Below are positions 1 to 64,000 of a stretch of DNA of 64,000 bases, piece after piece (the stretch's first letter is position 1; the number at the start of each line of letters is the position of its first letter). The stretch spans positions 1 through 64,000 of the forward strand of contig NZ_JAJFAV010000023.1 of NCBI RefSeq assembly GCF_020711235.1, read 5' to 3'. The notes beneath the pieces are model-generated. The model had not been told where the DNA came from. It made no database searches and saw only the letters and a list, made by a program, of their open reading frames with translations. This stretch comes from Hymenobacter sp. 15J16-1T3B (GTDB lineage: Bacteria > Bacteroidota > Bacteroidia > Cytophagales > Hymenobacteraceae). The position numbers and the translations under genes were made by a program.

Positions 1-85
1 TCACCACTTCACCACTTCACCACTTCACCACTTCACCACTTCACCACTTCACCACTTCACCACTTCACCACTTCACCACTTCACC
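1..85. repeat. CACCACTT octamer tandem repeat
   Basis: Ten perfect head-to-tail copies of the 8-base unit CACCACTT occupy 2-81, followed by a partial unit (CACC). The tract reaches the window edge, so the true copy number may be higher. It ends about 7 bases before the ATG of the LytTR regulator at 93. The unit is not a multiple of three and the tract is read here as intergenic DNA, probably between an upstream kinase gene outside the window and the regulator. A related CACTTCACCACTT sits just before the second LytTR gene (4603-4615, minus strand). Confidence 0.95.
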
Positions 86-92
86 TTTGCCC

Positions 93-887
93 ATGACCGC
101 CTTTGTCGTTGAAGACGAGCCGCTGGCTGCCCGCCGCCTGACCGAGCTGCTGCGCCGGCAGGAGCCGCCCGTGCAGGTACTGGCCACCGCCGATTCGGTG
201 GAAGCCGCCGTGGCCCTGCTGCAATCGGCCCCGCAGTCGCCCGACGTGCTCTTCCTCGACATTCACTTGGCCGACGGGCTGAGCTTCGAGCTCTTCGATA
301 AAGTGCAGGTGCGCTGCCCGGTCATTTTCACCACGGCCTACGACCAGTACGCCCTGCGTGCCTTCAAGGTCAACAGCATCGATTACCTGCTCAAGCCCAT
401 CGACGAGGACGAGCTGGCCCGCGCCCTGCACAAGCTGCGGGCCATGCGCGCCGCTGCGCCCGCCGCCCCGGCGGCACCCGTGCCGGCCTTCGACGCGGCC
501 GCGCTGGCCCAGATGCTGCAGCAGCTGCAGCCCCAGCAACACCAGTACAAAAAGCAGTTTGTGGTGAAGGTGGGGGAGCACCTGAAAGTGGTGCCGGTGG
601 AACAAGTGAGCTACTTTTTCAGCCTCGAAAAAGCCACCTTCGTGCAGACGCGCGAAAACCGCCGCTTCGTGCTTGATCAGACCCTGGAGCAGCTGGAGAA
701 GCTGCTCGACCCGCAGCAGTTCTTTCGCCTCAACCGCGCCTACCTCGTGCACCACGAGGCCATCCAGGACATCATCCATTACACCAACTCCCGCCTGAAA
801 ACCGTGCTGCAGCCCACCGCCCCCGAGGGCGACGTGCTCGTAAGTCGGGAGCGGGTTAATGCCTTTCGCCAGTGGCTGGACCGCTGA
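93..887 (+). CDS. LytTR-family response regulator
   Basis: A 264-residue two-component response regulator. The N-terminal receiver domain (about 1-120) has the acidic pair E8/D9, the phospho-acceptor D56 in the motif LFLDIHLADG, T80/T81 and K101 in YLLKPI. The C-terminal LytTR DNA-binding domain (about 160-262) shows the family pattern around FFRLNRAYLVH. ATG at 93 is chosen because the receiver domain starts at once; a TTG at 87 would add only two residues. Such regulators are normally paired with a LytS-type kinase, which would lie to the left of the window. It is a close paralogue of the regulator at 3823-4599. The octamer tract directly upstream may influence its expression; this is inference. 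Confidence 0.93.
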   Translation: MTAFVVEDEPLAARRLTELLRRQEPPVQVLATADSVEAAVALLQSAPQSPDVLFLDIHLADGLSFELFDKVQVRCPVIFTTAYDQYALRAFKVNSIDYLLKPIDEDELARALHKLRAMRAAAPAAPAAPVPAFDAAALAQMLQQLQPQQHQYKKQFVVKVGEHLKVVPVEQVSYFFSLEKATFVQTRENRRFVLDQTLEQLEKLLDPQQFFRLNRAYLVHHEAIQDIIHYTNSRLKTVLQPTAPEGDVLVSRERVNAFRQWLDR

Positions 888-1004
888 ACCCGGCCACGGG
901 GGCGGAAGCCGACGGGCAAAGCTTGCCGCCTTGTTGATGCCCGAGCGGCGGGCTCCTGGTGGCCCCGCACAACTCAGGTGATTCCCTGATTCACGTTGCT
1001 ACCC

Positions 1005-1625
1005 ATGCCCAAACGGCTTACTTCCGCTGCGTACTCGCCCGGTTTGCGCCGGGCGGCCGGCGTGGTGTCGACGCTGGGGCATCCGCTGGGAACGGCGATG
1101 CTCTTCGTGGGCTTCGCGGCTTTCCGGCTGCTCGACGGGCCGGCGGCCCTGGCGGCCGTTGTGCTGGTGGCCGGCGGGGTAGTGGGGCCCGTAGCTGCCT
1201 GGAATTACCGGCAGGTGCGCCGCGGGCACTACGCCAATTTCGACGTGTCGGTGCGGGAGCAGCGCCGCTCGTTTTACCCCCGCCTGCTCGGCTTGCTGCT
1301 GCTGGTCGTCGGGCTGATGTGGGGCCTGGAGGCTGCCCGGCCGCTGCGCGCCGGCCTGCTGGCCGCGCTGGGCCTGCTGACGCTGTGCTACTTGCTCAAT
1401 TTTCGCCTGAAAGTGTCGCTGCACGCCGCGCTGTCGTTTTTTCTGGCCGGTTGCCTCGGGCTGCTGGCCGGCAGCGGCGCGGGGGCGGTAGCACTGCTGC
1501 TGGCCGCACTGGTGGCCGCCTCGCGGCTGGTACTGGGGCGCCACACGGTGCCGGAGCTGCTGGCCGGCACCGGACTGGGCCTGGGCGCGGCCGCCGCGCT
1601 GCTTGCCTGGACTATCTGGGCCTGA
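1005..1625 (+). CDS. PAP2-like polytopic membrane protein
   Basis: A 206-residue very hydrophobic protein with about six membrane segments. Near the C-terminus it has SRLVLGRHTVPELLAG, which resembles the third PAP2 phosphatase motif (SR-x5-H-x3-D, here with E). SLHAALSF may stand for the second motif and VREQRRSFY for the region of the first. The match is therefore to a divergent PAP2-type phosphatase acting on lipid pyrophosphates or phosphates at the membrane. The usual PSGH motif is degenerate, so catalytic activity is uncertain. ATG 1005 (MPKRLTS) is preferred over the upstream TTG at 996. It lies between the LytTR regulator and the GAF protein, all on the plus strand. Confidence 0.72.
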   Translation: MPKRLTSAAYSPGLRRAAGVVSTLGHPLGTAMLFVGFAAFRLLDGPAALAAVVLVAGGVVGPVAAWNYRQVRRGHYANFDVSVREQRRSFYPRLLGLLLLVVGLMWGLEAARPLRAGLLAALGLLTLCYLLNFRLKVSLHAALSFFLAGCLGLLAGSGAGAVALLLAALVAASRLVLGRHTVPELLAGTGLGLGAAAALLAWTIWA

Positions 1626-1682
1626 CTTGCCGGCCAACTCCGCCCGGCCAGGCGCGTAGGTGCGGTATCTGTCTCGCTGCTC

Positions 1683-2216
1683 ATGCCCACTCCCGAACTA
1701 CACGACCTGCAAGTGGCCCTCAGCCCGGCGCGGCCCGCCGCCGAAGCGCTAAACGAGGCCCTGGCGCACATCGGCCACCACCTGCGCGTGGACCGCTGCT
1801 TTCTCTACGTGCGCGACCCGGCGCGGGGCCGCGGCCGCATTGCCCTCGCGTGGCGCCTCGACGAAGCCGTGCCCGACCCGCGCCACGACTGGCAGGACGA
1901 TACCGGCGCGCTGCCCCAGCAGGATCCGCTATTCCGGGCTGCGCTGGCCGGCCAGCCCCCGGTGTACGTCGACGACGTGGAGGCGGCCGGCCCGGAGGTG
2001 CTCAACCGCGCCTTCGAGCGCCGCACCTTCGGGCACCGGGCCCTCATCCACGCCCACATCCTGGACGAGCAGGGGCAACTCTGGGGCATTCTGCAGCCCT
2101 GCGTGTTTGGCCACCCGCGGCACTGGACGCCGGCCGAACGTGCCTACGTGGAGGCCGCGCTGCCCCTGCTGCGGCCGGTGGTGCAGAACTACATGCAGGG
2201 GCAGTCGGTGGAGTAA
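1683..2216 (+). CDS. GAF-domain protein
   Basis: A 177-residue soluble protein made almost wholly of one GAF domain. Typical features are an N-terminal helix, the strand DRCFLYVRDP, a central acidic loop, and the late strands HRALIHAHILDEQGQLWGILQPCVFGHPR followed by the helix WTPAERAYVEAALPLLR (given in pieces as family landmarks). GAF domains bind small ligands, chromophores or haem, or mediate dimers; the ligand cannot be read from the sequence. No output domain is fused. It begins 57 bases after the PAP2-like gene and is convergent with the acetyltransferase at 2244. It may act as a stand-alone sensor, but no partner is evident. Confidence 0.8.
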   Translation: MPTPELHDLQVALSPARPAAEALNEALAHIGHHLRVDRCFLYVRDPARGRGRIALAWRLDEAVPDPRHDWQDDTGALPQQDPLFRAALAGQPPVYVDDVEAAGPEVLNRAFERRTFGHRALIHAHILDEQGQLWGILQPCVFGHPRHWTPAERAYVEAALPLLRPVVQNYMQGQSVE

Positions 2217-2243
2217 GCCGCGCCGAGGGCCAAGCGGTGTGAC

Positions 2244-2876
2244 CTAGTCGGCGTCGAGGGCCCGTTGCAGCTCTTCGAAAAACAGGCCCACGTGGTAGCC
2301 GTCGGCCAGGCCGTGGTGGGCGTTGACGGCCACGGGCATGAGCAGCTTGTCGCCCTCGCGGCGGGTGCGGCCGACGGATACCTTGGGCACCGAATCGGGG
2401 AAGCTAAACGAGCGGGCGTGCGTGAGGCCTGTAAAGCTCAGCCAGGGAATGGCGGAAAAGTGAATGACGTCGGGGCGGGCCGTGACGTCGTTCAGGCGCA
2501 GGCCGGGCGTGCGGCGCACGGCTTCCATTTCGGCCGCCAGGCCCGGGCCAAAATCAGCCAGAGTGGGCGCGAAGGGCACGAAGCTGAAGCCGAAAGTATT
2601 GTCGGGGCGGGTGAGCGTGGCCGAGGCGTGGATGACGTCGTAGCACCACACCTGCCCGTCCTCGATGCGGTAGCGCAGGGCCTCCACGGCGTTGACGGCC
2701 CGCAGCACGGCGTGCAGGTACAGCTGAAAAAACGATACGCCCAGGTCTTTGGCGCGGGCGTAGGCGCGGGCCGCGTCCACGTCGGCCACCACCCCGAAAA
2801 AAGGCTCCTCGAAGGCCGAGAAAAAGGCAAAATGCTCCCGGCGGTTCCAGGTTGATAGGTCAAGTAGCTGCTTCAT
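2244..2876 (-). CDS. Chloramphenicol acetyltransferase-like protein
   Basis: A 210-residue CoA-dependent acyltransferase of the type A CAT fold. The C-terminal motif NAHHGLADGYHVG contains the catalytic histidine and the DG pair of the family (HHxxxDG). The N-terminal segment WNRREHFAFFSAFEEPFF is also typical. The start is ATG 2876 (MKQLLDLSTW), the usual CAT beginning; an upstream in-frame extension is rejected because it is low-complexity. A TACCTTTG element lies 7 bases before the start codon. Many chromosomal CAT-like proteins of Bacteroidota do not give chloramphenicol resistance, so the natural acceptor is unknown. Confidence 0.88.
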   Translation of the reverse strand: MKQLLDLSTWNRREHFAFFSAFEEPFFGVVADVDAARAYARAKDLGVSFFQLYLHAVLRAVNAVEALRYRIEDGQVWCYDVIHASATLTRPDNTFGFSFVPFAPTLADFGPGLAAEMEAVRRTPGLRLNDVTARPDVIHFSAIPWLSFTGLTHARSFSFPDSVPKVSVGRTRREGDKLLMPVAVNAHHGLADGYHVGLFFEELQRALDAD

Positions 2877-2883
2877 AGCCGGG

Positions 2884-2891
2884 CAAAGGTA
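2884..2891 (-). promoter_or_regulatory. TAnnTTTG -7 element before CAT-like gene
   Basis: The minus strand reads TACCTTTG, matching the Bacteroidota -7 consensus TAnnTTTG. It ends only 7 bases before the ATG at 2876, so the transcript would have a very short leader. No convincing -33 TTG was seen at the right distance. Confidence 0.45.
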
Positions 2892-3019
2892 GGGGCCGCG
2901 GCCGGCAACGGCTGCCGCAGCGGGTAGCGGACGACACAAGGCGCCCGCACCGGCTCACCCGGCCGTCAGCGCAAGGCAGTGAAGCGCTGCTGCCTTCCCA
3001 ACCGGCTGGCTGCGGAAGC

Positions 3020-3027
3020 TACCTTTG
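3020..3027 (+). promoter_or_regulatory. TAnnTTTG -7 element before HAD gene
   Basis: TACCTTTG matches the Bacteroidota -7 consensus and lies 24 bases before the ATG at 3052. No clear -33 TTG partner is visible. Confidence 0.45.
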
Positions 3028-3051
3028 CGGCTTCACCTCTGCCTGCCAATT

Positions 3052-3768
3052 ATGCCCGCTCCCCAGCTCATTGCCTTCGACGCCGACGATACGCTGTGGC
3101 CCAATCAGCCGCACTACGACCAGGCCGAGGCCCAGCTCTACGACCTGCTCACCCACTACGCCGACGCCGACACGCTCAGCCGGCGCTTCAATGAGGTACA
3201 GCGCCGCGACCTGCCGCTGCTCGGTTACGGGGCCAAGTCGTTTATCATCTGCATGGTCGAAACCATCATCAGCCTGACCGACGGCCGGGTGACGGGCCAG
3301 GAAATCCAGCACATCCTCGACCACGGCAAGCGCCTGCTCGACTTTCCCATCGAGCCTCTGCCCGACGTGCGCGCGGTGCTCGACGTGCTGCAGGAGCAGG
3401 GCCACCGGCTGATGCTGCTCACCAAGGGCGACCTGTTCGACCAGGAAAGCAAGCTGGCCCGCTCCGGCCTGGGGCCCTACTTCGCCCACGTCGAAATCGT
3501 GAGCGAGAAAAACGAAGCCACCTACCAACGCCTGCTGCAGCGCTACCACCTGCAGCCCGCCGATTTTCTGATGATCGGCAACTCGCTCAAGTCCGACGTG
3601 CTGCCGGTGGCCCGCCTCGGCGCCCGGGCCGTGCACGTGCCCTACCATACCACCTGGGTCATGGAAGAAGTGCCCGCCGAGCAGCTCCGGGGCGTCGACT
3701 TTCACCGGGTCGAGGCGCTGGCCGAGGTGGTGCCCTACATTCAGGCGCTGACCGAAGCCGAGGAGTAA
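3052..3768 (+). CDS. HAD-superfamily hydrolase
   Basis: A 238-residue haloacid-dehalogenase-type phosphatase. Motif I is FDADDTLW (nucleophile and acid/base aspartates), motif II the LLTKGD segment, motif III a lysine before EATYQRLLQRY, and motif IV MIGNSLKSDVLPV. The four-helix cap (about 25-100) is of the C1 type. The family hydrolyses small phosphorylated metabolites; the substrate is not evident. ATG 3052 (MPAPQLIAFDADD) is chosen because the nucleophile motif follows directly. It is divergent from the CAT-like gene and convergent with the LytTR gene at 3823. Confidence 0.9.
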   Translation: MPAPQLIAFDADDTLWPNQPHYDQAEAQLYDLLTHYADADTLSRRFNEVQRRDLPLLGYGAKSFIICMVETIISLTDGRVTGQEIQHILDHGKRLLDFPIEPLPDVRAVLDVLQEQGHRLMLLTKGDLFDQESKLARSGLGPYFAHVEIVSEKNEATYQRLLQRYHLQPADFLMIGNSLKSDVLPVARLGARAVHVPYHTTWVMEEVPAEQLRGVDFHRVEALAEVVPYIQALTEAEE

Positions 3769-3822
3769 CGGGTGCGCCCCGCGGCCTGGGCCCCACTACC
3801 GGCCCGCCCGGGTATCACGAAA

Positions 3823-4599
3823 TTAGCCTTCCAGCCAGCTTTTCACCGCCGCCGCCTTTTCGCGGCTGACGATGACCTCGTCGGCGGGGGCGGGCTGCAA
3901 ATCCAGCTTCAGCTTGCCGTTGAACCACGGGTGCAGGCGCTGCACGGCCGGCAGCTGGGCAATGAACTGGCGGTTGAGCCGGAAAAACTGCCCCGGGTCG
4001 AGCAGCTGCTCCAGTTGCTCCAGCGTGTAGTCGACGAGGTAGCGCTGCCCAGCCTGCGTGACCAGCGTCACGGTTTCGTTGCGGCTCTGAAACCAGGCAA
4101 TGTCCTGGGCCTGCACCGGCAGCAGCTGCTCGCCCTGGCGCACCAAAAAACGCGTTTTGGGGGCCGGCGGTGCGCCGCCGGCCGGCTTCTGCTGCAGCAA
4201 GTCTTGCAGGCGCTCGGCCACGGCCGAGGCGGCCAGCGCCGGGCTGTGCCACTGCCGGAATTTCTGAAGGGCCGTCTGCAGCTCCGCCAGCTTGACGGGC
4301 TTGAGCAGGTAGTCCACGCTGTGCGTCTTGAAGGCTTGCAGGGCGTACTGGTCGTAGGCGGTGGTGAAGACGACGGGCGTGGTCACTACCAACTGATCAA
4401 ACACGTCGAGGCTGATGCCGTCGGCCAGGTGAATGTCGGCCAGGATGAGGTCGGGGGCGGGGTGGGTGCGCAGCCAGTCCACGGCCCCGGCCACCGTGTC
4501 GTGGTGGGCCACCACGCGGGCCTCGGGCGCAGCCTGGGCCAGCAGGCGCTGCAGGCGCTCGGCGGCCGGGTATTCGTCTTCGAGCAGCAGAACGGTCAT
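3823..4599 (-). CDS. LytTR-family response regulator
   Basis: A 258-residue response regulator, second gene of a kinase-regulator operon with the gene at 4687-5715. The receiver domain has E7/D8, phospho-acceptor D55 in LILADIHLADG, T79/T80 and K100 in YLLKPV. A linker of about 40 residues leads to a LytTR DNA-binding domain (about 150-255) with QFFRLNRQFIAQ. The ATG at 4599 opens directly into the receiver domain. The short 87-base gap to the kinase carries one and a half copies of the octamer that is expanded at the window start. It is paralogous to the regulator at 93-887. Confidence 0.93.
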   Translation of the reverse strand: MTVLLLEDEYPAAERLQRLLAQAAPEARVVAHHDTVAGAVDWLRTHPAPDLILADIHLADGISLDVFDQLVVTTPVVFTTAYDQYALQAFKTHSVDYLLKPVKLAELQTALQKFRQWHSPALAASAVAERLQDLLQQKPAGGAPPAPKTRFLVRQGEQLLPVQAQDIAWFQSRNETVTLVTQAGQRYLVDYTLEQLEQLLDPGQFFRLNRQFIAQLPAVQRLHPWFNGKLKLDLQPAPADEVIVSREKAAAVKSWLEG

Positions 4600-4602
4600 G
4601 GC

Positions 4603-4615
4603 AAGTGGTGAAGTG
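4603..4615 (-). repeat. CACTTCACCACTT copy of the octamer motif
   Basis: On the minus strand this reads CACTTCACCACTT, one full and one partial CACCACTT unit, three bases before the regulator ATG at 4599. The same unit is repeated ten times before the paralogous regulator at 93. The stop region of the upstream kinase gene (about 4680-4692) carries a similar TTCACCACT run on the plus strand. Confidence 0.7.
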
Positions 4616-4686
4616 ACGAAAGGTAAAGTTGTGAAGGGGGAAGCGCGCAGCGGCAGGGCAAAAGTCTGCGGCCGGCATTCACAACT

Positions 4687-5715
4687 TCACCACTGCACAA
4701 TTTCCCCCTTGAGCAGCGGCAGGCGCACGGTGAAAGTAGCTTCTTCGGCCAGGATCTGCACCGCGCTTGCGGGCAGCAGCAGGGCGTACCGCTCGCGGAT
4801 GTTGCGCAGGCCGGTGCCGGTGCTGGGCGCGGCCAGGCTGCTGGTGCGGGCCCGGCGCGGGTTGCTGACCGTCAGCCACCCGGGCTCGGCCGTCACCCGC
4901 ACGTGCAGGGGGTGGCGGCGCGAGGCTTCGTTGTGCTTCAGGGCATTTTCGATGAGCAGCTGCACGCTCAGCGGGGCCACGTGCGCGTCGAGCAGGGCCT
5001 CGGGAACTTGCACATCCACGTGCAGGCTGGCGCGCAGCCGGGCTTTCTGCAAGGCCACGTAGGCGTCCACGAAGGCCAGCTCCTCGCCGAGTGGCACCGT
5101 GCGCCGCTCCCGGCTCAGCAGCACGTAGCGGTACACGTCGGCGAGCTGCTCCACAAACTGCTGGGCGGGCGCGTTGTCGGGCTCCACCAAGGCCGCCAGG
5201 GTATTCAGGGAGTTGAAAAGGAAGTGCGGGTCGAGCTGCTGCTGCAGGGCCTCGAGCTGGGCGCGCTGGCTGGCGCTCTGCAGCTGCTCGGCGCGGCGCA
5301 CGTTTGCGGCCCACTGCTGAAAGAAGTGCCGGCTCTCGTAGCCCAGCATCACGATGGTGGTCGGAATCAGGTCGAAGCCGACTTGGCCGAGCAGCGCGCG
5401 GGGCGTCAGCGGGAAGTACGGCGGCAGCACCTGGTGCAGCAGCACGACGAGGCCCACCGTGGCCGCGCCGGTGTACAGCAGGCCGAGAGCCAGCAGCAGC
5501 CACAGGCGCCGGGCGGTTTGCTCCACCCGCGGAAACCGCTCCACCAGCAGGGCCCAAATCGTGCGCGTGCCCTGCCAGAGTACCACCGTAAACAGCAGGG
5601 AAATGCCCCAGCTCACGGCAAACTGCGGCCAGGAATACCAGTGGTCGGCGCCCAGGGCGGCGATGAGCAAACTCAGCACTGGCATGCCGATGAGGCGGAT
5701 GCGCAAATCGTTCAT
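4687..5715 (-). CDS. LytS-type sensor histidine kinase
   Basis: A 342-residue membrane histidine kinase. Four hydrophobic segments fill residues 1-130, then a short linker (about 130-155) leads to the His_kinase domain with the phospho-acceptor H164 in LDPHFLFNSLN. A compact HATPase domain follows, with N-box NALKHNEA and G-box GTGLRNIRERY. The ATG at 5715 is chosen because it opens into the first membrane segment. It is transcribed ahead of the LytTR regulator at 3823-4599, 87 bases apart, so the two probably form one signalling pair. There is no extracellular ligand domain, so the stimulus is likely sensed in the membrane. Confidence 0.93.
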   Translation of the reverse strand: MNDLRIRLIGMPVLSLLIAALGADHWYSWPQFAVSWGISLLFTVVLWQGTRTIWALLVERFPRVEQTARRLWLLLALGLLYTGAATVGLVVLLHQVLPPYFPLTPRALLGQVGFDLIPTTIVMLGYESRHFFQQWAANVRRAEQLQSASQRAQLEALQQQLDPHFLFNSLNTLAALVEPDNAPAQQFVEQLADVYRYVLLSRERRTVPLGEELAFVDAYVALQKARLRASLHVDVQVPEALLDAHVAPLSVQLLIENALKHNEASRRHPLHVRVTAEPGWLTVSNPRRARTSSLAAPSTGTGLRNIRERYALLLPASAVQILAEEATFTVRLPLLKGEIVQW

Positions 5716-5888
5716 AACGTAAAGATGAGGCGGCCCGCCCACGTGCGGTAGTGCCCGGGCGCGGCATTAGCGCCGGGGTACATTATCGTTGTACTTAAAA
5801 TGCGTTGCCGAAAAGGTCCGCTCGCGGTGCCCGGATAATCAGGCAATCTGCCGTCCGCGGATCAAACCCACAACCGACAACGCCCGCC

Positions 5889-6734
5889 TTAGAACAGCGG
5901 CAGGCCCTGCATGGCGTGCCAGAACAGCCAGCCTACGGCCCCGGCGTAGAGCCCGGCCACCGCGGCCAGGGCCAGCGTTTGGGCACCGCGGCCGGCTACT
6001 CGGCGGCCCAGCAGCCAGCCGGCCAGCGGCAGGGCTTGCAGGGCGTGCAGGCCGAGGAAGTGGGCGGCGCGCAGGTCGCCGTGGCGGGTGCTCCAGCCCA
6101 GCACGGGCAGGCCCGCGCCGCCGTCGGCCGCGCCCACGGTGTGGGCCAGGCGCTGGGCCATCACACCGCCCACCACGCTGCCCAGCAAGAACACGAGCAG
6201 CCCCAGGCGGATGCCCCACACCCAGGCCGCCGAGCCGAAGGGCCGGTGCCGAAACACCAGCCCCAGCGCCCAGACGATGGCCGCGGTGTTGAGCAGGATG
6301 AAGACGCCCATGAGCTGAAACACCGCGCCGTCGAAGGCCGAGCCCAAATTGAAGTGCGAGGTGGTGCCGCGGGCCGCCTGCCCCACGATGCACCCCATTT
6401 CCACCACCATGCTCAGCGCCACCAGCCGCCCGATGCGCCGGGCGCTGCGTTGCCCGGCGGCGGGCACGTCGGCCAGCAGCCAGGCCATGGTCCAGAGGTA
6501 AAGCAGGCCGGAGAGGCTGAACTTGGCCGGCTTGATCCACACGTTTAGGCCGGTGACGGTGCGCTCATCCAAGGGCCAGAGCAGCAGGCAGCCCAGCAGC
6601 AGGGCCACGTGCAGCCAGCCGGCCCAGGCCAGCGCGGGCTGGCAGCCGTGCAGCACGCGCAACCACGCGGCCGGCCGGGTCGGGGTGCGTTCTTCGGCAG
6701 ACAAGGAAAAAGCGGGAGCCAAGGCAGTTTTCAT
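5889..6734 (-). CDS. Polytopic membrane protein, unknown function
   Basis: A 281-residue integral membrane protein with about seven predicted segments. A cytosolic N-terminal stretch of some 40 residues precedes the first helix. Conserved-looking patches are WIKPAKFSLSGLLYLWTMAW, the loop ARGTTSHFN, and STRHGDLRAAHFLGLHALQ, which has two histidines near a membrane boundary. I do not recognise a named family. It is 45 bases upstream of the ABA4-like gene on the same strand in chromosome order (that gene is transcribed first), so the two could be co-transcribed and act together in the membrane; this is inference. Confidence 0.78.
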   Translation of the reverse strand: MKTALAPAFSLSAEERTPTRPAAWLRVLHGCQPALAWAGWLHVALLLGCLLLWPLDERTVTGLNVWIKPAKFSLSGLLYLWTMAWLLADVPAAGQRSARRIGRLVALSMVVEMGCIVGQAARGTTSHFNLGSAFDGAVFQLMGVFILLNTAAIVWALGLVFRHRPFGSAAWVWGIRLGLLVFLLGSVVGGVMAQRLAHTVGAADGGAGLPVLGWSTRHGDLRAAHFLGLHALQALPLAGWLLGRRVAGRGAQTLALAAVAGLYAGAVGWLFWHAMQGLPLF

Positions 6735-6779
6735 CGGGCAGCAAGAGGGTTAGAGTGTAGCGAGAACAGGGCCAGGTAT

Positions 6780-7232
6780 TCAGGGGGTGGGGGCGGCTTG
6801 CGGGGCCGGGCGCAGCTGGCGCAAGCCGGCGTAGAGCAGCAAGCCCACCGGCCCGACCAGGAAGGTGAAAAGCAGCGCCGGCAGCACCAGCAGCTGCGGC
6901 AGCCCGCGCCGCTCGGCGTCGCGCACTTCCCAGAGGCCCACGCACAAATCGAAGCAGAGGTAATGCACCCAACCGGCCGTCAGCGCCCAGGGGTTGGCAA
7001 ACAAGGCGCGCACCTCGGCCAAGGAGCCGAAACCGCCCTCGGCGGCGTGCGGGCCGAGGTAGTGGCTGAGGATGAGGGCGGCGTAAGTGGCCGCCAGCAG
7101 CAGCGGCCAGGCGCCGCTGCGCACCACGCGGCGCGTGACTACCCAGCGCGGCGCCGCGGCCAGCAGCAGCCAGGCGGGCAGCACGGCCGCGTTGGCCAGG
7201 GAAAAGACGAGGTCGGGGGAGAGAGCGGGCAT
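6780..7232 (-). CDS. ABA4-like (DUF4281) membrane protein
   Basis: A 150-residue protein with four membrane segments. Its pattern, LVFSLANAAVLPAWLLLA, an ALILSHYLG segment, GWVHYLCFDLCVGLWEVRDA, and FLVGPVGLLLY, fits the DUF4281 family to which plant ABA DEFICIENT 4 belongs. The plant protein is needed for neoxanthin synthesis; bacterial members are uncharacterised, and a carotenoid link is only suggestive here because no carotenoid gene is in the window. ATG 7232 (MPALSPDLVFS) is chosen over a long in-frame upstream extension that lacks sense. It precedes the unknown membrane protein at 5889-6734. Confidence 0.82.
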   Translation of the reverse strand: MPALSPDLVFSLANAAVLPAWLLLAAAPRWVVTRRVVRSGAWPLLLAATYAALILSHYLGPHAAEGGFGSLAEVRALFANPWALTAGWVHYLCFDLCVGLWEVRDAERRGLPQLLVLPALLFTFLVGPVGLLLYAGLRQLRPAPQAAPTP

Positions 7233-7401
7233 GGCGACGGTGGCGAACGGGTGATGCCCAAAACTACGCGCGCCGCGAGCCCGGCCGATGCCCAAGCGGG
7301 GTGAAGTGCCCCGGCCGTGGGGTGAAGCGTCGGCGGGGGCGGGGCAAACCGGTCGGGCCCGCGGCCGCGCCGCGGGGTACAACTTCCCGCCGTGCAGCGC
7401 G

Positions 7402-7409
7402 TAGCTTTG
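7402..7409 (+). promoter_or_regulatory. TAnnTTTG -7 element, near-leaderless start
   Basis: TAGCTTTG matches the Bacteroidota -7 consensus and ends four bases before the GTG at 7414. Transcription would then begin at or next to the start codon. No -33 TTG is evident. Confidence 0.4.
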
Positions 7410-7413
7410 CCTC

Positions 7414-8109
7414 GTGAAAACGCTGCTGCCACTTGCGTTGCTGCTCGCTGCCCGCCTGACGCTGGCGGGCGGCGCGGCGTCGGCCCCCGTCGACACCAGC
7501 CGGGTGCGCCAGCCCCACCGCCGCGTGGTGTTTCAGTTCGACCAGCGCTACTCCCTGCTGCAGCGCGAACTGGTGGGCATCAATGGCCTGAAGCTCGGTG
7601 TGGAGTGGCGCGGCCGCCTGCGCACCGGCGTGGGGCTGTACTTCCTGAGCAGCGCCATCAATACGCGCGCCGACGCGCCCAGCTTCGTGCCGCCCGGCAG
7701 CACCGATAAAATCCGCTTCCGCTACGGCGTGCTCTACGGCGAATACGTGCTGGTGGGCACCCCGCGCTGGGAGCTGAGCACGCCCGTGCAGGCCGGGCTG
7801 GGCTACTACTACGTGCGCTACCAATACCCCAACGGCACCGTCTACCACGCCCCGCGCAACTTTATCTGGCTGATTGAGCCCACCATCGGCGGGCATATGC
7901 GGGTGTTTCGCTGGGTGGGCGTGGGTGCGGGCGTGGGCTACCGCCAAGCCTTGCTTACGCAGGACAAGCTCGAAGACGACATCAGCGGCGTCATCTTTTA
8001 CGGCCGCGTCAAGCTCTTCCTCGGCGACCTGTACAAAGTGGTGCGGGGCCGGGAGCGGCTGTTCTCGCAGCGCGGTCTGCACCGCCGCGACTACCAGCCG
8101 CAGCCCTAA
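7414..8109 (+). CDS. Secreted outer-membrane-type protein
   Basis: A 231-residue protein with a signal peptide (KTLLPLALLLAARLTLAGGA, cleavage near residue 22) and a body of alternating hydrophobic and polar residues rich in Tyr, Gly and Arg. That pattern suggests an eight-stranded outer-membrane barrel. It starts with GTG at 7414. It ends in a basic tail (RERLFSQRGLHRRDYQPQP). No named family is recognised. It is convergent with the small secreted protein at 8198, with a strong palindromic terminator between them. Confidence 0.75.
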   Translation: MKTLLPLALLLAARLTLAGGAASAPVDTSRVRQPHRRVVFQFDQRYSLLQRELVGINGLKLGVEWRGRLRTGVGLYFLSSAINTRADAPSFVPPGSTDKIRFRYGVLYGEYVLVGTPRWELSTPVQAGLGYYYVRYQYPNGTVYHAPRNFIWLIEPTIGGHMRVFRWVGVGAGVGYRQALLTQDKLEDDISGVIFYGRVKLFLGDLYKVVRGRERLFSQRGLHRRDYQPQP

Positions 8110-8136
8110 CCACGGCGCGGCCCCGCGCCGGATATA

Positions 8137-8178
8137 CCAACGCCCGCCGCAGCTCCCGGGAGCTGCGGCGGGCGTTGG
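8137..8178. terminator. 42-bp perfect palindrome, bidirectional terminator
   Basis: A gapless perfect palindrome of 42 bases (CCAACGCCCGCCGCAGCTCC and its reverse complement, 21 bases per arm) lies between convergent genes ending at 8109 and 8198. Its outer arm AACGCCCGCCGC recurs in the terminator at 29922-29957. A second small hairpin (8114-8129) lies just before it. Confidence 0.8.
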
Positions 8179-8197
8179 GTAATTGAGCGGGCCGGCG

Positions 8198-8605
8198 TTA
8201 CTTCGTCACGTTCACCCCGGTAGAGGTCCGCGGACGGCGCAGCAGGTAGTAGCGGTTGCCGCTGGAGCCCGTGCGGGTGATGCTGACGAGGCCACCGGTA
8301 GCCGTGCCTTGCACGACTTGCAGCACTTCCCAGCCCAACGAGCCCATGTAGTTTAGGGCGCTGATGGGCGTGGCAAACACCTGCAACTTGCCCACTTCCA
8401 GCTTCGACAGTTCCGGGCCGCCCATCTTCTCGGAGCCGTAGCCGAAGTCCGCGTACACGTCTTCGCCCACCACGCGCACCTCGCAGTACTCGTAGCGCAC
8501 CGCGTCGGGGGCGGGCGTGGCCAGGTTGCGGGTTTGGGCGTGGGCGGCGGTGGTACTCAGGCCCAGGGCCAGCAGCAGCGAGAAGGCGGAGACGAAGTGT
8601 TTCAT
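8198..8605 (-). CDS. Small secreted protein, unknown function
   Basis: A 135-residue protein with a clear signal peptide (KHFVSAFSLLLALGLSTTAAHAQ, cleaved after AHA). The mature part has a YCEVRVVGEDVYADFGYG stretch, a segment ALNYMGSLGWEVLQVV, and a basic YLLRRPR near the end. The MGSLGWEVLQV pattern resembles DUF4177-like small proteins, but I would not assign it. ATG 8605 is chosen because the signal peptide starts there. It is the downstream neighbour of the peptidase gene on the same strand, 166 bases away. Confidence 0.75.
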   Translation of the reverse strand: MKHFVSAFSLLLALGLSTTAAHAQTRNLATPAPDAVRYEYCEVRVVGEDVYADFGYGSEKMGGPELSKLEVGKLQVFATPISALNYMGSLGWEVLQVVQGTATGGLVSITRTGSSGNRYYLLRRPRTSTGVNVTK

Positions 8606-8771
8606 AACGGCTAGGAGAGGAGGCAGAACACGAAGAAAGCAAAAAGACCGACAGCCACGGTGCGCGCTGCCGGCCTTTCTACCGGAAAAAGTGCAAACAG
8701 GGTTGTGGGCTGTTAGTTGCGAATTGGTGGTTCGTTCTGCAAACCGACCACCCGCCGCTGCCAAGCCAGCA

Positions 8772-10952
8772 CTAATTCACGTGCGGCAGGAAGGAGTACT
8801 TGCGGCCGTAGTCGAGCATCTGCTGGGCGAAGTCCGAGGGGTATTCCAGCTTGACGTCCACGATTTTACCCTCCCGCTCCACCGGCACCAGGCGCGGCTG
8901 AATAAAGCCGGCGTAGGGCGCGATGTTGAGCTTCTGGTAGCGGGCCAGCACCTCCTTGTGCAGCGCCGGGTCCACCTTCACGCCGTAGTTCTCAATGAGG
9001 TTTTTGGCCCCGTTGTAGTCGCCCTCGCTGGTGATGCGCTGCGTCTCGCGCAAGAGCTGCCCGAACAGCCCGCGCAGCTTGGTGTAGTCGTTGATGCGGA
9101 AGTACACCTTGCCGTCCTTGGTCACTTTCTCGATGACCTTGTCCTTCTGGCCCTTTTCGTACACCCACTTGGCCACCATCTGGCGGTTGCGCATGTGGGC
9201 TTCTTCCACGGTTTCGCCCAGGGGCAGGCGCACCAGCTGGGTCATCAGGCCGTTGCGGATGTAGCTGTCGTATTCCGCCTTGCCCACTTCCAGGCTCGGC
9301 ACCACTTTCAGCTCCACCAGCTTGGGGTCCATCAGGTAGTACAGCGCCACGAGGTCGGCGCGGCCTTCCTCGATGGCCGAGGCGTAGTTCTTCAGCGTCT
9401 CCTTGGTGGTGCCCACGCCCGGGTTGATCTGCCCCGAGGCGTGCCCAATAACCTCGTGCATGTCGGTGTGCAGCTTGCCGGCCAGCGAGCCGTACTGCCG
9501 GGCGCGCTGCCGCTCGGCGTCGGTGAGGGCAAACTCGTCGAGCATGCCGCCGGCCGAAGCTTGGTCATACGCCTCCACGATGTTGCCCAGGTTCACCGAC
9601 TTCGAGCCGTGCTCCTTGCGAATCCAGGTGGCGTTGGGCAGGTTGATGCCGATGGGCGTGGCCGGGGCCGCGTCGCCCGACTCCACCACCGTGGTAATGA
9701 CCTTGGCGGTGATGCCCACCACGTTCTTCTTCTTGTGCTCGGGCTTGATGGGGGAGTGGTCCTCAAACCACTGCGCCTGGTCGCCGATGGCCTTGATGCG
9801 CTTGGTGGCCTCCAGGTCCTTGAACGACACCACCGCCTCGTAGGTAGCGCGGTAGCCCAGCGGGTCGCCGTACACTTCGATGAAGCCGTTGACCACGTCG
9901 GTGCGCGACTTGGTGTCGTGCACCCAGGCAATGTTGTACTCGTCCCACACCTTCAGGTCGCCGGTGGTGTAGTACTGCACCAGCTTCTGCAGGGCCTTTT
10001 TCTGCTCGGGATTTTCGGCCACGTCGGCGGCCTTGCCCAGCCAGTACACAATCTGCGTGATGGCCTCGCCGTACAAGCCGCCCACTTTCCAGGGCTGCTC
10101 CACCACGGCGCCGTTCTTGTCCTTCACCAGGCGCGAGTTCAGCCCGTAGGAAATGGGGCGCGGGTCCTTCTTGTCGATTTTGCGGGCGTAGTAGGCCTCC
10201 ACTTCCTTCTGGGTCAGGCCCTGGTAGAAGTTGGTGGCCGAGGTCTGCACCAGGTCCGCGTCTTTCTCCTGGTTCACGCGCTTGGCGTCCAGCGTGGGGT
10301 CGAAGATGATGGGCGTGAGGGTGGCCAGGAACTCGTCCACCGTCTCGCCATTAACCAGGGGCAGGGCTTTCGGGTCGGCGGCCTTCACCAGCTCGGCGAA
10401 ATACTCGCGCGAGCAGTCGGGCACAAACTTGCGGGTGCTGTAGTGGTGGTGCACGCCGTTGGAGAACCACACGCGCTTGGCGTACACGTTGAACTTCTGG
10501 GCCTGCTCCACCTGCTGGGTGTTGCTGGTGGCGGCCATGCGCTGCTGGTTCAGCGGCCAGAGGGCCTCCAGGGTGCGGCGCACGCGCAGGTTGTGGCGGT
10601 AGTTCTGGTCGTAGGTGATGTCGCGGCCGGCCAGGGCAGCTTCGTAGAGGTAATACAGCAGCTCCTTCTGCCGGGGCTCCAGCGTTTCGAAGCCGGGCAC
10701 TTGGTAGCGCAGCACGCGCAGGTCGGCAAACTGCTCGCTCACCGTCTGAAACGGCTGGTCCTTGGCGGTTTCGGGCGTAGCGGCGGGCGCGGCGGCAGTG
10801 CTGGCGTCGAGCTTGGCCTCCGGGGCGGCGCTGGCAACGGGCCCCGCAACGGCAATCGGGGTGGAAGGGGTAGTGGAGGCGGTGGCGCCGGCGCAGCCGG
10901 CCAGGCCCAGGCTCAGCAGCCAGGCGGCGGGCCGCAAACGGGTATGTTTCAT
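8772..10952 (-). CDS. Dipeptidyl peptidase III (M49) lipoprotein
   Basis: A 726-residue zinc metallopeptidase of family M49, which removes N-terminal dipeptides. The zinc site is HEVIGH (about 497-502; eukaryotic enzymes have HELLGH) and the second motif is EEGRADLVALYYLMD (from about 524), which supplies the third zinc ligand. The N-terminus is a lipoprotein signal with lipobox LAGC, followed by a 45-residue Ala/Pro/Thr-rich linker, so the enzyme is probably anchored in the cell envelope, unlike the cytosolic eukaryotic form. The start at 10952 opens on the signal peptide. It is transcribed in the same direction as MenE but 190 bases apart. Confidence 0.93.
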   Translation of the reverse strand: MKHTRLRPAAWLLSLGLAGCAGATASTTPSTPIAVAGPVASAAPEAKLDASTAAAPAATPETAKDQPFQTVSEQFADLRVLRYQVPGFETLEPRQKELLYYLYEAALAGRDITYDQNYRHNLRVRRTLEALWPLNQQRMAATSNTQQVEQAQKFNVYAKRVWFSNGVHHHYSTRKFVPDCSREYFAELVKAADPKALPLVNGETVDEFLATLTPIIFDPTLDAKRVNQEKDADLVQTSATNFYQGLTQKEVEAYYARKIDKKDPRPISYGLNSRLVKDKNGAVVEQPWKVGGLYGEAITQIVYWLGKAADVAENPEQKKALQKLVQYYTTGDLKVWDEYNIAWVHDTKSRTDVVNGFIEVYGDPLGYRATYEAVVSFKDLEATKRIKAIGDQAQWFEDHSPIKPEHKKKNVVGITAKVITTVVESGDAAPATPIGINLPNATWIRKEHGSKSVNLGNIVEAYDQASAGGMLDEFALTDAERQRARQYGSLAGKLHTDMHEVIGHASGQINPGVGTTKETLKNYASAIEEGRADLVALYYLMDPKLVELKVVPSLEVGKAEYDSYIRNGLMTQLVRLPLGETVEEAHMRNRQMVAKWVYEKGQKDKVIEKVTKDGKVYFRINDYTKLRGLFGQLLRETQRITSEGDYNGAKNLIENYGVKVDPALHKEVLARYQKLNIAPYAGFIQPRLVPVEREGKIVDVKLEYPSDFAQQMLDYGRKYSFLPHVN

Positions 10953-11142
10953 TCAGTAAAAGGCGGGGGTGGATTATCGGTTGCAAAGCAACGCATTCGC
11001 GTCCGATTCCCAATCGGCCCCGGCCGGAGTCGCTCGGCAGATGGCAGGGCCGGCGGAGAATTCAAGGCCAGTCTGCCGAATCTCCCCGGTGGCGTCAGGC
11101 GCGCCGACCTCAAAAACGTATTCAGCGCCAAGAACGGGGGCG

Positions 11143-12255
11143 CTATTCCAGCCCGGCCAAGGTAGCGCGGCGGTCCAGCTTGCCATTGGCCGTCTGGGCA
11201 AACTGCGGCGTGTAGTACACGGCGCGGGGCACTTCGTAGCGACCCAGCCGGTCGCGCAGCAGCGCCAGCACCGCTTGCCAGGCAGCGTCGGCCAGCGGTT
11301 CGCCTTCCACCACGGCCGTTACCTGCTCGCCCAGCCGCTCGTCGGGGCGGCCGGTGACCAGGGCGCGGCGGCCGAGGTGGCCCAGCTCGGCCAGGGCCAC
11401 TTCCAGTACCTGTTCCACCTTTTCGGCCGGCACCTTCACTCCGCCCGAGTTGATGACGAAATCGGCCCGGCCCAGCCACTCAAATCGGTGGTGGTCGTGC
11501 TTGTCGAAGCGCACCAAGTCGTTGGTTTGCACCAGTTCTTGGTTGGTCACGTCGCCGCGGATGGCCAGGCAGCCCCGCTCATCCTGCTCCACGTGCAGGC
11601 CAGGCAGCACGCGGTAGTAGGCGGAGGCCTCGGGGCCGTTGAGGCGGCGCAGGGCAATGTGGGAGCAAGTTTCCGTCATGCCGTAGGTGTGGTAGAGCGG
11701 CACCTGCAGCGGCGCGGCCAGCTGCAGCAGCCCCGCATCCACGGCCGCCCCGCCGATGAGAATAGCTTTCATGGCCTCCAGCCGCGGGGCGTGGCCGGCC
11801 GCCAGCACGGCCCGCAGCTGCAAGGGCACGAAGGAGCCGAAATCAAACCCCGCCTCGGCCGGGAGCAGGGCAAACGGGTCGCTCACCGGCTCGGTAATGG
11901 TGAGGTGCAGGCCGTACTCGAAGGCGCGTACCAGCATCATCATGCCGCCGATGTATTCGCAGTTTAGGCACACCAGCATGCGCTGGCCCATGCCCAGGCC
12001 TAAGTGGTTCATGGTGCGCTGGGCGCTGGCCACCAGCTGGCTGCGGCGTAGCGTGATGGGCTGGGCCGGGCCCGTCGAGCCCGACGTCGTCAGCACAAAC
12101 TCCTGCACGCCGTTGAGCCACTGCCGGCAGAAGTCGAGCACGCGGGCTTCGTAGCCGTTGAGGTCGTGGCCGGCGTGGCCGGGGTATTGTTGAAGGTCGG
12201 CGTAGGGGTAGCGGCGGCCGTTGAGCAGCAGCGCGTCGGGGGCAGTGGTGGGCAT
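11143..12255 (-). CDS. menE: o-succinylbenzoate-CoA ligase (MenE)
   Basis: A 370-residue short AMP-forming acyl-CoA ligase. It has the P-loop-like TTSGSTGPAQPITLRRSQL, the adenylate motif YHTYGMTET, the hinge segment DFVINSGGVKVPAEKVE and the C-terminal lysine region TANGKLDR. The short N-terminal domain is typical of Bacteroidota MenE. It activates o-succinylbenzoate with CoA and ATP in menaquinone synthesis; MenB (17973-18797) uses the product. ATG 12255 (MPTTAPDALLL) is preferred. It is about 6 kb away from the other menaquinone genes and not in an operon with them. MenC and MenA are not in the window. Confidence 0.88.
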   Translation of the reverse strand: MPTTAPDALLLNGRRYPYADLQQYPGHAGHDLNGYEARVLDFCRQWLNGVQEFVLTTSGSTGPAQPITLRRSQLVASAQRTMNHLGLGMGQRMLVCLNCEYIGGMMMLVRAFEYGLHLTITEPVSDPFALLPAEAGFDFGSFVPLQLRAVLAAGHAPRLEAMKAILIGGAAVDAGLLQLAAPLQVPLYHTYGMTETCSHIALRRLNGPEASAYYRVLPGLHVEQDERGCLAIRGDVTNQELVQTNDLVRFDKHDHHRFEWLGRADFVINSGGVKVPAEKVEQVLEVALAELGHLGRRALVTGRPDERLGEQVTAVVEGEPLADAAWQAVLALLRDRLGRYEVPRAVYYTPQFAQTANGKLDRRATLAGLE

Positions 12256-12459
12256 GGCGAAAGATGGCCGGAAAACAGGGCGTATGCTGATACCGGCCGC
12301 GGCAAAGAAAAGATGCGGCCGGCAATGCGTCCGGGCCAATTTCGTGGCCGACCAACAATGCAATGCCGACGGTATCCGCTTAAGTATGGGGTGAGTGAGT
12401 ACCTGCTTACTTGATTTTAACGTATCTTATAGCAGCTGTACTACTCCTTCCTTACTGCC

Positions 12460-12678
12460 ATGAACTCAACCGCCCGCCCCACAAGCCCCTCGGTTTCGAC
12501 CTCGCAGCCGGTACCCGTCACCGCTTCCACATCGGCCCAGGCGGCCCCTGCTCCGGCCCCGGCCGCCGCTGCAGCCAGCCGGCCACAGCCCACCGCCCAG
12601 CCCGCCAACGACGACCAAACCACGTGTGATTTTTACGCTTGGTGCGCCGGTTGCGAAGGCTACGGTTCCATTTTTTAG
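12460..12678 (+). CDS. 72-aa peptide, Pro/Ala-rich with Cys-rich tail
   Basis: A 72-residue open reading frame with two parts: about 50 residues of Ser/Thr/Ala/Pro-rich sequence without a signal peptide, and a tail TTCDFYAWCAGCEGYGSIF with three cysteines (C-x5-C-x2-C), three aromatic residues, and glycines. Third codon positions are mostly G or C through the first part, supporting the frame. The shape is like a ribosomally made, modified peptide precursor (leader plus short Cys/aromatic core), but no modification enzyme is nearby, so this is inference. Its stop codon overlaps that of the membrane protein at 12675-13130. It might also be a small metal-binding or structural protein. Confidence 0.6.
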   Translation: MNSTARPTSPSVSTSQPVPVTASTSAQAAPAPAPAAAAASRPQPTAQPANDDQTTCDFYAWCAGCEGYGSIF

Positions 12679-13130
12679 CGCAACCGCCGCCGCTCGGCCG
12701 AGAGCAACCACCGCTGGTAGCGGTGCTGAGTCGGCCAGCTGATGGCAGCCAAGCCGGCACTGAGCAGAGCGAAATACAAGAGGTGCATTGGGTCGCCGCT
12801 GGCTGCGTAGAGCAGCAGCGGCGGCAGCGCCAGCAGGTCGAGCAGGCTGTTGTGCAGCAGCTGCCGGCTGCGGTATACCCGGCGGTTTTCGCGGATGGGC
12901 CGGCGCAGTTCGGGCCGCAGGTAGCGCGACAGTGTATAAAGGCTGCTGCCCACCATCAGAATCAGCAGAAACGCCAGCAGCGCGTACGGCCCCAGTGCGG
13001 GTGCTTGGCCACCCGGCCCGGGAATGCGCCGCAAGTTTGGCTGCGCCCACAGCACCAGCCCGGCCATCATCAAGCTTTGCAGCAGGTATTGCGCTAAGTG
13101 CAAAAGTTGGGTGAGGCGAATGGGCTTCAT
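12675..13130 (-). CDS. Small membrane protein, unknown function
   Basis: A 151-residue protein with four hydrophobic segments in two pairs, separated by a long basic loop rich in arginine (RYLRPELRRPIRENRRVYRS). The C-terminus is also basic (RWLLSAERRRLR), consistent with positive-inside topology. The ATG at 13130 opens on a short amphipathic stretch. No family is recognised. It is tail-to-tail with the 72-residue peptide gene, the two stop codons overlapping in TTAG (12675-12678). Confidence 0.75.
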   Translation of the reverse strand: MKPIRLTQLLHLAQYLLQSLMMAGLVLWAQPNLRRIPGPGGQAPALGPYALLAFLLILMVGSSLYTLSRYLRPELRRPIRENRRVYRSRQLLHNSLLDLLALPPLLLYAASGDPMHLLYFALLSAGLAAISWPTQHRYQRWLLSAERRRLR

Positions 13131-13494
13131 GCTAGCAAGGACGGACCGGGCTGCAGGTTACGCAAAAGCCCACTGCCGATGCCTAAGTAAGTACTGCCGG
13201 GTGAGGAAGGCAACAACTGCAGAAACTTACCAAAGTTGCTGCTGATAAAGACAAGATTTGATAATGGGCTGGTAATAAAATACAATAAAGCGAATAAGCG
13301 AGGTAGAATGATTCAATAATGGGAATTGATGCTCAAAACGGGAATGAATGGATGATGGAATGAAGCGGTTATACTTTAATAATAATATGCAGCTATTAGG
13401 CAGACTTTCAGCCTGAAAGCTCAGAAAGGCTTTTGTTTATTGGATTTTTTCCGAGAGCTTTCGCTCAATTCACGCGTGCTTCACTAGTCTGCAT
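13131..13494. other. AT-rich intergenic region
   Basis: This 364-base gap is markedly richer in A and T than the surroundings, especially 13240-13430. It separates divergent genes (minus-strand 13130 and plus-strand 13495), so it should hold promoters for both. No clear TAnnTTTG element, RNA gene or open frame was identified. Confidence 0.7.
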
Positions 13495-14091
13495 ATGCGT
13501 CTGCTCTGCCTACTGTTTCCTGCCTTGCTGGCACTGCCAGCTGCCGCCCAACATTCCTCAAATACAAAAACCAAAGCCGCTGCAACCAAAGCTGCCGCTC
13601 CGGCCAGCCCGGTGGTGACGCCGCCCGCCCCGCTGCCGCCCTCCCCGCAAAAACTGGATGCGCACTACGGCTTCCGGGGCGTGCGCCTCGAAGCCGATAG
13701 CAGCAGCCTGCAAGGCCTGAGCTACGAACGACACGACAACGGCCTCACCTACTGCCACCGCGACACCGATAGCCTGAGCTGGAGCGGCGCGGCCGTGGAT
13801 GCCCCCAAGTACGCGTTCTACCGCGGCAAGCTGCTCTCCTTGTCCTTCGGGACCAAAGGCGCGGCCAACAGCCACGCCGTGTTGGCCCGGCTCCAGGCCC
13901 TGTACGGCCCCGGCGAGCAAAAAGGCAACGGCCAACTGCGCTACACCTGGCGCGGCGAAAAGGCCCTGCTGCGCTATGAAGAAAGCTCGACCAGCAACAA
14001 CGCCGTCATTACCCTGACCTCCCTGCCGTTAACTATCAAGCGGCAGCAGGACGTGAACGGGGTTATTGAGCAGACGGCTGCCAACCGCTAG
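13495..14091 (+). CDS. Secreted protein, unknown function
   Basis: A 198-residue protein with a signal peptide (RLLCLLFPALLALPAAAQ). A Lys/Ala/Thr/Pro-rich linker (about 20-52) is followed by a compact domain starting DAHYGFRGVRLEADSSSLQG. The pattern of a YGFRGVRL strand, a DTDSLSW stretch and an ARLQALYGPGEQ helix recurs in hypothetical secreted proteins of this lineage, but I cannot name a family. The gene follows an AT-rich promoter region and is closed by a strong hairpin at 14115-14155. Confidence 0.78.
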   Translation: MRLLCLLFPALLALPAAAQHSSNTKTKAAATKAAAPASPVVTPPAPLPPSPQKLDAHYGFRGVRLEADSSSLQGLSYERHDNGLTYCHRDTDSLSWSGAAVDAPKYAFYRGKLLSLSFGTKGAANSHAVLARLQALYGPGEQKGNGQLRYTWRGEKALLRYEESSTSNNAVITLTSLPLTIKRQQDVNGVIEQTAANR

Positions 14092-14114
14092 CCGCTGCGC
14101 CACCGCATCTTTCT

Positions 14115-14155
14115 CGCGCCGCCGCGCCACTGCTAGCTAGTGGCGCGGCGGCGCG
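14115..14155 (+). terminator. Hairpin terminator after 13495-14091
   Basis: Perfect 17-base arms (14115-14131 and 14139-14155) with a 7-base loop GCTAGCT, 24 bases after the stop codon. It is followed by GTTTGCGTTTG rather than a long T run. Confidence 0.75.
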
Positions 14156-14581
14156 GTTTGCGTTTGGGCAGGTCCATGCGCCCCTCGCTACCCCAAAGCG
14201 AATTGCGAGGTGACGATTGGCTGTCCAAAAGAGGGTAGGCCCGTGTGGTCGGCGGCGCCGAGGTAGCGCGAGGCGGACGACGGAACGGCCAGGATGGGCC
14301 GGCGCCGCTACCGGCGCTGGCCACGGACCACCCGGGACAGTCTCGCGCATAGCTAGCAGCAATTGCTCCGAGTTGGCCGCTTCTTCTGGGGCGGGGGGCC
14401 CGGTTGTTCTGGTGAAAGGGCAGTGGCTAGTGGAAGGAGGCCGCGCGTGCGGGCGGATGGTTTGCAAGTAACCCGGTCAGGGACGCACAGTTCATGCCGG
14501 TAGCGCCGCGCAGCCGGGTTTGAGTCGCCTAGCAGTGCGCCGGGCGGACGAACCAGGTCCCTTCGGCATCCATGGGCATGA
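14156..14581. other. Gene-poor GC-rich stretch
   Basis: About 425 bases between two terminators. Several open frames exist (for example minus 14063-14467), but they are arginine- and alanine-rich, lack family features and look like chance frames in GC-rich DNA. I saw no RNA gene signature. It may be decayed sequence. Confidence 0.5.
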
Positions 14582-14628
14582 CTACGAAAAAGCCCGCCCC
14601 ACACGGCGTTGGGGCGGGCTTTTCGTAG
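14582..14628 (-). terminator. Terminator of the amidase gene
   Basis: Arms CTACGAAAAAGCCCGCCCCA (14582-14601) and its complement (14610-14628) differ by one bulged A. It lies 12 bases after the stop of the minus-strand amidase gene, with a T-rich arm on that strand. Confidence 0.75.
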
Positions 14629-14639
14629 CTTGGCTGGAG

Positions 14640-16871
14640 TTACCGCACGAGTAGCTTCATGGACTGCACGTGGCCGCGCAGCTGTACCGTCAGCACGTAA
14701 AGGCCGGGGCGTAGGCCGACGGGCACGGCGTAACCCAAGGGCTGCGCCGGGCGGAATTCCGCGTGCGTCGGCTCGCCTACCGGGCGGCCCTGGGTGTCGC
14801 GCAGCAGCAGCTCGGCCGGGCCTTCGTAGCCGGCGGCCGACAGCAAGGCTTGCCCGCCGGCTTCCACCGGATTGGTGATTTTGACCACCGGCTGCCCCGG
14901 CTGCTCGGCACTAGGCTCGGCCGCGGCCCGCCACGCCACCGACTGCGTGGAGACGCGCAGGGTGTAGGCCGCAGTGCTGGTGTTGTTGTTGTAGCCGTAC
15001 ACCTTCACGTAGTAAGTGGCCGCCGGGGCGCCGTTGTAGGTGATGGTTTCGGCCGTGGTGCCCGGCTGGGTGGAGGAATACAGCAGCGTGCCGGCCGCGT
15101 TGTACAGCTCCATGTCGTAGTCGACGGGCACGTTGGTCAGCGTAATTTTTAGGTTGTTGTTGGTCGAGCTGCTCGTGAACCGGTACCAGTCCACGTCGCC
15201 GGCCGGGCAGATGTAGGCCGTGTTGTTCACGTTTACCCCGATGGCCGGGGCCGTGCTCAGCGTGCCGTTGCTTTCGTAGCTGTCGGTGGGGCAGCCGGAG
15301 GAGCCGCCCGTCGACGACCACGAGGCCGCGAAGCCCGGGCGGGTGGTGGCGCAGTCGCTGCGGAACTCCAGAAACATCTTGCCCGAGGAAGCCGTGAGCG
15401 TGCCGGGGTTGGTGGTGCCCGAGAACTTGCCGATCAGCGGCGCCTGGTTGTTCGCGCCGTTGAAGACGAGCAAATGGTCGTAGCCGCTTTCCAGGTCGAA
15501 GGCGCTGAAGGTGAGCGAGACGCTGCTGGCGCCGGTGGGCGCAATGAGCTGGCACTGGCGCACGTCGTCGCCGTAGTTGGCGCCGGCGCCGCCCGCGTCG
15601 TACACGGTGCCCGAAGCGGCGGTGAGGTTGCTCACCAGCGGGTTGTTGTTGACCAAGGTGTAGAAGTACTCCCAGTTCCAGTTCACGCCCGGGTCGGTGT
15701 GCGTCTGGTTGGGGTAGTGCTGGTGGCCTTTGATCTTCACGCAGGCTCCCGTGCTGAAGGTGCCCGTGGTGGCCGCCCCGTAGAAGGTGCGCAGCCCGCT
15801 GATGCCGTAGCCGCTGCCCACGATGTCGCGCGCCAAGGCCGCCGAGCTGCTGTACATGGCCGTGGTGTACCAGGAAGCATCGTCCACGTAGCCCTCGTGC
15901 TCGGTGCCGATGGTGTAGGGGTTTTCCGAGCCGATGTGCCAGGCTTTGTTGACTTCGGTCACCATCTGCGTCACTTGCCCGTCGCTGCTGCGGATGACGT
16001 AGTGCGCCGACACCTGGGCCGAGCAGTTTTTAAACCACGAAATTGTGCCCGCGTACGAGCCCTGCGTGGTGTGGATGGCGTAATGCGTGATGGCCGTGCC
16101 GGAGCGGGAGCTGTAGTTGCAGGTCGTCAGGTTGGTCAGGGCCGGGGCGTAGTCGGTGGAGTTGACTACCGAAGCCGGCGAGCTACCGGGGTCGTACTGC
16201 TGCCCGCCGCCCTGCACGCCGCGCCCCGATACTTCCGTAGCGCCCGCGCTCAGCACGCGGTAGTTGCTGCCGAAAATAGCCGGCAAATCCAGCTTAGGAT
16301 CCGCAAAACCGTAGCGCTGCTGGTTTTCCGCCTTGCTCAGAAACGTAAGCACGCTGTAGAGATGCGAGTCGCGGGCAAAGCCGTTCACGGGGTCCTTGCT
16401 CAGCGGCAGTTCACTCAGTTCCAGCAGCACCGGCAGGTGCTGGGCCACGTCGGCGGCGGGCAGGCGCAGCTGCTCGAGCAGGCGGGCGTAGGCCGCGGCG
16501 TAGGCGCGGATGTTCGTGCCCGGGTCGGTTTTGATCTGTTCTTCGCCGAGGCCCGAAAGCTGGGCCACCAGCTTCAGGTTTTCGCGGAAATAGCCCCGGC
16601 CATCCGCAAACAGGCCCATCACGCCCGAGGGCAGCGGCATGCCCATGCAGCTGGGTTGCTCGGCGGCGGTGATGTGGCGGATGTGCGTCTGCGTGTAGGC
16701 CACGGCTTCCAGCACGCCCCGCGGCACCGTAGGGTACTGCTGATACGCCGCCGCAAAGTCGGCGGCGTAGGGCACTTCAGCCCGGATAGCCTGCGCAGGC
16801 GCTGTGGTTTGGGCGTGCAGGGTGGGGGAAAGGCCGAGCAGGCCCACCCAAAGGAGTAGGGTTTTGGTCAT
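14640..16871 (-). CDS. Multidomain T9SS N-acetylmuramoyl-L-alanine amidase
   Basis: A 743-residue secreted protein. Order of parts: signal peptide (1-20); an N-terminal region (about 45-200) with VPRGVLEAVAYTQTHIRHI and PSGVMGLF, reminiscent of lysozyme-like transglycosylases; an Amidase_2/PGRP domain (about 245-405) with zinc-ligand region ITHYAIHTTQG (H263/H267), AHYVI, IGTEHEG and GHQHYPNQTHTDPG; a CUB-like domain (about 425-520); a PPC-like domain (about 535-642) with DVDWYRF; and a C-terminal T9SS-like sorting domain (about 660-743). It should cleave peptidoglycan outside the cell, perhaps that of other bacteria. ATG 16871 is chosen for the signal peptide. Confidence 0.9.
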   Translation of the reverse strand: MTKTLLLWVGLLGLSPTLHAQTTAPAQAIRAEVPYAADFAAAYQQYPTVPRGVLEAVAYTQTHIRHITAAEQPSCMGMPLPSGVMGLFADGRGYFRENLKLVAQLSGLGEEQIKTDPGTNIRAYAAAYARLLEQLRLPAADVAQHLPVLLELSELPLSKDPVNGFARDSHLYSVLTFLSKAENQQRYGFADPKLDLPAIFGSNYRVLSAGATEVSGRGVQGGGQQYDPGSSPASVVNSTDYAPALTNLTTCNYSSRSGTAITHYAIHTTQGSYAGTISWFKNCSAQVSAHYVIRSSDGQVTQMVTEVNKAWHIGSENPYTIGTEHEGYVDDASWYTTAMYSSSAALARDIVGSGYGISGLRTFYGAATTGTFSTGACVKIKGHQHYPNQTHTDPGVNWNWEYFYTLVNNNPLVSNLTAASGTVYDAGGAGANYGDDVRQCQLIAPTGASSVSLTFSAFDLESGYDHLLVFNGANNQAPLIGKFSGTTNPGTLTASSGKMFLEFRSDCATTRPGFAASWSSTGGSSGCPTDSYESNGTLSTAPAIGVNVNNTAYICPAGDVDWYRFTSSSTNNNLKITLTNVPVDYDMELYNAAGTLLYSSTQPGTTAETITYNGAPAATYYVKVYGYNNNTSTAAYTLRVSTQSVAWRAAAEPSAEQPGQPVVKITNPVEAGGQALLSAAGYEGPAELLLRDTQGRPVGEPTHAEFRPAQPLGYAVPVGLRPGLYVLTVQLRGHVQSMKLLVR

Positions 16872-17015
16872 CGGTAAACGGTGGTTTGGTTGTGGGGGAA
16901 TTGTAAGGGTAAAATACTGATAGGGCGGAATAATCCATGGGAAAACGAGTCCTATTTTGGGAGGATGGCAAAACGTGTGCGTCTTTGTTGAAAAAAAATG
17001 CGCCAATTAAACGCA

Positions 17016-17041
17016 AAAGCCCCGCCGTAGGGCAGGGCTTT
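17016..17041 (-). terminator. Terminator of 17146-17715
   Basis: Arms AAAGCCCCGCC (17016-17026) and GGCAGGGCTTT (17031-17041) pair with one wobble around a 4-base loop. On the minus strand it is followed by a T-rich stretch, as expected for the gene ending at 17146. Confidence 0.65.
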
Positions 17042-17145
17042 GGACAGGCAAGAAGCCTCGGCGGCTGACTGCAACTGCTGCGGCTGGCGACAGAGCAGAT
17101 CTTAACGACCCGCACGAAGGGAAACAGTGGCAAGAAGCCGCCGGA

Positions 17146-17715
17146 TTAAGCAGGCTCGGCGAGCAAGGGTTGGGCCGGCCGCAATACCGCGCTGGCCGCT
17201 GGGCCCGGCGCCGCCGCCCGCGACTTGTGCACCAGCAACGACACCGGTAGAATTAGCACCAGCACCACGGTCGGCACGATGCCGATGGGCGTGAAAATCC
17301 AGGTCGGTAGCGTGGTGGCCACGATGAGCAGCATGTGCCCGTACAAGCGCGGACTCAGCCGCTGGGTGCCGCGCACGTAGCGGCGGCATTCCTGCAGCAG
17401 CAAGTAGGCCTGGTAAAACAAGAACACCCCGAACATCTGCAGGGAGTACTGGTAGAACCGGAAAGAAGCTATGCCGTTCGAGATGAAGTGGTAGGACTCG
17501 TAGGCGTTGCGCAGGCAGTGCATCACCATGCACGTCATCAGAAACAACGGCCCCCAGTAGAGCACCGGCACCAAGTGCTTGCGCGTGAGAGGGTTTCGCT
17601 CGGTGCGCCAGCGGTAGGCCACGCCGTTGCTGAACGCCACGGCGCTGACCAGGGCAATCGGGCCCCCGAACAGCTCTAAAAACTCGGTTACGCGGTCGAA
17701 GGGCGGGGTTTGCAT
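17146..17715 (-). CDS. Membrane protein, unknown function
   Basis: A 189-residue protein with about five hydrophobic segments. The loop RTERNPLTRKH and the motif SFRFYQYSLQMFGVFLFYQAYLLLQECRRYV (named here only by its ends) show alternating aromatic and polar residues. The C-terminus is an Ala/Pro-rich tail after VHKSRAA. No family is recognised. The ATG at 17715 is well placed before the first helix. It is downstream of menB on the same strand, but a strong terminator (17911-17950) separates them. Confidence 0.75.
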   Translation of the reverse strand: MQTPPFDRVTEFLELFGGPIALVSAVAFSNGVAYRWRTERNPLTRKHLVPVLYWGPLFLMTCMVMHCLRNAYESYHFISNGIASFRFYQYSLQMFGVFLFYQAYLLLQECRRYVRGTQRLSPRLYGHMLLIVATTLPTWIFTPIGIVPTVVLVLILPVSLLVHKSRAAAPGPAASAVLRPAQPLLAEPA

Positions 17716-17910
17716 GGCTGGCAGGGAACGGTTGAAGGCGAGGGACTACGGGCGGGTGCAGGCCGGGGCCACGGGCGTGGGGGCTGCTGCTATGCAAAGG
17801 TGCCCCAAGCGGCCGGGCAGCACAATCGCATAAACGGGTGGTTGAACCCCACGCGGACAGCCTGCTTATCTGATAAGTCATTGGCTGATTGGTTCTTAGT
17901 TGCGAGCCGC

Positions 17911-17950
17911 AAAAAAACCGGCCCGCCCAACGCAGGGTTGGGCGGGCCGG
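17911..17950 (-). terminator. Terminator of menB
   Basis: Perfect 14-base arms (17918-17931 and 17937-17950) with a 5-base loop, and seven A residues at 17911-17917 that become a T run on the minus strand. It lies 23 bases after the menB stop. Confidence 0.88.
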
Positions 17951-17972
17951 CCGACGTAGCAGCGCGAAGCCG

Positions 17973-18797
17973 TTACGGGAACTTCGGGTATTTGTCGAAA
18001 TCGGGCTGCCGCTTCTCCAGGAAGGCGTTTTTGCCCTCTTTGGCTTCTTCCGAGAGGTAGTAGAGCAGGGTGGCGTTGCCGGCCAGCTCCTGAATACCGG
18101 CTTGGCCGTCGAGCTCCGCGTTGAACGAGGACTTGAGCATGCGCAGGGCCAGAGGGCTTTTCTCGCGGATTTTGCGGCACCACTCCAGGGTGGTTTCCTC
18201 CAGCTTTTCCAGCGGCACCACTTTGTTGACGAGGCCCATGTCGAGGGCTTCCTGGGCGTCGTACTGGTCGCAGAGGTACCAGATTTCGCGCGCCTTTTTC
18301 TGGCCCACGATGCGCGCCAGGTACGAGGCGCCGAAGCCGCCGTCGAAGGAGCCGACTTTGGGGCCGGTCTGGCCGAAGCGGGCGTTGTCGGCGGCAATGG
18401 TCAGGTCACAGACCACGTGCAGCACGTGCCCGCCGCCGATGGCCCAGCCGGCCACCATGGCAATGACGGGCTTCGGGATGGAGCGGATGAGCTTCTGCAG
18501 GTCGAGCACGTTCAGGCGGGGTACGGTGTCGTCGCCCACGTAGCCGCCGTGGCCGCGCACGCTCTGGTCGCCGCCCGAGCAGAAGGCGCGCCCGCCCTCG
18601 CCGGTGAGAATGACCACGCCGATATCGGTCCGGTCGCGGCAGATGTGCATGGCCTCAATCATCTCCTGCACCGTGAGCGGGGTGAAGGCGTTGTGCACCT
18701 GCGGGCGGTTGATGCTGATTTTGGCAATGCCCTCGTGGAAGGAAAACAGAATTTCCTTGAATTCCTTGATGGGCGTCCAGTTGACTTGCTGGGACAT
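17973..18797 (-). CDS. menB: 1,4-dihydroxy-2-naphthoyl-CoA synthase (MenB)
   Basis: A 274-residue crotonase-fold enzyme that closes the ring of o-succinylbenzoyl-CoA in menaquinone synthesis. Family landmarks are [18 protein letters not shown], the oxyanion segment [36 protein letters not shown], and the C-terminal DFDKYPKFP. The length is normal for MenB. The ATG at 18797 gives [13 protein letters not shown], the usual start. It is the last of the minus-strand men genes, 147 bases after menD with a palindromic repeat in the gap, and is followed by a strong terminator. Confidence 0.96.
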
Positions 18798-18814
18798 GGG
18801 AATGGAAGAAAGAA

Positions 18815-18927
18815 CGTCATGCCGAGCGCAGCGGGGGCATCTCGCGTGCTGACGCCGGATAGCAACATTCTCGATGAGCGGGAAGGCTGCTAGCTAGCGA
18901 GTTGTCTCGACTTCGCTCGGCATGACG
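18815..18927. repeat. Dispersed imperfect palindrome, menD-menB gap
   Basis: The ends CGTCATGCCGAGCG (18815-18828) and its perfect reverse complement (18914-18927) enclose a less regular middle. Inside the arms, pairing continues imperfectly around GCATCTC and GTTGTCTCGACTTCG. The end sequence belongs to the same family as the elements at 47647, 48529, 50269 and 53631 (consensus GTCATGCTGAGCGCAGTCGA). Confidence 0.8.
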
Positions 18928-18944
18928 AACGTAAAAGTGAACGA

Positions 18945-20783
18945 TTAGGAAAAAGACGTGCGCACGGCGGCGCGGTATTGCTCGAAGAAAGCGGCGTTGG
19001 TGGCCGAGTCGGTGGTGATTTCCAGCACGGCTGCGTTGCCGGTAGCCGTGGGCGCAAAGAAAACCGGTAACACCTTATCTAGTTCGGCGAAGCTCGTGGC
19101 CGTGAAGTAGCGCAGCCCGAAGTCGCGGGCGGTATTCTCGGCCGTCAGCGCCTGCCGGGTCTCAAAAAACTCCTCCAGCTCCGGCTGCTGCCGCGGCCCG
19201 TCGATCAGGCGGAAAATGCCGCCCGCGTGGTTGTTGACGAGAATAACGCGCAGGTTGGGCGTGGGGTAGTTGTGCCAGAACCCGTTGCGGTCGTAGAAGA
19301 AGGCCACGTCGCCGGTGAGCAGCACGATGGGGCGCTCGGGCTGGGCCAGGGCGGCGCCCACGGCGGTGGAATTGCAGCCGTCGATGCCGCTGGTGCCGCG
19401 GTTGGCGAAGACCTCGGCGGTGGAGCCGGCTGGCAGGCCCAGGATGTTAGCGTAGCGCACGGCCATGCTGTTGGCTAGGTGCAGGGCCGCGCCGTCGGGC
19501 ACCAGCTGCAGGGCGCGGTAGATGGCCGTAAACTCGTTGAACAGCTGCTGGGGCTGCGTTAGAAACTCGCGCACAAAGTCCGTGGCCCAGCCGTTGGCCC
19601 GCTGCCAGGGCGTGGTAAAGGCGTCTTTGGGCGCGGCGGCTTCGTCGCGGGCGGCGCCCGGGCCCTGCCAGCTCAGGCGGCCCGGCTTAGCGGCGGTTGT
19701 CGCGCCAGGAACCGAACCCGGGTCAAGGTCCTCGGAGCCCAAGATACTCTCGAAAAACGCGGCCGGCTCCATGCGGATGATGCGCGTGAGCGAGCGGAAG
19801 GTGTCGGCTACGGGGCCGGCGGGCTGCACGTGCCAGTGCTGCGTGGCCGGGTAGTCGCGCAGGTAGTTTTTCAGCGCTTTGGAAATGAGCGACTGGCCGT
19901 AGGTGATGAGCAGCTCGGGCCGCAAGGCCTCGCGCAGGCCGGCTTCGGGCACCACCATGAACACGTCCTGCCGGCCCAGCGGGGCGGTGCGCGCCGCGTC
20001 GTAATCGGGCCCGACGGGCTGGTGCACGTTGGCAATCAAATCACCAACGACCGGGGCCTGGTAAGCGGCGCCGAAGCGGCGCAGGGCCAGCAGCAGCGGC
20101 TCGTCGTGGCGGTGCTGCCCGGCTACCACCAGCACCCTAGGCGTCTGGCGCAGCTGGCGGCGCAGCACCTGCAGCTCGGCGGCGGGCAGCTGCGGCGCAC
20201 CGGCCACCTCGCGGCTGATTTTGACCGGCTCGTAAACAATTTCCTCGCCGGCCTTGGGGTAGAACGGCTCCCGCAGGGGTACGTTGACCTGCACCGGGCC
20301 AGCCGGAAATTCCTGGCTGAGGTTGATGGCCTCGTTGACCAGCCGCCCGGCCTGCCAACGGGCGTCGGCGTGCGAAAAATCGACGGGCAGCTCGAAGGCG
20401 GCCTTGGCGTGGCGGCCGTAGAGGTTGGGCTGGCGGATGGTCTGGCCATCGAGCTGGTCTATCCACTCCGGCGGGCGGTCCGCGGTGAAGACCACCAGCG
20501 GAATCTGCTGGAAAAAGGCCTCGGCCACGGCGGGCGCGTAGTTCAGCCCGGCCGTGCCGGAGGTGCACACCAGCGCCACCGGCCGCCGCTGCGCCTGCGC
20601 CAGGCCCAGGCCGATAAAGGCGGCGGCCCGCTCGTCGGGCACCACGCGCACGCGCAGCTCGGGGTGGCGGGCAAAGGCAATGGTCAGCGGGGCCGAACGG
20701 GAGCCCGGTGACAACACCACGTCGGTGATGCCGTGCTGGGCGCAGATTTCGGGAATGTTGTGGATGGGCTGAAGCGTGGCCAA
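18945..20783 (-). CDS. menD: SEPHCHC synthase (MenD)
   Basis: A 612-residue thiamine-diphosphate enzyme (2-succinyl-5-enolpyruvyl-6-hydroxy-3-cyclohexene-1-carboxylate synthase) acting on isochorismate and 2-oxoglutarate. It shows VVLSPGSRSAPLTIAFARHP, the cofactor-activating glutamate in DERAAAFIGLGLAQ, CTSGTAGLNYAPAVAEA, FANRGTSGIDGCNSTAVGAA, the ThDP motif LTGDVAFFYDRNGFW and VILVNNHAGGIFRLI (each a separate landmark). No ATG fits; TTG at 20783 (LATLQPIHNIPE) is the likely start, just after a TAnnTTTG element. It lies between the MDR gene and menB on the same strand. Confidence 0.93.
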   Translation of the reverse strand: MATLQPIHNIPEICAQHGITDVVLSPGSRSAPLTIAFARHPELRVRVVPDERAAAFIGLGLAQAQRRPVALVCTSGTAGLNYAPAVAEAFFQQIPLVVFTADRPPEWIDQLDGQTIRQPNLYGRHAKAAFELPVDFSHADARWQAGRLVNEAINLSQEFPAGPVQVNVPLREPFYPKAGEEIVYEPVKISREVAGAPQLPAAELQVLRRQLRQTPRVLVVAGQHRHDEPLLLALRRFGAAYQAPVVGDLIANVHQPVGPDYDAARTAPLGRQDVFMVVPEAGLREALRPELLITYGQSLISKALKNYLRDYPATQHWHVQPAGPVADTFRSLTRIIRMEPAAFFESILGSEDLDPGSVPGATTAAKPGRLSWQGPGAARDEAAAPKDAFTTPWQRANGWATDFVREFLTQPQQLFNEFTAIYRALQLVPDGAALHLANSMAVRYANILGLPAGSTAEVFANRGTSGIDGCNSTAVGAALAQPERPIVLLTGDVAFFYDRNGFWHNYPTPNLRVILVNNHAGGIFRLIDGPRQQPELEEFFETRQALTAENTARDFGLRYFTATSFAELDKVLPVFFAPTATGNAAVLEITTDSATNAAFFEQYRAAVRTSFS

Positions 20784-20805
20784 GGGCGGGCAAAGTAAGG
20801 CGCGG

Positions 20806-20813
20806 CAAAGGTA
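20806..20813 (-). promoter_or_regulatory. TAnnTTTG -7 element before menD
   Basis: The minus strand reads TACCTTTG 22 bases before the proposed TTG start of menD at 20783. A second partial match (TACTTTG) lies at 20791-20797. It supports separate transcription of menD and menB after the terminator at 20861-20890. Confidence 0.45.
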
Positions 20814-20860
20814 ACGGCTGCGGCCAGAGTGGCCCCGGCCGCCGCGGCCCCACACACGAA

Positions 20861-20890
20861 GGCCGCTGCGCACCTGAGTACGCAGCGGCC
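20861..20890 (-). terminator. Hairpin after the MDR oxidoreductase
   Basis: Perfect 10-base arms GGCCGCTGCG (20861-20870) and CGCAGCGGCC (20881-20890) with a 10-base loop, 32 bases after the stop of the minus-strand gene. There is no long T run. Confidence 0.65.
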
Positions 20891-20921
20891 CGGGTCAGGG
20901 TAACGGCCGGAGATAAACTCC

Positions 20922-21860
20922 TTACAGCGTCACCACCACTTTGCCCTGGGTGCGGCCGGTTTCCACCAGCCGCAGCGCCGCGGGCAGCTCGGCAAAGGGC
21001 AAGGCCGCCGACACATGGGCCCGCAGGCGGCCGTCGGCGAGGCGCGCCGCCAGCTCCTGCATCTGCGCCCCGTTGGATTCGACGAGAAAGGCCGTAGTTG
21101 TAGCCCCGCGCTCCTCGGCCCGGGCGGTGGCCTCGGGCGTCATGCCGAGGATGCTCACGAGCCGGCCGCCGGGCTTGAGCACGGAGGCGGAGCGGACGAG
21201 GTTGGGGCCGCCCACGGTGTCGAGCACCACGTCGACGGGCGCCACGGCCTGCTCGAAGGGGCCGGCCTGGTAGTCCACGTGCTCGTCGGCGCCGAGGTCA
21301 CGCACGAAGTCGCGCTTGGCCGCCGACGAGGTGCCGATGACGTAAGCGCCGCGCTCCTTGGCCAGCTGCACGGCGAAGTGGCCCACGCCGCCGGCCGCCG
21401 CGTGCACCAGCACGCGCTGCCCGGCCTGCACCGGAGCGTGAGCGGTAAACGCCTGCCAGGCAGTGAGGGCCGCCAGCGTAGCCGCAGCGGCTTCCGCGTG
21501 GCTGATGTTGCTGGGCTTACGGGCCAGGTGGGCGGCCGGGGCGGCCACGTACTCAGCGTAGGCGCGGCCGTGACCGGGGAAGTTGACCATGCCGAACACC
21601 TCGTCGCCGACCTTAAAGTCGGCCACTTCGGCGCCCACGGCCGACACCACGCCCGAAATGTCCCAGCCCGGAATGACCGGCGGCTCGGCGTTGATGCGGC
21701 CGTACATGGCCTTGCCCTGCGCAGTTTTCACGTCGACGGGGTTGAGGCTGATGGCCTTGACTTGCACCAGCACTTCGCCGGTGGCCGGGGTGGGGGTGGG
21801 CAGGTCGGTGAGGCGCAGGCCGGCGCCGCCGGTGGGTTCGGTCAAGATGAAAGCTTGCAT
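20922..21860 (-). CDS. MDR-family NADP-dependent oxidoreductase
   Basis: A 312-residue medium-chain dehydrogenase/reductase of the zinc-less quinone-oxidoreductase type. It has SLNPVDVKTAQG, IPGWDISGVVSAVG, the nucleotide-binding VLVHAAAGGVGHFAVQLAK, and the Rossmann-fold DVVLDTVGG. Zinc-ligand cysteines of alcohol dehydrogenases are absent. It would reduce quinones or activated alkenes with NADPH; the natural substrate is unknown. ATG at 21860 opens directly on MQAFILTEPTGG. It sits between menF and menD but has its own flanking hairpins, so a role in menaquinone metabolism is possible but not shown. Confidence 0.9.
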   Translation of the reverse strand: MQAFILTEPTGGAGLRLTDLPTPTPATGEVLVQVKAISLNPVDVKTAQGKAMYGRINAEPPVIPGWDISGVVSAVGAEVADFKVGDEVFGMVNFPGHGRAYAEYVAAPAAHLARKPSNISHAEAAAATLAALTAWQAFTAHAPVQAGQRVLVHAAAGGVGHFAVQLAKERGAYVIGTSSAAKRDFVRDLGADEHVDYQAGPFEQAVAPVDVVLDTVGGPNLVRSASVLKPGGRLVSILGMTPEATARAEERGATTTAFLVESNGAQMQELAARLADGRLRAHVSAALPFAELPAALRLVETGRTQGKVVVTL

Positions 21861-21928
21861 ACAGCGGAAAGTCGTTGGGGTGAATGGTACGCCGCAAAGG
21901 TGGCGGGCGGTTGTGGCGGCTTGCCCAA

Positions 21929-21975
21929 AACGCCACCGCTTGAAACCAATAGAGGTAGTTTCAGGCGGTGGCGTT
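21929..21975 (-). terminator. Hairpin after menF
   Basis: Arms AACGCCACCGCTTGAAAC (21929-21946) and GTTTCAGGCGGTGGCGTT (21958-21975) pair with one mismatch around an 11-base loop. It lies between the menF stop and the start of the MDR gene and would end menF transcripts. Confidence 0.65.
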
Positions 21976-22013
21976 CGGAGTTGGTAACCATGGCTGCAGC
22001 GGTGCCGTTAGAA

Positions 22014-22040
22014 GACGGATTGCTTCGCTCGCCAATGACG
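22014..22040. repeat. Half-site of a palindromic intergenic repeat
   Basis: GACGGATTGCTTCGCTCGCC followed by AATGACGG resembles, in reverse orientation, the GTCAT-tGCGAGCgaAGCaAt type of intergenic repeat common in Bacteroidota. No partner arm was found in the gap, so it looks like half an element. Confidence 0.4.
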
Positions 22041-22056
22041 GCCAGTGTTCCCGCCG

Positions 22057-23262
22057 CTACTCGTCGAGCACCGAGCCCACGGTGCGCAGCTTCATTTCCG
22101 TTTCCTGCCACTCCTTGGCCGGCTCCGATTCCGAGGTGAGGCCGGTGCCGGCGTACAGAACGGCCTCGGTGGGGCGCAGCTGCATGCAGCGCAGGTTCAC
22201 GAACACCCGCGAAGTGCCCGGCGCGGGCAGGTTTACCGGGCCCAGAAAGCCGCTGTAGTACGTCCGGTCGTAGCCCTCGTGGCGCTGCAAAAACGCCAGG
22301 GCCGCCTCGCGGGGCATGCCGCCCACGGCCGAGGTGGGGTGCAGCAGCCGCAGCATGTCGGTGGCGAAGGTGGGGGAGGTGACGCGCTTCAGATCCACCC
22401 GGAACTCGGTGCGCAGGTGCAGCAGATTGCCCGCCTGCACGGTTTTGGGGCCGGTTTCGTCGTAGTCGCGGATGCGAAGCTGCTTGAAGCAGCCCACTAC
22501 GTAGCGCCCCACCATGGCCTGCTCCTCGATGTCCTTTTGCCGCCACATGGCCGAGTTGGCGGTGATGTCAGGCGTAAGCGGTTGGGTGCCGGCCAGGGCC
22601 ATGGTGCGAAACTCCGCCCCGTCGGTTTCCACCAGCACCTCGGGCGTGGCGCCCAGCCAGGTGCCGGCCTGCGGGGCACTCACCAGGCTCACAAAGGCCC
22701 GCGGGTGCTGCCGGCACAGCGCATCGAAGGCCCGCAGCGTGTCGAAGCCCGGTGGCAGCGGGCGCCGGGCGGCCCGGCTCGATACCACCTTGGTCATCTG
22801 CCCGGCCCGGATGGCCCCGACGGCCTGCGCCACCAGGGACTCGTACTCGGCACGGTCGGCGGTGGCGGGCAGCGGCTGCGGGCTCACGTGCCACTGCAGC
22901 TCGGCCGGTTCGTCGGTTTCGTGAATGACACGCTGCACAGCAGCCACCGCCTCGGGCGGCAGGGCGTGCGAGAGGCGCAGCTGCTGCCCGGCCGAAAAGT
23001 CGAGCACCACGTCGGCGGGCAGCAGCATGGCTTCGGCCGTGTCGCCGTCCTGAAAAGGGTAAAAGGCAAAGCCGGCCGGGGCCTGCGGCTCCAGGCTCGG
23101 CGGCAGGCCCGAGAGGTGCAGCGGCCTGAGGCTCAGCAGCAGCACCGGCGCCGGGGCGTGGGGCAGGCGCCACAGGGCCACCGAGCCGGCGTGCCGCAGG
23201 GCCAAGGCCACCAGCCGCCGCACCGTGGCCGAGGGGGCGGCTTCGGTCGTCGACTGCTGCAT
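22057..23262 (-). CDS. menF: Isochorismate synthase (MenF)
   Basis: A 401-residue chorismate-binding enzyme that isomerises chorismate to isochorismate, the first committed step to menaquinone. The catalytic half (about 140-401) has MTKVVSSRAARRP, FVSLVSAPQAGTWLGATPEV, MALAGTQPL, KDIEEQAMV, LHPTSAVGGMPR, and YYSGFLGPV in the usual order. The N-terminal half is weakly conserved, as normal. The start ATG at 23262 follows the stop of the hotdog gene with no gap (TAA-ATG), so translation is likely coupled. A hairpin at 21929-21975 closes the pair. Confidence 0.94.
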   Translation of the reverse strand: MQQSTTEAAPSATVRRLVALALRHAGSVALWRLPHAPAPVLLLSLRPLHLSGLPPSLEPQAPAGFAFYPFQDGDTAEAMLLPADVVLDFSAGQQLRLSHALPPEAVAAVQRVIHETDEPAELQWHVSPQPLPATADRAEYESLVAQAVGAIRAGQMTKVVSSRAARRPLPPGFDTLRAFDALCRQHPRAFVSLVSAPQAGTWLGATPEVLVETDGAEFRTMALAGTQPLTPDITANSAMWRQKDIEEQAMVGRYVVGCFKQLRIRDYDETGPKTVQAGNLLHLRTEFRVDLKRVTSPTFATDMLRLLHPTSAVGGMPREAALAFLQRHEGYDRTYYSGFLGPVNLPAPGTSRVFVNLRCMQLRPTEAVLYAGTGLTSESEPAKEWQETEMKLRTVGSVLDE

Positions 23263-23718
23263 TTAGGTGTTGGGCTGAACCTTCTTGGCCGGCACTTCGA
23301 TGACGGCCATGGTGATGCGGCTGATGCAAACCAGCGCGCCGGATTCCTCGTGACGGATGCGGATTTCCCAGATCTGAGTGGTGCGCCCGAGGTGCAGGGC
23401 CTCGGCGCGGCCGATGACGTAGCCCGAGCGTACGCTCTTGATGTGGTTGGCGTTGATTTCCAGGCCCACGCAGGCGTATTTGCTGCGGTCGACCTGCAGC
23501 ACCGCGCCGATGCTGCCCAGGGTTTCGGCCAGCACCACCGAGGCTCCGCCGTGCAGCAGGCCCATGGGCTGGTGCGTGCGGTGGTCGACGGGCATGCGGC
23601 CTTCAATGGCCCGCTCCTCGACGGCGGTAATTTCAATGCCCAGATGTTCGCCCATAGTGTGGCGCGACCAGGCGTTCAGCTCGGCGACGGTGGGCAGGGT
23701 GGCGGAAGGTGGCAGCAT
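23263..23718 (-). CDS. Hotdog-fold thioesterase (MenI/PaaI-like)
   Basis: A 151-residue single-domain hotdog thioesterase with RTHQPMGLLHGGASVVLAET (GLLHGG and the catalytic glutamate), CVGLEINANHIKSVRSG, and the final ITMAVIEV strand. Family members of this subgroup hydrolyse 1,4-dihydroxy-2-naphthoyl-CoA or other aromatic acyl-CoAs. Because it is directly coupled to menF and close to menD and menB, DHNA-CoA hydrolysis is the likely role; this rests on context. ATG at 23718. Confidence 0.88.
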   Translation of the reverse strand: MLPPSATLPTVAELNAWSRHTMGEHLGIEITAVEERAIEGRMPVDHRTHQPMGLLHGGASVVLAETLGSIGAVLQVDRSKYACVGLEINANHIKSVRSGYVIGRAEALHLGRTTQIWEIRIRHEESGALVCISRITMAVIEVPAKKVQPNT

Positions 23719-23803
23719 GGCTCGTTTTTCGGCTCTCGGGTGGTTCGGGGCGCTAAAGTGCTACTTTTAGGCCCCCATCCAACAAAACTACGCCCAAAAC
23801 CGC

Positions 23804-24418
23804 GTGGTCAAGAAAATCTACCTCATCCGCCACGGCCAGACGTACTTCAACGTGCGCGGCATCGTGCAGGGCAGCGGCGTCGATGCCCCGCTCAACGACG
23901 TGGGCCAGCAGCAGGCGCGGCAATTCCACGCCGCCTACCAGGGCGTGCCCTTCGACCGCGTGCACATTTCCACCCTGATGCGCACCCAGCAGTCCATTCA
24001 GCCGTTCCTCGACGCCGGCCTGCCCTTCGAGAAGCACCGCGCCCTCGACGAAATCAGCTGGGGCCACCGCGAAGGCACCCGCATCACGCCCGAAGAAGAC
24101 ATCGAGTACCACGGCCTGCTGCGGGCCTGGCAGCGCGGCGAAACCCACCTGGGTTTGCCCGGCGGCGAGAGTCCGGAGGAAGTAGCGGCCCGGCAGCGCC
24201 CCTTTATCGAGGAAGTGCTGCGCGGCCGCCCCGAGGAGGAACACGTGCTGGTGTGCATGCACGGCCGGGCCATGCGCGTGCTGCTCTGCCAGCTGCTCAA
24301 TTACCCGCTCAGCCGCATGGACCACTTCGAGCACCGCAACCTTTGCCTCTACAAGGTGCACTACACCGGCTCCATGTTTAGCATCCGTAATTATATGGAT
24401 ACGGCGCATTTGGGGTGA
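23804..24418 (+). CDS. Histidine phosphatase (phosphoglycerate mutase family)
   Basis: A 204-residue enzyme with the catalytic YLIRHGQTYFN motif (phosphorylated histidine), the LMRTQQSIQPF segment, the acid residue region LDEISWGHREG, and the second histidine in VLVCMHGRAMRVL. Members dephosphorylate sugar phosphates, nucleotides or proteins; the substrate is unknown. It starts with GTG at 23804, immediately before the RHG motif. It is divergent from the menF pair and 4 bases before the lipoprotein gene at 24423, suggesting an operon. Confidence 0.92.
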   Translation: MVKKIYLIRHGQTYFNVRGIVQGSGVDAPLNDVGQQQARQFHAAYQGVPFDRVHISTLMRTQQSIQPFLDAGLPFEKHRALDEISWGHREGTRITPEEDIEYHGLLRAWQRGETHLGLPGGESPEEVAARQRPFIEEVLRGRPEEEHVLVCMHGRAMRVLLCQLLNYPLSRMDHFEHRNLCLYKVHYTGSMFSIRNYMDTAHLG

Positions 24419-24422
24419 GATA

Positions 24423-24983
24423 ATGGGTGGACGGCAGTTGATTTGTGGACTTGGCTGGCTGCTGACGACGGGCGTAGTCGCCTGCGGCACGCCCGATTCC
24501 GGCAGCCAAACCACAGCCAAGCAGCCAATCAGCTACCGGGCGGATACAGGCGGCAGCGCAGTGGCTGAAGCAGCCGCCTCCATCGGGTTGCCCGATACGG
24601 GCAAGCCCCGGACTGACGGAAAAATCATTGATTATTTTCCGCCGCAGTGCTATTCCGTTCAATTCCCTGATAGCGCGTTGTTGCGGCCCGTGGCTTTGCG
24701 GCGCAGCTTCACCGGGAAGGTATTCGTGGCTGTGAAGGCCGATACTGCCAGCCGGCGGCTCACTCACTTTCAGCTCTGGGGCGTCAGAATACATCCGCGG
24801 GCTCAGCCCGACTCGGCTGTTGCGCTGCGCTTGTTAGTGGGCAAGCCGGTGCCTGATTCACTGGCCCGCCTGTTGCCGCAGCTGGAGCAGCACATCCGAA
24901 AACTACGGCCGCAGATCGTTGTTGGCCCTGGCAAAACGTGCGAGATGCCAGCCGAATGGATTATTCCCGTTCTTATCCGGTGA
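24423..24983 (+). CDS. Lipoprotein, unknown function
   Basis: A 186-residue protein with a lipoprotein signal (LLTTGVVAC, lipobox cysteine near residue 21). The mature part has a disordered Ser/Thr-rich start, a central domain with FPPQCYSVQFPDSALL, RRSFTGKVFVAVKADTASRR and LTHFQLWGVRI, and a C-terminal AEWIIPVLIR. The FTGKVFVAVKAD stretch vaguely recalls TonB C-terminal-like folds, but I would not assign this. It starts 4 bases after the phosphatase stop. Base composition is slightly less GC-rich than its neighbours. Confidence 0.75.
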   Translation: MGGRQLICGLGWLLTTGVVACGTPDSGSQTTAKQPISYRADTGGSAVAEAAASIGLPDTGKPRTDGKIIDYFPPQCYSVQFPDSALLRPVALRRSFTGKVFVAVKADTASRRLTHFQLWGVRIHPRAQPDSAVALRLLVGKPVPDSLARLLPQLEQHIRKLRPQIVVGPGKTCEMPAEWIIPVLIR

Positions 24984-25123
24984 GCAGGCGGCTTACGTAC
25001 TAAGCCCTCACTTTCACGGCACCAAAGCCCGAAACGGACTGGAAACGTTTGCGGAAATTCGGGTTTGTACCCCCAAAAAATCCGGTCTATTTTTGACCCC
25101 TTGAACTCAATTAGCGACTTGCA

Positions 25124-26863
25124 ATGGCCGAAATCATAAAAATGCCCAAGATGAGCGACACGATGACGGAAGGTGTCATCGCCGCGTGGCTCAAAAAGGT
25201 GGGCGACAAAGTAAAGTCCGGCGACATCCTGGCCGAAGTGGAAACCGACAAGGCGACCATGGAGCTGGAGAACTACGAGGACGGCACTTTGCTCTACATC
25301 GGTCCGAAAGAGAAAGAATCGGTGCCGGTGGATGGCGTGCTGGCCATCGTCGGCAAAGACGGCGAAGATATTTCCGGCCTGCTCAGCCAGGTGCAAGGCG
25401 GTGCTGCCGCGCCGGCTGCGGCGCCCGCTCCGGCTGCTGAGCAGCCCGCGCCCGCGCCGGCCGCTGCTCCGACCCCGGCTCCTGCGCCCGCGCCGGCTGC
25501 TGCGCCGGCCGCCCCGGCTGGCAACGGCAAAAAAGCCACCGTCATCCGCATGCCCAAGATGAGCGACACGATGACCGAGGGCGTAATTGCCTCTTGGCTC
25601 AAGAAGGTCGGCGACAAAGTGAAATCGGGCGACGTGCTGGCCGAGGTGGAAACCGACAAAGCCACCATGGAGCTGGAAAACTACGAAGACGGCACCCTGC
25701 TCTACATTGGGCCCAAGGACGGTGAGTCCGTGCCCGTCGACGGCGTACTGGCCGTTATCGGCGAAGAAGGCGCCGACGTCCAGGCCCTCATCGGCGGCCA
25801 ATCGGGCGGTGCTGCTTCGGCCCCGGCCGCTGCGCCCGCTGCGGAGGCCGCCCCGGCTCCGGCCGCTGAAGCTGCCCCGGCAGCTGCTCCCGCCGCCAAC
25901 GCGCCGGCCGCGGCGCCGCAGGCCGCTCCGGCCAGCAGCTCCGGCCGCGTGTTCGTGTCGCCGCTGGCCAAGCGCATTGCCCAGGAGAAAGGCATCGACC
26001 TGGCGTCGGTGAAAGGCTCGGGCGAAAACGGCCGCATCGTGTCGCGCGACCTGGAAAACGCCCAGCCCGGCGCCGCGCCGCAGGCCGCCCCAGCCCAGCC
26101 GGCTGCCGCCCCGCAGCCCGCCGCTGCTCCGGCCGCCCAAGCTGCGCCGCAGGCCGCTCCGGCCGCGCCCGCCGCTGCCGAAGGCACCTACACCGAAACG
26201 CCGGTGTCGCAGATGCGCAAGGTTATTGCCCGCCGCCTCTCCGAGAGCCTGTTCACGGCCCCGCACTTCTACCTGACCATGGAAATTTCCATGGACAAGG
26301 CCATCGAAGCCCGCGTGCGCCTCAACGAACTGTCGCCGGTGAAGCTGTCGTTCAACGACATGGTTATCAAGGCTGCCGCCGTGGCCCTGAAGCAGCACCC
26401 GGCCGTCAACTCCTCGTGGCTGGGCGACAAAATCCGCGTCAACAAGGTCTACAACATCGGCGTGGCCGTGGCCGTGGACGAAGGCCTGCTGGTGCCGGTG
26501 GTGCGCAACGCCGACCAGAAAGGCTTGTCGGCCATTGCCACCGAGGTGAAAGAGCTGGCCGGCAAGGCCAAGAGCAAGAAGCTGCAGCCCGCCGAATGGG
26601 AGGGCAGCACCTTCACCATCTCCAACCTGGGCATGTTCGGCATCGAGGAATTCACCGCCATCATCAACCCGCCGGATGCCTGCATCCTGGCCGTGGGCGG
26701 CATCAAGCAGACGCCGGTGGTGAAGGATGGGCAGATCGTGGTCGGCAACATCATGAAGGTAACGCTGAGCTGTGACCACCGCGTGGTGGACGGCGCCACT
26801 GGGGCGGCCTTCCTGCAGACGCTCAAGGGCCTGCTGGAAGACCCGATGCGCATGCTCATCTGA
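25124..26863 (+). CDS. pdhC: Pyruvate dehydrogenase E2, dihydrolipoyl acetyltransferase
   Basis: A 579-residue E2 core enzyme. Two lipoyl domains (about 1-78 and 138-215) are almost identical, each with the lipoylated lysine in ETDKATMELENY (K43 in the first). Ala/Pro-rich hinges separate them. A peripheral subunit-binding domain (about 282-320) has VFVSPLAKRIAQEKGIDL and NGRIVSRDLE. The catalytic domain (about 350-579) ends with the active-site motif DHRVVDGA. It transfers acetyl groups to CoA in the pyruvate dehydrogenase complex. E1 and E3 genes are not next to it. ATG at 25124 begins at the lipoyl domain. Confidence 0.96.
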   Translation: MAEIIKMPKMSDTMTEGVIAAWLKKVGDKVKSGDILAEVETDKATMELENYEDGTLLYIGPKEKESVPVDGVLAIVGKDGEDISGLLSQVQGGAAAPAAAPAPAAEQPAPAPAAAPTPAPAPAPAAAPAAPAGNGKKATVIRMPKMSDTMTEGVIASWLKKVGDKVKSGDVLAEVETDKATMELENYEDGTLLYIGPKDGESVPVDGVLAVIGEEGADVQALIGGQSGGAASAPAAAPAAEAAPAPAAEAAPAAAPAANAPAAAPQAAPASSSGRVFVSPLAKRIAQEKGIDLASVKGSGENGRIVSRDLENAQPGAAPQAAPAQPAAAPQPAAAPAAQAAPQAAPAAPAAAEGTYTETPVSQMRKVIARRLSESLFTAPHFYLTMEISMDKAIEARVRLNELSPVKLSFNDMVIKAAAVALKQHPAVNSSWLGDKIRVNKVYNIGVAVAVDEGLLVPVVRNADQKGLSAIATEVKELAGKAKSKKLQPAEWEGSTFTISNLGMFGIEEFTAIINPPDACILAVGGIKQTPVVKDGQIVVGNIMKVTLSCDHRVVDGATGAAFLQTLKGLLEDPMRMLI

Positions 26864-26886
26864 GCCTGACCAATTTGACCAAGCCA

Positions 26887-26922
26887 CAACGGCCCGGCCT
26901 GCGCAAGCAGGCCGGGCCGTTG
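26887..26922. terminator. Bidirectional hairpin terminator after E2
   Basis: Perfect 16-base arms CAACGGCCCGGCCTGC (26887-26902) and its complement (26907-26922) with a GCAA loop, between the convergent E2 and lipoprotein genes. It starts 23 bases after the E2 stop. Confidence 0.88.
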
Positions 26923-26941
26923 TCATTGCCGCAGGGCAGGC

Positions 26942-27535
26942 CTACCAAACGCGGTACCAGGTCTGCGGGCCGGTTTGCGTGGGCTCGGTGAAGGCCACCA
27001 AGCCGTCGGTTCTGGAGTACCAGTACTCCAGGATCATGTTCATCCCGTCGGCGTAGGTCACGTGGGCCACGCGCTCGTAGGTCCGGCCGTCGAGGCGCAG
27101 GTTGTCCAGCCGCTCGGCTTCGGCGAGGTCGGTGCCGTACACCAGTTCCTTAGCCGTATTGGCGTGCGTGTCGACGAAGGCGCAGCGCTCAAAGGCGTTG
27201 TACACCGAGTAGCCCATTTCCACCAATCCGTCGCCGTTGAACTGCAGCTGAAGCACGTCGGAATCGGGCAGCGCCTGGGGGGCATAGGCCAGCGTGATGA
27301 TCTGAAAGTCCTTGCTGCGGAAGTCGAACTTGCCCGCCCGCGAGTAAGTACGGTCGGTTACCCGAGCCTGCAGCGTCCGGGTGGCGCCGGTGGTGGCGTT
27401 GCGGAACGTCAGCCGGTCGCCGTCGGCTTGGCTAAGCCAGGCCTTGGTGTGGTGGGGCGTGGGCAGGTCCCGGTCGCAACTGCCGAGGGTGAGGCTGAGC
27501 AAGGACAGGAAGAGGACGAGCAGGCGCGTGTTCAA
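26942..27535 (-). CDS. Lipoprotein, unknown function
   Basis: A 197-residue protein with a classic lipoprotein signal (RLLVLFLSLLSLTLGSC, lipobox cysteine at 20). The mature domain has TFRNATTGATRTLQARV, FDFRSKDFQIITLAY, LQLQFNGDGLVEMGYSVYN and the C-terminal MILEYWYSRTDGLVAF, a beta-rich pattern of a small periplasmic or outer-membrane lipoprotein. TTG at 27535 is used as start because no ATG precedes the signal peptide. No family is recognised. It is convergent with the E2 gene. Confidence 0.78.
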   Translation of the reverse strand: MNTRLLVLFLSLLSLTLGSCDRDLPTPHHTKAWLSQADGDRLTFRNATTGATRTLQARVTDRTYSRAGKFDFRSKDFQIITLAYAPQALPDSDVLQLQFNGDGLVEMGYSVYNAFERCAFVDTHANTAKELVYGTDLAEAERLDNLRLDGRTYERVAHVTYADGMNMILEYWYSRTDGLVAFTEPTQTGPQTWYRVW

Positions 27536-27700
27536 GGGTGGTAGAAGTAAAGACGTTCAGCACAAAGGGGCGCCCCGCAACCAAAAGGTTGTCTGCCTCA
27601 CCCGATCATGTGATGAGGCCAGCTGGTGGGCATCCATGCGCCCGATGGGCGCCGCTCGCGGAAGTTTGCCCAGCGGGCCACAGGTTTCGGCTAAGCCCGC

Positions 27701-27708
27701 TAGCTTTG
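27701..27708 (+). promoter_or_regulatory. TAnnTTTG -7 element before hslV
   Basis: TAGCTTTG fits the Bacteroidota -7 consensus, 34 bases before the hslV ATG at 27743. No properly spaced -33 TTG was found. Confidence 0.45.
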
Positions 27709-27742
27709 CGGCCCGGTTGCCCCTAGCGGCGCCTTGCTGACT

Positions 27743-28285
27743 ATGACAAAAATCCGCTCCACGACGGTGCTCGGCATCCGCCACAACGGCCAGGTGGCCG
27801 TGGGCGCCGACGGCCAGGCCACTATGGACAAGCACGTGGCCAAAAACAATGTGCGCAAAATCCGCCAGCTGCACGGCGGCAAGGTGGTCACGGGCTTTGC
27901 CGGCTCCACCGCCGACGCGTTTTCGCTGCTGGAGCGCTTCGAGGAGAAGCTCGGGCAGTTCGGCCAGAACCTGAAGCGCGCCGCCATCGAGCTGGCCAAG
28001 GACTGGCGCAAGGACCAGTACCTGCGCAAGCTCGAAGCCATGATGGTGGTGGCCGACCAGGACGAGCTGCTCATCATTGCCGGCTCGGGCGACGTGCTGG
28101 AGCCCGACTCCGACGTGGCCGCCGTGGGCTCGGGCGCCATGTACGCCCAGGCCGCCGCCCTGGCCCTGAAGAAGCACGCCCCGCACCTGACGGCCCGCGA
28201 GATGGTGGAAGAAGCCCTGCACATTGCGGCCGACATCTGCATCTACACCAACCACAACCTCATCATAGAGGAGCCGAAGGCCTGA
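27743..28285 (+). CDS. hslV: HslV peptidase subunit of the HslUV protease
   Basis: A 180-residue threonine peptidase related to proteasome beta subunits. A short propeptide precedes the catalytic threonine at about T7 in STTVLGIRHNG. Other landmarks are AVGADGQATMDKHV, VVTGFAGSTADAFSLLERFE, the AVGSGAMYAQAAALAL helix, and IYTNHNLIIEE. It would form a double hexamer that degrades proteins unfolded by HslU; hslU is not in the window. ATG 27743 gives MTKIRSTT. The stop codon overlaps the start of the lipoprotein gene at 28285. Confidence 0.95.
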   Translation: MTKIRSTTVLGIRHNGQVAVGADGQATMDKHVAKNNVRKIRQLHGGKVVTGFAGSTADAFSLLERFEEKLGQFGQNLKRAAIELAKDWRKDQYLRKLEAMMVVADQDELLIIAGSGDVLEPDSDVAAVGSGAMYAQAAALALKKHAPHLTAREMVEEALHIAADICIYTNHNLIIEEPKA

Positions 28286-28800
28286 TGCGGGCGTGGCAGA
28301 GGCTCATTATCAGCATGCTATTCTGCACGGCCTGCGGACGTCAGGTGATGCCTGCCGCAAAGACCCAATCGGAGCTTGGCCGGACCGAATTTGTGAAAAG
28401 CTGCATCGGCAACTGGCGCTACTTCCAGCTTGACCATGCGGTTGAGTTGAGGGTTATTCATTTCAGCGGTGGTGGGCTGAGCCACACCGGCTGGGGCGCC
28501 AACCCGGCAATGCTGCTAGGCGTTACGGCTGCTGGGGACTCGATCCGGGTGCTGTCAAGAGCTACGGCAACTTTGAAACGACGCGGAAAAAATGGCTTCC
28601 GGGAGGTTTACGATAAGCGCATCCGCGTAGGAGTGACCTTGTTGGTGCAGCCGGACTCGACCATTCGGCCAAACGACGATTCCGCCTATCCCTGGTTTCC
28701 CAGAGTCACAGTCAACTCAGAAGCAGCCATAAACCAACTGAACTGTTCCGTCACCCAGACCTGCTTCGGCAAGATTCAATTTCTTACTGCAAACAACTGA
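28285..28800 (+). CDS. Small lipoprotein, unknown function
   Basis: A 171-residue protein with a lipoprotein signal (RLIISMLFCTAC, lipobox cysteine near 17). The body has a SCIGNWRYFQLDHAVELRVIHF stretch (named by its ends), a GWGANPAML loop and four cysteines, including LNCSVTQTCFG near the C-terminus that may form a disulphide. The start ATG overlaps the hslV stop (TGATG), so the two are probably co-transcribed. Codon use is more AT-rich than in hslV. No family recognised. Confidence 0.72.
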   Translation: MRAWQRLIISMLFCTACGRQVMPAAKTQSELGRTEFVKSCIGNWRYFQLDHAVELRVIHFSGGGLSHTGWGANPAMLLGVTAAGDSIRVLSRATATLKRRGKNGFREVYDKRIRVGVTLLVQPDSTIRPNDDSAYPWFPRVTVNSEAAINQLNCSVTQTCFGKIQFLTANN

Positions 28801-28925
28801 CTGAAACTGCTTTCGTACTGCCTGAAAATTCGACATCGGCTAGTGAACTACGCCCCCCGGGGCCGCGTTAGGGGCCGGTGCTTCGGACGAACCCGCAGGA
28901 GGCACCACGTACAACCCAACCCGAA

Positions 28926-29897
28926 ATGAACGTAACCAACTTCCTCAAGCACCACTACCGCCACTTCAACGCCGCCGCCCTCATCGACGCGGCCGAGGGC
29001 TACAACAAGCACCTGGCCGACGGCGGCAAAATGATGATTACCCTGGCCGGCGCCATGAGCACCGCCGAAATGGGCATTCAGCTGGCCGAACTGATCCGGC
29101 AGGACAAAGTGCAGATCATCAGCTGCACCGGTGCCAACCTGGAAGAGGACATCTTCAACCTCGTGGCCCACGACTTCTACGAGCGCGTGCCGAACTACCG
29201 CGACCTGACGGCCGCCGACGAGCAGGCCCTGCTCGAGCGCCACATGAACCGCGTGACCGACACCTGCATTCCGGAAGAGGAGGCCATGCGCCGCCTCGAG
29301 CACTCGGTGCTCAAGTTCTGGGAACAGGCCGACAAGGCCGGCGAGCGGTACTTCCCCCACGAGTTCTTTTACCAGATCCTCAAGTCGGGCGAGCTGGAGC
29401 AGTACTACCAGATCGACCCCAAAGACAGCTGGATGCTGGCCGCGGCCGAGAAAAACCTGCCCATCATCTGCCCGGGCTGGGAAGACTCCACGCTCGGCAA
29501 TATCTTCGCCGGCCACGTCATCTCGGGCGACATCCAGAACGTGCACACGGTGCGCACCGGCATCGAGTACATGATCTACCTGGCCGACTGGTACACCCAG
29601 AACGCGCAGGAAGAAAGCAAAGTGGGCTTCTTCCAGATTGGCGGCGGTATTGCCGGCGACTTCCCGATCTGCGTGGTGCCCATGCTGCACCAGGATCTGC
29701 AGCGCACCTCGGTGCCGCTGTGGGGCTACTTCTGCCAGATTTCGGACTCGACGACCTCCTACGGCTCGTACTCCGGCGCCGTGCCCAACGAGAAAATCAC
29801 CTGGGGCAAGCTGGGCCAAGACACGCCCAAGTACATCATCGAGTCGGACGCGACCATCGTGGCCCCGCTGGTGTTTGCCATGGTGCTGGGCCAGTAA
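28926..29897 (+). CDS. Deoxyhypusine synthase-like protein
   Basis: A 323-residue NAD-binding enzyme of the deoxyhypusine synthase family. It has GGKMMITLAGAMSTAEMG, IISCTGANLEEDIFNLV, the region around EKNLPIICPGWEDSTLGN that corresponds to the catalytic-lysine segment, and FFQIGGGIAGDFPICV. In archaea and eukaryotes the family modifies initiation factor 5A with spermidine; bacteria lack that target, and bacterial relatives are thought to act on polyamines such as homospermidine. The reaction here is therefore uncertain. ATG 28926 (MNVTNFLKHHY) is preferred to an upstream in-frame start. A strong terminator follows. Confidence 0.9.
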   Translation: MNVTNFLKHHYRHFNAAALIDAAEGYNKHLADGGKMMITLAGAMSTAEMGIQLAELIRQDKVQIISCTGANLEEDIFNLVAHDFYERVPNYRDLTAADEQALLERHMNRVTDTCIPEEEAMRRLEHSVLKFWEQADKAGERYFPHEFFYQILKSGELEQYYQIDPKDSWMLAAAEKNLPIICPGWEDSTLGNIFAGHVISGDIQNVHTVRTGIEYMIYLADWYTQNAQEESKVGFFQIGGGIAGDFPICVVPMLHQDLQRTSVPLWGYFCQISDSTTSYGSYSGAVPNEKITWGKLGQDTPKYIIESDATIVAPLVFAMVLGQ

Positions 29898-29921
29898 GCA
29901 GGTCCGGCTATTCAGCGTGAC

Positions 29922-29957
29922 AACGCCCGCCGCGGAAGCTTCCGCGGCGGGCGTTTT
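29922..29957 (+). terminator. Palindromic terminator after the DHS-like gene
   Basis: A perfect 34-base palindrome (29922-29955, arm AACGCCCGCCGCGGAAG) followed by TTTTG, 25 bases after the stop. Its arm shares AACGCCCGCCGC with the palindrome at 8137-8178. Confidence 0.88.
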
Positions 29958-30307
29958 GCTTTGGTGCCGGCACCAGTGCCGCCGAGTGCCACCGAAGCAA
30001 CACCGAGCCAGCCGGTTGAGCTGGACAAATGGGCTAACGGTATTGCTTGTTCTACTCAACTTGGGTTAAACTTATTTTAACAATATTCCTCTCGGGTAAA
30101 TAATCTAAACTCTATTGCGGTTAAAATTTATTAATGCCGCAGAAGGCCGCTGACTTTATGGGTTTTTGCACAGCCGCAGCGATAAGGCCGAGTTACCGGT
30201 GGGTAACTGTAGTATCGAAAAAATATAAAAGCATCAGTTGGAATATATAGTGTTGCGTTGTTCTTTACGGCTGCATTCCCCCGTTCGTATTCTTTTTACC
30301 GCTTCGC
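29958..30307. other. Intergenic region with AT-rich promoter side
   Basis: The 350 bases between the terminator and the gene at 30308 turn AT-rich from about 30050, with runs such as CTTATTTTAACAATATTCC. This is probably the promoter and leader of the large secreted protein. No open frame, RNA or clean TAnnTTTG element was found. Confidence 0.6.
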
Positions 30308-32044
30308 ATGAAGAAACACTTTACACGGTTTGCCCCGCTGCTGGCGGGGCTAGGAATCAGTATGCTTACCGCTGGCGGAGCTTTGGCGCAAGTCAGCTAC
30401 GTGCCGGCGGCCGTAACGGGGTACACGGCCGACGTTATTGCCAACGGCGCGGGGCCGGTCGCCGGCTCCACCACCAACACCGTAGACCGCGGCAATTCCA
30501 CGGTGCGCTGGTGCTTCGCCGACTCCTCCTTCGTCAACCCCGCCGGGCAGCGGCCCACGCGGGCGCTGCCGGTGAGCGGGTTTTTCCGAAGCCGCACCAC
30601 GCCCGGCCTCACCTACCAAATGGGGCCCAGCACCGGCAACAACTCCCTGCGCATCGACGGGGCCGCCTCGGGTACGCTCACGCTGACCAATCCGCAGCCC
30701 TGCAGCGAGGTGATGGTGCTGGCCACCGAGGGCAATGGCAGCACGGCGCCCAAGACGTTCATCGTCAATTTCACCGACGGCACCAGCCAGGTGTTTCTCA
30801 ACGTGGTGGTGCCCGACTGGTTTGGCAACGGCGCCACGCCGGCCCTCATCGTGGGCTCACGCGTGAACCGGCCCGACAACACCATCGACAACCAGCCCAA
30901 CGACCCGACCATCTACGAGGTGCGCCTGCCGCTGGCCGTGGCCAACTACAGCAAGTCGGTGCAGAGTGTGTTCGTGTCGAAAACATCCACCGACCCGGTG
31001 CTCAACGTGATGGGCATCAGCCTGGGCTCCGACTGCCTGGGCGCGCCCACCGGCGGCGCGGCCCGCGCCAGCACGGCCAGCGTGTGCCCCGGCTCACCGG
31101 TGGCGCTGAGCCTGACCGGCAACACCATCGGCGGCAGCATCACCTACCAGTGGCAGGCCTCCACCGACGGCGGCACCACCTTCGCCGACATTGCCGGCGC
31201 CACGGCCGCCACCTACACGGCCCGCCCCACCGCCACCACGCAGTACCGGGCCCGCGTCACTTGCCGCGTGCAGTCGGGTAATTCCACGCCCATTACGGTG
31301 ACGGTGCTGCCCAATACGGCTTCGCTGACTTACGCCGTGCCGCCCGCCACGCCCACGTTCTGTCAGCAGGGCACGGCCGCCGTCGTCACGGCTTCGCCCG
31401 CCGGGGGGCGCTTCAGCAGTTCCACCGGCCTGGTTATCGACGCTGCTACCGGCACCATCGACCTGGCCGCGTCGGCGCTGGGCACCTACAACGTGACGTA
31501 CACCCTGACGGCGCCCTGCGCGGCCACGGCCACCACCACGGTGACCATTGCCGCCCCGCCCGCCCCGCTGGCCTACAACTGCCCGCCCTTCTACAAGAAC
31601 GGGCCAAACGCGGTGCCGGCCTTCGCGCCCGCGGCCGGGTCGCGCTTTGCCGCCGCGCCAAACGGGCTGGTGGTGGATGCCAGCACCGGCGTGGTGGACC
31701 TGACGGCCTCCAACGAAGGCAGCTACACGGTGTCGTACACGACGGCCAACGGCTGCCGCACCACCACCAGCCTGAAGGTGGAAAAAGCCGTGGTATACAC
31801 CAACATCATCACCCCCAACGGCGACGGCAAAAACGACGAGCTGCGCCTAGTGATGCCCAACGTGACGGATTTCTCGCTGCAGGTGTTCAACCGCTGGGGC
31901 AAGCGCGTGTACACCAGCAAAGACGTGAGCAAGGGCTGGACGGCCGCCAGCAGCCCGGCCGGGGTGTATTACTACCTGATGGAGTACACCAACTGCCAGG
32001 GCCGCCGCGAGTCTTACAAGAACTGGCTAGAAGTGGTGAAATAA
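30308..32044 (+). CDS. T9SS gliding-type C-terminal domain surface protein
   Basis: A 578-residue secreted protein. The signal peptide ends at ALAQ (about 28). A beta-rich N-terminal domain (about 30-245) is followed by Ig/PKD-like repeats (about 250-480), seen in YQWQASTDGGTTFADIAGAT and in duplicated GLVIDAATGTIDL and GLVVDASTGVVDL units. The C-terminus (about 490-578) is the gliding-motility-associated CHU_C type: ITPNGDGKNDELRL, LQVFNRWGKRVYTS, GWTAASSPAGVYYY. Such domains send proteins through T9SS, often as surface adhesins. ATG 30308 begins the signal peptide. Confidence 0.92.
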   Translation: MKKHFTRFAPLLAGLGISMLTAGGALAQVSYVPAAVTGYTADVIANGAGPVAGSTTNTVDRGNSTVRWCFADSSFVNPAGQRPTRALPVSGFFRSRTTPGLTYQMGPSTGNNSLRIDGAASGTLTLTNPQPCSEVMVLATEGNGSTAPKTFIVNFTDGTSQVFLNVVVPDWFGNGATPALIVGSRVNRPDNTIDNQPNDPTIYEVRLPLAVANYSKSVQSVFVSKTSTDPVLNVMGISLGSDCLGAPTGGAARASTASVCPGSPVALSLTGNTIGGSITYQWQASTDGGTTFADIAGATAATYTARPTATTQYRARVTCRVQSGNSTPITVTVLPNTASLTYAVPPATPTFCQQGTAAVVTASPAGGRFSSSTGLVIDAATGTIDLAASALGTYNVTYTLTAPCAATATTTVTIAAPPAPLAYNCPPFYKNGPNAVPAFAPAAGSRFAAAPNGLVVDASTGVVDLTASNEGSYTVSYTTANGCRTTTSLKVEKAVVYTNIITPNGDGKNDELRLVMPNVTDFSLQVFNRWGKRVYTSKDVSKGWTAASSPAGVYYYLMEYTNCQGRRESYKNWLEVVK

Positions 32045-32061
32045 AGCCTTCAGTCCTCCAA

Positions 32062-32102
32062 GCAACACGGGCCGCCCCAGCAATTGGGGCGGCCCGTGTT
32101 GC
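32062..32102. terminator. Bidirectional terminator
   Basis: Perfect 18-base arms GCAACACGGGCCGCCCCA (32062-32079) and complement (32085-32102) with a 5-base loop, between the convergent T9SS protein and SDR genes. Confidence 0.88.
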
Positions 32103-32132
32103 GTATTATACTGGCCGTGCGCGGTGCCCCGA

Positions 32133-32981
32133 TTAGTCGGCTTCGGCAAAATCGGTGGCCGTGGCGGTGGGGTGCCACTGCTGCAAATCGTGCTGCACGG
32201 CCTCGATTTTCCGGGCGGCCATGCGGTAGGCGTCGGGGCCGAGGAAGAGGTGCAGGGGCGCCTCGGCGGCTTCGCTGGCCGCGATGATGACCGCGGCGGC
32301 TTTGACCGGGTCGCCGGGCTGCTGCCCGCTGAGCGAGTCGTGCTGGACCTGCGACTCGCGCACGGCCTGGTAGGCCGCCAGGGGCGCGGCGGGCCGGCCC
32401 AGCGACTCCGCGGTTAGGAAGCCGGTGCGGAAGTAGCCGGGCTTGACGGTGGTGACCCGGATGCCGAAGGCCCGCACCTCGGCCGCGTACGACTCGGTCA
32501 GCCCGTCGACGGCAAACTTGGTGGCGCAGTACACGCCCCAGCCGGGAAAGTCGCCGGTGAAGCCGCCGACGGAGGACACATTGAACACCTGCCCGTGGCC
32601 CTGCGCGCGCAGGTAGGGCGTGGCGTGGCGCAGCACGTGCACCAGGCCGAACACGTTCACCTCGAAGTTGCGCTGCACCTCGGCCGCCGACAGCTCCTCC
32701 AGGGCGCCGAGCTGCCCGTAGCCCGCGTTGTTGACGACCACGTCGAGCCCGCCGAGCAGGCGCACGGTGGTGTCGAGGGCTTGTTGCACGCTGGCTTCGT
32801 CATGGAGGTCCATGTGCAGCGCGAGGAAGCGGCCGGGTTCAGGCGGCACGGCTTGTTGCAGCTGCGCCAGGTGGCGGGAGGTGGCGGCTACCGCGTAGCC
32901 GCGGGCCAGCAGCTCCCGGACGAGAATCAGACCCAGGCCCTGGGAGGCCCCGGTCACAAACCAGACTTTGTTGGTTTTCAT
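32133..32981 (-). CDS. Short-chain dehydrogenase/reductase
   Basis: A 282-residue classical SDR oxidoreductase. It has the cofactor motif VTGASQGLGLIL, the DVVVNNAGYG segment, the catalytic serine in NVSSVGG, and the active-site YCATK. An arginine in ATSRHL after the second strand favours NADP(H). The C-terminal 30 residues are variable. It is followed in transcription order after the SDR at 33108-33947, whose sequence is clearly related, so the two are probably a tandem duplication. The substrate is unknown. ATG 32981 (MKTNKVWFVTGAS). Confidence 0.93.
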   Translation of the reverse strand: MKTNKVWFVTGASQGLGLILVRELLARGYAVAATSRHLAQLQQAVPPEPGRFLALHMDLHDEASVQQALDTTVRLLGGLDVVVNNAGYGQLGALEELSAAEVQRNFEVNVFGLVHVLRHATPYLRAQGHGQVFNVSSVGGFTGDFPGWGVYCATKFAVDGLTESYAAEVRAFGIRVTTVKPGYFRTGFLTAESLGRPAAPLAAYQAVRESQVQHDSLSGQQPGDPVKAAAVIIAASEAAEAPLHLFLGPDAYRMAARKIEAVQHDLQQWHPTATATDFAEAD

Positions 32982-33107
32982 CAGAATTAGGCGAAGAAGT
33001 GGGGCCCGGCGCATCACGAAGCGCCAGGCGGGCAAATAAATACAGCATGGCGGGCGAGGGGAGAGGAAGCCGAAACGGGTAAGCGGCCCACCGCCTCAGC
33101 CCCGCGC

Positions 33108-33947
33108 TTACTGCGCGAAGCCGGTGGACATGGTCAGGCCGCGCCAAGCGGTGAGTTCCTGCTGCAAGGCGTCGAGCTTGGCCTGGGCGCGGTTGTAGGC
33201 GTCCTGGCCCAGCAGCAGGTGCACCGGCGGGTTGGCCTCCTGGGCCAGCTGCACGATGGCCGCGGCGGCTTTGGCCGGGTCGCCGCCCTGCTGCCCGTGC
33301 AGCTGCAGGTAGCGGACGTGGGAGGCGCGCACGTCGGCGTAGGCCTCGACGGGCTGCCGGGGCAGCACCAGCGAATCGGGCGAGAGGAAGTTGGTGCGGA
33401 AGCCGCCGGGCTCCACCACCGTGGCCCAGATGCCGAAGCCGGCCACGTCCTGGGCCAGCACCTCGGTCAGGGCCGACACGGCGGCTTTGGTAGCCCCGTA
33501 CACGGCCCAGCCGGTGGCCCCGGCCCGCGCCGCAATGGACGACACGTTGATGATGTGGCCGGCCCCGGCGGCGCGCAGCAGCGGCAGCGCGTGGCGAATC
33601 ACGTTTAGGGTGCCGAACACGTTCACGTCGAAGGCCTGCCGGACTTCGGCGTCGCTCAGCTCCTCGATGCTGCCGCCGATGCCGTAGCCGGCGTTGTTGA
33701 CGACCACGTCGAGGCGGCCGAAATGGGCGTGGGCCTGTGTCACGGCCGCCCGCACGGCGGCGTCATCGGTCAGGTCGACGGGCAGGGGCAGAAAATCGTC
33801 CGCGGCCGGGCCGAGGGCCGCGGTGAGGCTGTCGAGGCGGCGGGACGTGGCGGCCACGCGGTGGCCGAGGTGCCGCAGGTGCTGGGCCAGCGCCAGGCCC
33901 AGGCCCTGGGAGGCGCCGGTGATAAACCAGGTTTGGGAAGTGCTCAT
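33108..33947 (-). CDS. Short-chain dehydrogenase/reductase
   Basis: A 279-residue classical SDR with ITGASQGLGLALAQ, VVVNNAGYGIGG, NVSSIAAR, and active-site YGATK. ATSRRL suggests NADP(H). It is the close paralogue of the gene at 32133-32981, with matching landmarks along the whole length, including the QQGGDPAKAAAAIVQLAQEA and QQPGDPVKAAAVIIAASEAA segments. It is divergently arranged neither with these nor with the AraC gene; all three are on the minus strand with the regulator first (34030-34932). Confidence 0.93.
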   Translation of the reverse strand: MSTSQTWFITGASQGLGLALAQHLRHLGHRVAATSRRLDSLTAALGPAADDFLPLPVDLTDDAAVRAAVTQAHAHFGRLDVVVNNAGYGIGGSIEELSDAEVRQAFDVNVFGTLNVIRHALPLLRAAGAGHIINVSSIAARAGATGWAVYGATKAAVSALTEVLAQDVAGFGIWATVVEPGGFRTNFLSPDSLVLPRQPVEAYADVRASHVRYLQLHGQQGGDPAKAAAAIVQLAQEANPPVHLLLGQDAYNRAQAKLDALQQELTAWRGLTMSTGFAQ

Positions 33948-34029
33948 ATTTTGCTCGAATTGACGAAGGCAAAACTAGAGCAGGCCCGGCGCCAGGGCCT
34001 AGCCCGGTTCAAACCAATGCTTGCGAAAA

Positions 34030-34932
34030 TCAAACAGCTCGCACGGCTGAAGGCACGGCGCCGGTGTGCTTGCGGAAGAAGTTGCTGAAGTGGGCCGGCT
34101 CGGCAAAGCCTAGGCAGTAGCTGATTTCGGACACGTTCCAGGCCGTGTGCCGGAGCAGGGCGTGGGCCTCGCGCACCAGACGCTCGGCAATGAGCTGGGT
34201 GGTGGTTTTGCCGGTCACGTCCTTGAGGGCGCGGTTCAAGTGGTTGACGTGCACGGCCAGCTGCCCGGCAAAGGCCTGGGCGGTGCGCAGCTTCACCTGC
34301 TGCCCGGGCGTCTCGATGGGAAACTGCCGCTCCAGCAGCTCGGCGAACAGCGAGGCAATGCGCGTGGCGGCCGTGCTGTCGTGGTAGAGCGTGGTGGCCG
34401 GCTGCAGCTTCAGGGCCGTGTGGGCCAGCTCCAGCACGTAGCCGCGCAGCAAATCGTACTTGTAGGCGTAATCCGACTGGATTTCGGCCGCCATCTTTTC
34501 CATCAGCTGCGCGGCGGCCGCGTACTGCTCCGCCGTGAGCGAGTACAGCGGCTGCCCGCCCGGCCGAAACAGCGGCAGCTCCAGCAGGCCCGCGGCGTGG
34601 TAGCGCTGCAGAAAGGCCTCGGTGAAAATGCAGAAAAACCCGGTTTGCTGGTCGTCGAGCGGCTCCCAGTCGTAGGGCACCAGCGGGTTGGCAAACAGCA
34701 GCGCGTGCCCGCGGATTTCGACGGTACGGTCGGCGTAATGATAGTTGCTGCGGCCCGTCACCAGCGTGATTTTGTAGAAGTCCTTGCGGCTGTAAGGCAG
34801 GTGACAGGCGTTGGGCCCCACGAAATCGTCGAGGCGAAAGACGTTGAAGTGGCCGATGTCCTGCTGCAGGTTGGCGGGCAACCAGTGGATTTTTTGCTGG
34901 TAAAAATCGGCGAGGCTGACGGGCTTGAGCAT
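34030..34932 (-). CDS. AraC-family transcriptional regulator
   Basis: A 300-residue regulator. The N-terminal half (about 1-180) is a cupin-like sensing domain with YHYADRTVEIRGHALLFANP. The C-terminal half carries two helix-turn-helix units of the AraC type: AGQLAVHVNHLNRALKDVTG and VSEISYCLGFAEPAHFSNFF, followed by RKHTGAVPSAVR. It is transcribed toward the two SDR genes, 82 bases before the first, so it likely controls them. ATG at 34932 (MLKPVSLADFY). Confidence 0.92.
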   Translation of the reverse strand: MLKPVSLADFYQQKIHWLPANLQQDIGHFNVFRLDDFVGPNACHLPYSRKDFYKITLVTGRSNYHYADRTVEIRGHALLFANPLVPYDWEPLDDQQTGFFCIFTEAFLQRYHAAGLLELPLFRPGGQPLYSLTAEQYAAAAQLMEKMAAEIQSDYAYKYDLLRGYVLELAHTALKLQPATTLYHDSTAATRIASLFAELLERQFPIETPGQQVKLRTAQAFAGQLAVHVNHLNRALKDVTGKTTTQLIAERLVREAHALLRHTAWNVSEISYCLGFAEPAHFSNFFRKHTGAVPSAVRAV

Positions 34933-35122
34933 AGCCGAAGTTACGCAAATCAAACCAAGCTAGCTATTCTGCAGCCCGGGTAACAAGCCGGCCGCGCGGC
35001 GGCGGAGGGCATGTGCAGTAGCCGCTCGGGGGCTCGAAGCGGCCCGGCCTCAGACCTTTACGCCAAGCGGGCCCCAACCTCTGCCGCGTGTTGCAGTTAT
35101 TGCACTCGTAATCCGTACTGCC

Positions 35123-35536
35123 ATGCCCACGCCCATTCCGAAGAAAATTTTGGCCCGCCAGCACGAAATCGTGGCCGACTTCCTGCGCGAAATCGACCGG
35201 CACCTGGCCGACCTGGAGGTGGGCCGGGCGACGGAAATGCTGGAAATCCGCGACCTGGCCGACCGCCTGCACATTCACCCGACGCACCTGAGCAACACTC
35301 TTAAGCTCGTGACCGGCCACGCACCCTGCTACTTCTTCGAGGCGCGCATCCTGGAGCTGGCCCAGCGGCTGTTGCGCGACAGCCCGGCCCCGGTGGCCGA
35401 CATTGCCGCCCGCCTCACCTACGACCCGTCGAACTTCACCAAGTTCTTCAAGCGCTTCGCCGGCCTCACGCCCAAGCAGTACCGCGAAGCCGAATGGGCC
35501 CGGCAGCGGCAAGAAGCGGAAACAGTCACCATTTAA
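35123..35536 (+). CDS. Short AraC-type DNA-binding protein
   Basis: A 137-residue protein that is mostly an AraC-type DNA-binding domain (about 40-125): IRDLADRLHIHPTHLSNTLK and VADIAARLTYDPSNFTKFFK, then RFAGLTPKQYRE. There is only a 35-residue helical N-terminus and no ligand-binding domain. The residue order resembles small AraC regulators placed beside SDR genes. It begins with ATG 35123 and lies 76 bases before the SDR at 35613 on the same strand, so it may control that gene. Confidence 0.9.
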   Translation: MPTPIPKKILARQHEIVADFLREIDRHLADLEVGRATEMLEIRDLADRLHIHPTHLSNTLKLVTGHAPCYFFEARILELAQRLLRDSPAPVADIAARLTYDPSNFTKFFKRFAGLTPKQYREAEWARQRQEAETVTI

Positions 35537-35612
35537 ACTGAAACACTCACCACGCGCCGGCCGCGGCGGGGCCGGACCTTTGGGCCATCGGTTTTTCACC
35601 TAATCACCTCCG

Positions 35613-36377
35613 ATGAGCACTTCCCCGACAATAGCCCTGGTTACCGGCGGCAGCCGCGGCCTGGGCCGCAACGCCGCCCGCCACCTCGCCCTCAGCGGCC
35701 ACGACGTGGTGCTGACCTACCGCACCCGCGCCGACGAAGCCCAGGCCGCCGTGGCCGACATCGAAGCCCTGGGCCACCGCGCCGTGGCCCTGCCGCTTGA
35801 CACCGGGCAGGTCGGCTCGTTTCCGGCCTTTGCCGAAGCCCTAGCCGCCGCGCTGCGCCAGCACTGGCAGCGCGACACCTTCGACTTTCTCATCAACAAC
35901 GCCGGCATCGACTCGCGCGGGCTGATTGCCGAAATGACTGAAGAAGCCTTCGACGCGCTGCTGAACGTGCATTTCAAGGGCGTGTACTTTCTCACCCAGC
36001 GGCTGCTGCCTCAGCTGGCCGACGGGGGCGGCATCGTCAATTTCTCCACCGGGCTGGCCCGCTTCACCACGCCGGGCTATTCGGCCTACGCCTCCATGAA
36101 GGGCGCCGTGGAAACACTGACCAAGTATCTGGCCAAGGAACTGGGCGGCCGCGGCATCCGCGCCAACGTGGTGGCGCCCGGCATTATCAAAACCGACTTC
36201 ACGGCCGCGGCCCGGCAGGCGCACCCCGAACTGGAAACCTACATGGCCGGCCAGACGGCGCTGGGCCGCATCGGCGAGCCCGACGACGTGGGCGGGGTGG
36301 TGGCCTTCCTCTGCTCCGACGCCGCCCGCTGGGTCAACGCCCAGCGCATCGAGGCCTCGGGGGGCTACTCGCTCTAG
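35613..36377 (+). CDS. Short-chain dehydrogenase/reductase
   Basis: A 254-residue classical SDR with VTGGSRGLGRNAARHL, FLINNAGIDSRG, the active-site YASMK, and the C-terminal cofactor-lid segment NVVAPGIIKTDF. The catalytic serine corresponds to S in VNFSTGLA. YRTRADE suggests NADP(H). It is only distantly similar to the SDR pair at 32-34 kb and follows a different AraC-type regulator. Its end AQRIEASGGYSL matches the usual SDR C-terminal dimer strand. A bidirectional terminator follows. Confidence 0.94.
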   Translation: MSTSPTIALVTGGSRGLGRNAARHLALSGHDVVLTYRTRADEAQAAVADIEALGHRAVALPLDTGQVGSFPAFAEALAAALRQHWQRDTFDFLINNAGIDSRGLIAEMTEEAFDALLNVHFKGVYFLTQRLLPQLADGGGIVNFSTGLARFTTPGYSAYASMKGAVETLTKYLAKELGGRGIRANVVAPGIIKTDFTAAARQAHPELETYMAGQTALGRIGEPDDVGGVVAFLCSDAARWVNAQRIEASGGYSL

Positions 36378-36406
36378 CTGCGGCGTGGATTGCCGCTTGC
36401 CAAGGC

Positions 36407-36444
36407 CGAACGGCCGCCGCAATGCAGATTGCGGCGGCCGTTCG
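36407..36444. terminator. Bidirectional hairpin terminator
   Basis: Perfect 17-base arms (36407-36423 and 36428-36444, CGAACGGCCGCCGCAAT and complement) with a 4-base loop between convergent genes ending at 36377 and 36469. Confidence 0.85.
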
Positions 36445-36468
36445 ACTTATGTGGAAGAGGAAGGGCAG

Positions 36469-37338
36469 CTAGTGCGGAGCCGGGGCCGCTGGCTGGTGCT
36501 GGGCGCGGGCCGCGTGCTGCCGACGCATCTGCTCGTGCATACGCGGCACCATCATGCCGACTAGTATCACGGCCACGAGCAACACCAGCAGGATGAAATT
36601 GCCCACGCTGGTGAGCAGGCCGCGGGCGTAGCGCCCGATGGCACTCAGCGCCGTGGGGGCCAGCAGTTGCGCGTACATCCGGGCCTGGAGCCCAAACATC
36701 ACCGCGGACGTGAGCAAGGTGAGCCGGCCGATGGCGGCCGTGCCGCTGAGCAGGTACATGGCCGGGATAAAAACCAGGTTGACGGCGCTGGCCGTGCCGA
36801 TGGCAAACGCATTGACCACGATGCATTCGGCGTAATTGAGCCCGCCGCGGCGCAGGACCTGCCGCGTGAACAGCGCCGTCACCGGGAGCATCAGCACTTG
36901 GTACCAGCTCATGTATTTGATAACCGGGCCCAGAGTCTCCTGCTGCAGCTGCCGGGTGGCCGCCGGTACTCGCGGGTCGTGCAGGTCGAAGGGAACGATG
37001 TGCAAGGCCGCCATCAGAAACGTGGAGACGCCCACCAGCAGCAGCAGGTAGGAAATGGGGGCGAAGTAAGGGCGCCGCTGCCCCGCCAGGTAGGCGCGCA
37101 GCGCGGCCCCCGGCCGCAGCACCATCTCGCGCAGCGTAAACAGCAAGCCCTTGTCGACGTGCCAGATGGAATGCGGAATTTCGTGGAGCAGGTGGCCGGT
37201 GGTGATGCGGTGCGTATCGGCCGGCTGCCCGCAGTGGGCGCAGTACTGGTCGTGCAAGCCGGTGCCGCAGTTCAAGCAGGCGTGGGGCGAGGTGTGCGCC
37301 GCGGCAACGGAGCTAGCGGGGGTAAGCGTACTGTGCAT
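36469..37338 (-). CDS. DUF3667-type membrane protein with zinc ribbon
   Basis: A 289-residue protein with an N-terminal zinc-ribbon-like segment CLNCGTGLHDQYCAHCGQ (two CxxC pairs), an amphipathic stretch IPHSIWHVDKGLLFTLREMV, then RPGAALRAYLAGQRRPYFAP leading to about five membrane segments. That order is typical of DUF3667, a family common in Bacteroidota with no known function. The tail is His/Gln/Ala/Pro-rich. ATG at 37338 (MHSTLTPASS) is preferred to one 39 bases further out. Confidence 0.86.
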   Translation of the reverse strand: MHSTLTPASSVAAAHTSPHACLNCGTGLHDQYCAHCGQPADTHRITTGHLLHEIPHSIWHVDKGLLFTLREMVLRPGAALRAYLAGQRRPYFAPISYLLLLVGVSTFLMAALHIVPFDLHDPRVPAATRQLQQETLGPVIKYMSWYQVLMLPVTALFTRQVLRRGGLNYAECIVVNAFAIGTASAVNLVFIPAMYLLSGTAAIGRLTLLTSAVMFGLQARMYAQLLAPTALSAIGRYARGLLTSVGNFILLVLLVAVILVGMMVPRMHEQMRRQHAARAQHQPAAPAPH

Positions 37339-37445
37339 AGAGGGTAGTAGCAAGCTGACTTGCTGAAATATAGCCAAACCAGCAGGGTGCTGCTAGGCCG
37401 GGAAGAAATAATTCATTCGGGCGGCATCCATCGAGCGGCGGGCAC

Positions 37446-37479
37446 GAAAAAGCCCTGCCAAGGCGGGCTTGGCAGGGCT
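37446..37479 (-). terminator. Terminator of 37502-37963
   Basis: Perfect 12-base arms AGCCCTGCCAAG (37451-37462) and CTTGGCAGGGCT (37468-37479), with AAAAA in front that becomes a T run on the minus strand, 22 bases after the stop. Confidence 0.88.
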
Positions 37480-37501
37480 ACAACCGAACAGCGGAGCCCG
37501 C

Positions 37502-37963
37502 TTAGAAGCGGAACAGCGGACGGGCCGGGTTCCAGATGCCCCAAGGAATCATCAGCAGCACGATGAGCAGGGCCACGCCAAACCAAATGGCGGCGCGCTT
37601 GTGCTTGAGCACCGCGTCGAGGGCTTTTTTGGAGGTGCTGCGGCCCACTTGCGCGCAAATGACGGCCACCAGCATCATGGCCAAGTGCTCCACCGCGAAA
37701 AAGCGGCCCGTGGGGTCTTTCATCACCGCGCCGCCGGCCGTTTCGAAGGCCTTGGCGCCGTAGGGGCTCACGAAGTACAAAATCAGGCCCAGCAGCAGCT
37801 GCAGGTGCATGGAGCCCACGAAAGAAGCTCCCATGCCGTTGTCGGCGCCGGAGTAGGGCTTGCGGCCCAGCCAGCCCGAGAGGGCGCGCAGGAAGGCAAT
37901 CAAACCAAAAATCAGGACGAGCCAGCGGGTCCAGGAGTGCAACAGCAGTAGCGTGGAGTACAT
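37502..37963 (-). CDS. Four-helix membrane protein (cytochrome-B-like label)
   Basis: A 153-residue protein with four membrane segments. It begins MYSTLLLLHSWTRWLVLIFG, and has histidines in the first (LHSWTRW), second (GSMHLQLLLG), and third (VEHLAMMLVAV) segments. Such spacing could bind haem, and relatives in Bacteroidota are often labelled cytochrome B on that basis, but there is no proof. The signature GIWNPARPLFRF closes the protein. The ATG at 37963 begins the first helix. It has its own terminator. Confidence 0.78.
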   Translation of the reverse strand: MYSTLLLLHSWTRWLVLIFGLIAFLRALSGWLGRKPYSGADNGMGASFVGSMHLQLLLGLILYFVSPYGAKAFETAGGAVMKDPTGRFFAVEHLAMMLVAVICAQVGRSTSKKALDAVLKHKRAAIWFGVALLIVLLMIPWGIWNPARPLFRF

Positions 37964-38106
37964 AAGCAGCGGGTTGGTGCGGGGTAAAGGTCGGGCGCGG
38001 CGCGGAAAATGCCGCGCCGTCGGCCGGGAAAATGCAGCTGGCGTGGATAATGCTGGCCGAAACTAGGCTAGCGCCAAGGCTTGCTATTCGACAACCGACA
38101 ACGGCC

Positions 38107-38652
38107 TCATTCGTCTTCGCCCTCGAGTGGGTAGACTTCTTCGGGAATAAACTGCTCGCCTTCCTGACGCAGAATGGCCAGGTTGCTGATGCGCAGCTTG
38201 AGGTTGAAAGTCTGCTCGTTGAGGTACTGCAGCACCGGGCCCAGCAGCTCGGGCGTGGTGTCGTGCAGAGCCAGGGAAATGTGGGGCAGCCACAGTTCGG
38301 GCTGGCTAAACTTGTCGGTGCGCAGGCACAGCGGCTCGGTGGCCGAGAGCAGGCGGCGGTGCAGGCGGTTGAGCGCGTCGGAGCGGAGTACCGGGATGTA
38401 AATGACCGGGTTTGGGCCCGGAAACAGGCCCAGCCCGGTGGTGTGCGCCTCGAACGGCGCGGTGGTGGCGGCAATGTCCTCCAGCACCTCCTGCAGCGCC
38501 TCGTGCTTGCTCACCCCGGCCAGCAGGTAAGTAATGTGCGGGTCGGGCGTGGCCTGCACGTCATCAAGGCCAAACTCATCCTCCAGGCTTTGGATGATGC
38601 CGTTGATGCGCTGGGCGTTTTGGGGGTTGAGCAGGGAAGTAATAGCAAGCAT
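38107..38652 (-). CDS. 2H phosphoesterase (2'-5' RNA ligase-like)
   Basis: A 181-residue protein with two histidine motifs, DPHITYLL and LPHISLAL, about 83 residues apart. This is the HxT/S pair of 2H phosphoesterases, which open 2',3'-cyclic or 2'-5' phosphodiester bonds in RNA or nucleotides. The first is at about residues 38-40. Other members are called 2'-5' RNA ligase. The C-terminus is acidic. ATG 38652. The DinB-like gene ends 9 bases before this start, so they are probably co-transcribed. Confidence 0.87.
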   Translation of the reverse strand: MLAITSLLNPQNAQRINGIIQSLEDEFGLDDVQATPDPHITYLLAGVSKHEALQEVLEDIAATTAPFEAHTTGLGLFPGPNPVIYIPVLRSDALNRLHRRLLSATEPLCLRTDKFSQPELWLPHISLALHDTTPELLGPVLQYLNEQTFNLKLRISNLAILRQEGEQFIPEEVYPLEGEDE

Positions 38653-38661
38653 ACGCGGCGC

Positions 38662-39258
38662 TTAAACTCCGGAACCCGGGCCAAGGTTGGCGGCCGGGGT
38701 ATGCTGGGCTCGCATCTGGGCGTTGAACTGCTCGCTTTGTCCGCGCGCAATGCTGAGCGTGTGCCAATTGGCGCCGCGCAGGGTTTTGGCCAGCAGCACC
38801 AGTTGCCCGGCGTGGTAGGCGTAGTGCGTGAGCTGTCGCTGCAGGGCCGAGAGGGCCGAGTGCCGCTCCTGCCGGATGGTGACGGGGCGCAGCCAGTCGG
38901 CGGGGTGCTGCTCCAGGTGGTCGAGCACCCGCCAGAGCAGGGGCCACGCCGCCTGCCACTGCTGCTGCAGCGCGGGCACCGCGTCGGCCGTTGCCGGTGC
39001 CTCGAACTCTTGGTCGCGGTGGCGGTCGGCCTTCTCGCCGTCGGCGGTCCAAAAATCGGTGAAGCGGGAGCGGAGGTTGCCCGTTAGGTGCTGCACGATA
39101 ACGGCCGCGCAGTTGGCATTCGGCTCGGAGCACCACAGCCACTCGGCGGGCGTGAGCTGGGCCAGGGCTTTGTCGGCCAAGGCCTGGTAGCTGCGGAAAC
39201 CGTGGCGGACGGTAGCCAGCAGCTCGGCCGTCAGGGCGGGGGAAGCGGGCGTAGACAT
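38662..39258 (-). CDS. DinB-like/DUF1572 protein
   Basis: A 198-residue four-helix-bundle protein. NANCAAVIVQHLTGNLRSRF, DFWTADGEKADRHRDQEFE and THYAYHAGQLVLLAKTLRG match the DUF1572 branch of the DinB superfamily. The histidines in VQHLTGN, YHAGQ, and the RHRDQEFE region could bind a metal. Some DinB-like proteins are metal-dependent thiol transferases (bacillithiol or similar); this one has no assigned substrate. ATG 39258 (MSTPASPALTAEL). It precedes the 2H phosphoesterase on the same strand. Confidence 0.87.
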   Translation of the reverse strand: MSTPASPALTAELLATVRHGFRSYQALADKALAQLTPAEWLWCSEPNANCAAVIVQHLTGNLRSRFTDFWTADGEKADRHRDQEFEAPATADAVPALQQQWQAAWPLLWRVLDHLEQHPADWLRPVTIRQERHSALSALQRQLTHYAYHAGQLVLLAKTLRGANWHTLSIARGQSEQFNAQMRAQHTPAANLGPGSGV

Positions 39259-39368
39259 GGCAAAAACGGGGAAACCGGCCCGAAGGTAACGGCTAGCCGC
39301 CAACTCCGGCGTGCGCCGGCCAGCCCAGCACCCGGGTTTTGCGTACTAGCCCTGATTTCGTTTCGCGC

Positions 39369-41561
39369 GTGACTCCCAACTTAGCCCCTGCTCCGTCGCC
39401 TTCCGCTGCTCCGCCGCCCACGCGCCGCCGGTTGCGCTGGCTGTGGTGGCTGCTGGGGGTACTGGTCTTGCTGGTGGGGCTGGGCGTGGTGGGCGCCCGC
39501 CTGCTCGACCCCTGGCTGAAGCGCAAGCTGGAGCGGACCGTGGCCGAGAGGTCCGGCGGGCGCTACGAGCTGCGCATCGGCGCGCTGCACACCAGCCTGC
39601 GCCAGCGCGCCCTCACGCTGCGCCGCGTGTGGCTGCGGCCGGGCGGCTGGCCCCGGCCGCGGGCCGTGCCGCCCGGCACCGAAGCGCCCTGGGTGCTGCT
39701 CACCGTCGATGAAATCCGGGTGGCCGGCATCGGGCTAGGCGCCTTGCTGAAGGGCGAAGTGGTAAATGTGGACACCCTTCTGGTGCGCGCGGTGCGGGCC
39801 CGGGTGCTGCGCACGCCCGAGCGCGGCGGCACCCGCAAGCCCCTGCACGAGCAGCTGCCCCAGCGCATTCCGGGCGTGCGGCTGGCCCATCTGCTGGTCG
39901 ACGACGTGCGGGTGGTATCGGGCCTGCATGGGCACGAGCGCACGCAACTGCGCCACGGCCGCCTCGCCGCCACCGACGTGCTCATCAGCCGCGGCGCCGC
40001 CGAAGACTCCAGCCGGCTGAGCTACGCGGCCTCCGTGAAGCTGCGCGTGGAAGGCCTGGAAGCCCAAGTGCCCGGCCACCACCTCCGCCTCGGTGCCGCC
40101 CGCTTCAACTCCGCCCGCGGCCGCCTCCGCCTCGATTCGCTGCGGGTCTTGCCCGTGGCCGACGGGCAACTGCCCCGCGGGGCCACCCGCGTGGCGCTGT
40201 GGCTGCCGCGGCTCACGCTCAGCGGCCTGCGCCCGCGCCAGCTGGCCCGCCGCGTGCTGCAGGCCGACTCGCTGCTGGTGCCCGGGCCGCGCCTCACGCT
40301 GGGCGTGCCGGCCCAGGCCCCTCCGCCTTTGCACGTAGCGCTGGCGCCCTACCTGCGCCGGGTGCAGCTGCGGCATCTGCGCATCAGCCGGGCCCAGCTG
40401 CGCCTCACCCAACTGGAGCTGGCTCCGCACCTGGCCGACGTCAACCTCACCGGCACCGACATCCGGGTGGATTCGGCCGGTTTCCGCGACCGGCAGCGCG
40501 TGCTCTACGCCCGCAACTGGCGCGGCAGCAGCGGCCCCGGCCGGGTCACCGTCGACGCGCCGTATTACCACATCAGCTGGGGCGAACTGCGCCTGGACAC
40601 GCGCGCCCGCAGCCTGCAGCTCGCCCGCGGGCTGATCCGGCCTACCATGTCGCAGGACGCGCTGTCGCGCAGCAAGGGGCGGCAGGCCACGCACCTGACG
40701 CTGCAAATTCCGCAGTTGCGCGTGAGCGGCCTCGACTATTGGGGGCTGTTGCACCAGGCCGTGCGCGCGCAAACGGTGACGGCCCCCGGCCTGCGCCTGG
40801 GCATCATCGGCAACGCCCACTACCCGCTGGGCAACAAACTGGCCGTGGTTACGCCCGAAAACGTGCGCAAGCTGCCCTTCCGCCTCGACGTCCGCACCCT
40901 GCGCGTGCAGGACCTGGCCATCCGCTTCAAGTTTACCGGGGAGCTGGCCCGGCGGCCCGGATACTTCGCCATTACCCGCCTCACCGGCACGGCCACCAAC
41001 CTCACCAACGACCCGCAGCGCATGAGCGCGGCCCATCCGGCCGTCATTCAGGCCACGGCCTACCTGCAGGACCGCGGCCGCTTCTCGGCCACGGCCTGGG
41101 TGCCGCTGCTCGATCCGCAGGGCCGGCACCGCCTCGTGGGGCACTTCGGCCCGGCGCCCTTCGCCATGCTGAATTCCATTACCGTGCCCACGCGCTCGGC
41201 CCGGTTTGAACGCGGGCAGGTGCAAGACATCCGGGTGCAGCTGCAAGTAGACCAGCAGGGCGTAAGCGGCCGCATGTGGGCCCGCTATTCCGACCTGAAA
41301 GTGGATTTGCTCAGCACCAGCGGCGGCGGGCGCGACAAGCAGAAGTTGAGCACCAAAATCCTCTCCAAGGCCGCCAACGTGCTCGTCATTCGCGACGACA
41401 ACCCGCGCCGCAAGGGCGCCGAACTCAAGGATGCCCTCGTGCGCTCCGACCGGGACCGGCGCTACAGCGTGTTTACCATTTGGATGCAGGGCGTGGTGAG
41501 CGGACTGCTCCACAGCATCGGCGTACCCGGCAAAATGGCCGAGGAACTTAGCGAGATGTAG
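39369..41561 (+). CDS. AsmA-like envelope protein
   Basis: A long protein (730 residues from GTG 39369, or 740 from TTG 39339) with one N-terminal membrane anchor (LRWLWWLLGVLVLLVGLGVV, about 25-45) after a Pro/Ala-rich cytosolic stretch. The rest is beta-rich and starts with LDPWLKRKLERTVAERSGG, RYELRIGALHTSL, the pattern of AsmA/DUF748-type proteins that span or line the periplasm. Such proteins are thought to move lipids between membranes or organise the outer membrane. It is Arg-rich because of the high GC content. The 3' end KQKLSTKILSKAAN resembles DUF748 relatives. It stands alone. Confidence 0.82.
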   Translation: MTPNLAPAPSPSAAPPPTRRRLRWLWWLLGVLVLLVGLGVVGARLLDPWLKRKLERTVAERSGGRYELRIGALHTSLRQRALTLRRVWLRPGGWPRPRAVPPGTEAPWVLLTVDEIRVAGIGLGALLKGEVVNVDTLLVRAVRARVLRTPERGGTRKPLHEQLPQRIPGVRLAHLLVDDVRVVSGLHGHERTQLRHGRLAATDVLISRGAAEDSSRLSYAASVKLRVEGLEAQVPGHHLRLGAARFNSARGRLRLDSLRVLPVADGQLPRGATRVALWLPRLTLSGLRPRQLARRVLQADSLLVPGPRLTLGVPAQAPPPLHVALAPYLRRVQLRHLRISRAQLRLTQLELAPHLADVNLTGTDIRVDSAGFRDRQRVLYARNWRGSSGPGRVTVDAPYYHISWGELRLDTRARSLQLARGLIRPTMSQDALSRSKGRQATHLTLQIPQLRVSGLDYWGLLHQAVRAQTVTAPGLRLGIIGNAHYPLGNKLAVVTPENVRKLPFRLDVRTLRVQDLAIRFKFTGELARRPGYFAITRLTGTATNLTNDPQRMSAAHPAVIQATAYLQDRGRFSATAWVPLLDPQGRHRLVGHFGPAPFAMLNSITVPTRSARFERGQVQDIRVQLQVDQQGVSGRMWARYSDLKVDLLSTSGGGRDKQKLSTKILSKAANVLVIRDDNPRRKGAELKDALVRSDRDRRYSVFTIWMQGVVSGLLHSIGVPGKMAEELSEM

Positions 41562-41759
41562 CGCGGTGACCTGCTTAGCAGGTGCCGCGGCCCGAACCCA
41601 ACGGGCTGAATCAGTGGAGTGCTGGCGGCCTCGCTCGGCGCGCCGGAGCGCCCAGCAGTTCGCGGCTAAGCCCAGTCAGAGCGCCGGCGGTAAGGTTTGG
41701 GGGAGGGTTGAGACCTAGGAACAGCAAGGCGGCGCCTACCACGCGACCCGGCAGAACCG

Positions 41760-42521
41760 CTAGTAAGTCACTGCGGCGAAGTAACCGTTGGTGGTATTGA
41801 ACTTGCCGCTGGTGACGCTGTTGGCCGCGCCGGCCTCAAACGAAAATACCCCGGCCACCGTCCGGGCTACCGGGTCGTGGTAGGTGATGCGCACGGTGCC
41901 GCGGCCCTCGGGCGCCGCCGTCGACCAGCGGTAGGGCACCGCAGCGCCGTTGTCGCGCTGCTGGTAAACGATGGTGGCCGTGCTGCCGCATTCGTACGTG
42001 CCCGGGCCGGTGAAGTCGGTCAGTTGAATAAACATCTGTTCGGCGTCGGGCAGGGCGTGGGGAGCGTTGCGCACCGCCGTGAGCAGCAGTTGACGCCCGC
42101 TCAGGGCCGCTGTCACGCTCCCGAAACGGTAGGCCTCGGCGCCGATGCTGTAGGCCAGCGTATTGCCCAGGGCCGTGGGCACGGCGGGCAGCATGGTCAC
42201 GGTGTCGAGGTTGCTGGTGGCGTAGCGCACGGTGCAGCGCTCCAGCACCGGCTCGGTATACTCGGCGGTGGGCTCGATGGTAAGCTGGTAGCTGCCGTTG
42301 GGCACGTTGCGCAGCTCAAAGGCGCCCGATGCGTCGGGCAGCACCACGTAGGTGCGTTGGGCTTCGTCGGTGGCCTTAATGCGAGCGGCTGCTCCGGCCG
42401 GGTTTACCACGCCGATTAGCGTACCCACGGCGGGTTTCACGTGGGAGCCCTCCTCCTCGCAGGAGGCCCCCCCGAGCACCATGCAGAGCAAGGCGCCGGC
42501 GGTAGCAAAACGGACACGCAT
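41760..42521 (-). CDS. DUF6252-like lipoprotein with Ig-like N-terminus
   Basis: A 253-residue protein. Signal and lipobox (LLCMVLGGASC) are followed by a carboxypeptidase-regulatory-like beta domain (about 35-105; VNPAGAAARIKATD, ASGAFELRNVPNGSYQLTIEP) and a C-terminal DUF6252-type domain (about 115-250) with GPGTYECGST and the final TVRITYHDPVARTVAGVFSF and VTSGKFNTT. Function unknown; likely outer-membrane-attached. ATG at 42521 is preferred to TTG at 42527. Another DUF6252-like lipoprotein is at 43853, on the other side of the histidine kinase. Confidence 0.83.
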   Translation of the reverse strand: MRVRFATAGALLCMVLGGASCEEEGSHVKPAVGTLIGVVNPAGAAARIKATDEAQRTYVVLPDASGAFELRNVPNGSYQLTIEPTAEYTEPVLERCTVRYATSNLDTVTMLPAVPTALGNTLAYSIGAEAYRFGSVTAALSGRQLLLTAVRNAPHALPDAEQMFIQLTDFTGPGTYECGSTATIVYQQRDNGAAVPYRWSTAAPEGRGTVRITYHDPVARTVAGVFSFEAGAANSVTSGKFNTTNGYFAAVTY

Positions 42522-42614
42522 AAACAAAAGCAGATATAATATGGTGCAATCTACGTGGCGGGGCCTTATGTCGGTTCGTTGGTACCAAAAAACTGCCCTG
42601 CTGGCGCGCCTGCG

Positions 42615-43727
42615 CTATTGGCCGGGGGCGGCCTCGGCGGCGGCCGGCAGCTCGATGTAGAAGGTAGTGCCCGCGCCTTCCTCGCTCTCAAACCAGATGC
42701 GGCCCTCGTGCAGCGTGACCAGCGTGTGAATCACCGACATGCCCAGGCCGGTGGTCCGCTCGCCGCGCAGGCCCGGCCGGCGGGCTTTGGTAAACTTGTC
42801 GAAGAGCAAGGGCTGCAGCCGGGCCGGGATGCCCACGCCCGTGTCGCGCACCTGCACCTGCACCCGGCCCGGGGGCAGCGCCACGTGCACGTCGATGCGG
42901 CCGCCGTCGGGGGTAAATTTCAGCGCGTTGGATAGCAGGTTGTTGATGATTTGCTGAAACTTGTTGTCGTCGATGTGCACGTAGGCCACCTCGGCCTCGG
43001 TTGTGAAGCCGATGCGCTTGTGCAGCAGGTGCTGCACGTTCTGGTAGTTGGTCAGAAAGGAGCGCAGGCGGCTCACCAGGTCGAGGCGCTCCAGCTTGAG
43101 CTCCACGTTGGCCGACTCCAGAAACTCCTGGTCGACAAAGTCGTGGATCAAATTCACGCTGTCGGTGCAGGTAGCCTCCATCAGGCGCAGCAGCTCGCGC
43201 AGGGCAGGGTTGTCGTAGTCCTGGGTTTGGGCGGCCACGTGCGCGGTGAGCTGCTGCAGCACCACCAGCGGCCCGGCGAGGTCGTGGGAGAGAATTTCGA
43301 GGGTGGCGTTTTTCTTGGCGTTGAACTTGTCGGCGTTGCGCATGTACTCCTTCGGGCTCGTGATGTCGCGCAGGGTGCCTACCAGCAGCGTGTCGCCCGG
43401 CGCGTCGGTGCTGCGGGTGGCCGTCAGGGCCAGCCACTGGCGGCGGCCGTCGGCGTGGCGCAGGCGCAGTTCCAGGTCCTCGACGGCGGCCACTTCGCCG
43501 CGCAGCACCGGCAGCAGCTGCTCGCGCAGGTACTCCAAGTCGTCGGGGTGCAGGCGGGCCAGCCAACGGGGCAGGTCTTGGTCAATGCGGTCTACGGCCG
43601 CGCCCAGCAGCTGCTCATAGGCTGGGCTGAGGTAGCGGACGCGGCGCGTGCCCACGTGGTAGGCGAAGAAGACGGTGCGGGTGTGGTCGGCCAGCGGACC
43701 GAACAAGGCGGCGTAGTCGGGCGGCAT
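42615..43727 (-). CDS. PAS-domain sensor histidine kinase
   Basis: A 370-residue soluble kinase. A PAS-type domain (about 10-120; FAYHVGTRRVRYLSPAYEQL, HPDD, LLVGTLRDIT) precedes a dimerisation helix with the phospho-acceptor H148 in LEILSHDLAGPL. The ATPase domain has NNLLSNALKFTPDG (N-box), VQVRDTGVGIP (G1), and TTGLGMSVIHTLVTLHEG (G2). No membrane segment is present, so it senses an internal signal. The cognate regulator is not adjacent. ATG at 43727 (MPPDYAALFG). A DUF6252-like gene is on each side of it. Confidence 0.93.
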   Translation of the reverse strand: MPPDYAALFGPLADHTRTVFFAYHVGTRRVRYLSPAYEQLLGAAVDRIDQDLPRWLARLHPDDLEYLREQLLPVLRGEVAAVEDLELRLRHADGRRQWLALTATRSTDAPGDTLLVGTLRDITSPKEYMRNADKFNAKKNATLEILSHDLAGPLVVLQQLTAHVAAQTQDYDNPALRELLRLMEATCTDSVNLIHDFVDQEFLESANVELKLERLDLVSRLRSFLTNYQNVQHLLHKRIGFTTEAEVAYVHIDDNKFQQIINNLLSNALKFTPDGGRIDVHVALPPGRVQVQVRDTGVGIPARLQPLLFDKFTKARRPGLRGERTTGLGMSVIHTLVTLHEGRIWFESEEGAGTTFYIELPAAAEAAPGQ

Positions 43728-43852
43728 GGGGGTAAGGCAACGGGAGTAACTGAGGGTGTACCGATGCGGCCGCGCTTTCGTTGCGGTGGCGGGATGGCAC
43801 GGCGTTGGCAAGGGTAGCCGGGAGGCAGCGGTTTCCCTGCTTCCCGGCTGCT

Positions 43853-44425
43853 ATGAATTATTTGCCCCTGCTAACCAGCCTGCTGGCGGCCCTGACGGCC
43901 CTGGCCGGCTGCGAAAAAAACACCGTCGGCCCCGAGGCCAGCCTGCCGCCGGCGACGGCCACCGGCGCCGAAACGCTAGGCTTCGTCCTTGACGGCGCCG
44001 CTTGGACGCCCGCCGGGCAGCGCTGCGGCATTTACGGCTGCGCCGACAACCGCGTGGAAGCTTCCTCGCACCTGAGCGGGCGGCGGCGCTTCCTGCTGCT
44101 TACCGCCGCCCGCACCGACGGCCGCCGCAACGAGTCCTTTGTGCTGCAAATCGACTCGCTGGCCGGGCCGGGCGTGTACCGCGCCACCGCCGGCGGCCCC
44201 GGTGCCACCGGGGCCGAAGCCGGCACCAAGCTCTACTACACCGATAGTCGCCGCGGAATGCAGTACCAAAGCCGGCCCGGCACGGCCACCATCACCGTCA
44301 CGGCCGTCGACACGGTGCGCAACTTGGTGGCGGGAACTTTCGAGGGAAAGCTCAGCAGCCTGGGTGCGGACGAATCGGCTGTGCAAATCAGCGCGGGACG
44401 GTTTGATGTGTTTTACAATCGATAA
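43853..44425 (+). CDS. DUF6252-like lipoprotein
   Basis: A 190-residue lipoprotein (lipobox ALAGC, cysteine near 20). The mature domain has TLGFVLDGAAWTPAGQRCG, the GPGVYRATAGG segment, and the C-terminal TITVTAVDTVRNLVAGTFEG and ISAGRFDVFYN, matching the end of the protein at 41760-42521. It is a single-domain version of that family. A hairpin with 12-base arms (43817-43848) lies just before the ATG at 43853 and could affect translation. Function unknown. Confidence 0.83.
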   Translation: MNYLPLLTSLLAALTALAGCEKNTVGPEASLPPATATGAETLGFVLDGAAWTPAGQRCGIYGCADNRVEASSHLSGRRRFLLLTAARTDGRRNESFVLQIDSLAGPGVYRATAGGPGATGAEAGTKLYYTDSRRGMQYQSRPGTATITVTAVDTVRNLVAGTFEGKLSSLGADESAVQISAGRFDVFYNR

Positions 44426-44524
44426 ACTATTGGCTGCGGCAACAACCAATTATCTGGGTACCTATTTAGCCGGAATTGTCCTTGTTATAGGTAGTAATGC
44501 GTCATTCTCTTGCTACTTAATTTA

Positions 44525-44538
44525 CACAAACGATTGTG
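44525..44538. promoter_or_regulatory. Candidate LacI-type operator before galM
   Basis: CACAAACGATTGTG is a palindrome with six of seven pairs matching and a central CG, the typical shape of LacI-family operators. It lies 113 bases before the galM ATG in an otherwise AT-rich gap. The LacI-type regulator at 50471-51583 closes the locus, so it is the likely partner; this is inference. Confidence 0.5.
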
Positions 44539-44651
44539 CAAACGTGCGGCTTTTTATACTTTTCAGTCCGCTTAGCTGCTGGCGCGTTTCGGGCTGATTG
44601 GTCCGCCGGTGGCCGCTGAGCTTTTTCGCTCACGCTCTTACCCCACCCACG

Positions 44652-45866
44652 ATGCCTCGTCTATTCCAAGCCGCCGGTGCGCTGACGGCCCTCGGTGCCA
44701 GCGGCCTGCTGCTGCTGGCCAGCTGCAACCAATCGGCCCCCGCCGACCAGCCGGCGGCCGGCGCCGCCCAGCCGGCCGCAGCCGACTCCACCCAAGCTGC
44801 TGGCAGCGCCGAGGCGCCCCAGGGCGTGGGCTTCGGCAAAACCGCCGACGGCCAGCAGGCCGAGCTCTACACGCTCAGCAACGCCCACGGGCTGAAAGTG
44901 AGCATCACGAATTACGGCGGTACCATCACCCGCCTGTTCGTGCCCGACAAAGCCGGCCGTTTCGGCGACATCGTGCTCGGCTTCGACAGCGTGGCGGGCT
45001 ACCAGAGCCCGGCCTACCGCAAGGCCGGCCCGTACTTCGGGGCGCTGATCGGGCGCTACGGCAACCGCATCCGCGGCGGCAAATTCACGCTCGACGGAAA
45101 AGACTACACCCTGGCCAAAAACAACGGCGCCAACCACCTGCACGGCGGCCTCAAGGGCTTCGATAAGGTGCTGTGGCAGGCCGAGCCGGGCACGTCGGCG
45201 GAGGGCCAGACGCTCACGCTGCGCCACCTGAGCAAGGACGGGGAGGAAGGCTACCCCGGCAACCTGCAAGTGACGGTGGTGTACACGCTCACGGCCGACG
45301 ACGCGCTGAAAATCGACTACTCGGCCACCACCGACAAGGCCACGCCCGTCAACCTGACCAACCACGCCTACTTCAACCTCGCGTTGGGCCAGAGCAAAAA
45401 CGTGCTGGCCCACGAGGTGACCTTGCCCGCCGACCGCTACACCGTGGTCGACGCGGGCCTGATTCCGACCGGGGAACTGCGCCCGGTGCAGGGCACGCCC
45501 TTCGACTTCACCACTCCGCACGCCATCGGGCAGCGCATTGCGCAGGTGCCCGGCGGCTACGACCACAACTGGGTGCTTAACCAATCCGAGGGCATGCACC
45601 CCGCCGCTACGGTGTACGAGCCCGTTTCGGGCCGCACGCTGGAGGTGACGACTACCGAGCCCGGCATTCAGTTTTACACCGGCAACTTCCTCGACGGCAC
45701 GCTCACGGGCAAGGGCAACGTGACCTACGGCAAGCATGCGGGCTTCTGCCTGGAAACTCAGCACTTCCCCGACTCGCCCAACCAGCCCAAATTCCCGAGC
45801 ACCATTCTCAAGCCCGGCCAGACCCTGCAATCCACCACCGTGTACCGCTTCGGCGTGCGCAAATAG
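44652..45866 (+). CDS. galM: Aldose 1-epimerase, exported lipoprotein (GalM-like)
   Basis: A 404-residue sugar mutarotase. A lipoprotein signal (lipobox LLLLASC, cysteine about 24) and Ala/Pro linker precede the enzyme. The catalytic histidine is in NLTNHAYFNL, and the catalytic glutamate in FCLETQHFPDSP; GPYFGALIGRYGNRI and ANHLHGGLKGFDK are also family landmarks. It interconverts alpha and beta anomers of sugars. The lipid anchor places it outside the cytoplasm, while the ara enzymes after it are cytosolic, so it probably prepares incoming sugar. It heads the arabinose locus. ATG 44652. Confidence 0.93.
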   Translation: MPRLFQAAGALTALGASGLLLLASCNQSAPADQPAAGAAQPAAADSTQAAGSAEAPQGVGFGKTADGQQAELYTLSNAHGLKVSITNYGGTITRLFVPDKAGRFGDIVLGFDSVAGYQSPAYRKAGPYFGALIGRYGNRIRGGKFTLDGKDYTLAKNNGANHLHGGLKGFDKVLWQAEPGTSAEGQTLTLRHLSKDGEEGYPGNLQVTVVYTLTADDALKIDYSATTDKATPVNLTNHAYFNLALGQSKNVLAHEVTLPADRYTVVDAGLIPTGELRPVQGTPFDFTTPHAIGQRIAQVPGGYDHNWVLNQSEGMHPAATVYEPVSGRTLEVTTTEPGIQFYTGNFLDGTLTGKGNVTYGKHAGFCLETQHFPDSPNQPKFPSTILKPGQTLQSTTVYRFGVRK

Positions 45867-45867
45867 G

Positions 45868-45956
45868 TGAGGTTGTGGATTTGTGAAGTTGTAAAACGCC
45901 CAAGGCAGGGCTCACAGATTCGCAAACTCATCACTTCCCAACTTCTCAACTTCACC
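45868..45956. repeat. Imperfect palindromic sequence, galM-araB gap
   Basis: The galM-araB gap holds GGTGAGGTTGTGGATTTGTG near its start and an inverted relative, ending CAACTTCTCAACTTCACC, just before araB. The arms pair only loosely. The wording (CACTTC, CAACTTCACC) echoes the CACCACTT octamers at 1-85 and 4603. Confidence 0.5.
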
Positions 45957-45960
45957 CTTG

Positions 45961-47625
45961 ATGAACTACGTCATCGGCATCGACTACGGTACCGACTCGG
46001 TGCGGGCCGTGCTCGTGGATGCCCACTCCGGCGCCGAAGTGGCCCAGGCCGTGCACCCCTACGCCCGCTGGAAAGAGCAGCGCTACTGCAACGCCGCCCA
46101 AAACCAGTTTCGCCAGCACCCGCTCGACCACCTCGAAGGCCTCGAAGCCACCGTGCGCGCCGTGGCCGCCAAGGTACCCGCTGAGCAGATCGTGAGCCTG
46201 GCCGTGGACACCACCGGCTCGACGCCGGGCCCGGTGAATGCGCAGGGGCAGAGCCTGGCGCTGACGCCCGGCTTCGAGGAGAATCCGAACGCCATGTTCG
46301 TGCTCTGGAAAGACCACACCGCCCTGCAGGAAGCCGCCGAAATCAACCAGAAAGCCAAAACCTGGGGCGGCGAGGACTTCACGCGCTTCGAGGGCGGCAT
46401 CTATTCCTCGGAGTGGTTCTGGGCCAAAATTGCCCACGTGGTGCGCGAGGATGAGGCCGTGGCCCAGGCCGCGCACTCCTGGATGGAGCACTGCGACTGG
46501 CTGACCCTGCAGCTCACCGGCGGCGAGCTGGCTTCCTTCAAGCGCAGCCGCTGCGCCGCCGGCCACAAGGCCATGTGGCACGAAAGCTGGGGCGGCTTGC
46601 CCAGCGAGGAATTCTTGGTGCACTTGGAGCCCAAGCTGGCCGGCCTGCGCGAAAGACTGTACACCGAAACTTACACCGCTGACGAAGTGGCAGGTAAGCT
46701 CTCCGCCGAGTGGGCCGAGCGCCTGGGCCTCAGCACCGACACCGTGGTAGCCGTGGGCACGTTCGACGCCCACGCCGGCGCCGTGGCGGGCGAAATCGAG
46801 GCGTACTCCATGGTGAAAGTGATGGGTACCAGCACCTGCGACATCGTGGTGGCGCCCATGCAGGAAGTAGGGGAGAAGCTCGTGCCCGGCATCTGCGGGC
46901 AGGTGGATGGCTCGGTGGTGCCCGGCATGCTGGGCCTGGAAGCCGGCCAGTCGGCCGTGGGCGACCTGTTGGCCTGGTTCCGGCAGGTGCTGGAGTGGCC
47001 CCTGCGCGCCCTGCTGCCCGCAAGCGGCGTGCTCAGCGCCGAGCAGCAGGACCAGCTGCGCGAGGAGCTGGCCGGCCGGATGATGGTAGAACTCAACAAA
47101 GCCGCTGCGGCCGTCGACCCCGCCGAGTCGCAGGTGCTGGCCCTGGACTGGGTGAACGGCCGCCGCACGCCCGACGCCAACCAAGCCCTGAAAGGCGCCC
47201 TGATGAACCTCTCCATGGGCACCGACGCCCCGCACATCTTTCGGGCATTGGTGGAAAGCATCTGCTACGGTTCGCGCCGCATTGTGGAGCGTTTCGAGGA
47301 GCAGGGCGTGTCCATCAAGCAGGTCATCGGTCTGGGCGGCGTGGCCAAGAAATCGGCCTTTATGATGCAAACCCTGGCCGACGTGCTCAACCGCCCCATC
47401 CGCGTGGCCGAATCCGACCAGGCCCCGGCCCTGGGCGCGGCCATGTACGCCGCCGTTGCCGCCGGCATCCACGCCGACGTGCCCGCGGCGCAGAAAGCCA
47501 TGGGCAACGGCTTCGCCGAAACCTACGAGCCCAACCCCGCCCGCGTGGCCGACTACGAGCCGCGCTACCAGCAGTATCTGGCCTTCGGCGAGTTCGTGGA
47601 AGCCCAGACGCCGCGTATGGTCTAG
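45961..47625 (+). CDS. araB: Ribulokinase (AraB)
   Basis: A 554-residue FGGY-family kinase that phosphorylates L-ribulose, the second step of L-arabinose breakdown. It starts MNYVIGIDYGTDSVRAVLVD (phosphate-binding motif), with SLAVDTTGSTPGPVN, the ribulokinase-type MEHCDWLTLQLTGG, the VMGTSTCDIVV segment, and QVIGLGGVAKKSAFMMQTLA in the C-terminal ATPase half. Length is normal for AraB. ATG 45961. It is followed by araD and araA, each gap holding a palindromic repeat. Confidence 0.96.
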   Translation: MNYVIGIDYGTDSVRAVLVDAHSGAEVAQAVHPYARWKEQRYCNAAQNQFRQHPLDHLEGLEATVRAVAAKVPAEQIVSLAVDTTGSTPGPVNAQGQSLALTPGFEENPNAMFVLWKDHTALQEAAEINQKAKTWGGEDFTRFEGGIYSSEWFWAKIAHVVREDEAVAQAAHSWMEHCDWLTLQLTGGELASFKRSRCAAGHKAMWHESWGGLPSEEFLVHLEPKLAGLRERLYTETYTADEVAGKLSAEWAERLGLSTDTVVAVGTFDAHAGAVAGEIEAYSMVKVMGTSTCDIVVAPMQEVGEKLVPGICGQVDGSVVPGMLGLEAGQSAVGDLLAWFRQVLEWPLRALLPASGVLSAEQQDQLREELAGRMMVELNKAAAAVDPAESQVLALDWVNGRRTPDANQALKGALMNLSMGTDAPHIFRALVESICYGSRRIVERFEEQGVSIKQVIGLGGVAKKSAFMMQTLADVLNRPIRVAESDQAPALGAAMYAAVAAGIHADVPAAQKAMGNGFAETYEPNPARVADYEPRYQQYLAFGEFVEAQTPRMV

Positions 47626-47646
47626 TTGGTTGGGCTTGAGCCATCT

Positions 47647-47746
47647 GTCATCCTGAGCGCAGCGAAGGGCCTTGTCACCGAGGAACGATAATCGCCACAA
47701 CGACTCGTTCAATTGCTATAAGGTTCTTCGCTGCACCCAGGATGAC
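47647..47746. repeat. Dispersed imperfect palindrome, araB-araD gap
   Basis: Left arm GTCATCCTGAGCGCAGCGAA plus GGGCCTT (47647-47673) pairs with 47720-47746 at about 23 of 27 positions. The GTCATCCTGAGCGCAGCGAA wording is a well-known intergenic repeat type in Bacteroidota. The following stretch (47752-47790) repeats GACAACCGACAA-like words up to the araD start. Confidence 0.82.
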
Positions 47747-47791
47747 GGCCGACAAGCTGACAACCGACAATTCGCAACTGACAACTCAAGC

Positions 47792-48484
47792 ATGTACCAA
47801 GACCTGAAACAGGCCTGCTACGAGGCCAACATGCAGCTGCCCAAGCTCGGGCTGGTGCTCTTCACCTTCGGCAACGCCTCGGTGGTGGACCGCCAGAACC
47901 GCGTCTTCGCCATCAAGCCCAGCGGCGTGCCCTACGAAACGCTGCGCCCCGAGGACATCGTCATCGTGGACTTCGCCAACAAGATCGTGGAAGGCACCAA
48001 GCGCCCGTCGTCAGACACCAAGACGCACGCGGTGCTCTACGCGCACTGGGAGCACATCGGCGGCATCGTGCACACGCACAGCACCTACGCCACGGCCTGG
48101 GCCCAGGCCCAGCTTGACATCCCGATCCTGGGCACCACCCACGCCGACCACCTCACCGTGGACGTGCCCTGCGCCCCGCCCATGTCGGACCAGCTCATCC
48201 AGGGCGACTACGAGCACCAGACCGGCTGGCAGATTCTCAACGAGTTTCAGCGCCGCGGCCTCACGCCCGAGGAAGTGGAAATGGTGCTCATCGGCAACCA
48301 CGCGCCCTTCACCTGGGGCAAGACCGTGGACAAAGCCGTGTACAACAGCGCCGTGCTCGAAGAAATTGCCCGTATGGCCTACCTCAGCTGCACCCTGCGC
48401 CCCGGTGTGCCCCGCCTCAAGGACGCGCTCATCCGCAAGCACTACGAGCGGAAGCACGGCGCCGGCTCCTACTACGGGCAGTAG
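47792..48484 (+). CDS. araD: L-ribulose-5-phosphate 4-epimerase (AraD)
   Basis: A 230-residue class II aldolase-fold zinc enzyme that converts L-ribulose 5-phosphate to D-xylulose 5-phosphate. The substrate motif FGNASVVDR, the SGVPY and SDTKTH segments, the zinc ligands in IVHTHSTYATAWA, and GTTHADH with the late NHAPFTWG follow the family order. The length matches E. coli AraD. ATG 47792 (MYQDLKQACYEAN) is preferred; an upstream frame reads through the repeat. It is between araB and araA. Confidence 0.96.
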   Translation: MYQDLKQACYEANMQLPKLGLVLFTFGNASVVDRQNRVFAIKPSGVPYETLRPEDIVIVDFANKIVEGTKRPSSDTKTHAVLYAHWEHIGGIVHTHSTYATAWAQAQLDIPILGTTHADHLTVDVPCAPPMSDQLIQGDYEHQTGWQILNEFQRRGLTPEEVEMVLIGNHAPFTWGKTVDKAVYNSAVLEEIARMAYLSCTLRPGVPRLKDALIRKHYERKHGAGSYYGQ

Positions 48485-48528
48485 AGCCGCAACCTTGCGT
48501 CTCGTCGCAGAACGACGCCCAAAGAACT

Positions 48529-48616
48529 GTCATGTCGAGCGAAGTCGAGACATCTCGCATGCTTGTGTTGAACGACTGGAAAAGGCTGTCATGCTTCGAC
48601 TGGGCTCAGTATGACA
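48529..48616. repeat. Dispersed imperfect palindrome, araD-araA gap
   Basis: TGTCATGTCGAGCGAAGTCG (from 48529) and the end CTGGGCTCAGTATGACA (to 48616) are weakly paired inverted copies of the GTCATGCTGAGCGCAGTCGA consensus. A further worn copy (GCTAGGAATGACGGG) lies at about 48643-48659. It is the most diverged member. Confidence 0.65.
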
Positions 48617-48752
48617 AAACCATCCAGCCATGTCCCCCGGCTACGCTAGGAATGACGGGCATGCGCAACGTTTCACGCAATCGATAATCCAACACCACCC
48701 AACATACGACGCCGCCCGCACCCAAGGGCGCGTTCCGCTTTTCCCTCCTCCC

Positions 48753-50243
48753 ATGATTGACATTTCGAAGTACGAAGCCTGGTTTATCACCGGCAGCCAA
48801 CACCTCTACGGCCCCGAAACCCTGGAGCAGGTGGCCAAACACTCCCAGCAGATTGCCGAAGCCCTCGGCGCGGCGCTGCCCATCAAGGTGGTGTACAAGC
48901 CGGTGCTGACCGGGCCCGACGAGATTTTCAAGCTCATCCAGGAAGCCAACACCACCGCCAACTGCGTGGGGCTGATTGCCTGGATGCACACCTTCTCGCC
49001 GGCCAAAATGTGGATCAACGGCCTGAAAATCCTGCAGAAGCCGCTGGCCCACCTGCACACGCAGTTCAACCGCGACATTCCCTGGGGCGACATCGACATG
49101 GACTTCATGAACCTGAACCAGTCGGCGCACGGCGACCGGGAATTCGGCTTCATCGGGGCGCGCATGAGCATCAAGCGCAAGGTGGTGGTGGGCCACTGGC
49201 AGAGCGCCGACGTGCACGAGCGGCTGAGCATCTGGGCCCGCGCCGCCTGCGCCTGGGCCGACTGGCAGGGCGGGCGCATCGTGCGTTTCGGCGACAACAT
49301 GCGCTACGTGGCCGTGACCGAGGGCGACAAAGTGGAGGCCGAAATCAAGTTTGGCTACAGCGTCAACACCTACGGCATCGGGGATTTGGTGGCCACCATC
49401 AACACCATCAGCGACGGCGAAATCGAAGAGCTGCTGCAGGACTACGCGGCCGAGTACCACGTGGCCGACAACCTGCAGGACGGCGCCACGTTCCGCTCCT
49501 CCCTGCGCGAAGCCGCCCGCATCGAGCTGGGCATGCGCCGCTTTTTGAAGGACACCAACGCCATTGGCTTCACCGACACCTTCGAGGATTTGCACGGCAT
49601 GGCCCAGCTGCCCGGCATTGCTACCCAGCGCCTGATGGCCGACGGCTACGGCTTCGGCGGCGAGGGCGACTGGAAAACCGCGGCCCTGGTGCGCGCCATG
49701 AAGGTGATGGGCGCCGGCCTGCCCGGCGGCAACTCCTTTATGGAGGACTACACCTACCATTTCCAGCCCGGCAACGAGCAGGTACTCGGCTCGCACATGC
49801 TGGAAATCTGCCCCTCGATTGCCGAGGGAAAAGCTAAGGTGGAAGTGCACCCGTTGGGCATCGGCGGCAAGGCCGACCCGGTGCGCCTGGTGTTCAACTG
49901 CCCCGCCGGCCCGGCCCTGAACGCCACCATCGTCGACCTGGGCCACCGCTTCCGCATGGTGGTGAATGAGGTGGAAGCCGTATTGCCCGAGCACGAGCTG
50001 CCCAAGCTGCCCGTGGCCCGCGTGCTCTGGAAAGTGCAGCCCGACCTGGCTACCGGCGCGGCCGCCTGGATTTACGCCGGCGGCGCCCACCACACCGGCT
50101 ACAGCCAGAACCTCACGACCGAGTACCTCGAAGACTTTGCCGACATGGCCGGCATCGAGTGCGTGGTCATCGACGAGGACACCAAGCTGCGCCGCTTCAA
50201 AAACGAGCTGCGCTACAACGAGGTGGCTTTCAGCGGGCGCTAA
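48753..50243 (+). CDS. araA: L-arabinose isomerase (AraA)
   Basis: A 496-residue isomerase that converts L-arabinose to L-ribulose, the first pathway step. It shows [61 protein letters not shown], and the metal-site segment [25 protein letters not shown] with its glutamates and histidine. Length is normal. The ATG at 48753 gives [11 protein letters not shown]. It is followed by a palindrome and the LacI-type regulator. No arabinose transporter is in the window. Confidence 0.97.
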
Positions 50244-50268
50244 GGCTGGCTTCGATCCAGAGGCTAAT

Positions 50269-50372
50269 TAGGGCGTCATGCTGAGCGCAGTCGAAGCATC
50301 TCTACTGCTTCGTTGAACAAGACCAGACGAAGCCGGTAGAGGTGCTTCGACTGCGCTCAGCATGACGCCCTA
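50269..50372. repeat. Dispersed palindrome, araA-regulator gap
   Basis: Arms of 37 bases (50269-50305 and 50336-50372) match with one mismatch; the inner part adds GCTTCGT/ACGAAGC (50307-50313, 50327-50333). The arm contains GTCATGCTGAGCGCAGTCGA, the best copy of the family consensus. A transcript would form a long hairpin between araA and the regulator gene and could terminate or stabilise mRNA. Confidence 0.9.
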
Positions 50373-50415
50373 CCTGTTTTGTACTGCTTATGCCCAGCGA
50401 AACCAGGGTTACCAG

Positions 50416-50443
50416 TTGTCCGCTGTGCCATCTGTTACCTTTG
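50416..50443 (+). promoter_or_regulatory. Promoter of the LacI-type regulator
   Basis: TTG at 50416-50418 and TACCTTTG at 50436-50443 are 17 bases apart, fitting the Bacteroidota TTG-N17-23-TAnnTTTG promoter. It ends 27 bases before the ATG at 50471, so the regulator has its own promoter after the palindrome. Confidence 0.65.
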
Positions 50444-50470
50444 TCGTTGCTCTGAACCGCTTTTTCGCCC

Positions 50471-51583
50471 ATGCCCCCGCGTAAGAAATCCGCTGCTGCG
50501 CCCGCCGCCGGCGCACCCGTGTCCATGGCCGACCTGGCCCGGGAGCTGGGCGTGTCGATGACCACGATTTCGCGGGCCCTGAGCGACCACCACAGCATCG
50601 GGCCGGAGATGAAGCGCAAGGTGCTCAAGCTGGCCAAAAAGTATAACTACCAGCCCAACCGCCTGGCTTCGGCCCTGCGCAAGGGGCGCAGCAAGCTGCT
50701 GGGCATCATCGTGCCCTACATCGAGGGGCGGTTTTTTGCCCGGGTGGTGCACGGCATGGAAACGGCCGCCCGGCAGGCCGGCTACCACGTCATCATCTGC
50801 CAGTCGAACGAGGACGAGGCCCAGGAGCGGCGCAACCTCGAGGCCCTGCTCAACGTGCAGGTGGCCGGCATTCTGACCTCCGTGGCCCGCTCCACCCGCG
50901 ACTACCAGCACTTCGACCAAGTGGCCGAGCGCGGCGTGCCGCTGGTGTTTTTCGACCGGCGGCCCGACGAGCGGCCGGTGCACGCCGTGGTGCTCGACGA
51001 CCAGGAAGGCGGCTACCTTGCCACCCGGCACCTGCTGCAGCAGGGCTGCCGCCGCGTAGCCCACGTGGCCGGCCCCCAGCACCTGAACATCTACCGCAAC
51101 CGCCGCCTGGGCTACCTGCAGGCCTTGCAGGAAGCCGGCATCGCGCCCGACGAAGCCCTGATCAGCTACGGCGACATGAGCCAGGAAGCCGGCGCCGCTG
51201 CCCTGCAGCAGTGGCTAAAGCTGCCCCAGCCGCCCGACGGCGTGTTTGCCGCCGGCGACTACGCCGCCCTAGGCGCGCTGGAAGAAGCGCAGCGCCGGGG
51301 CCGCGCCGTGCCCGGCGAAGTGGCCGTGGTCGGGTTCAGCAACGAAACCTTCACCGTCATTGCCAAGCCCGCCATCAGCTCGGTGGAGCAGCGCTGCGAG
51401 GAAATGGGCCAAGCCGCCGTGCGCCTGCTGCTGGAGCTCATCGAAGCCGACGGCGCCGCGTTCGGGCCCCGGCAGCTGGTGCTGCAGCCCGAGTTGCTGG
51501 TGCGCGCCTCCTCGCAGCGGTTGGAGACTGCGCCAGCGCCCAAAGAAGCCAAGCCGCGCCGCAGCCGAACCGCGCCGGCGTAA
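50471..51583 (+). CDS. LacI-family transcriptional regulator of the ara locus
   Basis: A 370-residue regulator. The helix-turn-helix (about 18-70) reads VSMADLARELGVSMTTISRA, and the hinge is NRLASALRKGRSKLLG. The periplasmic-binding-protein-like effector domain (about 72-345) has LGIIVPYIEGRFFARVVHGM, FFDRRPDERPVHAVVLDD, and the CRRVAHVAGP segment. The C-terminal tail is basic. Placed directly after araA, it likely responds to arabinose or a phosphorylated intermediate. Its DNA target could be the palindrome at 44525-44538. ATG 50471. Confidence 0.93.
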   Translation: MPPRKKSAAAPAAGAPVSMADLARELGVSMTTISRALSDHHSIGPEMKRKVLKLAKKYNYQPNRLASALRKGRSKLLGIIVPYIEGRFFARVVHGMETAARQAGYHVIICQSNEDEAQERRNLEALLNVQVAGILTSVARSTRDYQHFDQVAERGVPLVFFDRRPDERPVHAVVLDDQEGGYLATRHLLQQGCRRVAHVAGPQHLNIYRNRRLGYLQALQEAGIAPDEALISYGDMSQEAGAAALQQWLKLPQPPDGVFAAGDYAALGALEEAQRRGRAVPGEVAVVGFSNETFTVIAKPAISSVEQRCEEMGQAAVRLLLELIEADGAAFGPRQLVLQPELLVRASSQRLETAPAPKEAKPRRSRTAPA

Positions 51584-51737
51584 GCTGCGGGAAAGCAGAA
51601 AACGCTTCCTGCTGCGCTTGTCGATGCACTTGCGACCGGACAACTCAGCGCAGCGGAAGAGAGGCCGCGTGGTGCTTAGCAGAACGTTCAAAACGTATTC
51701 GTAGCCGCCCTAACCACTGACCATCCGGTTAAGCGGG

Positions 51738-52925
51738 TCAGCGCGCCGTCCGGTAGTACGGCACGTAGTTCTGCCAGTCGATGGGCGTGAAGGTATCGGC
51801 AATGGTGACGCGCAGCAGGCTCTGGTAGGCACTTTCGGCGTTGTCGCTGTTGCTCATCAGCAGCACGCCGATGCCGGCCTCGGGAAACACAATGGAGTAG
51901 TGCTGAAACCCGTCGCCGTGGCCTTCCTTGAAGGCGCCCACGCCGTAGGGCGAGTGCAGCAGGCCCCAGCCCAGGCCGTAAGCAAGCTGCACGTGGTCGT
52001 AGCGGTCGGTGTCCTGGCGGGCGAGCGGGCCGAACTGGGCCCGCGAATGAATGGCAATTTGGGGTCGGAACATATCCTGCCAGGATTCGGGCTTCAGCAG
52101 CTTGCGCTGCAGCACGGCTTCGAGGAAGCGGGTGTAATCGGCGGGCGTGGTTTCGAGGGTGCTGGCGCTGCGCGGCTCGTTGTCCTTGTCCTTTTCCAGC
52201 ACCTTGCCGCCGGCGTCGTGGCCCAGGGCGTAATCGGCCTCGAAGCGCGGCTGCCACTGGTAGCTCGACGTGGTCATGCCCAGCGGGCCAAAAACCTTCT
52301 CCTGCATCAGGGCTTCAAGCGGGCGGCCCAGCTTGTGCTCCAGCACCACCTGCAGGTACACCAGCCCCTCGCCGGAGTAGCCGTAGCGCGCGCCGGGCCG
52401 GCCGTGCACGCGCAGCTGCTGGTCGGGCTCGTCCCAGCGCCAGTTGGGCAGGCCGCTGGTGTGGCTCAGGCACATGCGGGCGGTGATGCGCCGGTACAGC
52501 GAATCGGTGCGCAGGGCGCGGTAGTCGTCGTGCCAGCGCGTCTTCGGGGCGTACTCGTAGATGGGCCGGGGCAGGTAGTGCTGCAGGGGCTCGTCCAAGG
52601 TAAGCTGGCCTTCCTCCACCAGCTTGAGCACTAACACCGCAAACACGGCTTTGCTCAGCGAGGCCCCGTAGAATTCGGTGTCGAACTGCAGCGGCTGCCG
52701 GCTCGCCGTGCTTTTCACCCCGAAGGCGTGCCGGTATACCGCCCGGCGGTGGTTGAACACGACCACGGCCAGCCCAGCCACGCGGGCCGAATCGGTAATC
52801 TGCTGGATGCGGCGCGTCAGCTCCGCGCGGCGGATGCGGGTGCTGTCGAGGCGGGTGATGCGCGGGCCGGCGGCGCAGCCGGTTAGCAGCAGAACCAGGG
52901 GCAGCAGCGGCAGGAGTCGGGGCAT
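51738..52925 (-). CDS. Serine beta-lactamase-like hydrolase lipoprotein
   Basis: A 395-residue protein of the class C beta-lactamase/penicillin-binding family. A lipoprotein signal (lipobox LLTGC, cysteine 17) is followed by the enzyme. The nucleophile motif is S89-L-S-K92 in FYGASLSKAVFA; the second motif is YSGEG (in place of YxN), and HGDGFQHY supplies the late HxG-like motif. Such proteins are often esterases or D-amino peptidases rather than antibiotic-resistance enzymes. ATG 52925. It is convergent with the LacI-type regulator and is on the same strand as the gene at 52987. Confidence 0.9.
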   Translation of the reverse strand: MPRLLPLLPLVLLLTGCAAGPRITRLDSTRIRRAELTRRIQQITDSARVAGLAVVVFNHRRAVYRHAFGVKSTASRQPLQFDTEFYGASLSKAVFAVLVLKLVEEGQLTLDEPLQHYLPRPIYEYAPKTRWHDDYRALRTDSLYRRITARMCLSHTSGLPNWRWDEPDQQLRVHGRPGARYGYSGEGLVYLQVVLEHKLGRPLEALMQEKVFGPLGMTTSSYQWQPRFEADYALGHDAGGKVLEKDKDNEPRSASTLETTPADYTRFLEAVLQRKLLKPESWQDMFRPQIAIHSRAQFGPLARQDTDRYDHVQLAYGLGWGLLHSPYGVGAFKEGHGDGFQHYSIVFPEAGIGVLLMSNSDNAESAYQSLLRVTIADTFTPIDWQNYVPYYRTAR

Positions 52926-52986
52926 CGGGCAGCGGGTAGAGGGCGGCCCAAGGTAGCGGAATCGGCTGTGAATCAGGCTTGCCGCC

Positions 52987-53427
52987 TCAGGCCACCTGCA
53001 GCTCCTCTTCGCGGTAACAGTCCCAGTACCCGTCGTTGAGCCGGTACACGTTCACGCGGTGAATCCAGCCGGTGTCGGGGTGGCGCTCCTTGAGCTGCCC
53101 GCGCCAGATAACGGCGTAGGCCCGGCCGACGGCGGGCGGCTGCACGGGCTGGCCTAGGTCGTAGGCGTAGGTGGCGGAGGAGGCGCGCATGATGACGCCG
53201 CCGGGCGGGCTGCCCGCTTCGGCGGCCGGACCAGCGGCGCCGGGCAGGGGGCACGGCTGCTCGTGCCAGGCCAGCAGCTCGCCGCAGCAGGGGCAGAGCG
53301 AATCGGCGGTGGGCTCGTCGGCAAACGCCGCTTCGCCAGCAGCGGCGGTTTCGGGAAGGTCGGCCGCCAGCGCATCGGACTGCTGCTCAGCGGCGGTGTA
53401 GCGCGGGGCTTTGCGGGTTATGGCCAT
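52987..53427 (-). CDS. Small protein with CxxC zinc-ribbon-like motif
   Basis: A 146-residue protein. A disordered acidic and alanine-rich N-terminus (about 1-45) is followed by SLCPCCGELLAWHEQPCPLP, a half zinc ribbon, and a C-terminal domain with YAYDLGQPVQPP, AYAVIWRGQLKERHP, and VYRLNDGYWDCYREEEL. No family is recognised. ATG at 53427 (MAITRKAPRYTAAEQQ) is preferred; the same frame remains open through the AT-rich palindrome upstream (53433-53456), so a longer start at 53481 (MPKNLASRTLAKIL) cannot be excluded. Confidence 0.68.
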   Translation of the reverse strand: MAITRKAPRYTAAEQQSDALAADLPETAAAGEAAFADEPTADSLCPCCGELLAWHEQPCPLPGAAGPAAEAGSPPGGVIMRASSATYAYDLGQPVQPPAVGRAYAVIWRGQLKERHPDTGWIHRVNVYRLNDGYWDCYREEELQVA

Positions 53428-53432
53428 GACAG

Positions 53433-53456
53433 CTTTAGCTAAAATTTTAGCTAAAG
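53433..53456. promoter_or_regulatory. 24-bp AT-rich perfect palindrome, operator-like
   Basis: CTTTAGCTAAAATTTTAGCT plus AAAG is a perfect gapless palindrome of 24 bases, also a direct repeat of TTTAGCTAAA. It lies 6 bases before the proposed ATG of the minus-strand gene, in DNA that is otherwise GC-rich. It could be a repressor site, or part of the coding frame if the longer start is used. Confidence 0.5.
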
Positions 53457-54053
53457 TACGGCTGGCTAAGTTTTTTGGCAAACGGCCGGCGCACAGGCCA
53501 CCGTCATTCAGGTTGTCAAGCCCGGGCCCGGCCCGGTCGCGCAGCCGGGATGCCGGGCGGATAAAACGTCCTGCCCGCGCTGGTATCGGCTTTTCGAGAC
53601 GCCGTTACTGCTTGGCCAGATGCCCCAGCTCGTTGTGTCGAGCGCAGCCGAAACATCTCGCGTGCTGATGTGGCGCGTCGTGGGCGCCTCACGGGAACCC
53701 GGCGGGGCACGGCCCCCTCTCCATTTTCGCAGAGGGGGAGCCACGGCGACACGGTAGGCACAGTTCGCGGGATTCGGCATGACGTGCCGTCTGGATTGGG
53801 CAAGGTCCGCACGCGAGATGTCTCGACTGCGCTCGACACGACGGGCTGGAGGGTCGGGCACGGGGCAGGTGCTTTGTATAAGCGGCTCCTGCGGTTGCCG
53901 GTGGAAACGCGGGGGCCACTGTTGCGGTCGAACTTCGGCGCCTTCTGCCGCAACCGACATTGCGGGCAGCCGTTGGTTGTAGAACCCAGCGTGCCGCCAG
54001 CGAGGCACGATTTCCTCACCGCGGGGCCGGGCTCCGCGCTACTCCCATACCGC
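53457..54053. other. Long gene-free interval with palindromic element
   Basis: Between the divergent genes 52987-53427 and 54054-55079 there are about 600 bases. The only clear content is the 213-base palindromic element at 53631-53843. Frames running through it (for example an in-frame extension of the aldo/keto reductase) show no family features. Promoters for both neighbours must lie here but were not identified. Confidence 0.6.
53631..53843. repeat. 213-bp palindrome-ended element
   Basis: Arms of 35 bases (53631-53665 and 53809-53843) match at 32 positions; the left starts CGTTGTGTCGAGCGCAGCCG. The 143-base interior holds a second hairpin (CCCCCTCT/AGAGGGGG around 53720-53746). Ends match the GTCATGCTGAGCGCAG family (here GTGTCGAGCGCAG). 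With terminal inverted repeats and an interior, it looks like a MITE-like insertion or a composite of two repeats. Confidence 0.82.
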
Positions 54054-55079
54054 ATGGAATACCGACAGTTAGGCGCTTCGGGCCTGCGCATACCGGTTTT
54101 GAGCTACGGCACGGCCACCTTCGGCGGGGGCAACGAGTTCTTCAAGGCCTGGGGCAACACCCAGGTCGAGGAAGCCCGCCGCCTCATCGGCGTCTGCCTG
54201 GAAGCGGGCGTCAACCTGTTCGACACGGCCAACGGCTACTCCGACGGCAAGGCCGAAGAAATCCTGGGCCGGGCGCTGGCCGGACGCCGCCAAGACGTGC
54301 TGATTTCCACCAAGGCCACTTTCCCGACCGGCCCCGGCCCGAACGACTACGGCTCCTCCCGCCTGCACCTGATGCGGGCCTGCGAGGACTCCCTGCGCCG
54401 CCTCGGCACCGACTACATCGACATCTACCACATGCACGGCTTCGACGCGCACACGCCCATCGAAGAAACCCTGCGCACCCTCGACCAGCTGGTGCAGAGC
54501 GGCAAGGTGCGCTACATCGCCTGCTCCAACTTCTCCGGCTGGCACCTGATGAAAAGCCTCTCCGTGTCGGAGCGCTACGGCTGGGCGCGCTACGTGGGCC
54601 ACCAGGCCTACTACTCCTTGGCCCACCGCGAGTTTGAGTGGGAGCTGCTGCCGCTGGCCCAGGCCGAGGGCGTGGGTACCATCGTGTGGAGCCCCTTGTC
54701 GGCCGGGCTGCTGAGCGGCAAAATCCGCCGCGGCCAGCCCATACCCGAAAGCAGCCGCCTGGCCCAGGGCGGCGGCCAGGGCCCGCAGGTGCCCGACGAA
54801 CGGCTCTTCGCCATCGTCGACGTGCTCGACGAACTAGCCCGGGAAACCGAGAAAACCGTGCCCCAGGTAGCCCTAAACTGGCTGTTGCAGCGCCCCACGG
54901 TGGTCAACTTGGTCATCGGCGCCCGCAACGAGGAGCAGCTGCGCCAGAACCTCGGCGCCGCCGGCTGGAATCTCACGGCCGAGCAGGTGGCGCGCCTCGA
55001 CGCCGTCAGCGCCACCACACCGATTTATCCCTACTGGCACCAGCAGCGCTTTCCGATGCTGGGGCACGTGGGGATGTAA
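54054..55079 (+). CDS. Aldo/keto reductase
   Basis: A 341-residue NADPH-dependent oxidoreductase of the AKR fold, of the voltage-gated potassium channel beta-subunit-like branch. The catalytic tetrad is seen as D and Y in [20 protein letters not shown] in ISTKATF, and H in IYHMHGFD. The cofactor segment is [11 protein letters not shown] and the late motif [16 protein letters not shown]. The substrate is unknown. The ATG at 54054 ([11 protein letters not shown]) is the family-typical start. Confidence 0.94.
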
Positions 55080-55112
55080 AAGCGGCGGACTTCCGAAAGT
55101 TGACTTTGCGGC

Positions 55113-55170
55113 CCCGAAGTTTCCGGGCCGACCATTGCAAGCGTTGGATGGTCGACCCGGAAACTTCGGG
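55113..55170. repeat. Inverted repeat between convergent genes
   Basis: Arms of 23 bases (55113-55135 and 55148-55170, CCCGAAGTTTCCGGGCCGAC onward) differ at one position, with a 12-base loop. Related short words (TTCCGAAAGTT at 55091, CTCCGAAAGCTCTCGG at 55175, CCCGAAGTTTTTTT at 55197) repeat around it. It can act as a terminator for both neighbours and also looks like a dispersed repeat. Confidence 0.8.
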
Positions 55171-55247
55171 TGGCCTCCGAAAGCTCTCGGGGTCCGCCCG
55201 AAGTTTTTTTGTTGGATAAAGTAAAGAGAAGTAAGACGAGGCCGGAT

Positions 55248-55682
55248 TTACTGCTCGACTACGGAATACCTGCCGACCCGCCAACCGTTGGGCTGCCGCA
55301 CCAGCTGGCCCGCAGCCACTACGCCCTCGATGGCATAACCCAACCGGAAATCCAGGGTGTCCTGCCGCTGCCGCAGCAGCCCGAGGCGCACGTAGTCGCG
55401 GATGCGGCGCTGCTTCAACTGCTGGTCGGTCAGCAGCACGACGGCGTGGTTGAACTTCCGCAGCCGCAGGCCGGGCGTGGCAAAGGCGTCGACCTGAAGC
55501 TTCACCGGCAGCCGTTGGGCTAGTTTGGCGTGGTAGTAACCTTGTAGGTCGGGTAAGTCGAGCAGGAGCTGCAGGATCTGCTGCCGCTCGGTGGAGGGGA
55601 GGGTAGTGGGCTGGGGCTGCCAGGCGGGGCGGGCAGCCAGGCAGAAGATGGCGGCGAGGAGCAGCTTGGCAAGGCGGAGCAT
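55248..55682 (-). CDS. Small secreted protein, unknown function
   Basis: A 144-residue protein with a signal peptide (RLAKLLLAAIFCLAARPAW). The mature part has ERQQILQLLLDLPDLQGYYH, RLPVKLQVDAFATPGLRLRK, FNHAVVLLTDQQLKQRRIRD, and DTLDFRLGYAIEGVV. No family is recognised. ATG 55682 begins the signal peptide. It is convergent with the aldo/keto reductase and next to the AT-rich island that starts about 55690. Confidence 0.72.
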   Translation of the reverse strand: MLRLAKLLLAAIFCLAARPAWQPQPTTLPSTERQQILQLLLDLPDLQGYYHAKLAQRLPVKLQVDAFATPGLRLRKFNHAVVLLTDQQLKQRRIRDYVRLGLLRQRQDTLDFRLGYAIEGVVAAGQLVRQPNGWRVGRYSVVEQ

Positions 55683-55991
55683 AGAGAGCCTGTTGATAAG
55701 TGATACAATACTGAACCCAAGTCAGATGAGTGCTAATCCTTTGGCGGGTTGCTTTCATCATATTCCCGCTCAACTTCCTCATAGTAAGGCGACAGGGACG
55801 GGCCTGGTGCGTGACTCAGTTGCCCACGCTTAAGCGTGTACCCCATACAGGCACAAGTTTAGCTTAACGTAACTCAGGCCTACGATAAGGCAAAAATTCG
55901 TTTAGTGCAGGTCAAAGACAAGTGCTAAAAATATTAGACATTCTGCTAAATGTTAAGTTATTTGCTCAAGTACAAACAAGCATTTACAAGA
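55683..55991. other. Left border of the AT-rich island
   Basis: The gap moves from GC-rich to AT-rich DNA; from about 55840 to 55991 it is mostly A and T (for example GTGCTAAAAATATTAGACAT). It should hold the promoter of the DUF4062 gene. No attachment site, direct repeat or integrase was found. Confidence 0.6.
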
Positions 55992-57230
55992 ATGGCGAAG
56001 TCTCTAACTCACATCAGTATTTTTTTAGCGTCACCGTCTGATCTGCAGCAAGAACGCAAAGCAGTAGCAGAAACTGTGATAGAACTCAACGGCGTACTGA
56101 GAACCACAATGAATGTATGTCTTGACTTGCTAACTTGGGAAACGCACTCTTTCCCTTCTGTGGGGGAAGATGCTCAAGATGTTATTAACAAGCAAATAGG
56201 TGAAGATTATGATATATTTTTAGGTTTAATGTGGAGTCGTTTTGGGTCTGTTACTGGGCGTGCTGGTTCTGGGACGGAAGAGGAATTCAATAGAGCATAT
56301 GATAATCATTTGAAGTCCTCTGGTAAGACAAAGGTTATGATGTATTTTGGGTCTAAGCCAATTGTATTTGAGGATATTGATGTTGATCAAATAGTCAAAA
56401 TAAAAGAATTTAAGAAAAAAACTCAAGATATGGGTGTTCTTCACTCTAGTTTTACTGATGTAGATGATTTAGTAAGATTATTGAAATTGCATTTGCCTCA
56501 CCATATTAAGGAAATAATAGATGATGACAAGCCTATATCCATTAATTCAATGGATGAATTGGATGGAGGTAAAGTTGAGAAAGTATTCGATAACCCAATA
56601 GAATTGGACGTGGATATGGGATATTGGGACTATCAGGAGGTTTTTCAGAGTAATTTTTCTGAGATTGGTATTGTAATGGAGGCTTTGACAGAATATTTAC
56701 ATGAGCTGACTAGTAATATGAATGATACAACAGATAAGCTAAATTCTTTGAAAGAAAGAGGTAATTATAAGCCAACTGAGGTTAAGCTTGTGATTAGTAA
56801 ATTTTCGAAAGAAATATTTCATTATGTAAATAAGTCAAAAGTAGAAGTTAGTAGGTTTAATGAGTTGTATACTGAAGGTATAGATTCATTGACAAAAGGG
56901 TTTTATATAGCTGATGCAGACTATGAAATGGGTATTGATGAAGTTCGGCAACTTGTATCTGATCTTGATGAAACAGCTGCTGTAGTTAAATCAGCTGCTA
57001 AATCAGCGCGTGGTTTTAAAAGTAAGATTAATAATTGGCCTTCTGTATCCAAAGAGTTAAATATTGCTATCAGGACTTTGAATAATAATATTGATATGAC
57101 TATTAAAGAATTTTTAGGATGTGAAAAAATGCTATCAGAGCTTTCTGACTTAGTAAACGATAAGCTTGCTAAGCTTGAGGGAGAAGCCGATCCAGATACT
57201 GGAACAGGTGCTTCTTTAGCTGATGAGTGA
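55992..57230 (+). CDS. DUF4062-domain protein, AT-rich, likely acquired
   Basis: A 412-residue soluble protein. The N-terminal DUF4062 domain (about 5-120) has ISIFLASPSDLQQERKAVAE, LLTWETHSFPSVGEDAQDVI, DIFLGLMWSRFGSVTGRAGS and GTEEEFNRAY. The rest (about 120-412) is helical and charged, with a long coiled-coil-like part from 225. DUF4062 is known mostly at the N-terminus of NTPase and repeat proteins linked to immunity-like roles; here it is alone. Codons favour A/T ends, unlike all neighbours. ATG 55992 (MAKSLTHISIF) is preferred to 55950. Function unknown; a defence role is inference. Confidence 0.85.
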   Translation: MAKSLTHISIFLASPSDLQQERKAVAETVIELNGVLRTTMNVCLDLLTWETHSFPSVGEDAQDVINKQIGEDYDIFLGLMWSRFGSVTGRAGSGTEEEFNRAYDNHLKSSGKTKVMMYFGSKPIVFEDIDVDQIVKIKEFKKKTQDMGVLHSSFTDVDDLVRLLKLHLPHHIKEIIDDDKPISINSMDELDGGKVEKVFDNPIELDVDMGYWDYQEVFQSNFSEIGIVMEALTEYLHELTSNMNDTTDKLNSLKERGNYKPTEVKLVISKFSKEIFHYVNKSKVEVSRFNELYTEGIDSLTKGFYIADADYEMGIDEVRQLVSDLDETAAVVKSAAKSARGFKSKINNWPSVSKELNIAIRTLNNNIDMTIKEFLGCEKMLSELSDLVNDKLAKLEGEADPDTGTGASLADE

Positions 57231-57254
57231 GTAACTTTTGATGCTGCTGAGAAG

Positions 57255-57298
57255 CTTCATTAATGAAGACTATCTAATGACATACGTAAAGGATAGTC
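57255..57298 (+). terminator. Hairpins closing the DUF4062 gene
   Basis: CTTCATTAATGAAG (57255-57268, perfect palindrome) and GACTATC/GATAGTC (57268-57274, 57292-57298) lie 24-68 bases after the stop codon, in AT-rich sequence that ends at about 57300 where GC-rich DNA resumes. Confidence 0.5.
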
Positions 57299-57309
57299 TA
57301 TCTACGCCG

Positions 57310-57317
57310 TACCTTTG
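57310..57317 (+). promoter_or_regulatory. TAnnTTTG -7 element before the ABC-F gene
   Basis: TACCTTTG fits the Bacteroidota -7 consensus, 26 bases before the ATG at 57344. No -33 TTG at proper distance was found. Confidence 0.45.
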
Positions 57318-57343
57318 CCCTTCCTGCGCTGCAAGGTATCTAC

Positions 57344-59281
57344 ATGATTTCCATCTCCGACCTCGACTTTCACTTCGGTGCCCGTACGCTTTACGACGGG
57401 GCCAACCTGCACATCAAGCCCAAGGACAAAATCGGCCTCATCGGGCTGAACGGCCAGGGCAAATCCACGCTGCTGCGCCTGCTGGTGGGCGAGTACCGCC
57501 CCGACGGCGGCAGCATCAGCATGAGCAAGGACGTGACGCTGGGCTTCCTGAACCAGGATTTGCTTAGCTACGACTCGCACGAGCCCATCCTGGTGGTGGC
57601 CATGCAGGCCTTCGAGGAAGCCCTCGGCCTGCAGAAGAAGATTGACGAGGTGCTGCTGGAGTTTGAAACCAACTATACCGACGACCTGGTCGACAAGCTG
57701 GCGGCCCTGCAGGAGCGCTTCGAGGCCCTGGGCGGCTACACCATGCAGGCCCGCACCGAGGAAATCCTCGAAGGCCTGGGCTTCACCACCGAGGAGCTGC
57801 AGCGCCCGCTGAAGCTGTTTTCGGGCGGCTGGCGCATGCGCGTGATGCTGGCCAAAATCCTCTTGCAGGAACCCTCGCTGCTGCTGCTCGACGAACCGAC
57901 CAACCACTTGGACTTGCCCTCCATTAAGTGGATTGAAAACTACCTCGCCGGCTACGAAGGCGCGGTGATTATCGTGTCGCACGACCGGGAATTCCTCGAC
58001 AACACCACCAACATGACGGTGGAAGTGACCGGCGGCAAGCTGGTGCCCTACGCCGGCAACTATTCCTTCTACATGGAGGAAAAGGCCCTGCGCGACGAAA
58101 TTCAGCAGGGCGCCTTCGACAACCAGCAAGCCGCCATCCGGCAGGCCGAGCGGTTTATCGAGCGGTTTAAGGCCAAGGCCTCCAAGGCCAAGCAGGCCCA
58201 GAGCCGCCAGAAGATGCTCGACAAGATGGAGCGCATCGACTCGGTAGCGCCCGAGGCGGCCAAGGTGAACTTCTCCTTCCGCTTCTCGGTGCAGCCCGGC
58301 CGCCACATCCTGCGCATGGAGCACGTGACGAAGAAGTACGGCGACAAGCTCATCTTCCGCGACACCAACGTGCACATCGAGCGGGGCGACAAAATCGCGC
58401 TGATCGGGGCCAACGGCAAGGGTAAATCCACGCTGATGCGCATGGTGTCGGGCTCGGAGGGGCCGACGGCGGGCACCCACCAGCTGGGGCACAACGTCAT
58501 CATGGCCTTCTACGCCCAGCACCAGCTGGAAAGCCTGAACGTGGACAACGAGGTGCTGCAGGAGATGGTGCAGGCCGGCTCCAAGCGCACCGAAATGGAA
58601 TTGCGCACGGTGCTCGGCTCCTTCCTCTTCACCGGCGACTCGGTGTTCAAGAAAATCAAGGTGCTCAGCGGGGGCGAGAAAAGCCGCGTGGCCCTGGCCA
58701 AAACGCTGATTTCGGAGGCCAACTTCCTGCTGCTCGACGAACCGACCAACCACTTGGACATGCAGTCGGTCAACATCCTGATTCAGGCGCTGGAGCAGTT
58801 TGAGGGCACCTTCCTGGTCATCAGCCACGACCGTTACTTCGTGGAAAACGTGGCCACCAAGATCTGGTACATCGAGGATTTCCAGCTGAAGGAGTACCCC
58901 GGCACCTACCACGAGTACGAGCAGTGGCAGGACGAGCGCGCCAAAGACGCCAAGAAAGCCGGCCTGAACGCCCCGGCCGCCCCGAAGCCCAAGCCGGTGG
59001 AGGTGAAAAAGGAGCTGAGCCAGCAGGAGCGCGAAACCACCCAGCGCGAGCTAAAGCAAACCAGCAAGCAGCTGCAGGAAGTGGAAGCCCGCGTGAGCAA
59101 GCTGGAGCAGGAGCTGGCCGCCTACGAAAAGCAGCTCGGCGACGCGAACATCTACAACAACGCCGCCCAGCTCAAGGACACCACGGTGAAGTTTGAGCAA
59201 GTGAAAAAGGAGCTGGCCAAGGTCAACGACCAGTGGGCGGAGCTGGCTGAGAAAGTGGAAACGCTGGAAGGCAAGCTGTAG
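57344..59281 (+). CDS. ABC-F family ATPase (translation factor)
   Basis: A 645-residue protein with two ATP-binding cassettes and no membrane part. Walker A: GLNGQGKSTLLR and GANGKGKSTLMR; signature: LFSGGWRMRVMLAK and LSGGEKSRVALAK; Walker B: LLLLDEPTNHLD and FLLLDEPTNHLD. An interdomain linker rich in Lys and Glu (about 240-320) and a C-terminal coiled coil (about 560-645) are typical of Uup/EttA-type proteins, which act on the ribosome. It resumes the normal GC-rich codon use after the AT-rich gene. ATG 57344 (MISISDLDFHFG). Confidence 0.95.
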   Translation: MISISDLDFHFGARTLYDGANLHIKPKDKIGLIGLNGQGKSTLLRLLVGEYRPDGGSISMSKDVTLGFLNQDLLSYDSHEPILVVAMQAFEEALGLQKKIDEVLLEFETNYTDDLVDKLAALQERFEALGGYTMQARTEEILEGLGFTTEELQRPLKLFSGGWRMRVMLAKILLQEPSLLLLDEPTNHLDLPSIKWIENYLAGYEGAVIIVSHDREFLDNTTNMTVEVTGGKLVPYAGNYSFYMEEKALRDEIQQGAFDNQQAAIRQAERFIERFKAKASKAKQAQSRQKMLDKMERIDSVAPEAAKVNFSFRFSVQPGRHILRMEHVTKKYGDKLIFRDTNVHIERGDKIALIGANGKGKSTLMRMVSGSEGPTAGTHQLGHNVIMAFYAQHQLESLNVDNEVLQEMVQAGSKRTEMELRTVLGSFLFTGDSVFKKIKVLSGGEKSRVALAKTLISEANFLLLDEPTNHLDMQSVNILIQALEQFEGTFLVISHDRYFVENVATKIWYIEDFQLKEYPGTYHEYEQWQDERAKDAKKAGLNAPAAPKPKPVEVKKELSQQERETTQRELKQTSKQLQEVEARVSKLEQELAAYEKQLGDANIYNNAAQLKDTTVKFEQVKKELAKVNDQWAELAEKVETLEGKL

Positions 59282-59309
59282 CGCCACCCGCTCGTGCTAT
59301 TAACCCAGC

Positions 59310-59360
59310 GCCCCAACGAGAAGCGCCCGGACATACCGTCCGGGCGCTTCTCGTTGGGGC
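59310..59360. terminator. Strong bidirectional terminator
   Basis: Perfect 22-base arms (59310-59331 and 59339-59360, beginning GCCCCAACGAGAAGCGCCCG) with a 7-base loop, between the convergent ABC-F and peroxidase genes. Confidence 0.9.
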
Positions 59361-59379
59361 GTACTTCCTTCTACTGATT

Positions 59380-61173
59380 CTACTGGTCGTCCAGCGCTTT
59401 GATAAAGGCCACCAAGGCCTGCTTTTCCGACTGGCTCAGCCCAAGCCGGTCCGGGGCCAGCGTCTGAGTCGGCACAGGGAGGCCTAGGCCCTGGCCGCCG
59501 CCGCGGTTGTAGAACTCGATGACTTCTTCGAGCGTCTGAAACACGCCGTTGTGCATGTAGGGCGCGGTGCGGGCGGCGTTGCGCACGGTGGGCGTCTTGA
59601 AGGCGAATTGCTGGTGCGGAATACGGTGCAGGCGGTAGCGGCCAGGGTCGGCATCCAGCGCCGGGTGCAGGGTGTCGGCGGTGGCGGGCACGCCCAGCAC
59701 TTCGCTTTCCACCTTGTCGTAGAGCGGGGGCACCACGCCGCTGAACAGCGGCAGGTAGTGGCAGGTGCCGCACTGGGCCTTGCCCAAGAACAGGTTGAAT
59801 CCCCGCACTTCCTGGGCCGAAAGCACCGCCGTATCGCCGCGCAGAAACCGGTCGACGCGGGTGTGCAGGCTCGTCAGGGAGCGGACGTAGGCGGCCAGGG
59901 CGCGGCGGATGTTGGGTTCGGTCAGCGGCTTGGCGTCGGCGGGAAACGCCTGGGCAAACAGGCGCGCGTAGGGCTTCTGGCGGCGCAGCGCGGCCGATAC
60001 CGCGTCGAGGCGGCCGCCCATTTCGGCCGGGTTGGTGACGACGGCGTGCACCTGGTCTTCGAGGAATCGCACCCGGCCGTCGTAAAACTGCTCGGGCTGC
60101 AGGGCGGCGTTCAGCAGGGTGGGCGTGTTGCGGGCCAGGTCGGCGCCGGGCTGCAAAGAGCGGTTGACGCGCAGCCCGTCGGCGTAGGCCTGGGCGGGCA
60201 CATGGCAGCTGGCGCAGGAGCGGCCCGCGGCGCCCGACAGCACCGGCTCGGCAAACAAGGCCCGGCCCAGGGCCAGCACCTCGGGCGTGGGCGGCAGCGC
60301 ATCGGCGGGGGCGAAGAAGCTGGCGTCGAAGGCGTCGGCGGCCAGGAAGCTGACGGCCGCGGGGCGCACCGCCCGCCGCGCCGCCACGAAGGCCACGCCG
60401 CACTGCTGCTGGCCGCGGTGCAATTCGGCCAGGATGGGGTGGTAGTGGCGCGTGAGGAAGGCGGCGCGGTCAAACGCGTTGAAGTCCACGCCGGGCCGGC
60501 GCAGGTAGGCCGCGCCGCGTTGCAGCTCCCGGGTTAGGGCCGGCGGGGCATCGTAGAGCGCGGCCACTTCGGCGGTGGCGTCGAGGGTGACGGCCGCTTC
60601 GGGCACCGACTGCCGGGCGGCCGGGGAGTCGAAGCCGGAGAGGCCCTTGGCGGCCAGGCGGTAGAGGTTTAGGCGCAGCGCGTCGAAGACCTCGGCATCG
60701 GTGAAAACGAGGCTGGGCTCGCGCTGCTGCAGGTAGCGCACCTGAAAGAGCAGGTTGTCGGCCTGCTGGCGCATCAGGTCGCGGGTGGCGCGGTCGGGGG
60801 ACTCGCCGTACACGTACTCCTCCAGCACCTGAAAGCCGGTGGGCAGCAGCGGCTCTTCCGGCTCGCTCGGCTCCGATTCGGGCAGGGCGGCCCCGTTCAG
60901 GCGTTGGGCCACGAAGGGGTAGTAATACTCCACTGCAAACTCCAGCTGCTTGTACTCGCGGCGGCAGGCGACGTAGCGGCTTTGCAGCGCGGGCGGTTCG
61001 GCTTGGTACACGGCGGCCCGCAGCTGCGTCAGCGCCTCGTGCAGGGCCTGCAGGTGCTGGTGGTAGTAGGTTTTGGTGCGCTCGGCGGGCGCGGGCTGCA
61101 GCACCGTGAAGGAAAACAGCGCCGCGGCCAGCAACAACAGGGCGGGGCGCAGGGGGAGCGGACAAAAGCGCAT
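59380..61173 (-). CDS. Di-haem cytochrome c peroxidase with helical N-domain
   Basis: A 597-residue secreted protein. After the signal peptide, an all-helical domain (about 30-240) has YYHQHLQALHEALTQLRAAV and VEYYYPFVAQRLNG, resembling the imelysin-like N-domain of Bacteroidota peroxidases. The MauG/cytochrome c peroxidase part (about 285-597) has two haem sites, CASCH (about 325) and CGTCH (about 473), with FKTPTVRNAARTAPYMHNG following. It would reduce hydrogen peroxide or modify proteins in the periplasm. ATG 61173. It follows the LRR gene in transcription order. Confidence 0.93.
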   Translation of the reverse strand: MRFCPLPLRPALLLLAAALFSFTVLQPAPAERTKTYYHQHLQALHEALTQLRAAVYQAEPPALQSRYVACRREYKQLEFAVEYYYPFVAQRLNGAALPESEPSEPEEPLLPTGFQVLEEYVYGESPDRATRDLMRQQADNLLFQVRYLQQREPSLVFTDAEVFDALRLNLYRLAAKGLSGFDSPAARQSVPEAAVTLDATAEVAALYDAPPALTRELQRGAAYLRRPGVDFNAFDRAAFLTRHYHPILAELHRGQQQCGVAFVAARRAVRPAAVSFLAADAFDASFFAPADALPPTPEVLALGRALFAEPVLSGAAGRSCASCHVPAQAYADGLRVNRSLQPGADLARNTPTLLNAALQPEQFYDGRVRFLEDQVHAVVTNPAEMGGRLDAVSAALRRQKPYARLFAQAFPADAKPLTEPNIRRALAAYVRSLTSLHTRVDRFLRGDTAVLSAQEVRGFNLFLGKAQCGTCHYLPLFSGVVPPLYDKVESEVLGVPATADTLHPALDADPGRYRLHRIPHQQFAFKTPTVRNAARTAPYMHNGVFQTLEEVIEFYNRGGGQGLGLPVPTQTLAPDRLGLSQSEKQALVAFIKALDDQ

Positions 61174-61267
61174 CGGCGGTAAAAGGCCGGCCGCCGGCGC
61201 CGCCCGGGCAGGGAAAGCGCTTCCGATGATGAGCCGAAAGCCGCCCGGGGAGCCGGAAGCAGGGTGG

Positions 61268-62245
61268 CTAGTCGAAGTAAATGGTGGTGCGGGGCAGCGC
61301 GGCCGTGAGCCGCTGCCGGGCCGCGGGCGTGAGGCAGTTGCGGCGCACGATGAGCGTGCTGAGCTTGCGCAGCCGGCCGACGGAGCGCGGCAACTCGGTG
61401 AGCTGGTTGTCGCTGAGCACCAGCACTTCCAGGTTGCGCAGCCGGCCGATGCTTGGGGGCAAGCGCGTGAGCTGGTTGCCGGTCAGCACCAGCGACTTGA
61501 GCGCCCGGCAGCGGCCGAGGCTGGCGGGCAACTCGGTCAGTTGGTTGCCGGCCAGGTTCAGCTCCTGCAGGCGCGGCAGGTCGCCGAAGCCCGCGGGCAG
61601 CTGCCGGAGCTGGTTGTCGCTGAGCACGGCGTAGCGCAGCTGTTTCAGATCGTTGAGCGTGGCGGGCAGGTAGAGCAGCTGGTTGTGGCTGGCGTCGAAA
61701 TACTCCAGCTGCCGGAGCTGGCCCAGCTGCGCGGGCAACGAGGTGAAGCGGTTCCAGGCCACCACCAAAAAGCGCAGGCTGTCGAGCTGGCCCAGGCTGG
61801 GCGGCAGCTCGGCCAATTCGTTTTTGTCGAGCTGCAGCTGGCGCAGGCGGCGCAGGCGCCCCAGGTCGGCGGGCACATCGAGCAAGCGGTTTTCGTGGGC
61901 AAACAGCTCGCGCAGGCTGTCGAGCTGCGTCACCTCGGCCGGCAGGTGGCGCAGGCGGTTGGTTTCCACGTGCAGGCGGCGCAGGCTGGGCAGCCGGGGC
62001 AGGCCGGCGGGCAGCTGCTCCAGGTCCTGCAGGCGCAGGTACAGCTCCTGGGTAACGGCCGGGCAGCGCAGGACCTCGGCCATGCTAAAGGCCGTGGCCT
62101 GGGCGCAGGGCGGGGCCGGTGGGGCGGACGTGGCGGGGCGGGTTTGGCCCGCAGCGGCCAGGGCCTGCCCAATGCACGGATTGCCCGGCAGCAACTGCCG
62201 GGCAATCAGGAACACCAAGAATAAGGTAACGACGTGGAGCCTCAC
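61268..62245 (-). CDS. Leucine-rich repeat protein, secreted
   Basis: A 325-residue protein with a signal peptide (RLHVVTLFLVFLIARQLL) and a Cys-containing cap (NPCIGQ, PPCAQ, RCPAV). From about 80 to 310 it has about ten LRR units of the bacterial type, such as LQELNLAGNQLTELPASLG and LKSLVLTGNQLTRLPPSIG. LRR arcs bind other proteins. GTG at 62245 is the start because its G is shared with the stop codon of the upstream PhoX-like gene (TAGTG), so translation is probably coupled. The frame runs open upstream through antisense-like residues, which is rejected. Confidence 0.87.
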   Translation of the reverse strand: MRLHVVTLFLVFLIARQLLPGNPCIGQALAAAGQTRPATSAPPAPPCAQATAFSMAEVLRCPAVTQELYLRLQDLEQLPAGLPRLPSLRRLHVETNRLRHLPAEVTQLDSLRELFAHENRLLDVPADLGRLRRLRQLQLDKNELAELPPSLGQLDSLRFLVVAWNRFTSLPAQLGQLRQLEYFDASHNQLLYLPATLNDLKQLRYAVLSDNQLRQLPAGFGDLPRLQELNLAGNQLTELPASLGRCRALKSLVLTGNQLTRLPPSIGRLRNLEVLVLSDNQLTELPRSVGRLRKLSTLIVRRNCLTPAARQRLTAALPRTTIYFD

Positions 62246-64000
62246 TACTGCTTGATAAAGGCGCGGGTGGTGGCGGAAGTGGCGGTGCGCACAAGCAACT
62301 GGTAGTGGCCGGCGGGCAGCTGGCTCACGGGCACCTGCAGGCGGTTGGCGCCTTTGCTCAGCGCCACGTCCTGCTGCCACATCAGCTGGCCGAGGTTGTT
62401 GAGCACGCGCAGCTGGGCGGCTTCGGCGCGCGCCTGGCTGAGCTCCACGGTCAGCTGCTGGCTGGTCGGGTTGGGGTACAGGGCGAGCTGCACGGCGGCT
62501 TTGTCGGCCTTGGTGGCCGTGGGCGTGGCCAGGCCCAGCTCCGATTTGCGGGCAATAACCAGCGTGGTCGACTTGTTGAACACCACCGGCTGACCGGCGG
62601 CGTCGGTCATGGCCAGGGTGTTGGTGTTGTCGGGCGCCTGAATGGAGACGAACATAAACCGCTCGTCGGGCGAGAGGGTCATGCCGGTGGGCTCCGAGCC
62701 GGCCGGCGTCACCATGAACAGCTCCACCGCCGGGTTGGCCTGGGTGTGGCAGGGCTTCACCAGCCAGATGTGGTTGCGGCCGCCGTCCTGCAGCACGTAG
62801 AGGTTGCCGTAGGAGTCGAAGGTGAGGTTGTCGTTGCCGCTGCTCCAGGCCTCGGAAGCCGTGCCGGTGCCGTAGTTGATGGGGTAATTCTGCCCGCCAA
62901 TAAACTCCTCGAAGCCGCTGATGGTGTTGCCCGTGGCCGCGTCCTGGAAGCGGTACACCCGGCTGTTCGACTTCGAGGTGAAGTAGATTTTGCCGTCGTG
63001 CGGGCCGATTTCCACGTCTTCCACGCCGCTGAAGTTGGTGGCGCCCAGGGCCTGGGCCAGGGCAGTGGTGTTGCTGCACTCGGTGGGCGTGGCGTTGGGC
63101 ACCGGAATCCAGGTGCCGGTGGTGCTGGCGCCCAGCGCGCCGTCGAGCTTGAGCACGTAGAGCGTGCCGGCGCCCAGGTTGCCGGCGGTGGCGGCCACGA
63201 ACTTGTAGACGAAGCTCAGGCTGCCCTCGTCGGCGCCCTCGTACACGGTGCGGCGGTCGGCGGCCACCACCACGTTTTCGTGCTTGAAGCGGCCCAGCTT
63301 CCAGAGCTTGTCGGGCGTGCCGTCGTTGTTCAGGTCGCGCACCGCGTGGGTGGCCGGGTCCAGCTCCACCGTCCAGCCGAAGTCCAGGTAGCCGTCGTTG
63401 TTGCTGTCGGTGGGGGCGGTGGGCGAGTTTTCCTCGCAGGTAATCACCGTGTTCCAGGGCGTGATGCCGCCCGAGCAGTTGTTGTAGGTGCCCACCACCG
63501 GCGCGAAGTTCACCGGGTGCTTCTCGGTCACTTGCCAGAGCTTGGAAGTGGCGTTGAAGTTCAAACTCAGCATGCTCACGCCCGAAGCGGCGGCCGAGGA
63601 GCCCTCGTGGTTGACCGACAAATACCCGTTGGTGCTGCTGCCGTTGATGGGCACGTAGCCGGTGAAGTCGTTGCTTTCCTTGGTGTTGCCGTCGGCGGCG
63701 TTGGTGTAGGGCTGCCCGCTCTGCATCAGCAGCTGGAAGGTGTGCGTGCTCGGGATGCTGATGCCCTGCTGCTGCGTGGTCGGCATCACCGATACGAAGT
63801 TGCTCAGGTGGTTGGCCGGGAGGGTAGCGCAGGTGGTGGCCGGCACGGAGTTGTCGGGCAGCAGCTCCAAGTCAAAGCTGATGTCGGAGCTGGAGGGGCG
63901 GTCCTGGTGGATTTCGACGGCAATGGTGTTCAGTCCGATGCTCAGCACCGATTTAGGCAGCACGGCCTCGAAAAACGCGCTTTCGTTGGCGCCGTCGACG
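62245..64000 (-). CDS. PhoX-like (DUF839) T9SS protein, partial
   Basis: A secreted protein whose 5' end is beyond the window; at least 585 residues are visible. The body has the PhoX/DUF839-type landmarks GYLSVNHEGSSAA, NTVITCEENSPTA, RFKHENVVVAADRRTVYEGA, GVEDVEIGPHDGKIYF, and DSYGNLYVLQDGG, which form a calcium-binding beta-propeller phosphatase in known members. The C-terminus (from LALYPNPTSQQLTVEL) is a T9SS type A sorting domain ending TTRAFIKQ. It probably acts as an extracellular alkaline phosphatase or similar. It overlaps the LRR gene by one base. Confidence 0.88.
   Translation of the reverse strand, partial: VDGANESAFFEAVLPKSVLSIGLNTIAVEIHQDRPSSSDISFDLELLPDNSVPATTCATLPANHLSNFVSVMPTTQQQGISIPSTHTFQLLMQSGQPYTNAADGNTKESNDFTGYVPINGSSTNGYLSVNHEGSSAAASGVSMLSLNFNATSKLWQVTEKHPVNFAPVVGTYNNCSGGITPWNTVITCEENSPTAPTDSNNDGYLDFGWTVELDPATHAVRDLNNDGTPDKLWKLGRFKHENVVVAADRRTVYEGADEGSLSFVYKFVAATAGNLGAGTLYVLKLDGALGASTTGTWIPVPNATPTECSNTTALAQALGATNFSGVEDVEIGPHDGKIYFTSKSNSRVYRFQDAATGNTISGFEEFIGGQNYPINYGTGTASEAWSSGNDNLTFDSYGNLYVLQDGGRNHIWLVKPCHTQANPAVELFMVTPAGSEPTGMTLSPDERFMFVSIQAPDNTNTLAMTDAAGQPVVFNKSTTLVIARKSELGLATPTATKADKAAVQLALYPNPTSQQLTVELSQARAEAAQLRVLNNLGQLMWQQDVALSKGANRLQVPVSQLPAGHYQLLVRTATSATTRAFIKQ

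What the first reader, a model, noticed from the sequence alone, without database searches (positions are those of the whole stretch)
55690..57300. AT-rich island with a lone DUF4062 gene: candidate defence cargo
A 1.6-kb block with strongly A/T-biased codons is inserted between GC-rich genes. The single product has a DUF4062 N-domain, a fold known from immune-type NTPases, joined to a helical, coiled-coil-rich C-part with no recognised effector. A lone, horizontally acquired gene of this kind could be an unreported single-gene antiphage or toxin system.
Basis: partly seen in the sequence, partly recalled or inferred. Interest (0 to 1): 0.65.

Follow-up and report, generated by a model that had tools for sequence, protein, structure and literature searches.

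The report
Lone antiphage-type NADase gene, new tail
A single imported gene in a Hymenobacter-like bacterium encodes a protein whose front half matches a recently described family of NAD-destroying antiphage enzymes (DUF4062) and whose back half is a four-helix module different from the known one, so it is most likely a variant of a known suicide-defence protein.

Summary
Window 55992-57227 encodes one intact 412-aa protein at 35% GC in a 65% GC window; homology to sister strains breaks at 55670 and resumes at 57304. Residues 1-180 are DUF4062. A May 2026 preprint (PMC13174449) shows DUF4062 to be a TIR-like NADase and the effector of the antiphage system Swarozyc, so the domain is not an NTPase fold and this kind of defence is already reported. 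The only solved relative by sequence is that enzyme (KpSwz); its catalytic E97 aligns with E98 here, invariant in all full-length relatives aligned. The C-part is different: AlphaFold gives a confident bundle of four long helices (pLDDT 89.5, pTM 0.80), with no profile similarity to the portal-sensing domain of close KpSwz homologues. Where found, it was always behind DUF4062 (four phyla, patchy). Inheritance at this site is not vertical: 6 of 8 genus genomes lack the gene, one has a 41%-identical copy elsewhere, and the same-site copy in another genus is not its sister. Other genomes carry other defence-type genes at this site. Verdict: a Swarozyc-like abortive-infection NADase with a different, untested sensing or assembly module. 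Defence activity is inferred, not shown.

The parts
55671..57303 (.). variable AT-rich block (36.8% GC) between conserved flanks
   Evidence: blastn to same-genus G002 and G003 stops at 55664-55670 and resumes at 57304; GC
55992..57230 (+). DUF4062 plus four-helix protein, 412 aa, stop included
55992..56531 (+). N-domain, residues 1-180: DUF4062 / TIR-like, predicted NAD hydrolase
   Evidence: Pfam PF13271; PADLOC PDC-S60 7.8e-55 over residues 8-186; KpSwz 5.6e-5; structural matches to SPARTA TIR-APAZ, TIR-STING and NDT/DNPH1
56283..56285 (+). codon of E98, predicted catalytic glutamate in SGTEEEF, equivalent to KpSwz E97
   Evidence: invariant in all 13 aligned full-length relatives; aligned with natural Swarozyc homologues TEKEF/TEMEY
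56532..56621 (+). acidic, low-confidence linker, residues 181-210
   Evidence: pLDDT 26-52; net charge -6
56622..57185 (+). C-part, residues 211-398: four long helices (211-256, 261-310, 315-347, 354-398)
   Evidence: AlphaFold2 of the C-part alone, pLDDT 89.5, pTM 0.80
57310..57317 (+). TACCTTTG, match to the Bacteroidota -7 promoter motif TAnnTTTG of the downstream ABC-F gene; lies just right of the junction
   Evidence: the motif itself from general knowledge
57344..59281 (+). conserved ABC-F ATPase gene bordering the variable site
55248..55682 (-). conserved small gene (144 aa) bordering the variable site on the left
   Evidence: 67-70% identical in G002 and G003

Best explanation
A single-gene, horizontally acquired antiphage protein of the DUF4062 (Swarozyc-like) kind. 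The N-terminal TIR-like domain, with catalytic E98, is held inactive in the resting oligomer. On infection the C-terminal four-helix bundle binds a phage structure or product, or is rearranged by it. [quoted passage not shown] Shown here: domain identity, conservation of the catalytic Glu, predicted fold of the two halves, mobility and partly defensive context. Inferred from KpSwz: NADase chemistry, autoinhibition and abortive infection. Pure inference: that the four-helix part is the sensor and assembly module; its trigger is unknown and need not be the portal.
For: DUF4062 above Pfam's cut-off. The only PDB relative by sequence is KpSwz, an NADase required for phage defence. KpSwz E97, shown as Ala in the structure chain (E97A construct) and as Glu in natural homologues, aligns with E98, which is invariant across 13 relatives of 27-40% identity. 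The N-domain model matches TIR NADases and nucleoside-deoxyribosyltransferase-type enzymes at Z 10.8-12.7. The C-part is a confident four-helix bundle and every clear match to it lies behind DUF4062. No membrane-spanning segment. Patchy and not vertical. The site carries other defence-type cargo in other genomes. One relative lies between an Mrr-like nuclease gene and two methyltransferase genes, another near a PD-Lambda-2-like gene.
Against: No activity was measured. Three of four human DUF4062 proteins tested in the same preprint (NWD1, NWD2, NPHP3) showed no NADase activity, so the domain alone does not prove catalysis. Among the neighbours scanned, several relatives had no defence gene nearby, and the window gene's flanks are housekeeping. 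Small GTPases reach similar Z with the N-model, so the fold match alone is weak.
Confidence: 0.68

Rival explanations
1. The DUF4062 domain here is catalytically inert or makes a signal rather than destroying NAD+: the protein is an adaptor or signalling component that needs an unlinked partner.
For: NWD1, NWD2 and NPHP3 carry DUF4062 without detected NADase activity, and some bacterial DUF4062 genes sit in operons with other enzymes. TIR enzymes can make signals.
Against: The TIR-type catalytic Glu is invariant. The window gene is alone in its block, with no partner.
Confidence: 0.15
2. The helical C-part is itself an effector, for example a membrane-acting bundle, and DUF4062 is the sensor or switch.
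For: Foldseek's weak list for the C-part includes long-helix pore-forming proteins (MakB, NheA, Hbl) among many unrelated bundles.
Against: Those matches have E above 0.1 and TM at most 0.34. No hydrophobic segment in any of 13 relatives: highest 19-residue mean 1.4. The best matches are STAT coiled-coil and syntaxin bundles at Z 9-11, within the range of chance for bundles.
Confidence: 0.07
3. A non-defence accessory enzyme (nucleotide or NAD metabolism, or inter-bacterial competition) carried as ordinary mobile cargo.
For: The N-fold is shared with nucleoside-processing enzymes such as DNPH1 and deoxyribosyltransferases. AT-rich accessory genes lie on both sides of the ABC-F gene at similar rates.
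Against: Closest characterised relative is an antiphage NADase. Relatives have defensive neighbours in some genomes. No secretion signal was looked for; none is evident in the N-terminus MAKSLTHISIFLASPSD.
Confidence: 0.1

Closest known systems
Swarozyc (KpSwz, DUF4062 antiphage NADase; PMC13174449, PDB 10wc/11cq/11cv)
   Same: single gene; N-terminal DUF4062 TIR-like domain; the equivalent glutamate (E97 there, E98 here); helical region after it; mobile and patchy
   Different: about 30% identity in the N-domain. KpSwz's C-part is a stalk plus HTH/winged portal-binding domain; here it is four long helices with no profile similarity to the C-parts of close KpSwz homologues (hhalign probability 0.2%). 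Insertions of about 12 residues after the first helix and about 4 after the catalytic helix in the alignment.
PADLOC candidate PDC-S60
   Same: N-domain matches at 7.8e-55 over residues 8-186
   Different: the PDC-S60 profile is 906 positions long and only positions 5-181 match; the long C-part is absent here
TIR-domain NADases (SPARTA TIR-APAZ, TIR-STING) and plant RPS4/RRS1 TIR
   Same: flavodoxin-like TIR topology, Z 10.4-11.4, with Glu at the start of a helix after the third strand
   Different: sequence family is DUF4062, not a canonical Pfam TIR family (none matched); no partner gene such as Argonaute or cyclase
Eukaryotic TEP1, NWD1, NWD2, NPHP3
   Same: contain DUF4062 (PMC13174449)
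   Different: there joined to a NACHT ATPase and, in several, repeats; no NTPase domain here

Membership tests
DUF4062 domain family (PF13271) | match above Pfam's curated cut-off | tested here: met
   36.5 bits against 24.7, residues 10-102
DUF4062 TIR-like NADase | catalytic Glu equivalent to KpSwz E97 | tested here: met
   E98 aligns with the Glu of natural Swarozyc homologues and is invariant in relatives
DUF4062 TIR-like NADase | TIR-like fold | tested here: met
   beta/alpha model matching TIR-APAZ, TIR-STING and deoxyribosyltransferases at Z 10.2-12.7; GTPases score similarly, so the sequence link carries the weight
DUF4062 TIR-like NADase | hydrolyses NAD+ | not testable with these tools
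   needs an enzyme assay
Swarozyc as characterised (KpSwz) | HTH/winged auxiliary domain that binds the phage portal | tested here: not met
   no profile similarity to the C-parts of KpSwz homologues; C-part model is all helix, four helices of 33-50 residues, no strands. The KpSwz structure itself was not compared directly
Swarozyc as characterised (KpSwz) | protects against phage by abortive infection | not testable with these tools
   needs a plaque assay
Swarozyc as characterised (KpSwz) | found near defence genes, patchy, mobile | tested here: met
   patchy; relatives beside R-M or PD-Lambda-2-like genes; site shared with other defence-type cargo
PDC-S60 (PADLOC) | full-length match to the 906-position profile | tested here: not met
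   only positions 5-181 match
STAND / NACHT NTPases | P-loop NTPase domain beside DUF4062 | tested here: not met
   no NTPase family among Pfam, NCBIfam or PADLOC matches

The most novel reading that the evidence does not exclude
The four-helix C-part is a new class of phage-sensing or assembly module that controls a TIR-like NADase, spread over at least four phyla (Bacteroidota, Pseudomonadota, Planctomycetota, CSSED10-310), and recognises a trigger other than the one known for Swarozyc.
Probability: 0.4. Interest if true: 0.6.

Novelty: new variant of a known kind. Interest (0 to 1): 0.42.

Why it matters
It extends the newly described DUF4062 NADase defence beyond its tested C-terminal type. 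The family is small, compact and single-gene, so the question 'what does the four-helix part sense?' can be tested directly with escaper phages. It also marks the region upstream of a conserved ABC-F gene in Hymenobacteraceae as a place where defence-type genes are swapped.

Tried and rejected
Clean empty site in sister strains: not found; G002 and G003 keep both flanks but hold two other genes in the gap. GC-based claim that the upstream side of ABC-F is a special insertion hotspot: not supported by counts alone (low-GC ORF upstream in 13 of 81 genomes, downstream in 16 of 80); only the kind of cargo differs, on small numbers. Low GC as proof of recent import from one donor: weakened, because all six other Bacteroidota relatives examined are 30-35% GC whatever their host, and the other-phylum relatives are mostly below their surroundings too. 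Phage or viral carriage: no relative in viral contigs or phage records. Direct terminal repeats or an integrase at the ends: none seen. C-part fused to a different effector: not found; two weak matches in ORFs over 1,400 aa (E about 1e-3) had no tblastn support and look like chance coiled coil. Known fold for the C-part: only generic bundles, STAT and syntaxin-like, Z up to 11.2.

Full report
Observation. The block is real. A single ORF starts at 55992 and ends with a stop at 57230. Its GC is 35.1% (GC3 27%), while the 2-kb flanks are 66% and 61%; no other stretch of that length in the window is below 56.7%. The natural start is MAKSLTHIS at 55992: relatives start there. The promoter scan gives more sigma-70-like sites than shuffles, but Bacteroidota use another promoter type, so it is not informative.

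Borders. In two same-genus genomes (G002, G003) the genes AKR, a 144-aa gene and ABC-F lie in the same order. Nucleotide homology to the window stops at 55664-55670 and resumes at 57304. In the gap these genomes carry two other genes of ordinary GC. The other five genus genomes have different upstream genes. The right border falls a few bases before TACCTTTG (57310), which fits the Bacteroidota -7 promoter motif and is kept in most of the genus, so the ABC-F gene seems to keep its own promoter whatever lies upstream (motif from general knowledge).

What the N-domain is. Pfam gives DUF4062, PADLOC gives the N-part of candidate PDC-S60, and the only solved relative by sequence is KpSwz, E 5.6e-5. 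The preprint PMC13174449 shows that DUF4062 is a TIR-like NADase, that KpSwz protects E. coli against phages by depleting NAD+, that this needs E97 and the C-terminal auxiliary domain, and that the phage portal is its trigger. The PDB chain reads TEKAF at the key place. Natural homologues of 62-71% identity read TEKEF or TEMEY, which fits the E97A mutation of the deposited construct (inferred) and places the catalytic Glu on E98 of the window protein (SGTEEEF). E98 is invariant in the 13 full-length proteins aligned. The full-length model (pLDDT 76, pTM 0.46) has the alternating strand-helix order of a TIR-like domain and matches DNPH1, SPARTA TIR-APAZ and TIR-STING at Z 10.8-12.7; small GTPases come close, so the fold alone would not decide.

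What the C-part is. Predicted alone from 14 relatives it is a confident bundle of four long helices (pLDDT 89.5, pTM 0.80; residues 211-256, 261-310, 315-347, 354-398). Its best structural matches are a designed protein, STAT coiled-coil domains and syntaxins at Z 9-11, within the range seen by chance for bundles. It has no profile similarity to the C-parts of KpSwz homologues and no membrane segment. Every clear match to the C-part lies behind a DUF4062 domain: Bacteroidota, Pseudomonadota (Azonexus, Rhodoferax), Planctomycetota and CSSED10-310. The DUF4062 domain itself is far more widespread and sits on many other C-parts.

Inheritance. In the family, 14 of 204 genomes have any match and 4 have the full-length protein. 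In the genus 2 of 8 have it: the window, and G004 with a 41%-identical copy just upstream of a ClpB-like gene, while the ABC-F proteins of the two genomes are 96% identical. In G134, another genus, a relative sits upstream of the same ABC-F gene, but the tree puts the window copy with G004 and G092 at 100/100 support and leaves the G134 copy outside (the G134 branch is long). This speaks for separate arrivals at the same place.

Setting. Upstream of ABC-F in other family genomes lie an OLD/AriA-like AAA ATPase (G022), a PDC-S64/DUF3644-like gene (G005), a RAMA/PDC-S14-like gene (G041), a Schlafen-AlbA_2 gene (G080) and, further off, an MmeI-type restriction-modification gene (G007). Low-GC ORFs are as common downstream of ABC-F as upstream (16 of 80 against 13 of 81), so I claim a variable place with defence-type cargo, not a proven hotspot. 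Of the relatives elsewhere, L007 lies about 14 bases behind an Mrr-like nuclease gene and ahead of two methyltransferase genes, and G480's copy is near a PD-Lambda-2-like gene. For several others no defence gene was found among the neighbours scanned.

Mechanism. Most likely: resting oligomer with closed TIR-like active sites; infection rearranges it through the four-helix part; NAD+ is hydrolysed and infection aborts. The first and last steps are borrowed from KpSwz, and the role of the four-helix part is inferred from position. Confidence 0.68 that this is an antiphage NADase; about 0.4 that the C-part is a new sensing class.

Novelty. The effector and its use in defence are known since May 2026; the C-part type is not described in the text I could read (supplements not available). 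I therefore call it a new variant of a known kind.

Noticed in passing
window 55671-57303 and loci L079, L088, L096, L104, L119: The interval upstream of a conserved ABC-F gene carries different single defence-type genes in different Hymenobacteraceae genomes (OLD-like ATPase, PDC-S64/DUF3644, RAMA/PDC-S14, Schlafen-AlbA_2, DUF4062 twice). Counts alone do not set it apart from the downstream side.
   Followed up: partly
window 55113-55206: Between the AKR and 144-aa genes lie strong inverted repeats (23-nt arms, 96% complementary, 12-nt loop; a second pair follows). Related repeats occur several times at the same place in G002 and G003; only this copy was found in the own genome.
   Followed up: partly
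genomes of family f37 (for example G538, G681, G794): One Bacteroidota family carries up to four DUF4062 matches per genome, many in proteins of about 1,000-1,080 aa; an expansion that could be a diversified immune repertoire.
   Followed up: no
plasmid hits: DUF4062 N-domains are common on plasmids of Enterococcus (130 records) and Staphylococcus (152 records).
   Followed up: no
L070 1-421 and 553-1407: An Acinetobacter plasmid has a DUF4062 gene about 130 bases behind a reverse transcriptase family gene, a possible joint system.
   Followed up: no
L007 2010-7714: A relative of the window gene sits between an Mrr-like HARE-HTH nuclease and two type II methyltransferases, possibly one operon.
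   Followed up: partly
L114 4965-5795 and L133 (upstream of ABC-F): Two genomes (G055, G110) share a 277-aa AT-rich gene of no known family at the same place; a candidate defence gene. The G055 copy was scanned in Pfam and PADLOC without a match.
   Followed up: partly
L009 8001-8501 and L012: Two relatives look broken: L009 has the two halves in separate frames, L012 has a stop codon inside the match.
   Followed up: no
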